Shown here: piece by piece, positions 1 through 64,000 of the stretch | Layout of the letters: each line of letters opens with the position of its first letter | Numbering within the stretch: position 1 is the first letter of the stretch | NCBI GenBank assembly: GCA_949317995.1 | Contig: OX439047.1 | Span: 44,083,505 to 44,147,504, forward strand | From: Acholoe squamosa | Lineage: Eukaryota > Annelida > Polychaeta > Phyllodocida > Polynoidae | Length of the DNA: 64,000 nt | Direction: 5' to 3' | Translations under genes and position numbers: made by a program | The notes under the pieces: generated by a model | Databases searched by the model: none | What the model saw: the letters and a program-made list of their open reading frames with translations, nothing else | Told to the model about the DNA's origin: nothing

Positions 1-394
1 AGATACTGAGATTATAGATTGTGGGTTAGAATACAGTCCTTCGGTATTTTCACTGACCCACACAAAAGGTGTCTAACCTCTCCAGTTGAAGTATTCAGGA
101 AGGTGGGTGTCTATTTTGATATTCAATAACAAATGCAACTTTACCAATAAAATATAATTCACTACCATTCATTGATAGTATTTACAGAATTTAGTGATCT
201 ATTCTTCATGAAAACAAAATGACACAGATACATCAAATGTCTCAAGTGTTGGTAGTACGTCATGGTAGTGATTGATCCTGGTACCAAAATGGTTGTTTGC
301 CCCATCTAGTGGAATATCCTAGAATAAATATGTATGTCAAACCATCACATGCCAAGTGCCTTCGACATGGCCATGACCCTAGTCAACTCACAGA
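1..394. other. No gene seen
   Basis: AT-rich sequence with no coding frame or repeat that I can name. It ends at the poly(A) tail of the LINE fragment that begins at 395. Confidence 0.5.
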
Positions 395-1440
395 TTTTTT
401 TTTTTGGACTAGCTCATTGCGTTAATGAACTGTCAGGTTCATTTATGTAACGCTATAGAGCCGACCATTTTTATTTATATTTCAAACAGATACCAAACAG
501 TTGAAGTAAATATAGACTCCACATAATCAAACATATGTCATTATGTACCATAACAGTAAGGAAGCAGGCAAGTGTATCAAATCAATCACATAATATTTGT
601 TGAGATATATATCGATATGACACAAGAAACACAAAATACAATCAAATGATCATCAATGATATAATATTATATGATGATGAAAATATGCTGATCACATAAA
701 TAATATTTGGAGCGGCGCGGTGACTACACCGTCTCCATCAACCTTTGTTCCTTAGTTATATCCAACCTTTAGCCTTGATCTGAGATTTTTTAACTTTTTA
801 ACCTCATTCTTAAATTTAACTTTTGTGGTAGCCCTCTGAACCTCCTCAGATAGTAGGTCCCAGAGGACTACACCCCTGTACCATGGCGATCTTTTGTAAT
901 GGCGAGATATACTTCTTGGCAATTTAAAACATATCTTATTTTGCGATCTTGTATTATATGCATGACCATGATTTATCTGATCTTTGGATTTCTTATACAT
1001 CAAACTTAAAAGTAACATATCAAATCTTTGTTCTAATTTTTCCACTTTACAGATGACATGTAACTCATTAACACTATATTTAACAATATTACATCTAAGG
1101 CAAATTCTCAAAGCTCTATTCTGTAAACGTTGTAATGCCTTTAAACCTTCCTCATTACAACTAGTACTTATAAAAAAGCAATATTCAATAATCGGCCGGA
1201 TGGTACAACAATATATTTTTATGCTTTCTTCTTGTGTGAGATATTTCCTTAATTTAGCAAATCTAAATAATTTATTACAAATGTTTCTTTTAATTTGTTT
1301 GTCAAAACTTAACTTACTGTCCACTGTAACTCCTAGGTAGGGGAAAAAACTTACAGTTTCTACTCTGGTACCATTTATTACAATATCTGTATCTGGACAA
1401 TTTGTGAGATGACATGGCATTTTAAGGCATGTCAAATTAT
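395..1440 (-). mobile_element. 5'-truncated LINE (non-LTR retrotransposon), 3' half
   Basis: On the minus strand a reverse-transcriptase C-terminal frame (1435-752) is followed by about 350 bp of 3' UTR. An AATAAA-like signal lies near 475-468, and an 11-nt A tail corresponds to the T run at 395-405. The frame closes just upstream (stop at 1450-1448) and nothing LINE-like follows, so the copy is 5' truncated near 1440, as expected after incomplete target-primed reverse transcription. The last ~80 bp before the tail recur on the plus strand at 55772-55853, so both copies share one 3' terminus. That terminus carries a small hairpin (ATGAAC...GTTCAT). The family is probably of the CR1/Jockey group, which is inferred from protein style only. 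Confidence 0.85.
752..1435 (-). pseudogene. LINE reverse transcriptase, C-terminal fragment
   Basis: This is a 227-codon frame beginning at a TTG rather than an ATG, so it is the open tail of a larger ORF. It contains the thumb-side motif YLGVTVDSKLSF (about residues 33-44), which in LINE polymerases follows the YADD catalytic box. Next come the conserved 'RPIIEYC' and 'LQRLQNRALRICL' blocks and a basic C-terminus. The catalytic YADD, the fingers domain and the endonuclease are all missing because the element is 5' truncated. The surviving frame has no internal stop, which suggests a moderately young copy. It cannot be functional alone. Confidence 0.85.
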
Positions 1441-2213
1441 ATGAGGATTACTGTGTGCTACAATTGTCATGGTGACATGTGTGCACATGTCCCAATGACA
1501 TGTGCTCTCTGTGTCAAATCAAGTTGACATGGGTATACATGTCACTTTGTCAGGAAGACTTTTTTTCAGTGTGGATGGTCGAGGCTATGGGACTGGCTAT
1601 TATTCCGGCCACACATTCCTTCAGTTGATTCAATCCCCAGTGACGTGACAAAAGAGACCTAATACATTGATCAGTATACAGGGAGGCAGGCTCCAGCAAC
1701 AAAGAGGCCTTGATGAATTAGGATGTGTATATCTTAAAAGAACCCTGATGAGCATTCCTTAGTAAGCCAGGATGTTTTTTTTCAAATTCACATACATTAC
1801 CCAAGAGTATTTAAGCCTTTTCTGTCAAGCTTATTCTGCTTTCTAGATACTGAGCGATTGCGATATAAGATCTCAAATAATATGCATGGATGTCAGAAAA
1901 ATAGAATTGTACATAGTGTTCTCGATAGTGGTGCTAATCTCATAATGTTTACTCTTTATCATCATTTGATCAATACCACTTTCAGTATTGATATTTTTCA
2001 ATAAAGGTCCTACTAAAGATAGGTGGCATTTGCCTGCCTGTGAACCCCTATTGAATCTATGGGTGTCAGGACATTTGACTGAGTAGGTGTTTGACATGAC
2101 TGAGCACCTATACAGACTATAGACATTGGCTTCTATCGTTCTGCAAGACATCCTCTAGAGCACAGCTTTTAGAACAGCGGTACATTTGTCACTTAATCAT
2201 ATGAATTGCACCA
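1441..2213. other. No gene seen
   Basis: Non-coding by inspection. Around 1465-1550 the word GACATG/CATGTC recurs many times in both orientations. I see no gene. Confidence 0.4.
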
Positions 2214-2337
2214 GATAAGGAGGCTAGGGGGCTTCATCAGTGCAGACAAGGAGGCTAGGATGCATAATTAGTGCAGATAAGGAGGCTAGGAGGCTTCATC
2301 AGTGCAGATAAGGAGGCTAGGAGGCTTCATCAGCGCA
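2214..2337. repeat. 31-bp tandem repeat, 4 copies
   Basis: Four direct copies of a 31-bp unit starting GATAAGGAGGCTAGG and ending CAGTGCA. Copies 1, 3 and 4 are nearly identical; copy 2 has diverged. Confidence 0.9.
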
Positions 2338-4079
2338 ATACTAGCAGACTAAGAAACTGTTGGTTTCCAATGTGATTTCAATTATCTAACATTTTTTTTT
2401 ACTGAAGTGTTTATTAACCGCTCCACTACGCGAAGAGGTGATAATAATGCAGTTAACTAAATTGCAGAATAGCGTGGACCTCCCTCTCACAGTGAGGGGG
2501 GAAAATGCTTTAAAAACACCTGTAATTCTGTGGAGACAGCAATTATGAAGTATTCTTCAAATTTTAACTTAAAATCCATTTAATGAATTAATTGGATTTG
2601 AACGATGGCTAGGGAATATGAGAACCAATTTCGTCACAGGACACTCACGCTCTTCACCTATCTTGAGTCATTTTGATTGCGAAATGTAACATGAGGATGA
2701 GAGGAATTTAGATCTTGCCCAGTTTGGACAAGCTATTCCGTGCATGCCTGTCATCACTGTGCGAGAACCATTTCAAGTCAGAGGAAGACATGTTCTATAG
2801 AGAAATATCATTTTGGCCTTTTAATAATCTAATTAATTTATTTTTTCTGTCATTACCTTTCCCTGCGTCCTCTGAAACAAAATGTCTCCCTTTCATGGTA
2901 TCACTGATCTTTTTGGACATCCTGAAGGCAGCCTTCAGAACAAATTGATGAACAGAGAATGTCTAGAAACGCATAATTGAAAGTATGATGGGAATTTACC
3001 ACAGGTATGTATCGCCACCAAGTGTTTCAGATGATAGAAATTCATTACCACTACTTGATCAATTCAATTTGAATGTTATTAATTGAATAAAATCTACAAA
3101 AATAACACTGATCCATTCATTTCTTAGATGAACATTTGTGTGTCATCTCCATGAATTCTGTCCAACTTTGCCCGCTGTTCACGGTTGACCGGTATCCCCC
3201 CCCTACTTTTGTCAATGAAAGATTGGAGGTGTTTTCTGATGAAAGAAAGGTGTCTTTTAACTCTGAAGAAAGAGAGGTGTCTTTTAACTTCTCACACACC
3301 ACAAAATTAATTTTCTCTGCTGTGAAGTCATTTCCTTAGAGGTTATTGTCGAAAATGATTGTGTTTTTTTAATAACTCATGCTGCTTCATTTCAAAATTC
3401 CGATTTTTACACTTTGGCAGTTGTCATCCAGATTTGCACACAAAACAGAGATTTGGATTGGGTAGCATTTCTCTATAGAACAAGTCTTCCTCTTACTTGA
3501 AATGATTCTCTACCAGTATACCGTTATATGTATCTGGTATAAATTCTTGATACAATCTCTGTCGGCAAACCTCTCTGTGGCTAGCCTGTGAGGTAAAGGA
3601 GTGAGTATGATATTTTAAATTGGTTTGGTGTTTCCAAATGCCAAACTGTATGAAAGACGCTAGATATAAATGTGCTAGTTATATATTTCAAACAAAAGGT
3701 TGATGGAACAAAATATGATTTAGTGCTCCCAGCTGTGTATTGATTACTTGCTCCATTAGTCAGGAATCGAAATTGAAGGGATTGATAAATCATAGCTTTC
3801 ATATTTGCATTTTCACTAATGTGCCTTTGGTGAAAACTGATTTAAATTTCAACCAACTTTCATCTTGCCCATGCAGATGGATCAGATCAATAATGTATTC
3901 TTTCACTTACATTTGACGGCACAAACCAAGGTTTCCATGAGTAATGTTTTTATCCAAAAATATCAATGATTGCCTGGAATCGAGATAATACAATATATAC
4001 AAATCGATAAATATCCTTATTACGCGATTACTGTAACTCAGGGTGCTTTTCCTGGATATTCCCATTCTGATACTGAACA
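2338..4079. other. No gene seen; contains a dispersed repeat fragment
   Basis: No convincing coding frame. The stretch at about 2575-2660 (AATTGGATTTGAACGATGG, then AGAACCAATTT) resembles 16260-16345 and 20500-20570. It is therefore a member of a low-copy dispersed family of unknown type. At 3235-3290 a short block containing GAAAGAGAGGTGTCTTTTAAC is duplicated. Confidence 0.4.
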
Positions 4080-4198
4080 AGTAACCAATGGATAACTCAT
4101 GACGAGTGTGTGTTAGTGAAGGATAATGACACGAGGCCGTAGGCCGAGTGTTATTAGCCTTTGCTAACACACGAGTCATGAGTTATCCATTGACTACT
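4080..4198. repeat. Long imperfect hairpin
   Basis: Arms at 4080-4116 and 4164-4198 pair over about 34 positions with few mismatches (shared core CAATGGATAACTCATGAC). The ~47-nt loop contains CGAGGCCGTAGGCCGAG, itself near-palindromic around GGCCGTAGGCC. The hairpin abuts the GC-rich array at 4330-4920, which ends in another GGTTATCCATGGATAACC palindrome. The two may be the ends of one element, but that is inference. Confidence 0.75.
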
Positions 4199-4329
4199 TA
4201 TTTTATACCACGAAACCAATAAATAATCAATATAATACCAATAAATTCAAGTTGAAAACAAAAATTATTCCCCCTCCCTGGGACTCAATCGAAGCCAGCC
4301 ATAGTGTGCCTACATAGACCTGTACATAC

Positions 4330-4920
4330 ACCTCCTTCCCCGGCAGCGGACAGCGACAGCGCCCGTCTCGGCTCGGACAGGCAGTGGCACACGGCTAAAG
4401 ATTTCAATGCGTCTCGCTGTTATGTTTGTGTATAATACACCTCCTCGCCGGGCAGCGGACAGCGACAGCACACACGGCGAACAAAGATGCGTCTCGCTGT
4501 TATGTTTGTGTATAAAATACACCTGGTCGCCCGGCAGCGGACAGCGACAGCGCACAGGCAAAAAAAAATTGCGCCCAGACCAGGGCTCGATCCACGGACC
4601 TGTCACGGCTGAGCGCAACGTGCTAACCGCTAGACCACCGCATCTCCTCCTTCTACGCCCGGCAGTGGACAGCGAGAGCGCACACGGCGAAAAAAGATGC
4701 TTCTCGCGGTTATGTTTGTGTAGAATACACCTCATTGCCCAGCAGCGGACAGCGACAGCGCACATGGCTTTGTACCATAGCAAGACTTGGCAGCGGCACA
4801 CGGCGAAAAATAGTGTACATACACCTCCTCGCCCGGCAGCGGACAGCGAAAGCGCACACGGCACTGTATCATAGCAAGATAACCGCACGGGGTGCGGGTT
4901 ATCCATGGATAACCGCACGC
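4330..4920. repeat. GC-rich tandem array, about six units of 80-110 bp
   Basis: Units begin with CGGCAGCGGACAGCGACAGC (near 4342, 4452, 4532, 4659, 4739 and 4833). Most contain a second conserved block TCTCGCTGTTATGTTTGTGTA followed by ATACACCTCCTCGCC. The array is far more GC-rich than its surroundings. Long open frames on both strands here are a side effect of the repeat, because they change reading frame between units. The array closes with the perfect palindrome GGTTATCCATGGATAACC near 4900. Confidence 0.8.
4571..4641 (-). repeat. tRNA-like sequence inside the array (SINE head or tRNA pseudogene)
   Basis: Read on the minus strand it has an A-box-like GGTCTAGCGGTTAGCACG and a B-box-like TGGATCGAGCCC with tRNA-like spacing, preceded by an A-rich stretch on the plus strand. 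Acceptor-stem pairing is poor. I therefore call it tRNA-derived (Glu/Asp-like in the D arm) rather than a working tRNA gene. Confidence 0.5.
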
Positions 4921-4930
4921 CTTAGTCCAT

Positions 4931-6249
4931 ACCATAAGGTTAACAATAGAAAAGGCAATTTGTGCAAGGCATTAATGATTTGTGCAAAGAATTATACCTG
5001 TATAGTGGTAGGCCTTACAATTATCCAGGTATATGTATGAACACATTCAAAACAAAATTTTACATGATTATGCTGCATTTACTCTACCAAAATAATTTCA
5101 AATCATGCATTTTCTGTTGACCCCATACCCCCTCCCTCACCTCCCCACCTGCATTAGCCCCACTGTTGGAGGATGGTCCAACACCTGCACTAATCTTTTA
5201 TCAGCTATCACTATGGTAACCAGGAGATAAGAACACTCACTGAGGGCCAGTCTCCAACAGGGGAGAGTTGTCTAACAGTGGCCAAGGCCCCCACTGTCCA
5301 ACAGTGGAGAGTTGTCCAACAGTGGATCATCAAGGACGTCTTGCATTTGAGTTTCTAGCATGTGCCAGCAATGTATCCACACTCATTACATAGTCCTCAG
5401 CCCTATTGTTTTCCAGAAATCCTGTTATGACTGCTATGAAGGCAAGCCATGACTTCCATTTACTATGTAGCCTATTTCGGCTATAATGTTAAATTACCAT
5501 CACTTTAATCACATGATCATGGATAGTCCTGATGTTAAGATGCAACCTAACTTACCATTAATCATGGTTGATTGCTCTATATGATCCAGAAGTCAGTGTT
5601 TCAAGGAAGTTAACATGGAAATTTGACTGTCTTTTTAACATGACTCCCCTTGTACCAAAATGAAGCAATATAACCCCGAAAAGAGAGTTATAATGCAATG
5701 TAAATGAAATCAAGGTTATTTAGTGTGGAAATACATATATCTTAACCCCTAGTGGCATGATCCAAGGTGGAATCTTGCCTCTGGACTACTAAAACTGCTA
5801 CACCTATGCATATGGAGCGTGCTAACACCAAACACATAATATTCCATAAAACTGGTTCCAATGCCCGGAATACTAGAGGGCTAGGAGCTACTTTTGGGTG
5901 AAATATGATTTGCGGCAGTGTCAAAGCTATTGATAATACCCAGACAAATGCCAGGAATGATATAAAAAAGTTGTTGTACAGGTTTGGGCTACACTACTCC
6001 CCTCAGGGGGATTTTTAGCATATATGGCCAACCCGTTCATCTACAGTCAGTGTATTCTTTAATGTGACAGAGGTGCCGCAGTCAGCACTTTGGATACACT
6101 GACTTCCTGGTCACTGTTGACAGCATTGTCAACCTAATGCTATTGCACCACACAGTCATAACCTTGAACACCCTTTCTGTGTCTGCTACTCTTAGTGTAG
6201 TATAAAGCCTGGAACTGAATTTCGCCTATAATTATAAGCTTCGATCCTA
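4931..6249. other. No gene seen
   Basis: Non-coding. At 5255-5330 the words CCAACAGTGG and GAGAGTTGTC are repeated two to three times. No recognisable element. Confidence 0.4.
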
Positions 6250-6361
6250 TTCCTATACATATAGAATTGAATTCTATACTATAAACCAGGTATAGAAAAG
6301 AAGCTTGCCCTGCAGGGCTACTAATATAGGATCAGAATAGAATCTTGCCCCACAGGGCTAT

Positions 6362-6520
6362 TAATTTAAAATTGATACTTTAGGGAATAGAATAGAATTT
6401 TGCCCCACAGGGCTATCAACTCAAACCTTCTATTATAACCCTTAATAAAGCATCAATTTCATATTGATAGCCCTGCAGGGCAAAATTCTATTCTATTCCC
6501 TAAAGTATTAATTTAAAATT
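6362..6520. repeat. Large inverted repeat with extra tandem copy
   Basis: Arm 6362-6419 is the near-perfect reverse complement of 6464-6520 (shared words CTTTAGGGAATAGAATAG and TTTGCCCCACAGGGCTA). The right arm is repeated once more in direct orientation at about 6521-6595. A related AATAGAATCTTGCCCCAC word also occurs to the left near 6335-6355. This looks like a foldback-type or AT-rich MITE remnant. Confidence 0.75.
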
Positions 6521-6597
6521 GATAGCCCTGCGGGGCAAAATTCTATTCTATTCCCTAAACTACCAATTTTAAATTGATAGATCTGTGGGGCAAAATT

Positions 6598-6682
6598 ATA
6601 AGAAGAGAGGGATGTCATCATGGTTTTAATAAGCCATGATTTCTTCTTTTCAAACCATGATAACAACCCTCTCTTTTTATAG
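6598..6682. repeat. 85-bp hairpin (MITE-like)
   Basis: AAGAGAGGGATGTCATCATG near 6602 pairs with the sequence ending near 6678 at about 22 of 24 positions. The loop is ~25 nt. It directly abuts the inverted repeat to its left. Confidence 0.65.
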
Positions 6683-7149
6683 AATTAGAGGAACAGCCCT
6701 AAACTCTAATGATACTGTCCCTATTGGTTGTACACAGGATGGGTGACCAGTGACAGGAAAGTCAGCGTATTCGATAGGCTGACCGTGGGTGCCAGGTCAT
6801 TGTATCAGATACGCTGACCACAGACGGGTGGGGTGACATGGCACCCTATGGATATCTCAAAATTGAGAGCCAATAGGCACTTTTTAACCTCATTTTTAGA
6901 CTCAGCAGCCTCAAATTAGGTGTAATTGGTATGCTTTGTCTCCGTTTCTTTTTACTGTTGTACAGTGTAATTTATTTACATGAGTTCATACAAATTCATT
7001 TAGCAATAAAAAAAAAGAGTTTCCATTTTGATATTCAGTTCTCGTTTCCCTTTTGGCAAGACCTTTAAGGGACTAGCAGTATACCCTACAAACACAATCC
7101 TGAGACATACTCATGTTATGGCACATCCCAGATTTGCCCCAGTTAAACA
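6683..7149. other. No gene seen
   Basis: Non-coding. Words related to GTCAGCGTATTCGATAGGCTGACC (6765-6785), GATACGCTGACC (6808-6820) and CAGTCAGCACTTTGGATACACTGAC (6075-6105) recur, so a short dispersed motif is present. No gene. Confidence 0.35.
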
Positions 7150-7750
7150 TGTTCTTTTTGGGGAATAACACAAGATATAGCCACATGTTTTGACTTATGA
7201 TTCTCACAAGAATTCACTGATTCATAAGAATGTTCAATTCCTGGGGATTACTCGAAATACAAACTTATGGTATGAGTTGTGATCAACAAAAGAATGGACC
7301 TGTTCAATTCTCGAGATGTACTCGTGAATTGTACTCATGTTTTCTCCACAAGGATCCACTCTGTCATCAGAACATTTGATTCTCGAGTTTTGTTTAGAAG
7401 GAACATATCAAAGTCCTGGGAAGAACTCTAGACGTAAGCTATTACTATCTAATTAGCGCACATGCAGGACTTGTAATTGCCACAATAATCTACCCAGTTA
7501 AATCCCAGGGATAACTCGAGATGTGAGCTAGTAGCATGACTTGTGATCCCCACAAGAGTCCACTGCTTCATGAAAACATGTTCAGTTCCAGGAATAACTT
7601 GTGTCATGACTTGTGATTGCTACAAGAATTAACTCGGTTGATTCCAAAGAATAGCTCAAAACATCAACATATGTCATGACCTGTGATCCTCACAAGAATG
7701 TACAGGTTCATGAGAACATTCAATTCTCGATCGTGAGTTGTGTTAAGAGG
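7150..7750. repeat. Degenerate tandem array, ~105-120-bp unit
   Basis: About five or six decayed units share the order CATGACTTGTGATC, CACAAGAATCCACT, TTCATGAGAACA, TTCAATTCC/CTCGAG. Divergence between units is high, so this is an old satellite. A block with TTACTATCTAATTAGCG at ~7442 is repeated outside the array at ~7852. Confidence 0.65.
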
Positions 7751-7910
7751 GTAGCTATTTTCAGGCATCAATACATTATGTAAATTGCCCCTTCATCAAC
7801 ATACAATTATCTTTAAAGGGTCTAAATGGATTACTTCATTTCCTCTGCTATTACTATCTAATTAGCGGACATGCATGTACTAGTATGTAAACTATTATGC
7901 AACGCTATGT

Positions 7911-7965
7911 CTGGAGGTTAATTCAAAACAGTGCTAATTTACCACTGTTTTGAATTAACCTCCAG
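7911..7965. repeat. Perfect 23-bp hairpin
   Basis: Arms 7911-7933 and 7943-7965 are exact reverse complements beginning CTGGAGGTTAATTC, with a 9-nt loop. The same GGAGGTTAATTCAAAACAGT arm reappears at 16582-16603 followed by a shortened return arm. Both are probably tiny copies of one palindromic element. Confidence 0.85.
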
Positions 7966-9443
7966 GAACGTGCAGATTATGAGAAAATCGGCTCTTGGTG
8001 ACTCCCTATATATAATCAGCCTATCCATTGGACAACCCCGCTCTCCCTTTTCTGTCTCGGTCTGTCTGTCTGTCTGTCTCTCCCTTTCTCTGGTGGACTG
8101 GTCCATCCTAATACCCTAGACCCTAGATCTAGCTAATGCAATTGCACAGGGCATCCAGGAGGAGTGCAACTAGAACTGTCTGTTGTGGCCGTAGGACATG
8201 TGATGCATCTAAAACATCATAGACCCTCTCACAGCGGCACTCGGACTGGATCCACAACCCAAACTCTGTGATTCCACATGTGCTGGGTCTAGACAGTATA
8301 GAAGAGTAGAGTTGGTATGGAAAAATCTATAGATGGAATAGAAGCTGATGGGCGTACAAATAAGCCAATAATTGATATAAATGTGTGGGCTGTATCATCT
8401 ATTACTTTCATATCTCTGTCCAGCAAACTGAGCATCTCAATTGATAACTGTATTTGTTTACAGAATGTTTTGTTCAGTAATAAATAATAAATTGAATTGA
8501 ATATTCTTTTCACTTTTTACCATTTATCCTATCAATATTTTGAAATATTTATGCTTGGTTTCTTTTAATTCATAGTGTTATGCCGATCACTTAAGGTATG
8601 TGAAGGCTTATTCTATCATAGTATACAACGTTTCAACACAGTGTATAATAATAAATAATCCATTGGTCCTACATATATTATTTTACATGAGCCCGAAGTA
8701 TACTTATAGTATCTATATAATTTAAATTTAACATTTCAGCTATATTGTGTCATGCTGTGTTGATTATTTCTCAGTTTGTGGTTGTGCATACCGCTTGGAT
8801 CAAAAGCAACCCTTTAGAAATGACTGGTACCGATGACAACAATCTCATTACCTGTGAGCCACAACATAATATGACTGGCTTTGAAGTGTACCATGATTAT
8901 GACATATTGTGGTATGAGAGATGGGGGGAGGCGACAGGATGGGGGATATAGGCAACGGTGAACAAGTATCCAAATTAACCAGGCGACATTTTCTTAATTG
9001 CCTTCTCCCTCATTTTATAAAGCCAAGCTACATGTGGTATTTGTACTAAACAACAGAAACCCAGCTACCTTACTGATCTTCACCATGCCTCATTAGGAGT
9101 AATTGGTCTATGACAAAACCCATCATCTGTAAGTCCTTAAGAGGCATATCCACAAGCCTGTCTGTGAAAAGTAATAATCACTGCAGCCTCGAAGGATGGG
9201 CAAAAGAGGGAGCGTGAAGTCCATGTAACACGAAAGAGCATGGGAGACTATGGAGAAGAATGAATAGTCACTTTCTCTGTTACCTAGCAACGGATGAAGG
9301 CGTGGAACATTGCCCTTAAGTTAATTAAGTGGGCGTGAGCCTATAACTTTGTCCAATAATAACTACAAGTGGACGGAAGTAACCTTATATACAATAGAAC
9401 AGGTGTTGTTAGGCTGTTGCAATATATCTGTATGTATCAGGGC
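7966..9443. other. No gene seen
   Basis: Non-coding by inspection. Contains a short TCTG/CTGT run at 8060-8085. Short frames here lack any family resemblance. Confidence 0.4.
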
Positions 9444-9626
9444 TTAAGGGCTACTTCCATTGCCATCAACCTGTTCTGTCAGTCACAATTCCATCACAAT
9501 TCTGGATGGCATGGCGACGGAATCATGACAAAATTGATTCCGTCGCCATTCTGTCCAAAATTGGGATGGAATTGTAACGGAATCATGAGTGACGGAATGG
9601 GTGACGGCAATGGAAGTGGGGCTTTA
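9444..9626. mobile_element. Small TIR element (MITE-like)
   Basis: The ends share ACTTCCATTGCC in inverted orientation (left TTAAGGGCTACTTCCATTGC). The interior holds a perfect 13-bp stem GGCGACGGAATCA near 9514. Several further copies of GACGGAAT/ATTCCGTC lie in between. Target duplication not clear. Confidence 0.5.
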
Positions 9627-10310
9627 GACAGTCTTCCATTTGAAAAGGCCCTCCTGGCGATACTGATACACAAGCGTTTAACAAGGTGGCCCCTGTCTGA
9701 CAGTACATAAACATGATAGCCAAAACAAAAAGGTAGGAGGAAAGTAGTACAGCTCTAAGGTGACCAATAGTGGGTGGTAACAAAGTCTGTTTGATTTAAC
9801 ATGACTCAAAGTATCTTATCATACTGTTTGTCTTTGTAACAGAATGATACCTTTTTGTCGCAAAAAGGCAATTTTGTGGCGTAAAGGCCCCACATACCCC
9901 TTTAACCTACTTGTGAATTCATTACTCCCAGATGTTGCTTTTGCTACAAAGGAGACAGCCATTTTCTCTTTGGAAATAGCAATGGCCCTTGAAGAAGCTA
10001 GTGTAATTTAAAGATGGCATCAAAATGTTGGTGTCAAGCTTGTGAGTTCATTCTAACAATAACTAGTCACATAGTCAGTACATTTTGAAAAAAGACTATT
10101 ACCCCACGGTATCATAGTTTCTATTACATGAATAATAAGTCACTCGGAATCTACCTGAGATGCATGATTTTCATTTGTTTTTGTATGCAATCCTTGAGCT
10201 AGAATCTTCCAAAAACAGCCTCTCTCTGGTGGCCAGATATACCCCTAGGAGCAGCTAATGCAATTACTCAGGACATCCGGAAGCTGTGGGAGTCTGTGTG
10301 TTGTTGCCAG

Positions 10311-10551
10311 TGGGGTGTTTCAGAAGCAGGTAATGTTTACAACCGGTCATAAGGAGATATGATAACAGTTTTAATAGTGATTGTAGGCTTATACCTGCAT
10401 GTGTTTCTAAAGCATTACCATTACCTTACTGTGTCTATAACTATATGACTGGTGAGAGATGATAATGGTTGCAGTTGTAAGTTTAGAATCTAACAGTTTT
10501 AGAAACAGATATTTAATGTTCATTATCATGTCCGGCTTATGAAACACCCCA
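10311..10551. mobile_element. 241-bp PIF/Harbinger-like MITE, copy A
   Basis: Begins TGGGGTGTTTCAGAAG and ends CTTATGAAACACCCCA, flanked by CAG at 10308-10310 and 10552-10554. A second 241-bp copy in reverse orientation lies at 28210-28450, about 98% identical by eye. A 3-bp CWG duplication with G-rich TIRs is the pattern known for many animal PIF/Harbinger elements. There is no ORF, so it depends on a transposase elsewhere. Confidence 0.85.
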
Positions 10552-10614
10552 CAGAGGGCATGTGGTGCATTTTACTGGATCCCTCTTTGCCCCTACACAA
10601 CACTTTGATCCCTA

Positions 10615-11797
10615 TGAGGTGTTTCAGAAGCCAGACTTAATAATGAACATTAAATATCTGTTTCTAAAACTGTTGGCCTCTAAACTTACAATTCTTATCT
10701 CTGACCAGTCGTATCTCAGTTGTAAGCTATAACTTTAGGTGTTTCAGAACAAGATATAACTACAGTTATAACTACAGTTATAAATATTTATGACTGGTCT
10801 GTGACCAGTGGCTGGTGTTTCTAGAGGCCAATCTGTGTGGACCTATTTCATCCAGAACAAACAAGAATTATTTAGTTTTCATCGGGGAGAAAAACTCCTG
10901 TGGGCTCTGCATGTTACTATAGTATGTTATATATAGTGCAGATGCCACTAATATTACAGTTGCTCCCCCCCCCTTGCCATACATGCCTAGTCATGGCCGG
11001 CGCACACAGGCTTGGAGGAGCTGGATTGCTGAGCAGCCAGTGGTATTTGGCTGTTTCAGGTACCCTTGTACTCATCATGACACTTCATTCCACATGTGTA
11101 TCCAAATTCTATTTATCCATTTTTTGCCAGTAGGCCTACCCTAAACACACCAAGCACTCCACATATACATAATCTCCACATATCTAAACCCTGTCTCCTC
11201 CATTTAATATGTATAGCCAGTAGGCTAGGCCGGGGCCTTAGGCCCCCAGGGAGTGTTTTCTTTTAACAGGGAGGGGGGGGTATAGATGATCACAGGTGTG
11301 GCCCCAAAAACCTTTCCCTTAAAACATAGGTATGGTACAGTACAGTGGGAGTGGAGCAGCTGAAAAAGTGTGAGGGATGAGCTGGGAAAATCATAGTATG
11401 ATTTCTATTCCGATTTCTATATAACCTAGGCCTATAGTAAAACCTGAGAGACTGTTGGGGATACATGACAGATGGATTTCCCTACAAAATATGACCTCAT
11501 AGAGGGGTTTCCCATGAAATACACTGGTTTCCCCCTATACAATTGAAACTATAACTTACAACCAGAGTTATAGTGGAGGTTACAGTCTATAACTGGTTCA
11601 GTCATAAGTATGGACTTACAACCGATATCTGTTTCACAACAACATTAGCTATAGTTCTAATTTTAAGTAATAAAATCAGTAACATGATAATGATCATTTA
11701 GAAACACCTGTGGTTATAAGCCTACAATCACTATTAAAACTGCAAAAGTATCTTCTTATGACTAGTTGTAAACATTATCTGCTTCTGAAACACCCCA
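10615..11797. mobile_element. Related PIF/Harbinger-like element with expanded middle
   Basis: The left 100 bp (TGTTTCAGAAGCCAG, then AATGAACATTAAATATCTG) and the right ~105 bp (ending GCTTCTGAAACACCCCA) match the two ends of the 241-bp MITE in copy B orientation. They are separated by about 0.95 kb of other sequence. The left terminus has drifted (TGAGG for TGGGG) and only the right flank keeps CAG. It is either a longer family member or a MITE with an internal insertion. Confidence 0.6.
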
Positions 11798-12194
11798 CAG
11801 TTGGGTGTTTCACAAGGCGTCCATACTTGTTACCAGTCATAGGAAAATATTATTGTGAATTTAAGAGTGGTCATAGGCTTATGACTGATGGCGTTTCTAG
11901 AAGGACTTTATTATCTTTTGTCATATTTCTCTTATGACTAGTCATATTTTGCTGCCTGTTTAGAAACACTTACCAGTCATAACTACATATTTATGGCTGG
12001 TTCAGTTGTAAGTTTCAGTTGTAAGTTTATCATCAGTAAAAAGTTATAGTTTCAGTCATAGGAGGCAGGAAACCAGTGTGAAACTGGGAAAATACCCCTC
12101 TGTCATCATTCTGAACAGGGGAAATGACCCTTTTAATGTCATTTGGAAGAGTGTTAATCCCCAACAGTTACAACCAGTTATAACGCATGATTAT

Positions 12195-12406
12195 TACCGT
12201 AAACCTTTCGTATAGGCCGCAGCTTTTACACAAGAATAGCCTCAGATGCATCCTATAGGATGGTGTGTCCTATAGGCGAGGATTTTACACTATAGAACAG
12301 TACTAAAATGACCAAAATCTGACCCCAGATGAGTGCTATAGGATTTAGCCTAATGCAGGGTGCATCCTATATGCGAGGGCCATCCTATACATGAGGATTT
12401 ATGGTA
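12195..12406. mobile_element. TA-ended TIR element 1 (mariner/Tc1-type MITE)
   Basis: The left end TACCGTAAACCTTTCGTATA and the right end (ATACATGAGGATTTATGGTA) are inverted matches. Both termini read TA, as expected for a mariner-type target. Nested in the 11801-13737 element. Confidence 0.55.
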
Positions 12407-12721
12407 GGGCCCAATGTATGATCAGATACTCGGTGCCCACCAGTAGGCTGAGCCCTCTGCCTACTAGTACCTACCGGGAGCATCATGCCGACCTACGGGA
12501 ATTTTGTATTTACCCTGCAGGGTCTGTATGATGCTTGAACGTAGCCCTGGCGAGTTACTCGCTAGGGCTGCATTCATGGATTAGGCTATATGCATTATGC
12601 CGGCCAATGACATTTAATGGTATCTAATATAACCCTTCATCAGGATTCTTATCAGTAGGCAAATAAGGCTGATAAGGGCTGCACTGGTTGCTATGACATC
12701 ACTGCTGCTCCTAAGAATGAA

Positions 12722-12958
12722 TACCTTAAAAACCCTCTGTATAAGCTGCAGATTATAGACCTTTTCAGTCCCCTGGTGCAACTTATAGGATGTTCCTGAG
12801 CTCAGGGTGTGGCTTATATGAGGGGTTTTGAATATATAGACCCGGATATAGACAAGGAATGGGCACCTTTTCAGACCGCTTATAAGGCTTATAGCAGTCT
12901 CCCAAAGTCAGGGTGTGCCTTATACATTGGTGTGGCTTATACGCTGGGTTTTATGGTA
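12722..12958. mobile_element. TA-ended TIR element 2, same family
   Basis: Left TACCTTAAAAACCCTCTGTA pairs with right TACGCTGGGTTTTATGGTA, then GTATAAGC-type words inside. Same terminal consensus as the copy at 12195, roughly 300 bp away. Confidence 0.55.
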
Positions 12959-13740
12959 GTTATTGATGGCTAGGTTAAGAGGGACTGCATTATATTAGGG
13001 AATTCTAAGTACACCTAGATATACCATATTTGTTGTATTAGAGCCCATGAAAGGCGCATACAAATCTATAAGTGGCAGTCAGCTTATGTATACACATCTT
13101 CACAGTATACACCCAGCCTCTTTATGTAAGTGAGGACGTACAATTAGAGTAATTTACTAATAGATGCCCACCCCCAATAGGTGAAGTGCGGTGGTACATG
13201 TTTAAGTGAGCAGGGCATAATAGCCCTCATCCATGCTAATGGCTAGGCGGTGTCAGCAGTTTGTGACCTGTCTTCAACTCTCAGTTGTACAACTCAATTA
13301 TAGGAAAACTTATGATCAGTTTAAGAGTGGTCATAATTTTAGCAGGTATCCATGTACAGTTAAGTCATGCTTTAACATTAAAAAGATATGTCAAATTTAA
13401 CCAGAAAATGCCCATAACATGTAAAAACCATGTACAACATGATGGTATTTTGTAAAATTACATTTGCATACATTTGTGATAAACGTGGCTATCAAATACC
13501 TCCACATGTTTTGACCCCTAGAAACACCAAAAAGCAGTCATAAGATCGATTGTAAAAAGTTATGACTGCAGTCACAAACCAGTTATATCTCCTTGTAAAA
13601 CAGATAGTTATGACCAGTCATATCCTACTTATGCCTGACCAAAGATAATAATGGTCATAATGTTACAACCAGCCCTCTCCAGTCATAGAAACAGAAAATA
13701 TATGACTACTATTATCTTTGCCTTGTGAAACACCCAACAG

Positions 13741-14787
13741 GGGTCGAGGCAGAAAGGGTCGAAGAGAAACTTACCAGGGTCAGAGTAATAGATAAAGCAG
13801 ACAAGAGGGCCAAATCTGAAAGGGGTTAAAGGCATAGAACCGCAGGCTATGAAAGACAGAGAAATAAAGGGGCCAGAGGAATAGACACAGAGACAAAGAT
13901 AAAACGAAACAATTAAGACATGTTTCAAGTTTTTAAGATTTATCCAAGCCTGCTACCGTTAGGAAAGCATTTAATAAAATCATGGCATGTTTTCTTTTCG
14001 GTTTGATGGAAAAGTGTCTATTAGCTGGCATTCTAAGCACTTTCCTTTCGGCCATGATCCAAGGAGCCAATCCATGTCATGAAATGATATGTCAAAATAT
14101 GTAAACTTTGGAAAATAATCATAGATCCCATTCTCCTCCAGAAAGGCATTTATCATTACATACAATCACCCACTCTAATTTTGAGGGTTTCAAAACGTAG
14201 TGGTTGTGTCCAGCAGTCTGTCCAGTCGTACTGTCTTGAGAAAGGCATTACAGATGCTTATAGCATGCATATTGAGTTTCGGAACCATTTTGAGTGCTCA
14301 AAGTGGATAAAACCAACCCCCATATCTAGCAATAGAGGAATCCAAAATGACAGCGGACTGGACATACCTTGACAATGAGTTGACAGCAATGTAAATCCTC
14401 CATTTTTATCAAATGAGACGACATGGTTTGGACAGAATATCCTTGAAACATTATTCTCTGTTGGATAGATTCCTTGATATCATGGCTGAATTTAATAGAA
14501 ATAAATTGTAAATTCTGTCAATTCTGTCAATACTACATGTGAGGTGTAAAGAATGGATTAGCCTATAGACTGGCACAGCTCTGTCGCGACGTATTTGCGG
14601 TAGTAGGCCTACAAGAATGTGAGTTGCACCAGGTCACCAGCTTAACCATACATCAACATCAAACCAAGATGGCGGAGGGCCATCTCGTTAGCTCATAACA
14701 GAAAACAATAGATTCTATCAATTTTAAAGGTAAATTTATGTTGGAACCATGCTATAAACGCAATGTGTTATGAATCGGCTTGAACTC
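13741..14787. other. No gene seen
   Basis: Non-coding. A purine-rich stretch at 13740-13890 repeats AAGGGTC/AGAGGG words. Nothing recognisable as a gene. Confidence 0.4.
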
Positions 14788-14855
14788 ATGCCTTTCAGGG
14801 GCTTTATATAGGCACTCCGCTTTGCGTCGTGCCTATATCATCCCCTGAAAGGCAT
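14788..14855. repeat. 26-27-bp hairpin with structured loop
   Basis: ATGCCTTTCAGGGG at 14788 pairs with CCCCTGAAAGGCAT ending 14855, and TATAGGCA pairs with TGCCTATA. The loop is CTCCGCTTTGCGTCG. The design resembles the hairpin at 4080-4198 (long stem plus GC-rich loop), though the sequences differ. Confidence 0.8.
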
Positions 14856-14934
14856 TCTTTCAAGTCTACTCATTATATATTACATTCCTATACGTTCACG
14901 GTTTCATCCCTACAATTATACACCCACACTCTGC

Positions 14935-15200
14935 CTCTAATGACCTATGCCAGTGCAAGGTGTCTGTATCAATGAATCTTTAATTTGATATTTCCCTCCG
15001 TGATGCCCCTAGGGTAGAGGTCATTATCCTCCTAAAGCTCTAGCCTCTTAATAGTCATGCCACCGTGTACTGCCACAATGAAGCCTTAGGCACTGGTCTC
15101 TGAATGGACACCACCCTTTAGACCTGGCTCCTGCTCCTTACATGGATCGAATATATATGACCACATGATCATGGTGGGAGGCATTTGTACTTCATTCATC
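14935..15200. repeat. Dispersed repeat, copy 1 (copy 2 at ~35915-36200)
   Basis: Shared blocks include AGGTGTCT, ATGAAT, TTTAAT/CTTAAT, ATTTCCCTC/ATTCCCTC, TGATGCCCCTAGGG/TGATTCCCCTGGGG and GTCATTATCC. A second block around GGCACT follows ~100 bp on. The two copies are in direct orientation and clearly homologous but diverged. Element class unknown. Confidence 0.55.
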
Positions 15201-16581
15201 TAGAAATCCTCTGGGTGTAAGCAGCCAAGTAGGTTGTTATCGGGGATCAAAATGGGAAGAACAACCCAAAATTTATCTTCCACGGAAATTCCTATAGATC
15301 TGGTCTGATTCTATAGTACACATTTCATATCTGAGCAAGTAAGGGTGGCCAAAAAAGAGCTGTGTTATGCACGGCTTACCCAGCTTGTTCAAGAACAACT
15401 CCAGCTTACCAGTATAGGGGAGATTCTTGAACAATACAGGCCATCCAAATTAGTAAAGGTGTGAAATCTTAAGAATACTCATGCTAAAGTTGATATTCAA
15501 TGTAGATTGGTTAATTGTCTTTGGCAACCTCTTCAAAAACTCCAGCGTGACTATTTACATGCACAGCTCATAACTCTGTGTCAACAGCGGCAGACGCCTA
15601 CTGACAATTTCAGTGGCAAGTGAAAGCCAAAAATCCTAATCCTTGCCATAACTTTCTAAGTATTAAATGGGATTCCTCTTTGGAAGTAGGCAGACAAAAG
15701 TAATGAATTATAAGGATGTCTTTTCAATTTGAATTCAATTGCAATTAATTTCAGTGAAGCCGTCTTAGCTTAAAGGCCAAACGTATGAACACTCTAAAAG
15801 AAATCATTTTTTTCAATAGCAGCTGTTTGACAATGACTGGCGAATAATTTCTGTAATCTAATAATCTGTGTTACGCAGTGTTAAGAGCAGGGCCAGATGT
15901 TCAAATCAAATTATTTAGTATGGAGTGGTTGGTTGGTGGTACATGAAAAATAAGACTATGCCTTTCACCAATATCAACATTGATTTTGAGAGTAATGTAA
16001 ATATCTAGATTTTGCATGACAAATGATAATCGGCACATATGAACATTTTAGAAAGAGTGCTCACTGATATCCCACAAGGACACGGAGATAAATTGTTATC
16101 TTCATCACCCTTGGAAGTATCTGCAGTCTCACTTGTCAAAAGGTGTCACACATTACTTTACGTTTGAGGAGTGATGCAGCCTCTGTCCTTTAGAGGGGGA
16201 AAAAAGTCCAACAAAACAATTCCAAAATTCTAGGGATTCATTGATGTCAGGTGCCATGAGGCATTCCCATGATTTTAATGAATCAATTGGATTGGAATGG
16301 TGGTTGGGGAACGTCAGAACCAATTTTGATCAGAGGAACCTCTAATCTTTGTCTCTGAGCCCTTATTTCTTAAATTGCAGTGAAAAAATGTAGACGTTAT
16401 GTTTTGGTACACACAACCTTCTCTCTGAATGGAAATTGTGAAATATATATCTGAATCTTATTCCAGACATGTATGTATAAGATTATCATTTGTAACCTGC
16501 ACTGGGGAAAGGAACCTTATTCCCCCTGAAATAAGGTCCCTTTTCGCAGATCGTGTCACAAAATTTTAATTACACTGTCCA
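15201..16581. other. No gene seen
   Basis: Non-coding. Around 16260-16345 lies a further copy of the AATTGGATTGGAATGG dispersed repeat seen at 2575 and 20500. Confidence 0.4.
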
Positions 16582-16970
16582 GGAGGTTAATTCAAAACAG
16601 TGGTAAATTAACCTCCAAGACCTACACTGTTAATTTGGTGTTTAGCAACCAAACACCAGTGTTTAGGATCTAAACACATAGCTAAACACACTCTTGTCCC
16701 ATTTTTCTAGACACATTTTTGGCTAAACACATTTAGCTTTAAACATGTTTAGCTGTTAAGTGTTTGATTTAACAAGTGTTTAGTTTTGATTAGTGTTTAG
16801 CTTTTAGGTGTGCAACATGAGTAAGTGTTTAGATTGATAGTGTTTAGTTTTAGGAGGTGTTTAGATACATAGTGTTTAGCCACAGGAGGTGTTTAGATAC
16901 ATGGTGTTTAGCTTATGGAGATGTTTGAATACATGGTGTTTAGCTTAGGGAGGCACTACCTTTGGGCCAT
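16582..16970. mobile_element. Half-element rich in GTGTTTAG words, next to a truncated hairpin
   Basis: 16582-16616 is a shortened copy of the 7911-7965 hairpin. From 16623 (TACACTG, then GGTGTTTAG) the sequence carries about twenty TGTTTAG/CTAAACA words. The same start is seen in the complete elements at 33720-35064 and 37710-38588. No matching right end is found, so this copy is partial. Confidence 0.55.
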
Positions 16971-17389
16971 AGGGTTGTTCACCCGGGTGGGAGGCTATGG
17001 CTGATTCATTTCGTTTTTTATTACTTTCATCATTTATTTTTCATCATATTTTCATCATTTTAGCCTTGGCTTCTGTAGCTTGATACTGCCATATTCATTT
17101 TCGATAGTAAAATTGCAAGATAGAAATGATACACACAATACATATAGGAGTAAAAGTGATCCAGGAGGAGTGAGGCGTGTATGAGGATGGAAAGGGGTGT
17201 ATCAGGATGAACAGGGGTGTATCAGAATCAGGATGGATCCCTTCCTGGTTATTCATTGTCTTATCTCATTCACACTTATGTTTATTTTACTTTATCGTGT
17301 TCCAATTGATTCTAGACTTCAAAAGGGTTCACCGTTGCCAGGCATACCAGGGGAAGGATTTCCTGTTCTTCTAACTCTTGGGATAAAGG

Positions 17390-18880
17390 CAATGCATTAT
17401 AGTTAGCAAACAAAGGATTGTAATCTTGTCTAGCAACTACATAATCAAGAAGGTGTGGATTTGATAATGATTGTGTATGGTGTGTTAGGGAGTATAAGAG
17501 AAGAGTAGTTAGAAACGGTTTATTGTAAATAACGAGTGTTAAATGTAATAATGTACATAAATATAGACTGCAATCCATAAAGAGTTAGCATGGTCCATAA
17601 AGGATTAACATAGAGGTGGAAGACGACTGGGGAGAACCACACCTGCAAGATAAAAAGAGATGGATAAAGGTTAGAAGAATCACGTAAACAGGATATACCA
17701 TACACCCTCCCACCTACACCGACCAGCCAGGGAGCTTGTCCAAAAGGTAGTACAGTCAGAGAATAAGAAGGGCCCTTACAACTAGCATAATAATAAGATA
17801 ATATTAACCTACATGAAACTACCAGCATAAGCGGCCCAAGGTAGTAAACTGGGCCAAAGTATGATTATAAGTTATCAGGGGCATAAGGGGTCCCTACCTG
17901 AAGAATAATAAACTAGTAAAGGGACAGAGGAATACACATAAAGGACGATAAAGGAAGATATATATTATTATTGGAGTAAGATAACACACAAAGCTAGAGG
18001 GTCGGCAACTGGGCAATATACTCGCGGAGTTAATCCAATAGGAGAGTGCACCACCTGTAACATTAGTAGCACTATGTAGGATTACAAGTGTTAGATAAAG
18101 CTGTAAAACCTCAGTGGTTACTGGCAGAGGTCTCACACACACACACAGACATGAGGTCTACATGCAATTGAAATATATACCTATGTTAAGGGTTAGGATG
18201 GACTCTAATAGACCACAACAGGAGTTAATGTGATTATGGATTGTATCTTCACCTGGAAATGGAATGTTCAATAAAAGGTAACCTGTAATCCAGACTTATA
18301 ATTGTTGATTGGGTGTATTAGTATTCTACCAGAGCTACTCCCTCTATAAGGCGCTGATAATGATTATACATCATAATGGAGCAGATAAGGTAACCCAAAG
18401 TCTTATAGCGCAATGGTAGGTAATATGTTTGAAACAAACTGATATGCACTAACTTCATAAGGCTCTTTTCACAGATCACACCGACCTTTAAATAAAAGGC
18501 CATATAAATTATAGAGAATGCTTCTCTCTCGAAAAGGAGAAACAAATTGTGTTAGAGTTTGCCGTAGTCCCATCTAAATCATTAAAGTGTTGAGATGGAA
18601 AATGTGTTTTCTATTCGGAATGAGTCAAGGCTTGTCTCTCCCTATCTCTCATTGAAAGTCCTGGTTAATATGATGTGTTCTTGTGTGTTGATTGTTCCAG
18701 ACTCACACAGAGAACCGATGTGATAACATAGATTCTTCCCATTAAAGAGCCCAAGCCTTATCAGTATTGGCCAGATGAAGATGTGTCACCACAGCAACTG
18801 TCTGCCTCCCCTTTATGAATGTAGCAATTGGATGCAGTATGCTCCAGTGGGATAGCAAACATTGAAGGGTGGTCAATCAA
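17390..18880. repeat. Dispersed repeat family, copy 1 of 3
   Basis: The block around AAGAAGGTGTGGATTTG (17447) recurs at 22058. The block CATTAAAGAGCCCAAGCCTT (18741) recurs at 40100, and a weaker version lies near 22441. Order and spacing are loosely conserved with 21870-22560 and 39420-40230. No coding frame is shared between copies, so I call it a repeat and not an exon. Confidence 0.45.
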
Positions 18881-21230
18881 AGGATTTCAGCAGTGAGCAA
18901 AAAGGAATAATGGAACTTTTGAATTAGCAAAAACTGAACCTCTAGAAATAGACTATTACACAACCTTTTAAATGTAACCATGGAAACGATATTTGATGAG
19001 GGTAGTCAGGACAGAGAATGGCTATTTTCAAGGCTGTCTAATCTAAAATATACATGGCAGAATGTTATCTTGGACCACTCGGCCTATCATGCAGGACAGT
19101 CATAGTCCATGCCCTAGAATCGATTGGCCACACAGTGGATTTTCATGTATTACGTTATCAAAACATAGAAACAGGTTGAAAATCTAACAACTGGATCGGT
19201 ATCAAATGTTGTTTTCTTTGGAAGCCATTCATCCATTTGAACCTAAGTGTGACACTTTTATGAGAACCTCAGAAGGAACATGCATAGTTTTTTGGCATAT
19301 TGCTACTTCCCAGATCTTTTGTCTCGCCAATTGACCCTCCCAAACTTAATGTTGCATTGATTGACGATGAGGATGGCATTCTAAGAATACAATAGCATTA
19401 TCCCGAGTGCAACTGGTAATTATTTGCAATAAATAAGACCCGGTATCATAATACCATATGAAAGGGAATTACATACAGATTTCAAATCAGTCAACTTAGA
19501 ACACATTTCACAAATACTGATTGTTTCCCTATGGTCAGCCTAACCCAATATCCTAATAAAGCAGTGTCTAGCACATCAGTCTGCCGTATTCTATGGACAT
19601 TTACCAAAAATAGAGCTGGCTGGAAATACTTAAGCTTTTATATAATCAGGGTATGGGCTGTGGCCAGTATCAAGTGGATCTTCAGTAATTACATCTAGGG
19701 TTAAAGGTCAGAGCTCATTAATGTACTTAATGATGCTCTCTTGTCATTCACTAAAGGATAGATCAATGGATTGAGAAGAAGAATGTTCCCTTCATCCCTC
19801 TCTACTGATCAAAACAACAATAGTGTTACACACCTGTCAATCGCGATGTGACCGTTTAAGTGAGGTTGCATTGTTTGATTATGTATAGGCCTCTGCAAAT
19901 GGCTTGTGATATTTTCCTTTGTTATTCAAGCTCAATGTCTCATACAAGTATGAAAATATGTAGCGCTATGAGGAGGGTGTTAACAAGCTGGAATGTGCTT
20001 GTTAACACCCTCCATTACAATGTAGAACAAGAAAACTGTTCAAACTTATTTGAAAGGTCTCTTCAATGAAACAGTCTTTGTCTCTTCTCTCTTCCCATGG
20101 GATGGCCTCTAGGATGCAGCAGACATTATCCCACTGACAGTCTTTGTAATCAGCAGAGTGGCACCTGTGAAGTAACATAGTAAGGGGAGGTGGTGTTGGA
20201 GTAGGGCCATTATCTGTACACTGGCTTTTTCAACACATGGGCTTAGCTGTTCTTTCCACTATGCAGGGATGGCAATCATATACACATGACACATATAAAA
20301 GGAAAACAATCTAACACCAACATGACATATGATAATCCTGCAGAGAATTGGAAAATGTCACACGTTTATCAACTTTGTCTTGGATTTCTCTTGGGAAAGC
20401 GCTAACTCTTCTTCCTCAGATGTAATACATGTTGCAGCTACAGCTTCCAAGAGGAAAGAGAAAACTGGAAAAAAATAAAAAGGATGGTAAGTGGCATTGA
20501 GTCCTCCTGTGGGTTAATTGGATTGGAAAGATGGCCAGAGAACATGAGAACCAGCAGGTCACTCACAATCTGTCTGCCAGCTGCTTTCTTAGCTATTACA
20601 ATAAAAAGGCACATGCCACCCACGGATTCTTTGTTAAGAATATACATTTTGCCTGATGCACACCCATCCTGGGCAAAGTCATGTGCAGTAAGTACAGAAT
20701 CTCATTTTCCAATTAAGTGTAAATTCATGAAATCTAAGCTTATTACTTTTGATAATTTGATTAAGTATTTGTCGTGATAGCCTGTTCATTCTCCCTTTTT
20801 TCTGGCTTGCTGCAACAAAGTACAGACTTCCCGCTTTCCACATCATCACGAAATGGCCACCTTGAACGTAATTTTGACAGTAAAGAAGACATGGGCAACG
20901 TGTCAATATGGCAAAGACTAAATCTAGTGATATAGTAAAGGATATAAGGATATGATACACACACCCACACATGAATTTAAATGCAATATTGCATATTATT
21001 TATCAAAAAGGTACTTCTGGCGAAGTGGCACCATGTATGTATAGAGCCCTATCAATAGCCTCCTTTCAGTCTCCCCAATAACATGACTGTCCCCTAGTGG
21101 CTAAGCCAGGAAGCTCATCTACAGCCCTTGCCCGCTACATGTATAAGGAAGCTAAGTGATTTTATGTGTTGGCAAAGACATCCGCAAACAATCGGATTCA
21201 AGATGCTGTGGATACAGATGGGAAGAAATA
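18881..21230. other. No gene seen
   Basis: Non-coding. Contains a short self-complementary stretch AGGAGGGTGTTAACAAGC / GCTTGTTAACACCCTCC at 19970-20013 and a dispersed repeat copy at about 20500-20575. Confidence 0.4.
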
Positions 21231-21242
21231 GAGAGAGCGAGA

Positions 21243-21289
<47 letters not shown>
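21231..21289. repeat. (GA)n microsatellite
   Basis: A nearly pure GA run. The open frame across it is an artefact of the dinucleotide repeat. Confidence 0.95.
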
Positions 21290-21292
<3 letters not shown>

Positions 21293-21869
21293 CTACATCT
21301 AGATACTTAATACTCTTCCAGGTTCCAGCAACACTTCCCTTGGGGTTTCTTTATGTTCGGAATTAGGTCTCAGGTTTGTTACTACTTGGGCTACAAGGTA
21401 GAGGGTCAGACAATATGTTCATTTTCTATAGATAACACTATTGTATCTTCAGATGACCAGTGAGTTCTGCTCAGATAGAGCCTGGGCAGTATGACCTTTA
21501 CTGACTCAATATTAGGCTAGATATACAGGTCAAAGATGAACCAGACGAGAAGGCTATTTTCTTAACATGCTATGACTGGACCCTTCCAGTCGTACCAAAT
21601 TCTCATAGGAATAGCACAGGCATTAAATTTTGTAGGTGTCAGTGATCGTAGTACCTTATGCCGCCAATAGACTTCTGTTGAAGTGATTTATCCTGCCTAA
21701 TATTTGAAAAAGATGTATGTGTGCTTTGTCTGTCAGTTCTAATCATGCCAGGTAGGTTCTAAGGCACTCATTTCGTCACAGAATCTCTGTCTGTCCCTTC
21801 CATAATTAAAGTTCTTTCCTGTTCTTCCTCACATTTCTTTTACATATCTGCAGTGAAACAACCTTTTCT

Positions 21870-22560
21870 TGTGTCCTCATTGATTCTCGGGGGAATCCCG
21901 AAGGCAAAGTTGGTAGCACAAAGAAGGTGTTGGCAAAGCAGAGGGAAAGCACTGTAAAGATTTCCGATAGACTCCAGGGCAGACGACAATTTTACACATC
22001 ACCAACAAGCAAGGAATTGGATCTTTGTCCAGCAGCTATACATCAAGAAGGTGTGGATTTGTAGGTGACTATTGATAGAACGGTAGGAACACTTTCCTTC
22101 TTTCCTGTTTGAAGGAAACTATGTGTAGAAGCATCTAAAGGAATGTGGCCGCTCGTTGTGACAATAGCATTAATTACTAAATGTATGCCTCTGATGTTGC
22201 TTTCTTTCCATTGAGTTTTGAATGACTTTGATGATTCTATGAAAGATTGCAGACATTATAATGTAAATGTGTTTTATGAACCATATTCGGGTAGAATCAA
22301 ATGGGGCTTATACATGTATGGATTTTCCTAAAAGGTGGCAATTACCCTACCCTATCTTGGCACCATCGTTAATTTCTATGTTCCTCACTGTGATATATTC
22401 TTGTGTGTTGATTGCCAAAAGCCATAAAAAAGTCTATTTCCATTAAGCAGCCTGGGCCTATCAATATGCACTATGGGCCAGATGAAAACTTCTCACTATA
22501 GCATGGGCTGTTTTGCGTAGATAGTGTCCTAATGGAAACTGCTGTATAGGAGCTAAAAAG
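21870..22560. repeat. Dispersed repeat family, copy 2 of 3
   Basis: Shares ATCAAGAAGGTGTGGATTTG with the copy at 17447. It also shares TTCTTGTGTGTTGATTG and the CATTAAGCAGCCTGGGCCTA-type block with 18690-18760. See the entry at 17390. Confidence 0.4.
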
Positions 22561-22779
22561 GATAGAAAGAAGATTACATAATTGAATAAAGTCTTTTTAA
22601 ATATACAAACCTCCTGCAGGGAGCTCTTACTAAAAAGGGGATTCATTTCACTGTCTGCTAGAACTAAGGCAAATGGTTAGATAAGTTTAGGACAGACAGT
22701 CAGGAACATTGCGGTACGTATACTTGGCAATATGTGTACAGTATAACAAAACATACTGAAAAAGGCATGGAGAGATGGT

Positions 22780-23801
22780 GACCAGGATCGTGTTTCAATA
22801 GTTTCCACGACAGGACAGCCTCAAATCGTAGTGGGAGGCTCCATAGCAGTGACTACATAGTGAGCTACAGTACAGGCATCAAAATAGCAGCTGCTATAAA
22901 AATTTATTCAACTACTGACTCAATACACACCACTATGAAGTCATAGCAACAAGTCGTAGGAGCCACTATTGGCTACATAGTGACCAGTCATACCTCCCTC
23001 ATGATGTAGTTTGCACTCCTCTGTTCAAATGAGCATAGGACTGCAGTTACTACATCTAGGTGATCCCACCTGGTTACAGTGTCACACACATTGTCAATTC
23101 TCCTGGAAATGGATCCTAGTTTTAAGTAAGGTCAAATTTCATGATTCTGCATACTGGTATTTTTTTTCTAGAAGTGCATGAATATATAATGTACATGTAC
23201 TACAATTGCAACATATTATCATAATTCAACTGTGAAATCATACGAATGGTAAGCGCCTCATTTCTTCTGTTACTATATATATTATATCATTAAGATAATA
23301 TATTTTCAATCTCAGACGCAAATTGCACCTTAGAATGCACCCCATGTCTCCCAACTGCACTGAAACGCAAGGCATACATCACAGGGATGTTACTACCTGT
23401 ACATATTTATGATAATGAATCCATTACAAATGCACTTATACATCACATCAAAGCTGGAAGAGGGATACTGTAGGTTCTCAACCAGTTATAATGCACACTG
23501 GTCATTGTAAGCTAATAGCATGTGAATAGCCATAGCAGAATGCCTTCTTTAACACTGGCCTGGGGTCAAGATCATTTGGATCATTAGTCTATATAGAAAG
23601 AGATGGCTGTCATACCATGGTCTCTTATTGAGTCACTACTCTGGTGGCTATTTAGCCAGCAGGCAGTACAATGACCCAGTAATGTAGCCAGTTATTTGGT
23701 CACTATAGCCAAAATCCTAAGATCAGCTGGTAAGATTTGACCCATCTCAAGTCGTAGCTGGCTGAACCTGTCGTAGAATCTATTGAAACACGATCCTGGT
23801 C
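22780..23801. mobile_element. 1.02-kb TIR element
   Basis: The ends GACCAGGATCGTGTTTCAAT and ATTGAAACACGATCCTGGTC are exact inverted repeats. Similarity continues inward over ~42 bp (TACGACAGG). The interior is full of paired words such as GTAGC/GCTAC, TGGCTA/TAGCCA and TCGTAG, suggesting further internal palindromes. No ORF and no clear target duplication. Confidence 0.7.
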
Positions 23802-24310
23802 AGTAGACAGCTAAGGCTTCGATAAGACACATGTGCAGACCCCATTGCCTATCCATAGACTCTAGACTAATCAGTCCCCTGACCTTCAGGCTGGCCCAGT
23901 GGTGTCAAGATCCAGATAGAAGGCAAAGTAAACCAGGATCAAAGCTGACATCCCTAGATACCCGTCTCCTCCCACAAATAGCATCACTATATACTCCACC
24001 ATGATAATCACCAACCCAGCCTCATCCTGACTGAGTCAAATCTTTCCTTTGGGATCATCCTATTTTCGCTCACCTTCTAACACCAACACAGACAGGGGAG
24101 TGGAAGTTTGTAATAATGCCCCACCAAACCTTCTCCCCTCTTCTCCTCAACGTAATGTCCACCATCACTGGAGGCTCAAGCTCATGAGCTTGCAACAAAT
24201 AAAAGTGAAAAATCCGTAAAAAAACAATCTTTCTTTTCTAATAAATTCTTAATTGCAATGGAAAATAGAGGTCTTCAGGAGCATGCACACAAAATTTCAT
24301 GATATAGCTA
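23802..24310. other. No gene seen
   Basis: Non-coding. 23905-23965 (GATCCAGATAGAAGGC, then CAGGATCAAAGCTGACATCC) is homologous to 36880-36935, another dispersed fragment. Confidence 0.4.
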
Positions 24311-26041
24311 CCCAGCAAATTGTTGTGACTCCTCGTCAACCTGTTTGAAGTGGCTCACACATGTCGCTAGATGGAACACGACGTTGCTATAGCACAAGAT
24401 CACCAGGAATAGCAATGGTGGTGATCACATGGCCTCACCTCAGATGGCGAGGATGGTGATCACTCAGACTCACCAGGGATGGCGACGCGGGTGATCACTC
24501 ACCTCGCTAGATGAAACACGCACCTCGTCATAGCACATGTTCACCAGGGATGGCGAGGATCGTGATCACTCATCCTCACCAGGGATGGCGACATGAGTGA
24601 TCACTCATCCTCACCAGGGATGGCGACATGAGTGATCACTCACTTCGCTAGATGAGACGCACACCACGTCATAATGCACATTCACCACGGATGGCAAGGA
24701 TTGTGATCAGTCACCTCGCTAGATAAAACCCGTACCTCGTGATAGCACAGGTTCACCACAGATGGTGAGGATCTTGATCACCCACACTCACCAGGGATGG
24801 CGACACGAGTGATCACTCACCTCGCTAGATGAAACGCACACCATGCCATAGCGCATGTTCACCACGGTTGGCAAGGATCGTGATGACTCACACTCACCAG
24901 GGATGGCAAGGCGGTTGATCACTCACCTCGCTAGATGAAACGCGCACCACGTCATAGCGCAGGTTCACCATGGATGGCGAGAGTGGTGATCACTCAGACT
25001 CACCAGTGATGGCGACGCTGGTGATCACTCACCTTGTTAGATGAAAAGCTCATGATCATCGACTATGGTAATCATGCAGCCTCACATCTGCCAGATCAAA
25101 GTATGTTTTGCCAGAGAAGGTATTGCCATATGTATCTTCCCTCTAACCACAGACAAGGTGTTCATGTTGATATTTCCCTATGTATTTTTCCTGTAACCAG
25201 AGAAAAGGTGTTTATGGATAGTTGCTTTCATTTTAGAGATACCTCTATCTAAATTCAATTGATATTCTCTCTATATAATCTTGTTTGATTCAACTCTGAA
25301 GTATTACATGGAAATCAGTGTGAAACAAAGCACATTTGATACGTATGGGACTTATACTTCATGCCCACACTTCCTAGATAGGCTACATGTGGAACAGTGG
25401 TGCTGTCTCAACACCTTTGGCAATGGTGGTGATAAGTTGCCACTGTGAGTGAGAGTGAGTGACAGATGATGCAATCCTCAGAGAGCATTGACTTGGAGTG
25501 ACACAAATTCACGCATTGAGTGAGACAAAGGCAGGCAATGGTGGTGATAAGTTGCCATTCTGAGTGAGAGTGAGTGACAGATGATGCAATCCTTAGAGAG
25601 CATTGACATGGAGTGACACAAGTTCACGCATTGAGTGAGACCAATGTTGGCAATGGTAGTGATAAGTCACCATTATGTGTGAGAGTTGATGCCAGTGGCA
25701 CGGGAGTGGTACATAATCACACAGTGAGTCAGATCCATGTTGGCGATGCTTGTGATAAGCCGCCATTCTGAGTGAGAGTTGACAGGCAGTGGCACATACT
25801 CACACAGTGAGTTAGATCCATGTTGGCGATGGTGGTGATAAGTCACCATGCTTTGTGAGGGATGACAAGGGGTGGCACATACTCACGCAGTGAGTGAGAT
25901 CATGTTGGTGGCTGTTGTGATAAATTGCCATGCCATGTGAGACTGACACACAGTGGCGAAAGATGACACAGTGAGTTATCACTCAGAAAGGAGTCACCAT
26001 TGATGACCAATCATGGCGACAGATAACGACAATTTGCTGGG
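24311..26041. mobile_element. 1.73-kb TIR element filled with two satellite arrays
   Basis: The termini CCCAGCAAATTGTTGT and ACGACAATTTGCTGGG are inverted (one mismatch) and are flanked by TA on both sides (24309-24310, 26042-26043). The left half (24360-25050) is a tandem array of roughly 100-140-bp units built from CACCAGGGATGGCGA, GTGATCACTCAC and CTCGCTAGATGAAAC. The right half (25419-26030) has 80-115-bp units containing GGCGATGGTGGTGATAAGT and AGTGAGTGAGA. Both arrays share the core TGGCGAnnnTGGTGAT. No ORF. This suggests a mariner-type-ended non-autonomous element that has captured or grown a satellite. Confidence 0.75.
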
Positions 26042-26043
26042 TA

Positions 26044-27047
26044 TGATTATTTCTTGGAAAATAATTATCATAAAAATACCTTGTAAAACCATTATTTTTC
26101 CTCTTCCCCTTAATTGGAATATTTTCAAATAAAAGGGCTTGTTGCTAAGCAACCATTTGGAATAGAGGAAAATGAACAGCACCATTGGATTCCTTGGTAT
26201 TGATTTAGGGGGGGTAGGTCACCTTACATTTTTTATAGGATGACTATTACCGAAGCTATGGCCTGTCATATATTAAAATCTCCTGTTCTTTATATGGCCA
26301 CATATGACCCCATATGACCCCATATGGCATAACGGACGCCTAACGGACACTCTTAACATGGTCTTTTTGTGACATTGAGTTTTAAACATTGTAAATATGC
26401 CGAAAATGCATATTTTTAAGTCCTAAAATTGTCTATTTACATCTACACAAATTTTCCTATCCTTCCACGGTATTTGGAAACAGCTATCTACCCAATGTGC
26501 ATTTTTAAATAATCTTTCTAGAAAAAAAGTAAGAGATAATTATTTTATTTGTATTTGTAAGGAATTTTTCAGGAAAACACAGAAAATTAGAAAAATGTGA
26601 TAAAAACCTTTCAATTGCATCATTGGAATGGTAATGATACTAACTAAGTCTTGGATGTGAGTCTGATTTATAACCACACCTTTTTCTCTTTGGATTTTCC
26701 AAATCAAATGGTAGTTTTGCTTTTGTGACATTCTCTAGTATGTGGTATGTGGCATTCTCATGAGCTCCACCCTGCAACTATATAAATTGAAAGATTAACA
26801 CCTTTACTCCCAATCTGCACTTATACCTATTCACAGGGCTGTATATACAGACAGATAATTCTAAAGTACTGTGCCTATTACTTTTTTCAAACAAAGAGAA
26901 GTGTTAATTGATACATGGAAGCCATCCAATGGGATCCATTGACACATCTTAGTCTCAGAAATTAGGCACTTTTCGTCACCTTAGTGCAAGAATGTTGTAA
27001 CTTCAGTTTTCAAGTTTTGCAGGAGAGGCAAAAGAAGTGTTTCATTT
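26044..27047. other. No gene seen
   Basis: AT-rich non-coding sequence with a short ATATGACCCC duplication at 26285-26310. Confidence 0.45.
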
Positions 27048-27982
27048 ACACTGTCAGCCTAGCACACCGGTTTTACGGTGGATTGCTTATTATGTGGGTG
27101 TACAGGAGGAGTTGCTGTTAGTACAAATCTCAAATACTCTACAGTAGCTTACCCTGTACAACGTACAGGGCAAACTACTGCCTACTTACAATCGGGGCTG
27201 AGAGTGTACTATAGTGCAATATATTGCACCAATTTGGCTCAGGTATATTGCACTGGGGCCAGTTAGAGAGAAACTTTGGCTGGTCCCGGAATCGGCTGGT
27301 TCTCTGATTCATAATTGCAATAGAATTCAATGGCTGTTATGAAATCTGTTGGGGGGGATAGATGGCTGATAATTGAATCAACCGACTTATTGAAGACCAG
27401 TATAATTATCGAGACTTAATTGGCTGTACGTTTATAGTAGCTACACTCTCAGCCCTATTTGTAAATCGGCTATAAATACCCCTGTAAGAAGGCAGTAGAA
27501 CCACTTGTAACTACAGCACTATGCACATCTAATATGTACGTTCATGCCTACATAAGGTAATACCGTATAGCCAGATAAAAAGCGTTCTACAGTATATTTA
27601 CGTGGGTGGGCTGCCAGTGTAGATAAAGACCAGTAGGTGTTAAAAAAGAAGAAAAGTCATTTTTGCAAATTGTCAGTTACAACTTTCTTGCACTAAGGCA
27701 ACATATTGTTCTTCTCTCTTACCGCAAGTAATTAGGTAAAACTGATCATGAGCTTCACATTTCTGTGTGCTTTATGTTCATTACCAACAGTCGCAATTTT
27801 TATCATCTACCCATAGTCTATGCACCTGTGGGTTCTAAAAGATATGGGGAACCGTGTAAATTAAAAAAGAAAATACAATTGAAGGCATATTCAGGGGAAC
27901 CAACTACTAGTTAGTGCCTGAATTACACAAATGCTACCCGCAGACTGACAATAATCTGGATGAATGTCAGGCAATATCTGGA

Positions 27983-28026
27983 GGGCATTTCAAAACCATA
28001 GCTATAGACATGGTTTTGAAATGCCC
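27983..28026. repeat. Perfect 17-bp hairpin
   Basis: GGGCATTTCAAAACCAT (27983-27999) and its exact complement (28010-28026) flank a 10-nt loop. Located mid-way in the 27048-28508 element. Confidence 0.85.
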
Positions 28027-28209
28027 TGCAGACATCCAGATGTCAGGCCATGGACGTCAATTAACATGAAGCTAAGGTAAATACTATTAGCATTCAAAGA
28101 TTACTTTAGCTCTAAGAAATACTTGCACTCTCAGCCCCAATTGGAAATGGGCTATACATACCGCTATAGTGCATGTATACACCATGTGTACTAACAGCAA
28201 CTACCCCTG

Positions 28210-28450
28210 TGGGGTGTTTCAGAAGACGGACATGATAATGAACATTAAATATCTGTTTCTAAAACTGTTAGATTCTAAACTTACAACTGCAACCATTACC
28301 ATCTCTCACTAGTCATATAGTTATAGACACAGTAAGGTAATGGTAATGCTTTAGAAACACATGCAGGTATAAGCCTACAATCACTATTAAAACTGTTATC
28401 ATATCTCCTTATGACCGGTTGTAAACATTACCTGCTTCTGAAACACCCCA
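28210..28450. mobile_element. 241-bp PIF/Harbinger-like MITE, copy B
   Basis: Inverted relative to copy A at 10311, same length, only about four differences by eye. Flanked by CTG at 28207-28209 and 28451-28453. Because it lies inside one arm of a long inverted repeat, the other arm (near 27105-27122) shows the uninterrupted sequence with a single CTG. That is an internal empty site confirming the 3-bp duplication. Confidence 0.9.
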
Positions 28451-28508
28451 CTGTAGTCCCGAATAAGAAGCAATCCACTGTAAAACTGTTGCGCTGGGCT
28501 GACAGTGT

Positions 28509-29085
28509 GGTTCATTAGTGAATGTCATTTTACATCATCAAAGAGTGTGTTGCACAAATGGCTTTAATAGAACACATCTATAATGTTGTGTCATAATTAA
28601 CAATTAACACCTTGGAATAAAGGCCTGATACTGGATCCCATCATCGTCTGTCCCATGGTAAAGCAACAGGAATTAGAATCTATACAAACAGTAAAAGGGA
28701 ATGAAACTTGTTTGGAACAAATCAAAGGCAGAGGAGTAAGAGGAATGTCTCAGAGGAGCTGTTTGAGGTATTAAAAGTCCCTAGCTGTGAATACTGACTA
28801 TTGGTCTATAATGATGGCAACGCTCGTCAGTGCCTTGAGTAAAAATGTGTGAAATTCTGACTGGATCCAATGGTAAAAAGATATCGATTTTTCCTATCAT
28901 TATAGCCACAATGTAGAGTGGAGAGGAAACCTTTCTTTTACTTTCACGAGAAAGGTGCTTATTACAGCAGTAGTATTTGCTGGCCGAATTTACTGGCACA
29001 ACTTGGTGACATTCCTCAGAAAGGCAAAATGAATTGTTTTCCATTAGGTAAAGTTGTGGCATGTTTTATAGAATTGACACCCCAG
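28509..29085. other. No gene seen
   Basis: Non-coding, no recognised repeat. Confidence 0.4.
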
Positions 29086-31845
29086 AGGGGTGTTTCATAA
29101 GGAAAGTCACATTTAAGACAAGTGAGAAAGTTTAAGACAAAATATTTACAACCGCTTAACATGTCTTAAGTGAGTGTGTTTCATGAGTAGTTGTTGTAAA
29201 TATCCTGTTGACTTGTGGTAAAGAGAATCTTTATGATAACCTGTTATGAAACACACTTCTACATACATAGTTAAGATATCATAAAGTTTTCTGATGTGGT
29301 AACTTAACACATTTTGGCCTGGGGACCATCTTTTTGCACCTGTTTGACTGGGAAATCCTCAGGGAATTCCGTGTGTGATGTCATTGTACCTTTCATTATC
29401 AGAAAATTGGTTAGTTTTTGTAATAGCTCCGAAGTTATTATAACTTTTTCTGATATCATAGAGGCTGTTTAAGCTCACGGCTCTCAAATATGTGCAGGTC
29501 TCATATAAGAACAGGGGGAGCACCATATGCAAATTGATATGATCTGCAGGGGCAGGTCTGGCCAATGGTGTCGTACACGGCCCTCAGCAGCGGTGAGCGG
29601 TGGTACTGCACTAGGTTGAATAGGGCTATTGGTCAGCTTCCTTGTAGCTGTAAGAACAAAGGGATCACGGGCATTATGTATTTTGTAAGAGGAAGCTTAC
29701 AACCTTACTGACACACAATAGGATGCAACCTTCTCACAAAGGTGCAAACTGCAAAGGGTTTCAGCAGGGGTTTCACACGGCTGTCCCACACCATTCTATG
29801 TATTGATGCTGTGAGTGTTGAAATACATTGTGCAGGACAGTCCGGGAGGATAGTACTTCTATCTCCTATCCCCAGCCCCCAGCTCCCACACTGAAGGCCT
29901 CTGTACCTCCACAGGCCTTCAGTGTATGCCCCTCCCACCAATACCCTTGTAGCACACATCCAGTCATCAAAGCGAGACAGTAGGACCAATACTGACACCA
30001 TTCAGTATGCCATATATATAATATGGCTGGATTTATGAGCGAATTTATCATGGTTGTCATTTCAATTCATTCTAATATCTGGCTTACAAAGGCTGCTTTA
30101 GAGGCCTTTATTAACATACTAGAACCAGATGACAAGCTGTAGAAGTCATAGTATAATAATTAAATGTGAATTAACGACTGTTTTGTATTCTTGATACCAT
30201 ATGCTAAAACCTATTATGAATACTAAGGGATTAGTATCCTGTCCCATGGAAACCAACCATTTGGGAACTCTTTTCCAAATTTTGCTCACCTCTAGGGGCC
30301 CTAAAAATATAAGTACAGGCCCTCAAATGAGCACACGTCTCATATGAGTGCAGGGGCTTGAAATTTATAAGCACAAGTGCGTTTAAATGGGCCATTACAG
30401 TACACACACATTCAAATTGATAAGCACAGGTTTGTAAATAGCCGCAGGGCATCAGGGTAAAGGACTAAAGGCAGAGGACGTACCAAACATGAAACCAAAG
30501 ACACCGACATCTATCTCCTGACCCAGGGACATCAAAGATTAGTAAACCATTTAGCACATTTCATACATGGGTTCATAAGTACTGCTATTTCCCCATTTTA
30601 AGAAAAATATATAAAACTCATAGTTGTAAGTATTGGCATTTCAGAATGAAAACTACAGTTAAAGTAAAAGTGTAGTATGGTCTCAATTTGTTTCGTGTGT
30701 ACAAACGTATTCACATAGTATATTAGTATGTGGTGGCATTAGGGGAGTTGACTGTAGTAAAGAAGCCCTTCCCAGGAAATTGGCGAGAGCAGGAGAAACC
30801 CTGTATTCAGATAATCGCCAGGGGTTAGAAACGTTCACTGGGGGTGAGGTCAGGGATGCCAGGTTCACTCCCACTGGCTCAGTATAGGGAGCCTAAGTCT
30901 CGCGATAAACTATGTCGTACAAAAAATTCTGATTTGGAACTAAAATGCCCAATATTTGAATTGACTTGAAGGCCCACCATATATGAATTTTTAAGGCTCA
31001 ACACTCATTCTTAAAAAAGTTATGGTAGGCCTAAAATATTCCCCTATCCTTCAAGCCTGCGGGCGATAATATGCTGAGCTCAGAATCCGCCCGCACGTGA
31101 CGTGACTTCGCCTCCCTATGTAGGAGTGCGAAAGGTCACATGACACAGGGGAGGTGGAAGGGGAGGGAGTTGGCTATATTTAGATCATCTTGCCTCCCCC
31201 ACCCCGCACCCCTCCCTCCCAGTCCCCACCCCTGGTCCTTTTAGTTTTGAAACATTTATTTGAATAGATACATCAATTGTTGGCAGTAACTCCTGTATAA
31301 CTTCCATGCTGGTATACATACACCATCAAGGTCCAATACTTTAGCAGACACTGCAAGATATATCTGAAAAACGAAATCAGAATTATGAATTCAGCAATAT
31401 TCGACAGTAAATATATGTGTAGTTTCTATGCTCCACAATTACAATGAATTACAGATTGTAGGCTGTAGACAAACACAACCTGCAGTCTTGCATGGGATTT
31501 TCTAAAGTCCAGGGGTTCTCTACCTTGCTCCTTCCACCTCCTCTATAAGTGTAAAGTACCGCACTGACAGAAAAAAGAGGATCAGCCTGAGTTTCACCTA
31601 GTCTCTTGTGCTGTCTGAGTATCATGAGAGCCTCTGCTAGAGGCTCTCCCCTGACATGCCATACTCATGCTGAGCCTGCTTCAATGCCACACATTGGGAA
31701 AAAGGATCAGCATGAGTATGGCACAAGGCTCAGGCATGGTGCCATACTCAGTCTGAATCTAACTGAATACTCCAGCAAAGCAGGGGTCTAGCCCTTACAC
31801 TGATGTCTGAGATTATATCATATCCTAGCACCCACCACACCATGT

Positions 31846-31917
31846 GCCTCATTAGCTCAGTTGATATGGCACTGAACTCTGCATCTGAAGGTGGAGAGTT
31901 CAAGCCCCATTGAGAAT
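31846..31917 (+). repeat. tRNA-like sequence 1
   Basis: A-box-like TTAGCTCAGTTGATATGG and B-box-like GAGAGTTCAAGCCCC at tRNA spacing. The acceptor stem pairs poorly (about four of seven positions including a wobble) and the anticodon arm is irregular. Probably a tRNA pseudogene or SINE head. Confidence 0.45.
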
Positions 31918-32294
31918 TTTTGTAAAGTCATTCTCGGTAAGTCAATCTTATTGCTACAATTTAAGCATGAATATGCATTCATAATGGGGTTGTGAGAAGA
32001 TTTTTCCCTATTAAGCCCCCCCGCTAACCCATTCTTGCACATACTCAATATCCTTTCTATTATCCTCTAGTCCTTAGAACCATGATATCTAAGAATATAA
32101 TCTTATCTATATAGGATTATAATAGGAATTAATCACTAAAAGTATGATCATATCTTTGCAGTAAATATAAAAGTAACATATGGTCCCAGGCATATTTCTA
32201 ATGTTTTGGGGCTTGGAAAAAAGTAGAATACCAGATTTCAACACACAGAGGGAGCAGATCATATGAAATGTCAAGTGGAGATCTTTCAGCACAG

Positions 32295-32363
32295 TCAAGA
32301 TGGTGTAGTGGTAACATGTTTACCTTTATATGAGAAGGTCCTGAGTTCGATTCCAGCCCAGGG
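32295..32363 (+). repeat. tRNA-like sequence 2
   Basis: A-box-like TGGTGTAGTGGTAACATG and B-box-like GAGTTCGATTCCAG. The ACCTT/AAGGT stem encloses an 8-nt loop rather than 7. Degenerate tRNA-derived sequence. Confidence 0.45.
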
Positions 32364-32576
32364 ATGCTCTTCCATAGTTGCAAGTTTTCAACCCGAAATA
32401 TTTTGTTATGCAAACGATTTATTTTCTTGCTATTTTCTGACTTGGCAGACGTTGAATATTCTGTCAGTTTTCAAGCAAGCATCTATTTCAATTAGTTACA
32501 AAGTTAGGTCTTAGAAAAATACACTGCAATAGATGAGATATTTTCTATTAAACTGAAAAAAAGAAAAATGTTTCTC

Positions 32577-32648
32577 AGCACCACCTAGACTTGAACCTGA
32601 GACCCCTCACATGCAAAGCGAGAATCCTAACGCTGTGCCACCTCTTCA
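32577..32648 (-). repeat. tRNA-like sequence 3 (Ala-TGC-like anticodon arm)
   Basis: On the minus strand CTCGC-TTTGCAT-GTGAG forms a proper 5-bp stem with a 7-nt loop presenting TGC. GGTTCAAGTCTAG follows as the B box. The D arm and acceptor stem are poor, so a working tRNA-Ala gene is unlikely. A further B-box-like GGTTCAAATCCCACC lies at about 32918. Confidence 0.45.
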
Positions 32649-33719
32649 ACTGGTGAGCCAGGTTGCAATAGGCATATAAGTAGGACTGTGCAATACTTAC
32701 TGAGGACATTGTGGACATTTGTCCTTACTATGGGCATTTCTCCTTACTATGGTCACTCCAGTCTGTGTTCCCTATTAGCCTACTGGGCCTCATATGACCA
32801 ATGACATCTCACTGTAGTAGGTCTATGGTTGAAATATCATATTGATAGTGCCACTTTCAACACCTGACCAGCTAGCACATATAGGAGCACAAAGGAGTCA
32901 AAATAAGGAGGTACCCGGTTCAAATCCCACCAAGTAGCAAAAAGGACACTGAAACCAGGAATGCATAAACTATTCATCGATTAATTAGACTGCCTTAGGA
33001 AGTTGAATGTTCGACCATCTGAAATCCTTGTGTGTATGAAATTATGGGCTTTTGTCAAATGGTGACCTTAATTTCTATATTTCTTTATAATATATAACAA
33101 ACCAATTATTTGTTGGGCTTAATACACCCTACAGCTTAGTAGTTCAATAAGGGCTACAAATGCAGGGCTACATAACCATTACAATTTAGACTGTCTGTAA
33201 GCCCTACAATGCAGTGCTGATTAGTAACTCTTTAAGTGGGGTTGTGCCCACTGGGTAGTGTTGCTGGACTCACTCTGAAGATAGAATACAGTAAAGTGTG
33301 ATCCTATGTATTGGGATACTCTGGCAGTGCATTACACTATTGGTAAGAAAGACTCCTGCAATAGTGGAGCCTATTCAGGTAATGTCCTATTCTCTTCCAT
33401 TATGTTACTCCAGTTGACCCTGAGCCTGCCTATAAAGAGACTCCTGCGCTGTGAAAGTAGGGCAGTAGAGAGGGTACAGCTAGGCAATAAACAATCTAGA
33501 GTAGAGTGTCAGGTATTGCTGGAGTATGCCTCACCCTGAGTATCAAAATATACTCATTTTGGCGACATTTGCCTGAGGCTAACATTAAGCTCCCGGTGAG
33601 TATCATTATTTTTTCTGTGCGGGTATGCCAATATTGACTGAAGACTTGTGGTAAAGACTTGTGATAAATCTTTATGAAACACATAGCTTTTCCTCTCTTT
33701 TCAGACAACAGACCATATC

Positions 33720-35064
33720 TACACTGCAAAAATGGTGTTTAGATCCTAAACACAATTCTTAACATATTCTTGCAACGTTTTTGTAATCACATTAATTTCC
33801 TAAACATGTTTAGCCAAACAATGTGCTTAGCTCAAGTGTTTAGAAATGTAGGTGTTTAGGTAAAAATTTTGTGTTTAGATATATGAATTATTGTGTTTAG
33901 GTGTTTATGAATTTTTGTGTTTAGATGTTTAAATGATTTGAAGGAGAGTTAAGGTTTGCAGACATGTATGCATTAAAAAACAGAGATATATTTTGTTTGT
34001 TTTCTCATTTACTGGGGGGGGGGGGGCATCAGCAGGTATTTACTTGTAAAGTCTCCAAAAATGTCAGCCACAGCTATATATTTGTACATATATTACACAC
34101 TGCATCAGAATGAGAGACTTGAGAAAGTACAACAGCTTTGCTGCTGCTGCTGCTCGAATTTTATCTCACCTCGTGCCTTCCTTACGGCCGACACTCAAGG
34201 GTGAGAGGTCCCGCGGGTTGAATCCACACCGAAGTGAGATTACCCTTGTGGCGTAGTTGCCCGGACCCTAGTCTAATGGGGAGGGGGGGGGTGATGCTGA
34301 CCGAATCTATGGGAAGATAGAAAGCACCCCCCTACACATTTACCGAGGCAATGGTTTTTTAGCATCCGTCACTACATAGGCATAGTGAGAGATGGACAGG
34401 CCTGTTTTATGTCATTTGTCTGCCATGACCGCCGAGAGACTTTCCAGCACAGCCTAGCCAGAGCAGGGAGGAACTCAACTGACAACCTCCACTGTGCCCC
34501 AGCCGGGCCGGGAACGGAACCCACGACCTTACGGCCCGTGAGCGGACGCGCTACAGACTGCGCCACGCCTCCCGGCAACAGCTTTGCATGAAGGACATTG
34601 CCTTATCTATTCCAGAATAACATCAAATAGGTGTCAGTCATGGAGTTTATTGATTATGTTATGGTAATGATGGTGGCATGAGGTGAATCTAGTCAATTCT
34701 CTATTGCCCTTTCTATTCACATGACATTCTATGAAATGAAAGATAAACATGGGATTTTGGGACATTTGTCACAACAATTGATTATAACTGTGTGCAGATA
34801 GTCCAGTCAAAGGTAGTGCTGCTACCTGGTGTGGATTCAACATCCAAGTATCTAAACATATTGATGTTTAAATCTAAACACCTATCATTCAACTGTCTCA
34901 ACTCTAAACATCTAAACATGTTTAGCGTAAATGTTTATGTAGTTAGAATAAAAGTGTTCATTTCCTAAATGTGTAGTCGATGAGACACCTAATTGACCTA
35001 TATGTTTAGGTTTTAAACGTGTTTAGACACATGTTTAAAATCTAAACACCATTTTTACCATGTA
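33720..35064. mobile_element. TA-ended TIR element of the GTGTTTAG family, interrupted by a SINE
   Basis: The left end TACACTGCAAAAATGGTG and the right end (CACCATTTTTACCATGTA) are inverted. Both outer dinucleotides are TA. Subtracting the 446-bp SINE insertion leaves ~899 bp, matching the 879-bp relative at 37710-38588, whose interior is the reverse complement of this one. The subterminal regions are dense in CTAAACA/TGTTTAG words. No ORF; non-autonomous, mariner-type ends inferred. Confidence 0.8.
34141..34575 (-). mobile_element. tRNA-derived SINE with 11-bp target duplication
   Basis: CAACAGCTTTG is duplicated at 34130-34140 and 34576-34586. On the minus strand the element begins with a tRNA-like head: GTGGCGCAGTCTGTAGCGCG as A box, GGTCGTGGGTTCCGTTCCC as B box. 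It ends ~435 bp later in a (CAG)n-type tail, seen as CTGCTGCTG at 34141. It sits inside the 33720-35064 element, so it is the younger insertion. The open frames reported over the head are non-functional. Confidence 0.9.
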
Positions 35065-35346
35065 AGACAAGCTGCCTTACCACAAGTTTTATGTAGAACT
35101 TATTTACCACAAGTCTTTATGAAACACACTGACTTTAAGATATCTTAAACCTCCCTTATGAAAGACCCCTCAGTGTTCATAGTGTGGAACTCAGTATCCG
35201 TATATGCATGATGGAATCATATGTAGGGCAGAATCGGTAGAGGATTGTCCTAGTTACCTGCTGTATTGCATTGTGGTTAAGGAAAACCATTCAAATTCGC
35301 AAGGTTGATCCATATCTGTCTCTCTTTCTGTATGTATGTCTGTCTG

Positions 35347-35349
<3 letters not shown>

Positions 35350-35394
<45 letters not shown>

Positions 35395-35413
35395 CTCTCT
35401 CTCTCTTTCTCTG
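35350..35413. repeat. (CT)n microsatellite
   Basis: Nearly pure CT run with one TTTT interruption. Frames across it are artefacts. Confidence 0.95.
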
Positions 35414-36500
35414 TAGCTCTGGTCAGTGACCAGGAGTACTGCCCCTTTTGGCAGTGTGTAGGATCACCAAGGAAGATCGATGCAAGAAAAGAGTGTAATT
35501 TTTTCGATAAACCTTTCGCCAAAAAGTGAAGATTGTGTGGAAATAAAAACGAATGATTTTTTACAAGTCATTATATTTTCTGAATATATACACATTCCTT
35601 TCCCATGTGCCCCCCACCTTCGCAGCATGGCTGTATGGGAGCTACTAATGAACATGATAGACTTTTACCGAGGGCATCTGGGGGATGTGTGATTTTCTGA
35701 CGGAGAGGAACGGGTTGAATGGAGAAACGAATGAGCCCAGATACCTTGTTCCATAGGCTGCTGATAGCATTAATATGATTTAGTGAATTTTGTGGATCTC
35801 ATAATCGTAACGATAAGCATTAACAAATCATTTCCTGAAGGCCTAAACTCTTCTCTTGCTATTTAGAACACAGAGCTGAGCTCGTCTCTTAAACTAGACG
35901 CTCAGAGTCCCTTCTAACGACCTCCCTCAGTGTTAGGTGTCTCCCTCCATGAATTCTTAATCTGACATTCCCTCATGATTCCCCTGGGGTTAGGGTCATT
36001 ATCCATTTGGGCCAGAGGCTTCTTACCATGCAGGGCACTAGAGGGCGCCTCAGACAATTGGCTGGTTCCTGGCGTACTTCATGCAGCAGTGCCTCAAGGC
36101 TACCAGTGACCTCTCATTAGAGAGCTTCTAGTTGATACGACTGCTTTGGATAAGCATGACAACGTGACTGTACTGCAGACGTATTTGTGACATTACTGAG
36201 CTCAACCTATCATGGCCCTTATCATTGGTTTCAAAATTCTGGAAACGCTCTAGATATAGATATCAGATGATGCATAGTATAGCTAGTGATCTGGGTCTTT
36301 GTAAATATTTTGTTCTTTCCACCTTTAGAAATTATTTATGATATGAGTCATAGTATGATATGATACATGGTAGAAACTGATACGATTCTATTCTAGCATG
36401 AAATAACTTTCTATGCATAATATAAACAGTTTGTATTTAAGGTAGGTAGCATCGCTGCATGTTGATACTGAGGATTGCTTCTGTGCTGGCCTTACTGTAT
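35414..36500. other. No gene seen; dispersed repeat copy
   Basis: Contains copy 2 of the 14935-15200 dispersed repeat at about 35915-36200. Otherwise non-coding. Confidence 0.45.
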
Positions 36501-36851
36501 CTGGAGGGTGTTGCTCCTATAGTAAAAGGAAGAGCTGGCTAAAATGCCCTCATTTTCAGTCCTTTCTTTTCGTGTCCCTTTTGTTGCTCGCAAGTGGTCA
36601 TTTAAGTACAGTGCTAAAAAAGGGGATTCTAGTAGGTACCTAGTTGGGAGAAGTCAGTCAGTATAATAAACTATAGAGCATGTGACATGAGTAGGTACCT
36701 GGTAGTGCAGCTCTCTCTATTTTAAACAAGGCAAGTGACTTTTCAGACTAATGTGGTGAGTGCAAGTTGAATGGTGAAGCAGTGCATGACTTGTTTAGAA
36801 AAGAGGGCACATACTCACAGGTCTTTTTACAATAGGAGCAACACCCTCCAG
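36501..36851. mobile_element. TIR element (GGTGTTGCTCCTAT family), copy 1
   Basis: The termini CTGGAGGGTGTTGCTCCTAT and ATAGGAGCAACACCCTCCAG are exact inverted repeats. The interior is a reverse-complement match to 36954-37322. A 100-bp spacer separates the copies; it is homologous to 23905-23965. Confidence 0.8.
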
Positions 36852-36953
36852 AAACTAGTCCTCCGGCTGCTGTAGAGTGCCAGAATCCAGATTGAAGACA
36901 AAATAAAGCAGGATCAAAGTGACATCCCTAGACATTCCTACGCCACTGCAGTA

Positions 36954-37322
36954 GGCTGTTGCTCCTATTGTAAAAAGAGCTGTGAGTATATGCCCTCTTT
37001 TCTAAACAAGTCGTGCACTGCTTCACCTAAGTACTTGCACTCACCACATTAGTCTGAAAAGTCAACTGCCTTGTTTAAAATAGATAGAGCTGCACTACCA
37101 GGTACCTACTCATGTCACACACTCTATAATTTATTTATAGTTTATAGTACTGACTGACTTCTCCCAACTAGGTACCTATACTCAAATCCCCCTTTTTGAG
37201 CACCGTACTTGAATGACCACTTGTGAGCAACAAAAGGGACAAGTTATAGCTACATGAAAAGAAAGGACTGGAAATGAGGGCATTTTTAGCCAGCTCTTCC
37301 TTTTACTATAGGAGCAACAGCC
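36954..37322. mobile_element. TIR element (GGTGTTGCTCCTAT family), copy 2, inverted
   Basis: Begins GGCTGTTGCTCCTAT and ends ATAGGAGCAACAGCC. With copy 1 it forms a >300-bp inverted repeat able to fold into a long hairpin. Shared internal words include GGTACCTACTCATGTCAC and ACTGACTTCTCCCAACTAGG. Confidence 0.8.
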
Positions 37323-37709
37323 TCCAGGCCTCATAACAGTGCCCCTACTCATCCATGATAACCCCTCGTGCCCCTTTCTGCCCCTCACTGCCCCAGAATC
37401 CACACTTCTGACTCACCCCTCCCCTCCAACCCAGCATAGACAAGCAAATGATCGAAATCAATATTGGTCTGTAATAATGCCTGTGTGTTTTCAGATTGCT
37501 ATAGAGGGTTGTCTGAGAGAGTCCTCAGCATATACCCCTGCCCCAACCATCAGCATCTAGGCCTCCAGATAAAGGGTTCCGAGACCCAGCATCTAATATA
37601 AAGCACCAAAAAGGTGTGTGTGTGAAAAAGGTGTTCATACGATACTGTGAATGCTTCATATCTTGCATTGTAAGTTGTAGCCACGAAAAGCATTTCACCA
37701 AGAAAACCG
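37323..37709. other. No gene seen
   Basis: C-rich stretch at 37340-37430 with CCCCTCA/TGCCCCT words. Non-coding. Confidence 0.4.
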
Positions 37710-38588
37710 TACACTGCAAAAAGGGTGGTTAGATTTTAAACATGTTAAAACCTAAACATATAGGTCAGTTAGGTGTCTCATCTACTACTCATTTAGGAAA
37801 TAAACACTTTTATTCTAACTACATAAATGTTTATGCTAAACATGTTTAGATGTTTAGAGCTGAAACAGTTGGATAATAGGTGTTTAGATTAAAACATCAA
37901 TATATTTAGATACTTGGATGTTGAATCAACACCAGGTAGCAGCACTACCTTTGAATCTGCACAGTTATAATCAATTGCTGTGACAAATGTCCCCAAATCC
38001 CATGTTTATTATGGTTTCATTTCATAAAATGTCATGTGAATAGAAAGGGCAATAGAAAATTGACTAGTTTCACCTTACGCCACCATCATTGGCATAAAAC
38101 AATCAATAAGCTCCATGACTGACACCTATTTGATGTTATTCTGGAATAGAAAAGGCAATGCCCTTCCTGCCAAGCTGTTGTACTTTCTCAAGTCTCTCAT
38201 TCTGGTGCAGTGTGTAATACATGTACATGTATATAGCTGTGGCTGACATCTTTGGAGACTTTGACGAGTAAATACCTGCTGATGTCCCCCCAGTTAATGA
38301 GAAAACAAACAAAATATATCTCTTCTTTTTTAATGCATACATGTCTGCAAACCTTAACTCTCCATCAAATCATTTAAACATCTAAACACAAAAATTCATA
38401 AACACCTAAACACAAAAATTCATAGATATCTAAACACAAAGTTTTAACCTAAACACCTACATTTCTAAACACTTGAGCTAAGCATATTGTTTGGCTAAAC
38501 TTGTTCAGGAAATTAATGTGATTACAACAACGTTGCAAGAATATGTTTAGAATTGTTTTTAGGATCTAAACTCCATTTTTGCAGTGTA
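37710..38588. mobile_element. 879-bp TA-ended TIR element of the GTGTTTAG family
   Basis: The left end TACACTGCAAAAAGGGTG and the right end (ATTTTTGCAGTGTA) are inverted, both finishing in TA. It is the uninterrupted relative, in opposite orientation, of 33720-35064. The sequence corresponding to the SINE site there is continuous here near 38173. Confidence 0.85.
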
Positions 38589-41072
38589 TGGGTATCTTAG
38601 ATTGGGCAATACCCTAGCTATTTTGATTTGTGAAGTCATTTTTTTCTCAGAAAACTGAAATGTAAAATACACGGTTGAATTTTTCATCCTTGTTAAATAA
38701 ACGACCGATCTACAGACAAAAAACGTTGGGTAGTTGGTCCATGGAAAAAGTACTAATTTGATAGCTGCCAAGAGGCTAGAATTTCAAAACAAGTGCAATT
38801 AAATAAGGCACATGGCACCCATTTGAAGTCCCTGCAGGCAGAGCACGTAGGATAGGTAATCTCTCAGAAATAGGTAATAGTTACAGGTGCCAAAAAGGCA
38901 GCATTTCAATTGAATGAAGGCCACGCATCCTTATCATCAAAGAGATTCTATGGAAGGGAGTAGAAGCTGTAGGCCGCTGTAGGATTTTGTTATTGTTGGG
39001 AGACTCATTGGTATGGCCGTACACTTTGCAATGCATTATACACAAATGAAGCTCCAGCTTCTACAAACCTTCCCACCACACAAACCTACTAGAAGTAATG
39101 AAAAGAATAAAGTAAATTAACAGATGGTTTCATTTGCTTTTCTCTTTTCTTAAATATTATTATGCGTACTTTATCTATACACTGTAAAGAAAATGTCATT
39201 GAAATAACAAGAAAATCATTGTCCCAAAGTTGCCAGGGATCTGTCGTTATTTTCAAAGGGATTCTTTACTCCATATGTACACCTCTGCCACCTGGGGCGT
39301 TTTGTAAAACTTACACTGGTTCACTGCAATACAATTTCGGTCTCTTACTGTTCTCAAAGCATCCCTTTAGCAAAGTAATCAATTAAAGGGGAGAGCGTCA
39401 TAAAGTCAGCGTAAATAATACAACTAAGGCTCCTGCAAAGTTGGGGTAACACCACAAAGGTACAGGCCACAAACTGAAAAATAATTGAATTTCTGCTTTG
39501 CAGCTATACACAAAAGAGCTTTGGATTTGTGGTCAACAAGTGCCAGAAGTAGTGGGAATATCATTCTGCTTCCCTGTCTCCTGTATTCAATATAGGCCAG
39601 AGAAAATAAGCCTTTTCTCATGGTATAAGGCTATCATAACATTACCAGGTGTAAACAAGTAATGAAAACAAGATCCATAAAAAGTATATCGATGATGTCA
39701 AGGATTTCAAATAATGGACGGTTGATGATACAGAAAAGAAGGAAACAGATATACATTTTATATTTTGGAATGAAGCGAGACACGTATAGCACATTCCCCT
39801 TATCTAGAAAACTGCACACGTCCCAATGCCATTTTAATGCATAAGTATGAGGTGGATATTGCTGCTCCAAGTCTAGTACTCTGTGTCATGCACAAGAAAC
39901 AGGTTTGATAAAATAGGTTCTGAAAATTGAATTAATCATTAGTGCCTCGCGTTGAAAAATATCTCAGCGTTTTCTCTTTACTCCTGGAAAAGTCCTGCCT
40001 TTCTCTTCTCCACAGAGAGACCCAATTATTTTAATGTGTTTTTCTTTCTTGGTTGTTCCAGGGCCAGCACAAATGACTGAACCGATAGCACAGACACCCA
40101 TTAAAGAGCTCCAGCCTTATCAGTATCGGGCAGATGAAGATGTGTCACCATAATAACTAGCTGATTCCCTACTACTGAGATAGCAGCTGGTTGGAGACTG
40201 CTCCAGTGTCTGTGCAGCCTTGAGAAGGGTAATTGAAAGCTTTCAGTGTACTGACAAAAATGGGACAGATAGCTGAAGAATGGAGGTGTTTCAAATGAAC
40301 AAAACGCTGCAGGAGAGTACTATTAAGGGTTTTTTTTATCCCAAATTACGGGGAAAAAGAAATGGGGAAGTTGATTGGGGCAGAACCTTTTTATGAGACC
40401 TCATTTGAGCCCAACTCTATGAACTGTGATCCTAATTGAAGCTCAAGTATTAGATCTTGGCTACGCGGTACCAATACAGTGAGTCCCTTTGTCTTGTGTG
40501 ACTGCCTGTATAACATTCTACTTTAATGTGAATACTTCTAGCACCATTCTGTAGATACTACAATGGAATAGAAACCCTACATTACATCACTTTAGACCGG
40601 CTACTATAAGTGGTATCTGCAGCATACTAATAGAAGTACAACTTCCCTCTGTTCCTTCTCCTCCTACTATTGCCGATCTCCAACACCGTGAGTGAGACAC
40701 AATGCCAAGATTAAAACCACATTAATAACACCTACTGTACTATCTTTCTATAACTCTTCTATAACAGATTTCTCATTCTTATTACACAAAATTCAATAGT
40801 TTACCCCCCGGTCCTTCCTCTTGCATAAGGGGAGACGGGAGGCGTACGTCACTATACTAAAACCCTACGTGCTTGTTTCAATTGTGGTGTCAATAGTGAA
40901 AAAGAAAGCAGACATCAAGTTTTATATTCTGTTCATATACTCTACAACTACTCGAACTTATTTCAATTCCTACAGTTAAAACAGTTTGTTCTAGTATTTA
41001 ATAGCAGTGGTCTCTATTACAGATGTTAAGAGATCTGCGGCTCTCCTATCACTGCAGAATAACCAACAAAAT
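38589..41072. other. No gene seen; dispersed repeat copy 3 of 3
   Basis: Non-coding. 39420-40230 contains blocks shared with 17390-18880 and 21870-22560, including GCAGCTATACA, CATTAAAGAGCTCCAGCCTT and GCAGATGAAGATGTGTCACC. The sequence stays AT-rich up to the LTR boundary. Confidence 0.45.
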
Positions 41073-41076
41073 ATAT

Positions 41077-41419
41077 TGTAACGGTAATTGGTATGAGTGT
41101 AGAGAAGACACAAGACAGAAGTGCTGTAAATAAACTAGGGTTCACTATTGAAGAATGCAGGAATGTAACATCACTTGTCATCAACTTATTATCAGCTCAC
41201 GTCGTTCCTGTAGCCTAGTAGAGAGTAGCAGTGGAGGCACTAAGACCAGCACAGGGCACGTCCTACTCTCAGCTCAAGCAAGACTAGACTGGCCCCCGTG
41301 CGGCACGCGTCGTCTTATATACGCGCGCCGCCCGGGGCGCCCCCTACCGGATGCGCGGCACACCACCGTGCCGCGCGGTACGTACCGCCGTGCCGCTCTC
41401 GGTGCCGCCCACCGCTACA
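41077..41419 (-). repeat. 3' LTR
   Basis: 343 bp, begins TG and ends CA on either strand. On the minus strand it contains TATATAAG (41321-41314), a likely TATA box. Runs of GTACC/GCGGCAC words are shared with the coding region. Confidence 0.95.
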
Positions 41420-41432
41420 CTCTCCCCTGCCC
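41420..41432 (-). promoter_or_regulatory. Polypurine tract
   Basis: On the minus strand GGGCAGGGGAGAG directly precedes the 3' LTR. This is the expected position and composition for the plus-strand DNA primer of an LTR element. Confidence 0.8.
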
Positions 41433-42411
41433 ATTTAAAGCACAGGGGGGGAACGATTATAAAAAGGTAAAATGGTAAGAATGGACCCTTAGGTCAACAG
41501 CCTACTTTAACTAGTCTTAGAAGTAAGGAGTGAAACTAATCGGGAGCGGCCCCCTTCCGCCCCCTCCAAGCTAAGCCAGCCGTGTGGGGCTATAGGGTTA
41601 GGAACCCCTCCTTAACTTATGCCCTGCCCTTAAGGGGCTTAGTCGGCCAAAAGAGCCCATAACTAAGATTGACATGCTGCTGCCCATGTGGAGCCTAAAA
41701 CCGAGGGCGTCCCCCATGCGCCCCCTCCTAGCTAAAGCCCGCCATGTGGGGAAAACAAGGGCTAGGAGCCCTAACCAAATGTCTATCACTGCCCAGAAGG
41801 GGCTTAGCCGGCCAACGGGGCCCAGAAACTAACTAACCAAAGGGGGTTTAGAACCCCAACGATGAACCTGCCTATAAGAGGCTTAGCCGGCCAACGGGCC
41901 CAAACTCTAAAATAATGAGGGTTCAGAACCCGTGATGACCCTGCTCTTAAGGAGCCTACGCGACAGCGCTAAAAAGAACTAATTCCTGAGTGATGTCGAC
42001 GTTGTCCTCGTCCATCGTCCCGACTATGAAGATGCTGATGATGATGATGAAGGATGATGACACCACCCGCTGCGTGGAGGGGGCCTCCGGCTCACCCCTC
42101 CACGGACCCGGAACCGGGTGCCCAACCCCGGCTCCGCGACGCCTCCCCAGGCTCGGACCAGGCCGGTAGCTCCACCCTACTCGGGGGCCTCCCCCTCAGG
42201 CTGTAACGACACACAGAACAACAGTTTAGCCACGCTGCTCCCCTAGGTTTCCTACCGCGCCTCCTGGCCCCGCTCCTCCCTCTTTTACGGTTCTACTCTC
42301 CAGCACCCCGCTCGCTGGACCTCCCGTACCCCGGGCACGAATTACAGTGCCACTGCCGCGACATATGCTGACATGATTGGTTATACGTCTTCTACTCTAG
42401 TATCAATCGTC
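41433..42411 (-). repeat. Pol 3' untranslated region with degenerate tandem repeats
   Basis: About 1 kb lies between the pol stop and the polypurine tract. The words GGGGCTTAGCCGGCCAACGG, AACTAACTAACC and GGGTTTAGAACCC recur at roughly 80-100-bp spacing (about 41634, 41790, 41876). A GATGATGATG microsatellite lies at 42034-42058. No reading frame of note on the minus strand. Confidence 0.65.
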
Positions 42412-45400
42412 CTAAACTTGAGAACGACTCACCTCCTGCTCCGGCTGGTCCTGCTGGTCCCGCAAGAGGCGCCAGCGGGTGGTGACCGATGCGATGACGT
42501 CGTACACATCCGGGCCTACGACCCGGAGGCGTGACGACATGTCCCCTCCCGTTGCCACGAACTCGTCGCCCATGGAGAGAGGAGGCAGAAGGTAGGCCGC
42601 CCACCTCTCCAGGCGCGACGGGTCACGGTCCGACACCGTCCACCAGGGGAGATGCACGGCGTCTGCTGGAGCGGGTCTCGCACTCGGGCGGCGGCCTCGG
42701 CCTCTGCTGGTGGTGGTTGGGGGTGGAACGAACCGTCTCCTCTGTTGGTGTGCACTCGGAGGAGTACCCCCGAAGGAGGTGCCCGGTCCCTTCGTCTTGG
42801 GGGCGGTCCCTTTTGTCGCCGTGCCCTTCTTGGGCGACTCTTTGTCCGACGGGGGAACATAGACCCGGCCCCACCGCCCGGACGACTGTTGTCTCCTGGC
42901 CTGCTGAGGTCGGGGCTGGTGTGGGGGCATATGCGGACGAGGTGCCGGGGACTGCCACTGAGAGTCAAGCTCAGAGTCACTCAGGGCTCCTCCCGGGCTG
43001 CGGCCGTCGTCTGTCACCAGCCTCTGTAGGGCCGCCTCCTCGTCTGGTCTGTTCCGGTGCCGGGTAGGGGGGTCCTGTTCCTCCACTACTACTGGGGCCG
43101 TACGGGAGTGCGGGGAGAACAGCACTCGGCGCTGAGGGGAGGAGGGCCGAGGCAGTGTTATGGCCGTACGTCCGTCCCACTTCCCCCGGTCCGTGTACAC
43201 CGCTTCTACCTGGACCGGACTCTCCCGGTCCCAGTACCTAATGACGGCGTCCATTGCCTCGACCGGGATGGCGAAGGGCGCGGTTCCACCACCTGGCGCG
43301 GTACCCGTGGCTCTGGGGCCGGAGGGCTGTGAGGGAGCGGCCTCCGGGACGGTCCCCTTGGCAGCTGAGATGGGTTCCCGAGGCCCTGCTGCAGGAGGCG
43401 CCCCGGTGTCCGGCGTGGTTCCTTCTACCTCCTGGGCCGAGGTGGGCTCGGGGGGGACCGCCGATGAGGCCGAACCTGTGTACTGGACGGTTCCCTCCCC
43501 TTGCTCAGGCGGTTCCTCCGGCACGCCCAGCTGACCAGCCTCCGGAGCAGTGTCCTGTACCGGTGTCGGGGACTCCCCTGGAGTCGACCCTGCCTCGAGA
43601 ACGGCCACATCCCCGGCAGCGTTGATGAGAACCGTGGGGCTCTTGCTGGGTGTCAACTGCAGGGATAGGTCCCCGCTCGTGGCAATGATGGACGCCACCG
43701 CGGCCAAGGTCTCCGCCTGAGACGGTGTCAGGGAGTCCTGGAGGGTGGCCGCCAGGTCGTCTGCGGGCGCCGCCCCATGTGTAACTAGGGCCCCCGCTTC
43801 CTGGGCTGCTACCTGCTCCTGAGGCGCTATGCCCGTAGTGGCATCCCCCTCTTGACTGCCCGGTGAAACAGGGGGCGGTTCCGTGTGCGACGCCCCTAGT
43901 TCACCAGTTATTGGGTCCAACCCGACGTCTCCTGGCGGCTCGGTGTCGGAGTCGCTGACCTCCCCGTACTGGAGCGGCGCTACCACCCCTGTTACTGGGT
44001 TCACCACCGTCTCCACCGGCTCGCCGTTCACATCCACCCAAACTCCGGTAAGGGGGTCAAGGAAGACCCCGTCGTCAGGAGCGTCCAGGTCGACGCTCTC
44101 ATAGGAGAGGGGTTGTGGGTGCACCCCATCCGCCTGATCCGCGGCGAGCTGAACCACGGGCTCCCGAGGGGGGGTAGCCGTGGATGTCTCCACCCGCACC
44201 ATGGAGGTTGCCCCGCCGGAGAGGGAGTCCGTGGGGGCGGGGGTTCGGCCGGGGGTCACCAAGGTCTCCGCCAAGCCCGGGTTACCGGCGAGGCTCTGGG
44301 CAACCCTTGCGGACCCTGCCGCGGCACTCACAGGCCTCTCCGGCCCCACCCCGGAGGTCGTTTTGGTCCCCTTACTCGTCGCTACGGGGGTAGGCGCGGC
44401 GGTGGAGAGCCGGGCGCCTGGTCCCTTGGTGGCATCGGGCCCCGGGGCTGCCATGCCCCCCTCCTGCTTGGCCCGTGTGGCTGAGTTGTCCCCAGGCTTC
44501 AGCGTGGGACGGGATCCCGACGTACGGCCAGATGAACTGGAGGGGGTGGTGGTACTGCCCCCTGGTCTCCGCGTGATGGTGGAACCCGGTTTACGGGCGG
44601 AGGAGCCGACGACCTTCTTGGCCCGTTTCGACTGGGGTTGGTTCGAGGCAGGGGGGCTACCCAGCGCGTACCGAGGGGAAGACCCCAGGGAGGAGGGGCT
44701 CTCACGAGGCCGTTTCCGATCCTCCGTCGGAGGAGCCTTCAGTTCCGCCTTCGTCGGTACCCGCGTGTACTCAGGGCCGCTCTTGGGTCGACGAGGCGAG
44801 CGCCGGATCCCCCCGACAGCCACCTCCTCCGTGGCCCCCACCTCCGGCACTTCCTCATCCGAGGAGATTTGGGCGGGGGCATGAGGCGCCGGGGCGGGGC
44901 TGGTGGGGACGATCGGGTAGGCTTCCGGGAAGGCGTCCTTGCCCCTGACCGACCATGGGTGTTTAGCCCCTTCGTCTGCCCGGTGACCCGTGCTGCGGAG
45001 GTGGCGTGTCATGTCGTTGTGGCGGTTGGTGGCGTAGGGCATCCCGGCCTTCCCCAGAGTGCACCCCCGTATGGGGCACAGCCATCCCCTCAGGTGTTCA
45101 CCCTCGGCATGAGCCTTCCGCATGTGCCTGTTGCGCGGGCCCGCCTGGGTGAACGTTTTGGCGCATTTCAGGCACGGGTACCTACGGCTGTCCATCACCC
45201 CGTGCTCACAGAAGAGATGGTTCCGCCTCTGCAAGAGCCTTCTTCCCGCCGCCCAACTGCCGTAGGATCGTGGCCTGAACCGGCCGGTCCCAAAACGGGC
45301 CCGTGGCAGTGGAGGAGCCCCTCTCCTTACTGCAGCCTGGCTGCTGCTGCCCTCCACTGGGACGGTGCCGCTCGCGGTACTAGAGATCCCTGTGCTGCCG

Positions 45401-48400
45401 GCGGTATGGGGACCCTTTTCCACCAACTTCCCTCTCTTACCAGGGTCCACTGCCTCTTCTGCGCGGAGATGAGGGATGGGAGACCCTTCCCGCACTGCCT
45501 GCGTACTTATCTCCTCCTTTTGGCCCCCTCTACGATCCTTCCCTTCGGTTTTCTTAGGAGAACTGCTCGGGATCGTAGTCGTCGTGCCGCTAGCGGTATT
45601 TACGTCTCGTCTCCTCTCGCGGCACGGCGAGAGACTGCGAGAGTTGGACCCTGCTGCGCGGCACGAGGAGGGATTTCCTGAGCGTCCAACTCCGTTAGAA
45701 GACCCACCTTTTCGCCCCGGGAAGGACGAATGGCGAGATCCCACCTTTTCCCTCCTTGTCTCCTCTTTTCCGCCCCCTCCGCGGTCGTTTTGGTCCGTTT
45801 GCCTGGGCGAACGGCCCGGTTTCGGCCTGCCCGTGCCGCTCGCGGTACCTGATTTGTTTACGTCTCGTCTCCTCTCGCGGCACGGCGAGAGACTGCGAGA
45901 GTTGGACCCTGCTGCGCGGCACGAGGAGGGATTTCCTGAGCGTCCAACTCCGTTAGAAGACCCACCTTTTCGCCCCGGGGAGGACGAATGGCGAGATCCC
46001 ACCTTCTCCTTCCTTCTCTCCTCTTTTCCGCCCCCTCTGCGGTCTTTTTCTTCCGTTTTCTTAGGAGAACTGCTCGGGATCGTAGTCGTCGTGCCGCTCG
46101 CGGTACCAGTCCCATTGTCTTCTCGCCTCCTCTCGCGGCACGGCGAGAAACTGCGAGACTTGGATTTCGAACTGGATGTGCGGTACGACCTTGAGCTACC
46201 CCCCTCGATTTTTCTGTTTTTCCGTGCAGGACTACTCACATCTTTTCTCTTGGTCTGGTTCCTCTCCTCCTTCCAGCTTCTACGTGAGGGGGGGGAATGT
46301 GAGAGAGATTTCCTCACCTTTTTGGGAGTGCTATGGTTGGTCCGGGGGCTTCTAGGTCGTGTCCTTGGTGGCCCTGGGGAAACCGTCCCTCGCAGGTCTC
46401 CTTTTCCTGAGGGGCTCCTTCCCCCCTCTCCTTTTTCCCCCGTTCTTTCGGTTGTTATCTTTAGGGTTCCTTTGGCCGATTTTACTGTTTTCCGGCTACT
46501 GCTCCCTCTGGTCACCCTTAGAATCTCCCCCTCTTCTGCACTCTTGGAACTGTCGGTGGAGGGGCTCCTCTTTCTCCCCTTCCGTGGAACCTTGCCTATA
46601 GAAGCGGCTATCCTCTTTGCCTCCTCTCTTCTCCCTGGAGATTCCCCCATTTTTTTATTCTTGGGGATGACGTAGCTCTGCAGGGTTCTCTTCTTCTCCC
46701 TCATTTTTCCTTTTCCAGCACCAAGCCTGTCCCACACGGACGACATGGACGCAGCTACTGCGGCAGCGGCACCTGCGGCAGCGGCACGGGCGGTAGCGGT
46801 AGGTGCGGTAGCGGTACCTGCGGCAGCGGCACGGGCGGCGGCGGCAGCGGTACTAAGGTCTCCACTACTGAGAGAGGAAGACAGAAGAGACAGGGGCCCC
46901 TCCCTTCTCCCCCGACTTACAAAGGGGGACCTGCGAGGAAACTCTAGGCGAGGAAGATCCTGAAGTGGTGCCACCTTTTCCTCCCGAGGTACCGGAGGCT
47001 GTGGGAGGCGGGGCGCTAGGGTCCCCCTACCCACAGAAATTTCTTCCTGGGGAAGGGTTTCCTTCCCCACCCTCCGCACCTCCTCCTGGAAAGAGCGGAC
47101 TCCTTCGGGCGGGGTGGGTACCACCTTCAGGGAGTCAAAGTGCACGATCTTCGTGGTACGGGCTCGGGAGATTTCGTACACGGCCTCCCCTATCCTCTTG
47201 GTGACTTTCCAGGGGCCGGTCCACCAGCGTTCCAGTTTAGGCGAGTGTCCCTTTCTCTTGATTGGATGGAGGTAATACACCATCGTGCCCTCCGGAATAC
47301 TCCGGTTTGAGGCTCGCATGTCATAGTTCCTCGTTTGCCTGGTTACCGCTACCCCCAACTCCCTTCTAGCGACCTCATGCGCGGATGCCATCCTTCTCTG
47401 GAGATCCGCCACGTAACCGTGGACCCCGTCCCCTACCTTCTCTTCCGCCTCCGGATAGAGAAGGGAGATGGGAGGATTGTTTTCTCGTCCCAGCATGAGC
47501 ATATTCGGAGTCATTCCCGTTGAAGAATGGACGGAAGACCGGTACGCCGACATCACCAGCGGTAGCTGCTCGTCCCAATCGCTGTGATCATCCGCCACCA
47601 CGGCCGCTAGAAGGGCCTCGATGGTACGGTTGGCGCGCTCTACCAAGCCATCTGACTTAGGGTTAAAGGCGCAGGTGCGGGTCTGTTTTACCCCTAGGAG
47701 CCGCACCACCTCCCGGAAGAGGTGGGACTGGAAGTTGCGTCCCTGGTCGGAGTGTAGGCTCCCGGGGGAACCGAAACGGCACACCAGTCCTTCTACCAAA
47801 GCCCTGGCTACCGTAGCGGCTTCCTGGTTAGGGAGCGCCGCGGCCTCAGCCCACTTCGTAAAGTAATCGCACATTACCACGATGTATTTATTTCCCCGAG
47901 GGGTAAGGGGCAGGGGTCCCATAACGTCGATGGCTACCCTCTCCATCACCATCCCTACCGGTATGTGACCCATCTTAGCCCGGCTGGGATGTGGGGGAGG
48001 TTTACGCTCGAGGCAACGTGCGCAGGAAGCGGCCCAGTACGTCACCTCCCTCCGGAACTCCGGCCAATACCACCGTTCCTGGACCTTCCTTAAGGTCCTG
48101 TCACGTCCGAAGTGACCCACAACACCCTCGCCATGACAGGCCTCAAAGACTTCCTTCTTCCGCTTTTCCGGTACTAATACCTGGAACTGGCGCTCGCCGC
48201 CCGGAATAAACCACCACCGACCTAAGAGCCCCTCTTTTAATAGGAGACGGCTACGCTGGGCTGCCAAAGATCGGAGCCCATAGGAGGCACCCGCCAGTTC
48301 TTCCTCGGCGGGTTCCGTTTCCTCCGCCGCCCACCTGTACGCTCTTCCCACCAATCCATCGGCCTTTTGGTCCCGTATCCACTCTTCCCTCACTTCTTCG

Positions 48401-50757
48401 GCTACGTCAGGGTCCCGAGAACCTTGCCGTGTCACGGCTCGGACGCCAGTAGCGGCGGCCCCCACCTCCGGTTCTTCGTCCGCTCTCCCACATTGCCGGC
48501 ATGGGATGCGGGAGAGGCCGTCGGCATTTCCGTGTAGACGACCCGGCCGGTGCTCCACGCTGTAGTCGTATGTATCGAGGATTTGGAGCCACCGCGCCAC
48601 CTGGCCCTCCGGCTCCTTGAAGGCCATAACCCACTTAAGGGCCGCGTGATCAGTCCGAATCAGGACGTGCCGCCCGAGGAGGTAATGCCGGAACCTCTTA
48701 AGTCCAAAGATGATGGCCAATAATTCGCGTCGGGTCACGCAATAATTACGCTCCGGCCTGGTGAGAGTCCGGCTGGCGTAGGATAGGACCACCTCGACCT
48801 CCCCTTGTTTCTGGGAGAGCACCGCCCCCAAACCGGTGTCAGACGCGTCCGTGTCCAGCACGATGGCGCCCTCCTCCTCGGGGTATCCTAAGATAGGTGC
48901 CTCTATCAGGAGCTGACGCAAAGCATCGAAGGCCGCCTGGCAGTTGCTATCCCAGCGGAAGGATTTCCCCTTCTCTGCTAAGGTGGTGAGGGGTTTAGCA
49001 AGGGTGGCGAATCCGGGGACAAAGGCCCGGTAGTAGCCCGCGAGGCCCAGGAAACTCCTTACTTCCGTCAAACTTTCCGGGGTGGGCCAATTCCGAACGG
49101 CTTCCACTTTCCTGGGGTCGGTAGCAATTCCCCGGGCACTGACCACATGCCCTAGAAAAGCCACTTCCCTCTGCGCGAGATGGCATTTGGAAGGCTTTAC
49201 TTTCAGGCCCGCACCCTCGAGGCGGGACAGCACCTCCCCCAGCCGGTGCAGGTGACTATCGAAGTCCCGTGAGAAGACCACGATGTCGTCGAGGTAAACA
49301 AGGCACGACGACCATTGCAGGCCCCGCATCGCCACCTCCATCAACCTCTCGAACGTACCGGGGGCGTTGCAGAGGCCGAAAGGCATGACGGTGAACTGAA
49401 AGAGCCCCCGGTGCGTGGAGAAGGCTGTCTTCTCCCGGTCCTCCTCAGCCATGGCCACCTGCCAATAACCGCTGACGAGGTCCATCGTGCTGAACCAGCA
49501 CGACCCCGCCAGGGTATCTAGGGAGTCGTCGATGCGAGGCAGGGGGTACGCATCTTTTATTGTTGCTGCGTTTAAGCGACGGTAATCGACGCAGAACCTC
49601 ATGCTGCCGTCTTTCTTCTTAACGAGGACGACAGGTGAGGCCCACGGCCCCGTCGCTGGCTCGATTATTCCAGCATCCAGCATCTTCTCTACCTCAGCAT
49701 CGACGAGCGAGCGGCGATGGGGGGCCAAGCGCCTTGGGGGTTGTTTAATAGGCGGGTGTTCTCCGGTTCGAATGCGGTGCTCCACCATGGTGGCTCGGCC
49801 CGTTTCTTCGGGGCACAGCTGGAAAGCCTTGCGGTGCCGGCGAAGGAGCGTGGCCACCGCTTCCCTCTTATCCTCCTCTACCCCTGCCGTCATCTTTTCA
49901 ATAATGCCTTCCTCATCCGGAGATAATAGTTCCCTCTCCTGTAGGGAGACCGCTTCGGCTGACCCCGGATGTGCTGTCACCATACGGCACTCTCGAGGGC
50001 ACGTGGTACCCCCCTCCTCCCGAGGCTGCACTGGTTCAATCGATGCCAGTGTCATGTCCCGGTAAATGATAACTGGGGACTGGCCAGGGTTGAAAACCCG
50101 CAGAGGTGTCTCATTCTGCCGAGTGTCGACCAGAGTACGGCTGACGAGGAAGCCCCGTCTTTCCTCCACTTCCCGCAGGCCTTCTATTAAACCGTCATCC
50201 GGACCTTCCCAGTCCCCTACTAAGTAGGCGTCCACTACGGCTTCTTCTCCTGCTGCAATCACGGCCATCTTTCGGCTGAGGACGCGGCACTCCTTCATGG
50301 GAGCCTCCCTCCTGCCCCTAAGCCACAAGCACTCGCCGGCCAGGTCCACTACCAGCTGTGACTCCCGCAAGAATCCTGCACCCAATATGGCATCTGAACT
50401 AATGTCTGAGAGTTCGAAGATGGTGTCCCACTCGTGGCCACCCAAAGCTAGTTGGGATCGTATCCGTCCGTGCAACTTCAGTGGTCGTCCCTCCACCGAG
50501 TATAGGGACTCCGTGGTCTCTTCCAAAGCACCTGGTTCCCCGTTGGTTTGCCACCAAGACAGAGAGAGGATGTTCACTGCTGCTCCCGTGTCCACCAGAC
50601 ACCCTAGGGAACAACCCCGCATCTTCCCCTCCATCAACAAGCCGGAACCGCCCTTCTCCAGGCGCCCAGGAATAAGCTGTCTCTCTTGCCTATCTCTTTC
50701 GCTGTCGACCCCAGAACGGCTGTCTTCTGGGGTCGTTCCTAGTTTTCCGCCTGTTTC
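42412..50757 (-). CDS. pol: Pol polyprotein with ~1,560-aa C-terminal extension
   Basis: The -1 frame relative to gag is open from 50757 to the stop at 42412. Numbering from the TTG codon at 50640 gives 2,742 aa. There is no ATG before codon 3, so synthesis by frameshift from gag is likely. Aspartic protease: DTGA at 17-20 and ILGAG at 85-89. RT: VDYRRLN 351-357, MPFGLCNAP 419-427, catalytic YLDD 449-452. RNase H: D596/D598, E639, D664. Zinc H2C2: H836, H843, C873, C876. Integrase DD35E: D905, D965, E1001. A GPY/F-like WTGPW lies at 1140-1144. From ~1180 the protein continues with an Ala-rich block (1264-1298), Arg/Ser-rich repeats (1357-1725), two C2H2-like fingers (1823-1886) and a Pro/Ala/Thr-rich tail. 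No hydrophobic membrane segment is visible, so it is not an envelope. Gypsy Pol proteins are usually around 1,000-1,400 aa. The function of the extension is unknown. Confidence 0.95.
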   Translation of the reverse strand, partial: ETGGKLGTTPEDSRSGVDSERDRQERQLIPGRLEKGGSGLLMEGKMRGCSLGCLVDTGAAVNILSLSWWQTNGEPGALEETTESLYSVEGRPLKLHGRIRSQLALGGHEWDTIFELSDISSDAILGAGFLRESQLVVDLAGECLWLRGRREAPMKECRVLSRKMAVIAAGEEAVVDAYLVGDWEGPDDGLIEGLREVEERRGFLVSRTLVDTRQNETPLRVFNPGQSPVIIYRDMTLASIEPVQPREEGGTTCPRECRMVTAHPGSAEAVSLQERELLSPDEEGIIEKMTAGVEEDKREAVATLLRRHRKAFQLCPEETGRATMVEHRIRTGEHPPIKQPPRRLAPHRRSLVDAEVEKMLDAGIIEPATGPWASPVVLVKKKDGSMRFCVDYRRLNAATIKDAYPLPRIDDSLDTLAGSCWFSTMDLVSGYWQVAMAEEDREKTAFSTHRGLFQFTVMPFGLCNAPGTFERLMEVAMRGLQWSSCLVYLDDIVVFSRDFDSHLHRLGEVLSRLEGAGLKVKPSKCHLAQREVAFLGHVVSARGIATDPRKVEAVRNWPTPESLTEVRSFLGLAGYYRAFVPGFATLAKPLTTLAEKGKSFRWDSNCQAAFDALRQLLIEAPILGYPEEEGAIVLDTDASDTGLGAVLSQKQGEVEVVLSYASRTLTRPERNYCVTRRELLAIIFGLKRFRHYLLGRHVLIRTDHAALKWVMAFKEPEGQVARWLQILDTYDYSVEHRPGRLHGNADGLSRIPCRQCGRADEEPEVGAAATGVRAVTRQGSRDPDVAEEVREEWIRDQKADGLVGRAYRWAAEETEPAEEELAGASYGLRSLAAQRSRLLLKEGLLGRWWFIPGGERQFQVLVPEKRKKEVFEACHGEGVVGHFGRDRTLRKVQERWYWPEFRREVTYWAASCARCLERKPPPHPSRAKMGHIPVGMVMERVAIDVMGPLPLTPRGNKYIVVMCDYFTKWAEAAALPNQEAATVARALVEGLVCRFGSPGSLHSDQGRNFQSHLFREVVRLLGVKQTRTCAFNPKSDGLVERANRTIEALLAAVVADDHSDWDEQLPLVMSAYRSSVHSSTGMTPNMLMLGRENNPPISLLYPEAEEKVGDGVHGYVADLQRRMASAHEVARRELGVAVTRQTRNYDMRASNRSIPEGTMVYYLHPIKRKGHSPKLERWWTGPWKVTKRIGEAVYEISRARTTKIVHFDSLKVVPTPPEGVRSFQEEVRRVGKETLPQEEISVGRGTLAPRLPQPPVPREEKVAPLQDLPRLEFPRRSPFVSRGRREGPLSLLSSSLSSGDLSTAAAAARAAAAGTATAPTATARAAAAGAAAAVAASMSSVWDRLGAGKGKMREKKRTLQSYVIPKNKKMGESPGRREEAKRIAASIGKVPRKGRKRSPSTDSSKSAEEGEILRVTRGSSSRKTVKSAKGTLKITTERTGEKGEGGRSPSGKGDLRGTVSPGPPRTRPRSPRTNHSTPKKVRKSLSHSPPSRRSWKEERNQTKRKDVSSPARKNRKIEGGSSRSYRTSSSKSKSRSFSPCRERRREDNGTGTASGTTTTIPSSSPKKTEEKDRRGGGKEERRKEKVGSRHSSSPGRKGGSSNGVGRSGNPSSCRAAGSNSRSLSPCRERRRDVNKSGTASGTGRPKPGRSPRQTDQNDRGGGGKEETRREKVGSRHSSFPGRKGGSSNGVGRSGNPSSCRAAGSNSRSLSPCRERRRDVNTASGTTTTIPSSSPKKTEGKDRRGGQKEEISTQAVREGSPIPHLRAEEAVDPGKRGKLVEKGPHTAGSTGISSTASGTVPVEGSSSQAAVRRGAPPLPRARFGTGRFRPRSYGSWAAGRRLLQRRNHLFCEHGVMDSRRYPCLKCAKTFTQAGPRNRHMRKAHAEGEHLRGWLCPIRGCTLGKAGMPYATNRHNDMTRHLRSTGHRADEGAKHPWSVRGKDAFPEAYPIVPTSPAPAPHAPAQISSDEEVPEVGATEEVAVGGIRRSPRRPKSGPEYTRVPTKAELKAPPTEDRKRPRESPSSLGSSPRYALGSPPASNQPQSKRAKKVVGSSARKPGSTITRRPGGSTTTPSSSSGRTSGSRPTLKPGDNSATRAKQEGGMAAPGPDATKGPGARLSTAAPTPVATSKGTKTTSGVGPERPVSAAAGSARVAQSLAGNPGLAETLVTPGRTPAPTDSLSGGATSMVRVETSTATPPREPVVQLAADQADGVHPQPLSYESVDLDAPDDGVFLDPLTGVWVDVNGEPVETVVNPVTGVVAPLQYGEVSDSDTEPPGDVGLDPITGELGASHTEPPPVSPGSQEGDATTGIAPQEQVAAQEAGALVTHGAAPADDLAATLQDSLTPSQAETLAAVASIIATSGDLSLQLTPSKSPTVLINAAGDVAVLEAGSTPGESPTPVQDTAPEAGQLGVPEEPPEQGEGTVQYTGSASSAVPPEPTSAQEVEGTTPDTGAPPAAGPREPISAAKGTVPEAAPSQPSGPRATGTAPGGGTAPFAIPVEAMDAVIRYWDRESPVQVEAVYTDRGKWDGRTAITLPRPSSPQRRVLFSPHSRTAPVVVEEQDPPTRHRNRPDEEAALQRLVTDDGRSPGGALSDSELDSQWQSPAPRPHMPPHQPRPQQARRQQSSGRWGRVYVPPSDKESPKKGTATKGTAPKTKGPGTSFGGTPPSAHQQRRRFVPPPTTTSRGRGRRPSARPAPADAVHLPWWTVSDRDPSRLERWAAYLLPPLSMGDEFVATGGDMSSRLRVVGPDVYDVIASVTTRWRLLRDQQDQPEQEVSRSQV
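44983..45219 (-). other. Zinc-finger pair in the Pol extension
   Basis: Residues 1808-1886 of Pol. Finger 1 is C1823-X2-C1826-X12-H1839-X4-H1844 with the usual KTF aromatic spacer. Finger 2 is looser, C1855-X4-C1860 with candidate histidines 1874, 1880 and 1886. Basic residues (RNRHMRKAH) suit nucleic-acid binding. Role in target choice, RNA packaging or nuclear targeting is conjecture. Confidence 0.75.
45525..46150 (-). repeat. 258-bp in-frame repeats (86 aa), about 2.5 copies
   Basis: Landmarks ending GCGGCA at 45624, 45882 and 46140 are exactly 258 bp apart, so the repeat keeps the reading frame. Each unit encodes an Arg/Ser-rich peptide with SRSLSPCRERRRDVN, then TASGT, then KVGSRHSS and SSNGVGRSGNPSS. 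The composition resembles RS domains of RNA-binding proteins, but no RNA-recognition motif is present. Confidence 0.9.
46747..46851 (-). repeat. Ala-rich block encoded by GCGGCAGCGGTAC-type repeat
   Basis: Pol residues 1264-1298. The DNA repeats GCGGCAGCGGTAC/GCGGCAC. The same DNA word is used in gag (52977-53240) in another frame to encode PLPQ. Confidence 0.85.
50706..50748 (-). promoter_or_regulatory. Predicted -1 ribosomal frameshift signal at the gag/pol junction
   Basis: On the minus strand, GGAAAAC (50748-50742) is followed by a 6-nt spacer (TAGGAA, containing the gag stop). Then comes a perfect 11-bp stem CGACCCCAGAA / TTCTGGGGTCG (50735-50725 with 50716-50706) with an 8-nt loop. Gag and pol overlap only over 50739-50757, and pol is in the -1 frame. 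The heptamer is not the strict XXXYYYZ form: the A-site slip AAC to AAA is standard, the P-site slip GAA to GGA is imperfect. Confidence 0.8.
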
Positions 50758-53351
50758 TCAGCTGTCTTGGAGGGGGCCCCGGACGGGGAGCGAGTCTCCG
50801 CTACCTCTACCATTGCTTTCCAGGCGGGGCAGTTTACCCGCATGTGCCCTAACTCCGCGCAGTGATAACAGCGTAGGTCGCCATTGCGGGGTCTCGCCGA
50901 AGACGAGCGGCCAGAATTACCTCTACCGTTCCCGCTACTCCGGCTGTTCTTCTCGCGAAAGGAATCGCGGAAGGCGGCGTTAGCTTCCCTATCCTTCGCC
51001 GACTCTGCGCGCAGTTGCGCCAGCTCCTCTGCCATGGTCTTGTCGGCGGCTCTCACACTGCTGGAATTTCGGTTAGGTCTTAGGACGGCCTCACCTCGCA
51101 GGGCGATCTGTACTGCGTCGACTAGCGTCTCGGGAGTCCCTTGGTGAATCCAGTTCTGCAACTCCAGATCCTTCAGGCTGTCTATGAATTTATCCTTCGC
51201 TATCACGTTAATGGTGTTAACGTCGGCACCCGGATAAGCCATTCGAGTATACCGCTCGATTTCTTCTGCGTAGGCCTGCAAGCACTCCCCTTTTACCCTT
51301 TCCTTGGCTCGTAGGATGGCCTTATACATGGCGGCCTGGTTAGGTGGTTGAAAGCGGGCCACCAGCGCCTCCCGCAGTTGTAAGTACCCCCGGGCGGTAC
51401 CCGATTCGACTCCCGCCAGCAATCTTCGGGCAATGCCGGTGAGGCTTAGACCTAAGAAAACTCCAGCTGTTTCGTGATCCCATCCGTTCGCCCTCCGGCA
51501 AAGGTCGAAGTGCGCCAGGTACTCCGTCAGATGACCCGACCCATCAAATTTACCGGGCATGAATATGGGTTTCGACAACTTGTCTCCCTTGCCCCATTCT
51601 TTGGTGGTCGAGTTGCCCTCGCTGCCACTGATGCCCTTGAGTGCCTTCTCCGGGCCACCCCACTGTTTGATAGAGGGTTCTCCCGCTGGTCCTCGGGGCA
51701 ACTCCCTGGCGGGTGCGACAGGCCGAGGGAGGTTACTCCAATCATCCCCTGCTGCCGGGGGATGTGCAGGCACCATCCGCTGCGTAGGGTATCCCTGGGG
51801 GTTTTCCGCCTCGGGGAACCTGAGGCCATCCGAAGGGGCTCTCCAGCCCCAAAGGGGAGGGGACACGTCGGACCCATATGATGGTGCCAGCCCCACGGGA
51901 GGGGCGACCGCTGGTCCCATAGGTGCTCCTGCATACCCCGCTGTCCCTACTGGGACCCCGTGCCTCTCAAGGATAGTGTGTCTCTCCCGGTGACTCGGGT
52001 ACATGCGGCCCTCCCCTAATCGGAGAAAGCCTGGTGGAAGACGCGAGGCGTCTACCGGTTCCGGGAGCTCCGCCAACGGCATCTCCCATCCTCCCGTCCT
52101 TGGGTAGCTTGTTGATTCGCGATCTCCTAGGCGTGCCGGAGGCATTGGACTAGGGGCCAGAACGCCATCTCTCTCTGCCTCTTGTCTCACTGGGATCGGG
52201 TCTGTCTCGCGGCCGCCTGGGTCCACGCGGCTCTCCCCTAACTGGAGTAACCCCGGTGGTAGGCGAGACGTATTACTTGTTTTAGGTAATGCCGCCGAGG
52301 GCATCTCCCCTCCCTCCTTCCTCGGGAAGGACATCGCCCCACGGTCATCAGGGCAAATTGTAGGTGCGGGGCTAGCCGCCCTCGAAGAGCACACGCTGGA
52401 AGGCACCGAAGGGGCAGCTCCCTGAAACATGGGGGTCCATGGCAAACTCCCCTGAGGGGGAACGCTAGGGGCGTCTGACAAGTAGAGTGGTAACCGGGCC
52501 TCCTGCCTGGCCAGGGGAGTCCGAGCCTCCCGATTATCCCTCCAGACGGACTCGGTTTCCTTGCGGACCGGTGCCGCGAATGATGATCCCCATGGTAGCG
52601 ACAGGTCACCCCCCTGCCGTGGAGCGCCTTCCCAGGGAGATCCCCTATCCCCTGTATAGTCGGCCGGGGAAACTGGGACGTCACGAGTCGTCTCCGCCCC
52701 TCTTTCTAGGTGAGTCAGCGTCAAGCTCTGAGCTAGCTCCTCCCATCTAGCCTCTTGTACTGCCCTCTCCCTCTCCCTAGCCTTCCGCCTTTCATCCATT
52801 TCCACGCTGTACTGCCAAGCCCAGGCTCTTTGGTTCGTCACGAGACCATCTTCCATCGGACGAGGCTGCGGCACCATCCGTGGTACGTGTATGTCAGCAG
52901 CCGCGGCAGCGGCACCAGGTACCGTGTGGTGCTGAGGCATGGCCTGGTACTGCGGTACGTGCGGTAGCGGTACCCCTTGGCCTCTCCCTTGCGGCAGCGG
53001 CACCTCCTGATCCAGTCCCCGCGGCAGCGGCCTCTCCTGATCCGGCACCTGCGGCAGCGGTACGCCCTGGTCCAGTCCCTGCGGCAGCGGTACGCCCTGG
53101 TCCAGTCCCTGCGGCAGCGGTACGCCTTGGTCCAGTCCCTGCGGCAGCGGTACGCCTTGGTCCTGCGGTACGAGGGTCCCCTGCGGCAGCGGTACGTGCG
53201 GCAGCGGTACGGTGTCCCCCTGCGGCAGCGGCACGGAAAATGGCGGACCTTCTTCCTTGGACCTTCTCAGAAACATGTCCTCTCCAGGGATAACTTCCAC
53301 TAGGTTACCCCTTCTTCCTGCCATAAGTTCTTGAATTTCCCTGTCACTCAT
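50739..53351 (-). CDS. gag: Gag polyprotein
   Basis: 870 aa from the ATG at 53351. The open frame runs upstream into the LTR, but this is the first ATG after the primer site that heads a sensible protein (MSDREIQELMAG). Residues ~39-130 are PLPQG-type repeats with a 30-bp DNA period at the core. Residues ~170-215 are charged and may form a coiled coil. A block near EMPSAALP...RLPPGLL is duplicated 74 aa later. Residues ~596-755 resemble the retrotransposon capsid domain (FDGSGHLTEYLAHFDL, then YAEEIERY). A CCHC zinc knuckle (C828, C831, H836, C841) near the C-terminus should bind RNA. It overlaps pol by 19 nt. Gag forms the particle and packages element RNA. It is longer than typical Gypsy Gag because of the repeat-rich N-terminal half. 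Confidence 0.93.
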   Translation of the reverse strand: MSDREIQELMAGRRGNLVEVIPGEDMFLRRSKEEGPPFSVPLPQGDTVPLPHVPLPQGTLVPQDQGVPLPQGLDQGVPLPQGLDQGVPLPQGLDQGVPLPQVPDQERPLPRGLDQEVPLPQGRGQGVPLPHVPQYQAMPQHHTVPGAAAAAADIHVPRMVPQPRPMEDGLVTNQRAWAWQYSVEMDERRKARERERAVQEARWEELAQSLTLTHLERGAETTRDVPVSPADYTGDRGSPWEGAPRQGGDLSLPWGSSFAAPVRKETESVWRDNREARTPLARQEARLPLYLSDAPSVPPQGSLPWTPMFQGAAPSVPSSVCSSRAASPAPTICPDDRGAMSFPRKEGGEMPSAALPKTSNTSRLPPGLLQLGESRVDPGGRETDPIPVRQEAERDGVLAPSPMPPARLGDRESTSYPRTGGWEMPLAELPEPVDASRLPPGFLRLGEGRMYPSHRERHTILERHGVPVGTAGYAGAPMGPAVAPPVGLAPSYGSDVSPPLWGWRAPSDGLRFPEAENPQGYPTQRMVPAHPPAAGDDWSNLPRPVAPARELPRGPAGEPSIKQWGGPEKALKGISGSEGNSTTKEWGKGDKLSKPIFMPGKFDGSGHLTEYLAHFDLCRRANGWDHETAGVFLGLSLTGIARRLLAGVESGTARGYLQLREALVARFQPPNQAAMYKAILRAKERVKGECLQAYAEEIERYTRMAYPGADVNTINVIAKDKFIDSLKDLELQNWIHQGTPETLVDAVQIALRGEAVLRPNRNSSSVRAADKTMAEELAQLRAESAKDREANAAFRDSFREKNSRSSGNGRGNSGRSSSARPRNGDLRCYHCAELGHMRVNCPAWKAMVEVAETRSPSGAPSKTAEKQAEN
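52977..53240 (-). repeat. 30-bp-period repeats encoding PLPQG units in Gag
   Basis: The unit GCGGCAGCGGTACGCC plus CTGGTCCAGTCCCT occurs about four times almost perfectly, with further diverged copies on both sides. It encodes VPLPQGLDQG. Copy number probably varies between element copies. Confidence 0.9.
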
Positions 53352-53385
53352 ATCAAAAACCCCAGCGTAGAGTTCTTTCCTTCGA

Positions 53386-53403
53386 AAACACCGGCTGTCA
53401 CCA
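53386..53403 (-). promoter_or_regulatory. Primer-binding site
   Basis: One base inside the 5' LTR the minus strand reads TGGTGACAGCCGGTG, starting with TGG as needed to pair with a tRNA CCA end. I could not assign the tRNA. Confidence 0.7.
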
Positions 53404-53404
53404 A

Positions 53405-53747
53405 TGTAACGGTAATTGGTATGAGTGTAGAGAAGACACAAGACAGAAGTGCTGTAAATAAACTAGGGTTCACTATTGAAGAATGCAGGAATGTAACATC
53501 ACTTGTCATCAACTTATTATCAGCTCACGTCGTTCCTGTAGCCTAGTAGAGAGTAGCAGTGGAGGCACTAAGACCAGCACAGGGCACGTCCTACTCTCAG
53601 CTCAAGCAAGACTAGACTGGCCCCCGTGCGGCACGCGTCGTCTTATATACGCGCGCCGCCCGGGGCGCCCCCTACCGGATGCGCGGCACACCACCGTGCC
53701 GCGCGGTACGTACCGCCGTGCCGCTCTCGGTGCCGCCCACCGCTACA
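53405..53747 (-). repeat. 5' LTR
   Basis: 343 bp, no difference from the 3' LTR found on reading through. TATATAAG lies at 53649-53642 on the minus strand. The transcript leader before the gag ATG is short, about 53 nt beyond the LTR. Confidence 0.95.
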
Positions 53748-53751
53748 ATAT

Positions 53752-55619
53752 CATGAAATTGGTTGTTGGGCCAACATATAGTATTTGAATTTGGATTTTT
53801 ATTCATAAATTGTGTGATTCATTCACTGTAATGCATAACGACACAGGGGCCTGCATGGTCTCCTCAAATGATTTGACTTTTACGAAGACTACATACTATA
53901 TATTATAGGCCATTCATGTGATCTTAGAACAATAGAACTTTCACAGCATCAGCATTGACCGTCTGGACTGCCTGTCTCAGTTATTCCCTTGTAGACATAC
54001 CCAGAGGAGGAACCCAGTGCAGCACTGTCATCTTGTGAGATAATTCAGAACTAAAATACCTTTAGCTTGTCCAGCTGTATGCCCTCTCTGCAACCGGGCG
54101 TTATAGAAAAAGATAAATAAGCAAATGTCCACAAGCATTATATGGCTGAGTAGAATGCGGGAAGAACCACCGAGGGGAATATGATGCAAAAATATCCCAT
54201 GCAAGTGGACATTTGCATTTATGTTATGGCTACACTGGTTTGAAAGCTTTTAAGTAGAGAAATTCAACAAAATTTAGCTCTGTTTATTGCAGCAGGTCAC
54301 GTGATCATCAGCCATTGAATACAGCCACATTGTATTCCATCCCCCCATTGAATACGACATGTCCAGTACTGTTCTATGGTAATGATCGTATCTGCCATGA
54401 CATAAATTGTTCTATACTAAAAGAATATGAAAAGTAAAGACTTCTGACTGCCTTATCCCTATGCTCCCAAAGTGAGCTAACATTTGATGATTCATACAAA
54501 ATATTGGTGGCAATGAATATAAGCTGAATGCATGGCTTATGTATGTAGGGTAGATAATAATGTTGTCCAGTCAGATGGATGTAGCGCATTTGCTTGTGGA
54601 TCATGCTTAATTTTTGCTTCGTATTTCCGAGATCGGTGAAGACATGGTCAGCAGCACCAGGGAACTGAACTATTGGCTGGCTACCTGCCTGTTTATTGAG
54701 GACATGTATACATATACAGGCAACCCATGCCTAAGAAGTAACCTGTCAATCATCCCCTGTTTTCACACTCACAAGGGGCACCCTTTCACTCCAAATTTCA
54801 CTCCAAAGGTCCAGCATGTCGCTCCTATACAGATGTTTGGAATATAGACTGTGAATGAAGATCTAGTGGAGTTCAAGTTAAAACTCCTCCAGGATCTGGG
54901 GAAAAAGCCATCAGGCTTGGCCTGCGGGTGCCATGCCCAAAATACCTGTAGGGCACCAGTGTACAGGGAACTAGAGTATCCCCAAGATGGTCCCTCTTCC
55001 TTCAAAATCTCACTGTCTGTCTTACCATGTGGTCTTACTGCTTGTTTCCAGTGTTTCTGATGGGCAGAGTAGTGTGAGGTGTATAGTGATGCGTCCTACA
55101 ATTGATCATCTTTTGGTCCAGTATCTATAGGGGGAATTACAGTTCGTACCACCTCTGAAGAAGACCATCGACTGCTGCCGCCGCCCCATAATAATCAGCA
55201 CTGACCCTAAGGTCTGTGGGCAGATGATAAACCATTTAGTTCACGGGGTTGCCGATGAGGGAGCCGTAAATTACGGATTTATAGCCCACAGGTGGGTGTA
55301 AACTTCACAGCTGGATTATTTGTGCTTCCCCATGCCTTATGTACACAAGGGGAGAAGGGAATGAGGATTTTCAGTCAAACAAGTCTTTTCACAGTCAAAC
55401 AAGTCATACTTATACTCACATTCATATCCTTTTTCATGTTTACATCCATATTGATATTGTTCATGTTCCCATATGCATATAACAGCATATACCACATACT
55501 CTAGTTATCACTTATTTGAACTCAAAACAAGGTGTATCTGGCTGTAATCATGATTGTACTGAAATGACATGTAGAGACACAAATCTCTATGTATGACATA
55601 TTATTTACTTTCTCTCTTT
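53752..55619. other. No gene recognised
   Basis: The AT-rich background resumes immediately after the target duplication. The plus frame 54614-55060 is open for about 145 codons apart from one stop at 54845. It overlaps an opposing frame and resembles no family I know. It could be a decayed exon or transposon fragment. Confidence 0.4.
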
Positions 55620-55853
55620 TTGCTTTCAGATTGTTTGTCTGTACTTTCTATGTTACTAACCTATTGGGTGAATATTGCCAGTCCCTATTTTTCCATCTCC
55701 TGATTGTGTTCATATTGACATTTGTCAAGATCTATGAAGTTATTGTACTGTTTCATCTGTGACTTTCCTTTGAAAAATCAATAAAACTTGGTCTGCTCTA
55801 TAGCATTATTTAAATGAACATAGCAGTTCATTAATGCAATGAGCAAGTCCAAA
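55620..55853 (+). mobile_element. LINE 3' end, same terminus as 395-480
   Basis: 55772-55853 (AATCAATAAAACTTGG, then CTCTATAGC, ATGAAC...GTTCATTAATGCAATGAGC, AAGTCC) is homologous to the 3' terminus of the LINE at 395-1440, in opposite orientation. The upstream extent is uncertain; the similarity weakens before the AATAAA at about 55778. It is a strongly 5'-truncated copy without coding sequence. Confidence 0.7.
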
Positions 55854-57227
55854 AGTCAGTCTCTCTCGGTTTTATAGGTATGTGATATAGATCTCAGAAT
55901 CCACATATGTAAGTACATTAACAGCAGGATTCTGTCACTGGTCTCGAGAGCCTTTGTAGTGGCAATCTTTATTTTCTAAATTCATTGAATAAAAACCAAA
56001 AGGCTAAGTTGATGTTGTCTTTAGAGTATATTGATCGAATCAAGATGATTGATAGGAAACAAACAAATGTACACATTCAATACAAAAACTTGCAGGACAC
56101 CGGCAGTTGCCGGCAAAATTGCTGCCGGGCCCACGGAAATTATCAGACTGCAGGACCAAATGTCTGACTGTAATCCTGGCACCTGTGCATTTTGGTTTTT
56201 ACAGCTTGCAAATCGAACCGTTATTATATTTTTACAGCCTACAACAAAAGAAATGTCTTTTTGCTAAGTTTTACAGAGTTTAATAAATGATTAAAATCGT
56301 GAGTTTATTCTTGTATTTCATCATTTCCTTCCTAACAGTTGATAATCTTAAGGTATTTGGGCCCACCAAAATCAACCTGGGCCAGCAGAATGATGAAATC
56401 TGCAGGACCGAGTGGCCTGCAAGGGGAAAAACTTTTCGTATAGACTGTGTACAATACAGGGGAGATAAAACAATTTAAATTTTCTTGTACTTTAAAGGTT
56501 ACGTGAATTTATTTTGTATTGACAGCATGGGCCTGGTAATGGTACAGGATCAGTGCAGCTCTTACACGCCACCTAGAGTGGAAAAAGGGAAATACAAAGT
56601 GGTCCAGGAAGTAAGCCAACATTTAAACCCAGGACTCTTAGTACTTTATATTCAATTGTCTACATATATTGCATGCGGTGACCAACTCGGTCTACATGCT
56701 GAACATGAAGTATGCCCTGAAAGTGAGGCAACTTTCTGAAAATAAATGTAAACCTTTAATATAAAGGGTTGTCCTTTTGTTTCATAGTAATAATAACAGC
56801 CCATAGCCATAACACTGCAGTGCCCACCTGCACCTACCCCTGTTGAATGATATGATTATCCCGATCCAATTTCTGAAAAAAAAACATGACCTCTAAAAAG
56901 CTGTTCAAAGATATGTTTGAAAGTAAAGGTCTCTAAAAAAATATGGTGAATTACCTCAGAGCATCTCGAATCACAACATAGAATAGAGATTCAATCTACC
57001 TCTCTTTTTTCTTTATAATCTTTACGAGACAGTAATGGAAGTACAGAAATCATGAATCTTTGAGGAGGTGGTAAACATCCGATGGACGAGTGTCTCCCTG
57101 GTTTTTTGTACAGCATAAAAGCTTCTTGGACTTCTCCTTGAGTATTTTAATCTGGATTAAACAATTTATATGCACACCTGAAGCCTATGAACGAAGATCA
57201 GTGCATGCATATTATATGCCATTTGCT
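55854..57227. other. No gene recognised
   Basis: Non-coding. GGGCCCAC and CTGCAGGACC words recur at 56125-56160 and 56360-56410, suggesting a short duplicated block. A 63-codon frame at 56287 starts with a hydrophobic stretch but has no other support. Confidence 0.4.
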
Positions 57228-57335
57228 TTAGGCCTAAAAAAAATTGTTGCGTTCAAGTAACGCTACCTACTTTAATTTTTTGGCCCTACCTTAACTTTTT
57301 TATGGAAAGTTCGGGAGAAAATTTTATATATATTT

Positions 57336-57436
57336 TGTGCATCGAAATTGCATTGCGTAGGCGCAATAATTTACAGCCAGCCTAAAAAAATCTCCAAAAT
57401 AAGAAAAATTCCCTACCTACCTACCCTAATTTTTTT
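57336..57436. repeat. 101-bp direct repeat, 3' copy
   Basis: Matches 62946-63046 with few differences (ATCGAAATTGCATTGCGTAG, TTTACAGCCAGCCTAAAAAA, CTACCTACCTACCCTAAT). It lies ~55 bp beyond the recombinase stop. Confidence 0.85.
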
Positions 57437-57491
57437 TCTCAAGATTTTTTTTCTCAAGGTCCTGCAAGAACAATGTGTATGGGTACCTACC

Positions 57492-58058
57492 CTACTGGTC
57501 TGTTTTACAGGTGTTGATTCTCAATGACACGTGATCAGAATTCACCTGGATATCTCCACATACCATGGGTTGGGGCGACTGAACTACATGCGAGATTCGT
57601 AGGAGGCCCCTGTTACACAGTAGGGCTGCAACCCAGAATAATAAATTATCAAGAACAGACATATTAAGCAGTGAGTACATTCTAAGCATATCTGAGGCTG
57701 AAATTGAATACTTTTGAGACCCTTTTGCATACAAATTCCTCTCGATGCCATTAAGAGTCTGCTTAAGAATGAAATTCTCACAATAAGTTGGATAGCCTAA
57801 CATTATTTTATTATACCACAAAGCTGATAAGTATTTCCTCACCGAGGATGGACAAAAGTCATGGGCCAAAGAGGTAGTGTACATACAAGCTTGCTTCGCT
57901 AAGCAAGGGAAATAATTCAATTTAGTTTTACAAAAGTTTTTGTACGTCTTTATCTGACTCTTCCTGGCCACCTTGGTTCTGGAGGAAATACCATCTTCAG
58001 CATACAATATGTGCTTTCGCTTCAGGTCCTTCCACAGCGTTGCTGGAAGGTACAGCAC
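57492..58058 (-). pseudogene. Tyrosine recombinase, N-terminal and partial catalytic part
   Basis: 188 codons. The first ~110 residues resemble the SAM-like core-binding domain of DIRS recombinases (KSQIKTYKNFCK, then SVRKYLSAL). RGLLRISHVV at about residues 150-159 carries the expected first catalytic Arg, and the CKTDQ end corresponds to the beta-hairpin Lys region. The frame stops there; the HxxR box and the nucleophilic Tyr are absent, so it cannot recombine DNA. Such enzymes integrate the circular cDNA of DIRS elements. Confidence 0.7.
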
Positions 58059-58298
58059 ATATTATGGGTGAGCAGTGTATTATTACACTCATTCAAATAG
58101 CCTTTATAGGAAATGCATGAAACATGGTCGGCCAATAGATTGTCCTCAGACTAAATATAAGTGGCATACAATTCCATATTATTAATAAAAAAAACATAGC
58201 CAATAAATCTCATGCAGCCAAGCCATGCACAGCTTATTCTTACTTCTCCCGGTATTTATCATGGCTAAGACTTGTATATTATCAGTCACTACATGTAC

Positions 58299-58502
58299 TT
58301 AAGTGTTTCTATACTGAGGCCACCACCTACGCAGACCCACAAGGACCGGCCATAATTCATATACATTTATATTGCCTTCATGTACTTCAACAGGGGGAAA
58401 GTTCGAAGTGGCTAATATTAGAAATACCAACTGAGTAGCCTTTCCAGAACCCAAAGAAATAGTCATAACCCATCCAAGCTCCGAAGCCCCTTTTAGAGGC
58501 AT
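58299..58502 (-). pseudogene. RNase H-like fragment of the DIRS-like element
   Basis: 67 codons containing INVYELWPVLVGLRRW, which corresponds to the conserved Glu-helix of DIRS RNase H. LGWVMTISLG upstream is the expected Asp strand with its Asp lost or shifted. It lies between RT and recombinase, as expected for the family. Confidence 0.6.
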
Positions 58503-58700
58503 CTGAAATCATAGGAGTGTCATGGAATTTGGTTCTTATTAGGCTTTTGCAATTAAAAACTGAGCAGTACTGGATCCACCATTCAAGGTCTAATTTCGTC
58601 TCATCATTTAGAAAAATTCTTCGCTGGGGCTCCCCCTAGCACACAATTCAAAAAGTTTCCTTGAGAAGGTGCTCCCACCGCAGACAATTTGTGAGCAAAA

Positions 58701-59282
58701 CTAATCAAGCTTCCCTCTTGTTGGAGGCACTTTTTTAGTAACACTTCTCTGGTTTAAGCACTGGGAATTTGAGAATTTCAATTTTGAATTTTTTTCTTGT
58801 GGCAAGGTTAACTCCATATTGACTGGCTTAGTGACTTTCTTATATGAAACATCAAAACCAAGAAATTCCATGACCTCAATGAGTACATTTCTTTGACGGA
58901 GGCATTCATGCTCAGAATCGGCTACTATTATAAAATCATCTAAATAGTTGATTAGCTTTTGCACCTTGTAAGCCCTAGCAATGTTTGCTACAAAGTTGGA
59001 AATGCAGTCAAAAATATTAGGTGCACATTTGAGACCAAAACTGAGCCTGTTGTTAACAAAATACTCGGTGCCACTTCCAGAGTCCCAGGTGAAACCCTGA
59101 AATTCTGTGTGAGGGCCATACACATTAATACTTCTAAAAGCGGATTTTAAATCCACGACTGACATCCAGCTGTTAGGATTCATGACATCAACTACAGTGT
59201 TTACAGACAAATAAGTAAAGGGTTTATATGTGGTGCGCATGAAGTTATTAATATATTTTCCCTCAGGCATAGAGCAATCAGT
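58701..59282 (-). pseudogene. DIRS-like reverse transcriptase, C-terminal part
   Basis: Starts at the codon ACT (59282-59280) next to the LINE A tail, with TDCSMPEGK, then VDLKSAFRSI, LSFGLKCAPNIF and catalytic YLDD (58946-58935). These are the palm motifs typical of DIRS/Ngaro RTs. The frame is open to 58701. The matching N-terminal part is at 61912-61328 on the far side of the inserted LINE. Confidence 0.85.
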
Positions 59283-61327
59283 TTTTTTAAGTCGTTTATT
59301 GGGCAAGAAACATATACAAGAATGTATGTGTTTTACCTAGCTCCTACGCATTGTAGTGCTTACGCTAGGACCCCTAAATGCCTTATAACTTGTACATAGT
59401 ATTTCTAAAGAAATTAGCAGTCACATTTCTTATAACACTGCATACAGGAGTTCAGTCTGACTGACTCCTCTTAGTACCAATATTTGATATACCGTTTCAT
59501 GTGATGATGATGAGATGAGATGAGGAGTAAAATTACATTACATTTCAATCCAATATGACAATATTATATATAGCAGTTTGCATAGACCTTTTTCACACTT
59601 GATTTAAAAATATACAAATCGTTTATTTGTGTATATTCAGGTTTTAACTGGTTCCATCTATTAATACTTCTGTAGAATGCACTTCTCAGAACAATAGGTT
59701 TAAGGCTATGGGGTACAATAAGTCTCTTTCCCTGGCGAAATCTTGTGGCTATTTCTCTCCTATCAACTAAATTAACAATTCGTGACAAGATAAAACCATA
59801 TGTCAGTAAATGTAAGTCCCTTCTAATACAGAGATCCGAGCAATTACCCTGATCCTGAATTTGCTTAGTGGTCATAATTGGGTTTTCTTCTAATTTAACT
59901 TTATATACCATTCTTAATGCCCTGTTCTGTAATAACTGAAGTTCTTTATTTCTCCTCTATAGTCCCTGTCCCATATATAATCACAATATTCAAAAGTTGG
60001 TAGTATCATTGATTTAAAAACATCTAGTGCAGAAGATTCGTCCAACAAATTTCTTATTCTACCCATTTGATATATTTTATGTCTGACAGCCCTCATAACA
60101 TTAGCTCGATGTTCAATAAATTTAAGTTCAGTGTCCATCTTCAAACCTAAGTATTAAAAAGCTTCAACCTTTTCTAATAAAACATTATTAAGAGTAAAAG
60201 CAGTTGGATCATTTCGAGGTATATTAAAAGCCATCCATTTTGTCTTTTTTTCATTTATGGTAAGGGAATTATTCAGGCACCCCATGTTGATTTTCCTGAT
60301 AACAGTATTCATTTCAGGCGGTGTACATACAGAAACTACTACACCATCTGCATACAATCAACAATCTTTGGTAAAGAATTTATATAATATATGGAAAAAA
60401 GCACTGGACCCAAAACCGAGCCCTGCGGGACTCCACAGGTAACTGGTAACAAGGAGGATGTGTTGTCATTAGCAAATGTGCATTGTAGTCTATTAGTTAA
60501 ATAGTTCTTAAAAAATTCACAAGTCTTTTTGCAAAGTCCCAAAGCAGTTAGTTTTTTTTCAGTAATTTTGAATGTGTAACAGTATCAAAAGCTTTTTTAA
60601 AGTCTATATATAGGCAATAGGTAGATTTGTTAAGAATAAAGTTGTTAATTATTGTGCTAAGATGTTCAGTGATAGCTGTCTGGGTCAAGTGCCCTTTTCT
60701 GTAGCCATGCTGTGTTGGGCACAAAAGCCCATGTCTTTCCATATATATCTGTAGTCTTTTACATACTATTTTGTCTAACAATTTACCAGTAATAGGGAGT
60801 AGACTAATTGGTCTTAAATCCTCAACTTCTATAGAGTTGGCCTTCTTCGGTAAAGGAATAACAGTGTTTTTTTTCCCAATCATTGGGGAAGGTGGCAGTA
60901 CTTAAATATTTGTTATACAGCGAAAGGAAAATATCAGGAATGGCCAACATAGTATCCTTAATTACAAAAGATTTACAATGTAGTATGGCTGATGTTTTTG
61001 TTTTTTCTTATCTTAATTGCCTTCACCAGCTTAATTAAATCAATGTATGATATATTATATAACAGGTTTGTATTGGGTGTAGGGAGCAGCATGATTCTCC
61101 TGTCCATCACCAGGTGGCAGTTTTTTAGATAACCTATCTTCACCTATACCTGTAAAGAAACTATTTATATACTCTGCACAGTCTTCAGGAGGAATAATAA
61201 TATTCGTTGTATTATTTCTTAATTTAATTAGTGATGCGCAGGTCCTACTAGGAAGAACCTTCTTAATTGCTTCCCAATACTTGGCTGGATCATTTTTCCT
61301 ATATTCCAATAATTCAATCATCTCCCT
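59283..61327 (-). mobile_element. 2.05-kb 5'-truncated LINE inserted in the DIRS RT
   Basis: Ends on the minus strand with AATAAACGACTT and a 7-nt A tail (59288-59282). Begins at 61327 directly after the DIRS codon ATA (61330-61328). The family differs from the LINE at 395-1440, because the 3' termini are unrelated. There is no visible target duplication beyond a possible single A. The endonuclease is missing, so the copy is 5' truncated. Confidence 0.85.
59564..61327 (-). pseudogene. LINE reverse transcriptase, frameshifted
   Basis: Pieces in successive frames: a linker (AKYWEAIKKVLPSR; 61327-61055), then LRPISLLPITGKLLDKI, GYRKGHLTQTAI and YIDFKKAFDTV (60883-60548). Next come CGVPQGSVLGPVLFSIY (60542-60339), the catalytic box as YADG instead of YADD (60357-60154), and the thumb and C-terminal region (60144-59564). 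At least four frame breaks and the loss of the second catalytic Asp make it inactive. The sequence 61054-60884 is still recognisable between breaks. Confidence 0.85.
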
Positions 61328-61912
61328 TATGGGTCTTAACATGCTGTTAGATTTCTCAACCCCACCCAGAGCATGAATGCATCTAGGGGGGGCATCTACC
61401 TTGGTAACAAATCCATCTCTTAATTCTTGCTGTATAATGTCGCACATTTCGGAATAGAAACTACCCTCAAGAATAGATTTATAATTCCTGCAGTGATATG
61501 CAGATTGGCAGTCATCATAGACAATTTTAAAGCCCTGGAGGATTCCCTCCCAGATAAATTTGGCCTCCTGAAAATTACCAGTGTACACGTTACCACTACC
61601 AGAGACAAAATTGGTGACTCTACACGGCTTCAATTGAGCACGAGCATTACAAATATAAAAGTCACACTTGTATGCACCATCCATACACTCAGGGTACACG
61701 GCAATGGTTGATAACGAATCATAACCATCAATGCTATAGAGTGGCAATTCTTGACCAATAGGCAGACAGTCCCCAATGATACAAGTGTCTGACAAGTCGC
61801 TTTCCATGCCAGCCAATTTGGGGACAAATATTGCACTGACCCAACCAAATATATTCATTATGTTGGGCTTCTGATGCAGGTAAGATTTCTGATATACATG
61901 TACCAGGGACAC
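61328..61912 (-). pseudogene. DIRS-like reverse transcriptase, N-terminal part
   Basis: The first 195 residues of a frame that continues into LINE sequence. FIWEGILQGFKIV (119-131), YHCRNYKSILEGSFYSEMCDIIQQEL and PPRCIHALGGVEKS are the conserved N-terminal motifs of DIRS/Ngaro RT. After LRPI (192-195) the sequence switches abruptly to LINE linker. It resumes as TDC at 59282, a junction inside one conserved RT motif. The upstream part (1-118) may include the end of the gag-like ORF. Confidence 0.8.
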
Positions 61913-62311
61913 TTAGGACTGAGGCTAACTGGTCAGTACCACTATAGCAATGGTAATTTTGACCTTCCAGGTTAGTTTTTAACTCGTCAAGTCTGTACAC
62001 TTTGGTGAGTCGCCCTGGAGCCATGTCAGGGAAGCTTGGCAGTGCTTTGACCTGCTAGAGTGGCCGGATGGGGACATTTTATCCAAAGAAGACTGGATCG
62101 CCTCCAACGAGGTAGAGAGACTGTACATCCCGGATTCTATCCTAGCCATTTTACCTTCCAGATCGCCCACGACAGCTACTACGTCCTCCAGGCGATTCGT
62201 CTGGTCAGGGACAGGTATTGAAACATCTCCAGAACCCCTAACTGGGGACAGAGGGGGGCTGGTGCCCCCCCCCCCGGGACCGTACCCATCCCTCCAGATC
62301 CTGCAGCCCAC
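61734..62311 (-). pseudogene. Gag-like region of the DIRS-like element, frameshifted
   Basis: Two overlapping frames (62311-61979 and 62024-61734). The first has a Pro/Gly-rich start followed by a probable coiled coil (RLEDVVAVVGDLEGKMARIE). This resembles small N-terminal ORFs of DIRS elements only in position and style. No zinc knuckle. Identity is inferred from position. Confidence 0.4.
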
Positions 62312-62945
62312 TTCTTGGCCTTTTTTGCCGCCTTCTTAGCAGCCTTCTTCGGTGGTATGGTGATTAAAATCTTTTCAAACAGCTTCTACAGTGGATTAGC
62401 ACGCCCTGGAGAAGCGCGCACCTTGGCTTTGGTAAGTCAACTGAGTCCATTACACAAAAATAACTGCCATAACAACAGATGGAATTAACCATGGATACCG
62501 TGACGTCAGCAGTGGCGCCACCTAGCGGGCATGGGGAGAACTAACATGACGACGCACCACCAGAGGTTCGCGCCACGCCCACACTCTATACTCATGTACT
62601 TGTACCCTGCATATATATAGATAGAACTAAACGACCGTGGTGTACGAGGTGGCCGATCCACCACGAGGGGCGGATCGGCCACCGAGGACACCAGGGGAGT
62701 TTAGTTCTATATTTATTTTATGTTTTTAGAGGGTTTAAATAAGGAAAAATTATCAAAATCCGGTACCGTAGTTCCCCGTACGAGTGCCGGTCCGCCATTT
62801 TGAATGTTTACATGCACCCAGAATGAGGCTGCAGTGGTGGATCGGCCGCTGTGGTGGATCGGCACATGTTACGCCACTGGGGGTGTGCGGATCAGCCCTG
62901 CAATGCTATCTCTATGGGAAGAAGTTATTCACATAAAATAAATAC
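62312..62945. other. 5' region of the DIRS-like element with a long hairpin
   Basis: No gene. At 62618-62716 outer arms TAGAACTAAAC / GTTTAGTTCTA and inner arms GTGGCCGATCC / GGATCGGCCAC form a nested hairpin of about 100 nt. GGTGGATCGGC is repeated twice more at 62837-62870. Confidence 0.6.
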
Positions 62946-63046
62946 TGCGCATCGAAATTTCATTGCATAGGCACGATAATTTACAGCCAGCCTAAAAAAA
63001 TCTCCATAATAAGAAAAAAAAACTACCTACCTACCCTAATTTTTTT
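62946..63046. repeat. 101-bp direct repeat, 5' copy
   Basis: Partner of 57336-57436, same orientation, 5,610 bp apart. It may be a terminal or split direct repeat of the tyrosine-recombinase element. Confidence 0.85.
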
Positions 63047-63088
63047 CGACCCCGTTAGCTGAACACAACAATTTTTTTAAGCCTTATG

Positions 63089-63650
63089 ATTAATACCCTT
63101 TTAGCAGCAGCCTTTATTGATTTCTAGTACTGAAGTTACAAATCATCAAGTATAGGATTGTTATTTCCCTCGAAGAACTATCCTCAGAGATCCATAAGTG
63201 TCAGGGCTGGAATCTTGAACTCTTCTCCTTTGCTTTACCATACAGAGAATTCCACCCATTGCTGTCAGGAGGAAGATGGTGACTATACTGTAGGCTACAA
63301 GAGTTGCTGTGACTTATATTTGTGTCTCTAACATGTTTAGAAGGGAAGATATATGCAATTTTCAAGTTTTTCATAGAACTCTGGCGGCCATATTGATTAA
63401 TAATTCAAAATGGCTGACACCCACATAATTCTAAATGCCTTGCTTGGATTCTCTGACTTCAGAAATGTTCTTAAGGAACTTTTATTTGTGTCTCTAACAT
63501 GATTAGAAGCAAAGATATGCAATATTCACGTTTTTTCGTAGAATTCTGGTGGTCATCTTGAATATCTCAATTTCCCCACAGGTGTTAGGAACACATCATG
63601 CTGGAAATGGTTAACCAGACCCTATAGATGAACAATCAACAGAGAAAAAG
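63089..63650. repeat. Intergenic, with a 165-bp-offset duplication
   Basis: The block TTTGTGTCTCTAACATG, then TAGAAG, AGATAT, TGCAAT, TAGAA(C/T)TCTGG occurs at ~63320-63395 and again at ~63485-63555, offset 165 bp. Otherwise non-coding, downstream of the NIDO exon's gene. Confidence 0.6.
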
Positions 63651-63656
63651 TTTATT
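63651..63656 (-). terminator. Poly(A) signal AATAAA of the NIDO gene
   Basis: AATAAA on the minus strand 20 nt after the stop codon at 63678-63676, implying a very short 3' UTR. Confidence 0.6.
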
Positions 63657-63675
63657 GGAGAATTCCGGGTTAGGC

Positions 63676-63843
63676 TTAAAATTGCTCCTCCACTGCATCA
63701 GTGATGTTTGCATCATCTATCTGGAAACACCATACCCCCATGGTAGCTGTGTTGGATGGATCCTCTTCTATAGACACGATTTCAGACTTTCTGGATGCAT
63801 CAACTGCAAAGAAGTTTCTGCCATCTCTAGCGTTGAATCCAAC
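63676..63843 (-). CDS. Terminal exon of a NIDO-domain gene (partial gene)
   Basis: 55 codons plus stop. The sequence VGFNARDGRNFF, SRKSEIVSIEE and GVWCFQIDDANI follows the end of the NIDO domain found in alpha-tectorin, nidogen and related extracellular proteins (family pattern: GFN.G...NFF, SRT.EI..I, G.W.F.VD). A pyrimidine-rich tract ending in AAAAG directly precedes 63843, a reasonable splice acceptor. The exon is assumed to start there, though the phase is not proven. The protein ends nine residues after the domain's last strand (TDAVEEQF). The rest of the gene lies beyond 64000. It is probably a secreted or membrane-bound extracellular protein. The usual Pro-Gly of the family (PGSR) is DASR here. 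Confidence 0.6.
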   Translation of the reverse strand, partial: VGFNARDGRNFFAVDASRKSEIVSIEEDPSNTATMGVWCFQIDDANITDAVEEQF

Positions 63844-64000
63844 CTTTTCAAAGAGAAAGAACAGATTTTGATAATCATTATGCAAACGTGTATACGAAAT
63901 ATTTTGAGGTCAAACCAATTGGAATAATATACTTTACTATCTCTATGAATAGGTGAATTCTATTGACATTGTACAGGTGATCTATCTACATGAGGCGTTA
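63844..64000 (-). other. Probable intron of the NIDO-domain gene
   Basis: AT-rich, no exon-like frame. It should run upstream into the preceding exon outside the window. Confidence 0.4.

Follow-up and report, generated by a model that had tools for sequence, protein, structure and literature searches.

A long Pol-fused extension in a polychaete Gypsy element is under purifying selection and may act as an accessory module

What does a segment of some 1,560 residues do at the end of a Gypsy Pol protein? The question is raised by a locus on contig OX439047.1 of the polychaete Acholoe squamosa, analysed here in a stretch of 64,000 nucleotides (the window). The Pol ORF occupies positions 42412-50640 of the minus strand and comprises 2,742 codons from a TTG start, in a frame that is already open from 50757. 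Pfam reports reverse transcriptase (RT), RNase H, H2C2 and rve, with a protease and p58_C below the cut-off, all of them up to residue 1172. Beyond that residue, the domain search that the first-pass annotation had proposed returned nothing except a weak C2H2 finger (E 0.19). The same annotation had described an extension of about 1,560 residues that follows the integrase in one frame, and its coordinates are correct (Table 1). The extension exceeds half of Pol, is fused to the integrase without a change of frame, and in the window contains no sense-frame stop over 1,563 codons, against 22-47 stops in each of the remaining five frames. Every part that had been named was found: an Ala-rich block, Arg/Ser-rich repeats, zinc fingers, a Pro/Ala/Thr-rich tail, and a non-repetitive end. 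The conserved elements are ordered as the Met-starting MSVW block, the basic Arg/Ser part, two C2H2 fingers, a tail with short motifs, a middle block (MID), and a C-terminal domain (CT). The Arg/Ser repeats include a tandem unit of 258 bp, two basic stretches of the extension carry net charges of +33 and +32, and much of the extension is of low complexity. The expectation that it is not an envelope agrees with its hydropathy: on a simple scale, no membrane segment, the mark of an errantiviral third coding part, is present (best 19-residue Kyte-Doolittle mean, 1.28). A Pfam scan up to E 1 also finds no chromodomain, the mark of chromoviruses, at the integrase C-terminus.

Table 1. Positions in the window of the element's features and of the blocks within the Pol extension
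Feature	Positions	Strand	Basis or remark
5' LTR	53405..53747	-	343 bp, no difference from 3' LTR
3' LTR	41077..41419	-	343 bp, no difference from 5' LTR
Target-site duplication ATAT, one copy	41073..41076	.	adjoins LTR
Target-site duplication ATAT, other copy	53748..53751	.	adjoins LTR
Candidate primer-binding-site position, TTGGTGACAGCCGG...	53386..53404	-	directly after 5' LTR and TGG start only
Polypurine tract, GGGCAGGGGAGAG	41420..41432	-	compared across fetched 3' ends
Gag ORF	50739..53351	-	from first ATG; CCHC knuckle just under Pfam cut-off
Pol core: protease, RT, RNase H, integrase, GPY/F region	47104..50640	-	Pfam
C-terminal extension of Pol, 1,563 residues	42412..47103	-	starts near Pol residue 1180
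Ala-rich block	46750..46851	-	differs from copy to copy
Conserved (MSVW) block MSSVWDRLG...SYVIPK	46663..46746	-	Met start in the window's family and the L088 and L089 families
Arg/Ser-rich repeats	45469..46206	-	fastest-evolving part, dN/dS 0.54-0.90
C-x-H-G-V-M and two C2H2-type zinc fingers	44989..45210	-	alignment and profile matches
Short conserved motif SSLGSSPxxxLGS	44656..44694	-	inside disordered-looking tail
Conserved middle block (MID), AMDAVIRYWDRESPV...WDGR	43069..43278	-	conserved across families
Short conserved motif around WQSP	42934..42969	-	conserved across families
Short conserved motif SFxxTPPSAxxxRR	42724..42780	-	conserved across families
C-terminal domain (CT), LPWW..R.P...ERWAA.LLPP..MG.....GG........VTTR	42460..42651	-	genome and relative comparison

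Pol lies within a complete LTR element (41077-53747). Its LTRs and the order protease, RT, RNase H, integrase, with the protease under the Pfam cut-off, assign it to Ty3/Gypsy (Metaviridae), and the Pol frame is -1 relative to Gag. Because the LTRs are identical and the element is bounded by a 4-bp duplication, Pol with its extension is not a chimera. The polypurine tract is the same in 18 of 19 fetched 3' ends that include an LTR, L067 differing by one base. An Rfam scan of the window gave no match at gathering scores. Among fetched 5' ends, 12 of 13 include an LTR; the target-site duplication matches in all 12, and 11 show zero LTR mismatches. With the window counted, all 13 insertions read at both ends have a 4-bp duplication, a 14th being without a 5' LTR.

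Selection on the extension was examined in 26 near copies. Within the stretch fetched, the extension is open in 16, open after an in-frame internal deletion of 3,600 bp in one (L023), and broken in nine. Compared with the window, dN/dS is about 0.35 over the whole extension (0.32-0.46 where dS > 0.18) and 0.04-0.12 in the zinc fingers (copies with dS > 0.1), while the Arg/Ser repeats are nearly neutral; no stretch has a dN/dS reliably above 1. By the yardstick of the enzymes (RT, 0.01-0.04; integrase, 0.05-0.08), the extension as a whole is less constrained. Between the window and L013, third-position changes are in excess in the fingers, the tail, and the first 300 residues (p < 1e-5), and the codon positions of the Arg/Ser repeats are unbiased (p 0.12). 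When the genome was searched with the final 103 residues, 593 candidates arose; of the 150 matches scored, 65 lie in frames no shorter than 2,000 codons. Long open frames with the extension occur in several families of this one genome, and the block order is kept in two distant families near silent-site saturation. The extension is an open reading frame under purifying selection, carried by very recently inserted copies. The first-pass proposal of an added protein segment is upheld: its end is conserved and selection has maintained it, and neither copies lacking the extension, neutral decay, nor an assembly error emerged to overturn it.

The fingers are the part most readily related to known proteins. 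The ligands of finger 1 (C43, C46, H59, and H64) are invariant across eight aligned rows. Pfam searches up to E 1 report zf-C2H2 in five of eight rows and zf-C2H2_4 in six of eight, the window row falling under the curated cut-off. A finger profile matches ZNF410, CTCF, and TFIIIA in the PDB (best E 7e-11), and the paired Cys and His ligands together with this similarity identify C2H2 zinc fingers. In finger 2, the second Cys is absent from the decayed copies L035-L037, and the spacing differs in P0041. MID and CT have no convincing match in Pfam or the PDB; DUF317 (one of eight rows, E 0.0055) and QCR8 (E 2.2 and 0.87) were treated as chance.

Relatives outside this genome were located by RT homology. 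Five proteins carry a finger-bearing segment after the integrase, with CT clear in two, and these five and the window form one group in the RT tree (SH-aLRT 99). A search with the whole extension gave no match among 8,000 candidates, probably because low-complexity words swamped it. A protein search with the CT region, which the query confined to lengths of about 529-1,683 residues, gave no match among 302 candidates, and scans of viral contigs found no relative.

We infer that the extension binds nucleic acid as an accessory module and most likely travels with the integrase. The reading that we tentatively prefer, at somewhat less than an even chance, is that a Gypsy clade has a conserved accessory module, which carries or anchors the integration complex in the nucleus. 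As the C-terminal part of a Gag-Pol protein produced by a -1 shift, the extension would be scarce and, like the integrase, located inside the particle. The fingers and the basic region would bind nucleic acid, and the short motifs and CT would bind host or element proteins. Jointly, these parts could carry or anchor the complex as chromodomains and host tethers do for other integrases, and might do so without dictating a long target sequence. At about 1,560 residues, the extension is far larger than a chromodomain, and the Met-starting block could signify an independent protein; these points, like the weaker overall constraint than in the enzymes and the unbiased codon positions of the repeats, sit uneasily with an accessory module. 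A broader formulation, put forward a little more cautiously still, is that an animal Gypsy clade possesses an enzyme-sized third functional module, in which a C2H2 nucleic-acid-binding protein and a new C-terminal fold act with the integrase and evolve by swaps of central cassettes between nearly identical active copies. Of the roles that the first-pass annotation had raised, targeting is not supported at the sequence level, and sequence-specific targeting by the zinc fingers is likewise unsupported. The flanks of 20 insertions have no sequence in common beyond the 4-bp, TA-centred duplication and thus give no direct indication that integration is tethered to a sequence. For ordinary Drosophila Gypsy elements, ATAT has already been reported as the core (PMC3276498).

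The main rival is RNA handling, which we consider unlikely but not negligible: a protein that the protease cuts free, or that has a start of its own, might bind element RNA for export, packaging, or regulation. C2H2 fingers can bind RNA, and TFIIIA is among the profile matches; the two basic stretches and the Met-starting block in three families point the same way. The analogy is with Cer1, a Gypsy element whose CERV product is described as nuclear and required for export of genomic RNA (PMC10309623). CERV, however, is made from a spliced mRNA, and the single strong acceptor-like site here (46886-46867; score 12.5 versus a mean shuffle maximum of 9.0) is lost in most young copies. Among 25 loci aligned besides the window, L009 and the broken L025, L029, L030, and L032 keep it and 20 lack it, some of these being overlapping pieces of one copy. 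A spliced subgenomic mRNA is accordingly unlikely as a general mechanism. The Met context is also weak in the window's family, and a pattern search for the block in the five outside proteins did not find it. The L023 junction was considered as a retro-copied splice and rejected; the break has short shared bases and no GT-AG and is therefore read as an internal deletion. Two antisense ORFs (44638-45681 and 45476-46675) are probably by-products of high GC. Between copies, the longest open stretch spans 206-381 codons in one antisense frame and 214-489 in the other, and each frame has 15-30 stops over the extension.

A role in host interaction or silencing evasion is doubtful, and we rate it below RNA handling. 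Exchange of the central cassette would itself be selected, for example as an escape from a host binding factor or from silencing by small RNAs. The centre of the extension is indeed a mosaic of swapped cassettes that copies combine, and silent divergence from the window is uneven over the Pol stretches compared: RT lies at 0.05-0.07, the integrase at 0.14-0.20, and the final two stretches at about 0.04-0.11, with values as high as 0.55 in the fingers. Such mosaics are, however, also expected from plain template switching between old subfamilies, and positive selection is not evident in any stretch. Passive or decaying read-through of captured filler would suit the nearly neutral repeats, the low complexity, and the 3.6 kb lost in frame from L023, but it is highly improbable, being already contradicted by the many long frames, the constrained fingers, and the block order kept at near-saturated divergence.

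The element has several partial counterparts among known systems. Ty3/Gypsy chromoviruses likewise carry an additional conserved domain in frame after the GPY/F region; theirs is a chromodomain, whereas the present extension of about 1,560 residues has zinc fingers, an extended tail, and a terminal domain that matched nothing convincingly. Cer1 has a large ORF between pol and the 3' LTR, and its product is described as having 517 residues, a spliced mRNA, an essential Cys loop possibly of C4 type, and a G-protein-like domain (PMC10309623). By that description, both are Gypsy elements in which a large, non-envelope-like segment with a zinc-binding-like region follows the integrase and precedes the 3' LTR; the present element differs in its C2H2 fingers and its unbroken Pol frame, and no conserved acceptor was found in it. 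Ginger1 transposases also have a Gypsy-type integrase with GPY/F followed by further domains, but they belong to DNA transposons, and the extras reported for them are OTU, Ulp1, or PHD (PMC2836005), none of which Pfam reports in this Pol. Orchid Gypsy elements form a lineage with a fixed extra domain, in this case an AlkB-type domain of known enzyme fold encoded as a separate ORF (PMC9289625) rather than fused to Pol. The same paper on plant elements states that LTR retrotransposons rarely fix additional conserved domains (PMC9289625). Here the addition is larger than the remainder of Pol, is selected, occurs in several families, and contains blocks without a convincing Pfam or PDB match. The element lends itself to concrete tests of how a third protein is gained and diversified, and of how the partners of an integrase evolve.

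The window contains one LTR retrotransposon (Table), delimited by two 343-bp LTRs that show no difference from each other and by ATAT duplications outside both. Its GC content is 58-66% in bins inside the element versus 34-47% in the surroundings. Gag carries a CCHC knuckle. Pol overlaps Gag briefly, in the -1 frame with respect to it, and comprises protease, RT, RNase H, H2C2, and rve domains and a p58_C/GPY-F end. Past residue ~1180, the Pol frame stays open for 1,563 more codons. The first-pass annotation had considered that an assembly error might have joined two elements here. Because the LTRs and the duplication are accompanied by an identical layout in many other copies, this explanation is dismissed; Pol and its extension belong to one element.

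Table. Positions of the element, its parts, and other features
Feature	Position	Strand	Remarks
LTR retrotransposon, single	41077-53747	minus	12.67 kb; LTR pair and duplications
Pol extension	42412-47103	minus	behind the integrase GPY/F region
Apparently non-coding stretch	41433-42411		~1 kb, Pol stop to polypurine tract; GGCTAAGCC-like stretches recur (by eye)
Tandem repeats, N-terminal part of Gag	52960-53235		30-bp; encode VPLPQGLDQG-type units
Splice-acceptor-like site, strong	46867-46886		in window copy; missing from most young copies
Tandem repeat arrays	24364-25978		rows with units of 35, 71, 83, 106, 115, 141, and 212 bp
Open stretches	755-1447, 58704-59336, 60551-60901, 61058-61912	minus	resemble pieces of other reverse transcriptase elements (by eye only)
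Near copy L023	C2:63900670-63905428		open; in-frame 3,600-bp (3.6-kb) deletion
Second GPY/F-like module	L089:1-1441 (C1:24085060-24086500)		behind the first; 27 aligned residues, BLASTP E 2e-6 (single comparison)

The extension includes, in order, an MSVW block, Arg/Ser repeats, two C2H2 fingers, a Pro/Ala/Thr tail, a middle block (MID), and a C-terminal domain (CT). A profile of the fingers retrieves tandem C2H2 proteins from the PDB, with ZNF410 the best (E 7e-11), followed by CTCF and TFIIIA; the extension sequence alone reaches ZNF410 at only E 0.043. Finger 1 keeps all four of its ligands unchanged across eight rows; on a reading of the alignments, recognition-position residues vary between families. 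Five of the ten cysteines lie in the finger block. MID and CT gave no convincing match to Pfam or the PDB. As had been claimed earlier, the extension lacks a membrane segment.

Selection was examined in copies from the same genome (1.48 Gb, 63 contigs). Searching this genome at the DNA level with the last 301 bp as query turned up 40 matches: 34 near (window included) and 6 divergent. All 40 lie on contigs 1-18, of which the 17 with a listed length measure 54-127 Mb; 18 chromosomes occur in scale worms and in earthworms. Contig 63 (15,641 bp) looks mitochondrial over its first 2,500 bp, where nad4L and nad4 follow tRNAs read from their anticodons as F, E, P, and T; Rfam detected two tRNAs in this stretch and ARAGORN, run with the bacterial code, detected none. 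Annelid mitochondria have this gene order, so the host is probably an annelid. The extension was fetched for 26 of the 33 other near matches and for all six divergent ones. Seventeen of the 26 near copies are open over the fetched stretch, counting L011, fetched for its last 1,249 codons only, and L023, in which a deletion joins the integrase end to the extension tail and removes the fingers. The nine others are broken (L014 by one stop, plus eight more) and were excluded, leaving 17 open copies and the window, with L023 set aside in comparisons against the window. The prediction that dN/dS in the extension would fall below 1 was borne out: Nei-Gojobori ratios against the window are 0.32-0.46 over the whole extension in 13 pairs with dS >0.18, although these pairs are not independent, because copies share cassettes (exchangeable sequence types), and amount in essence to a few old comparisons. 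The three closest pairs give 0.56-0.73, with few changes or with differences mainly in repeats. By part, the ratio is 0.04-0.12 in the fingers where dS >0.1 (e.g., 28.5 silent versus 9.5 replacing changes), ~0.35 in the Pro/Ala/Thr tail, between two cassette types, and 0.54-0.90, close to neutral, in the Arg/Ser repeats in the pairs computed; CT shows at most 6 silent and 0-1 replacing changes. Between the window and copy L013, differences at codon positions 1/2/3 number 6/4/28 in the fingers (chi-square p 8e-7) and 81/74/145 in the tail (p 2e-7), with no significant bias in the repeats (p 0.12). Since RT and integrase from eight copies give 0.01-0.04 and 0.05-0.08, respectively, the extension overall is less constrained than the enzymes; constraint on the fingers comes close to that on integrase.

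Among 17 sequences typed by segment, the stretch running from the fingers across most of the tail falls into two main types, A and B, to which L026 adds a third at the fingers; the repeats fall into eight or nine types and the extension end into a single one. Copies differ in how they combine these types. Silent divergence from the window varies by part: dS is 0.05-0.07 for RT, 0.14-0.20 for integrase, as high as 0.55 for the fingers, and ~0.04-0.11 over the last two stretches. This mosaic reflects recombinational exchange; in LTR elements, such exchange is established to proceed by template switching between RNAs packaged together.

The insertions are recent. An LTR was obtained from 12 of 13 fetched 5′ ends and from 19 of 20 fetched 3′ ends (none from L060). 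The duplication agrees between the two ends in 12/12, and 11 of the 12 LTR pairs have zero mismatches; the twelfth aligns over unequal lengths, 340 and 343. The 19 3′ flanks and that of the window share no sequence between any two at E 1e-5 (at most 600 bp each, low-complexity filter on). In all 20, the 4-bp duplication is centered on TA, a dinucleotide whose frequency in the non-element part of the window is 0.080; in 12 it reads ATAT. Such ATAT target motifs are already known from the Drosophila 297 and 412 groups (PMC3276498).

A protein search of the genome extends the distribution to divergent families. With the last 103 residues as query, 150 of 593 candidates were scored, every one at E 4.3e-9 or better, and 65 of these lie in open frames of at least 2,000 codons: 19/34 in the window's family, 0/10 at 63-74% identity, and 46/106 at 35-47% identity. 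The six divergent copies fetched (L035-L040) are all decayed. L035-L039 keep the order RT, integrase, fingers, CT in broken frames, with MID detected in L037 and L039; the RT and integrase matches overlap in L038, and something is therefore missing between them. L035 and L036 have a stop in common and appear to be duplicates of a single copy. L040 holds MID and CT only, despite 9.2 kb of upstream sequence searched. For two open-frame families, L085 (near copy L087) and L086, 2.8 kb each and the adjoining integrase borders (L088, L089) were fetched. Both preserve the block order: MSVW block, Arg/Ser part, C-x-H-G-(V/I)-M with two fingers, an LGSSP-type motif (clear in L085, altered in L086), MID, a WQSP/WDSP motif, SFRHTPPSARRRRR, and CT. 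Silent sites in these families are saturated or nearly so (dS 1.1 to infinite). Comparing L085 with L086 gives a dN/dS of 0.27 for the whole and 0.19 for MID, and a pN of 0.19 for the fingers and 0.21 for CT against a pS of 0.77. Ratios against the window (0.21-0.66 where defined) are unreliable because both kinds of site are near saturation.

Relatives also occur outside this genome. Among the best 120 of 3,711 hits of an RT search (candidates 0.55-1.75 times query length), five outside proteins (P0030, P0041, P0091, P0105, and P0119; source ena) share 61-78% identity in the RT region. All five have the finger block behind integrase; in P0105, integrase is disrupted and the protein ends shortly after the fingers. 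P0030 (53% over 91 residues) and P0041 (50%) clearly carry CT; in P0091 it is visible in the multiple alignment only (24%, pairwise BLAST not significant), and P0119 shows no convincing match. None of these five proteins showed the MSVW pattern. In a 110-row RT tree, the six extension-bearing rows fall on one side of one branch (SH-aLRT 99) by a quick method that carries a long-branch warning, P0119 being among the long branches; none of 500 label shuffles scored as low as this grouping. Some other listed proteins, mostly multi-element predictions, run up to 891 residues past the last core match.

No description of such an extension was found among the open-access PMC papers listed in targeted searches. 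The main text of an annelid LTR-element survey, which bases its families on RT/RNase H and integrase, lacks the words zinc finger, C-terminal, extension, and chromodomain (PMC8556966). The clade may well be present in its trees with the extension unnoted. Judging from sequence, we tentatively give most weight to an accessory module for the integration complex: the extension would stay fused to integrase, be made at low dose, and act on nucleic acid in the nucleus. Ranked second, and less likely, is that it handles RNA by analogy with CERV, a nuclear protein of the C. elegans Gypsy element Cer1 needed for genomic RNA export. Either reading, integration or RNA handling, may be complemented by selection for the exchange of cassettes. 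CERV is the nearest functional precedent for the extension (PMC10309623).
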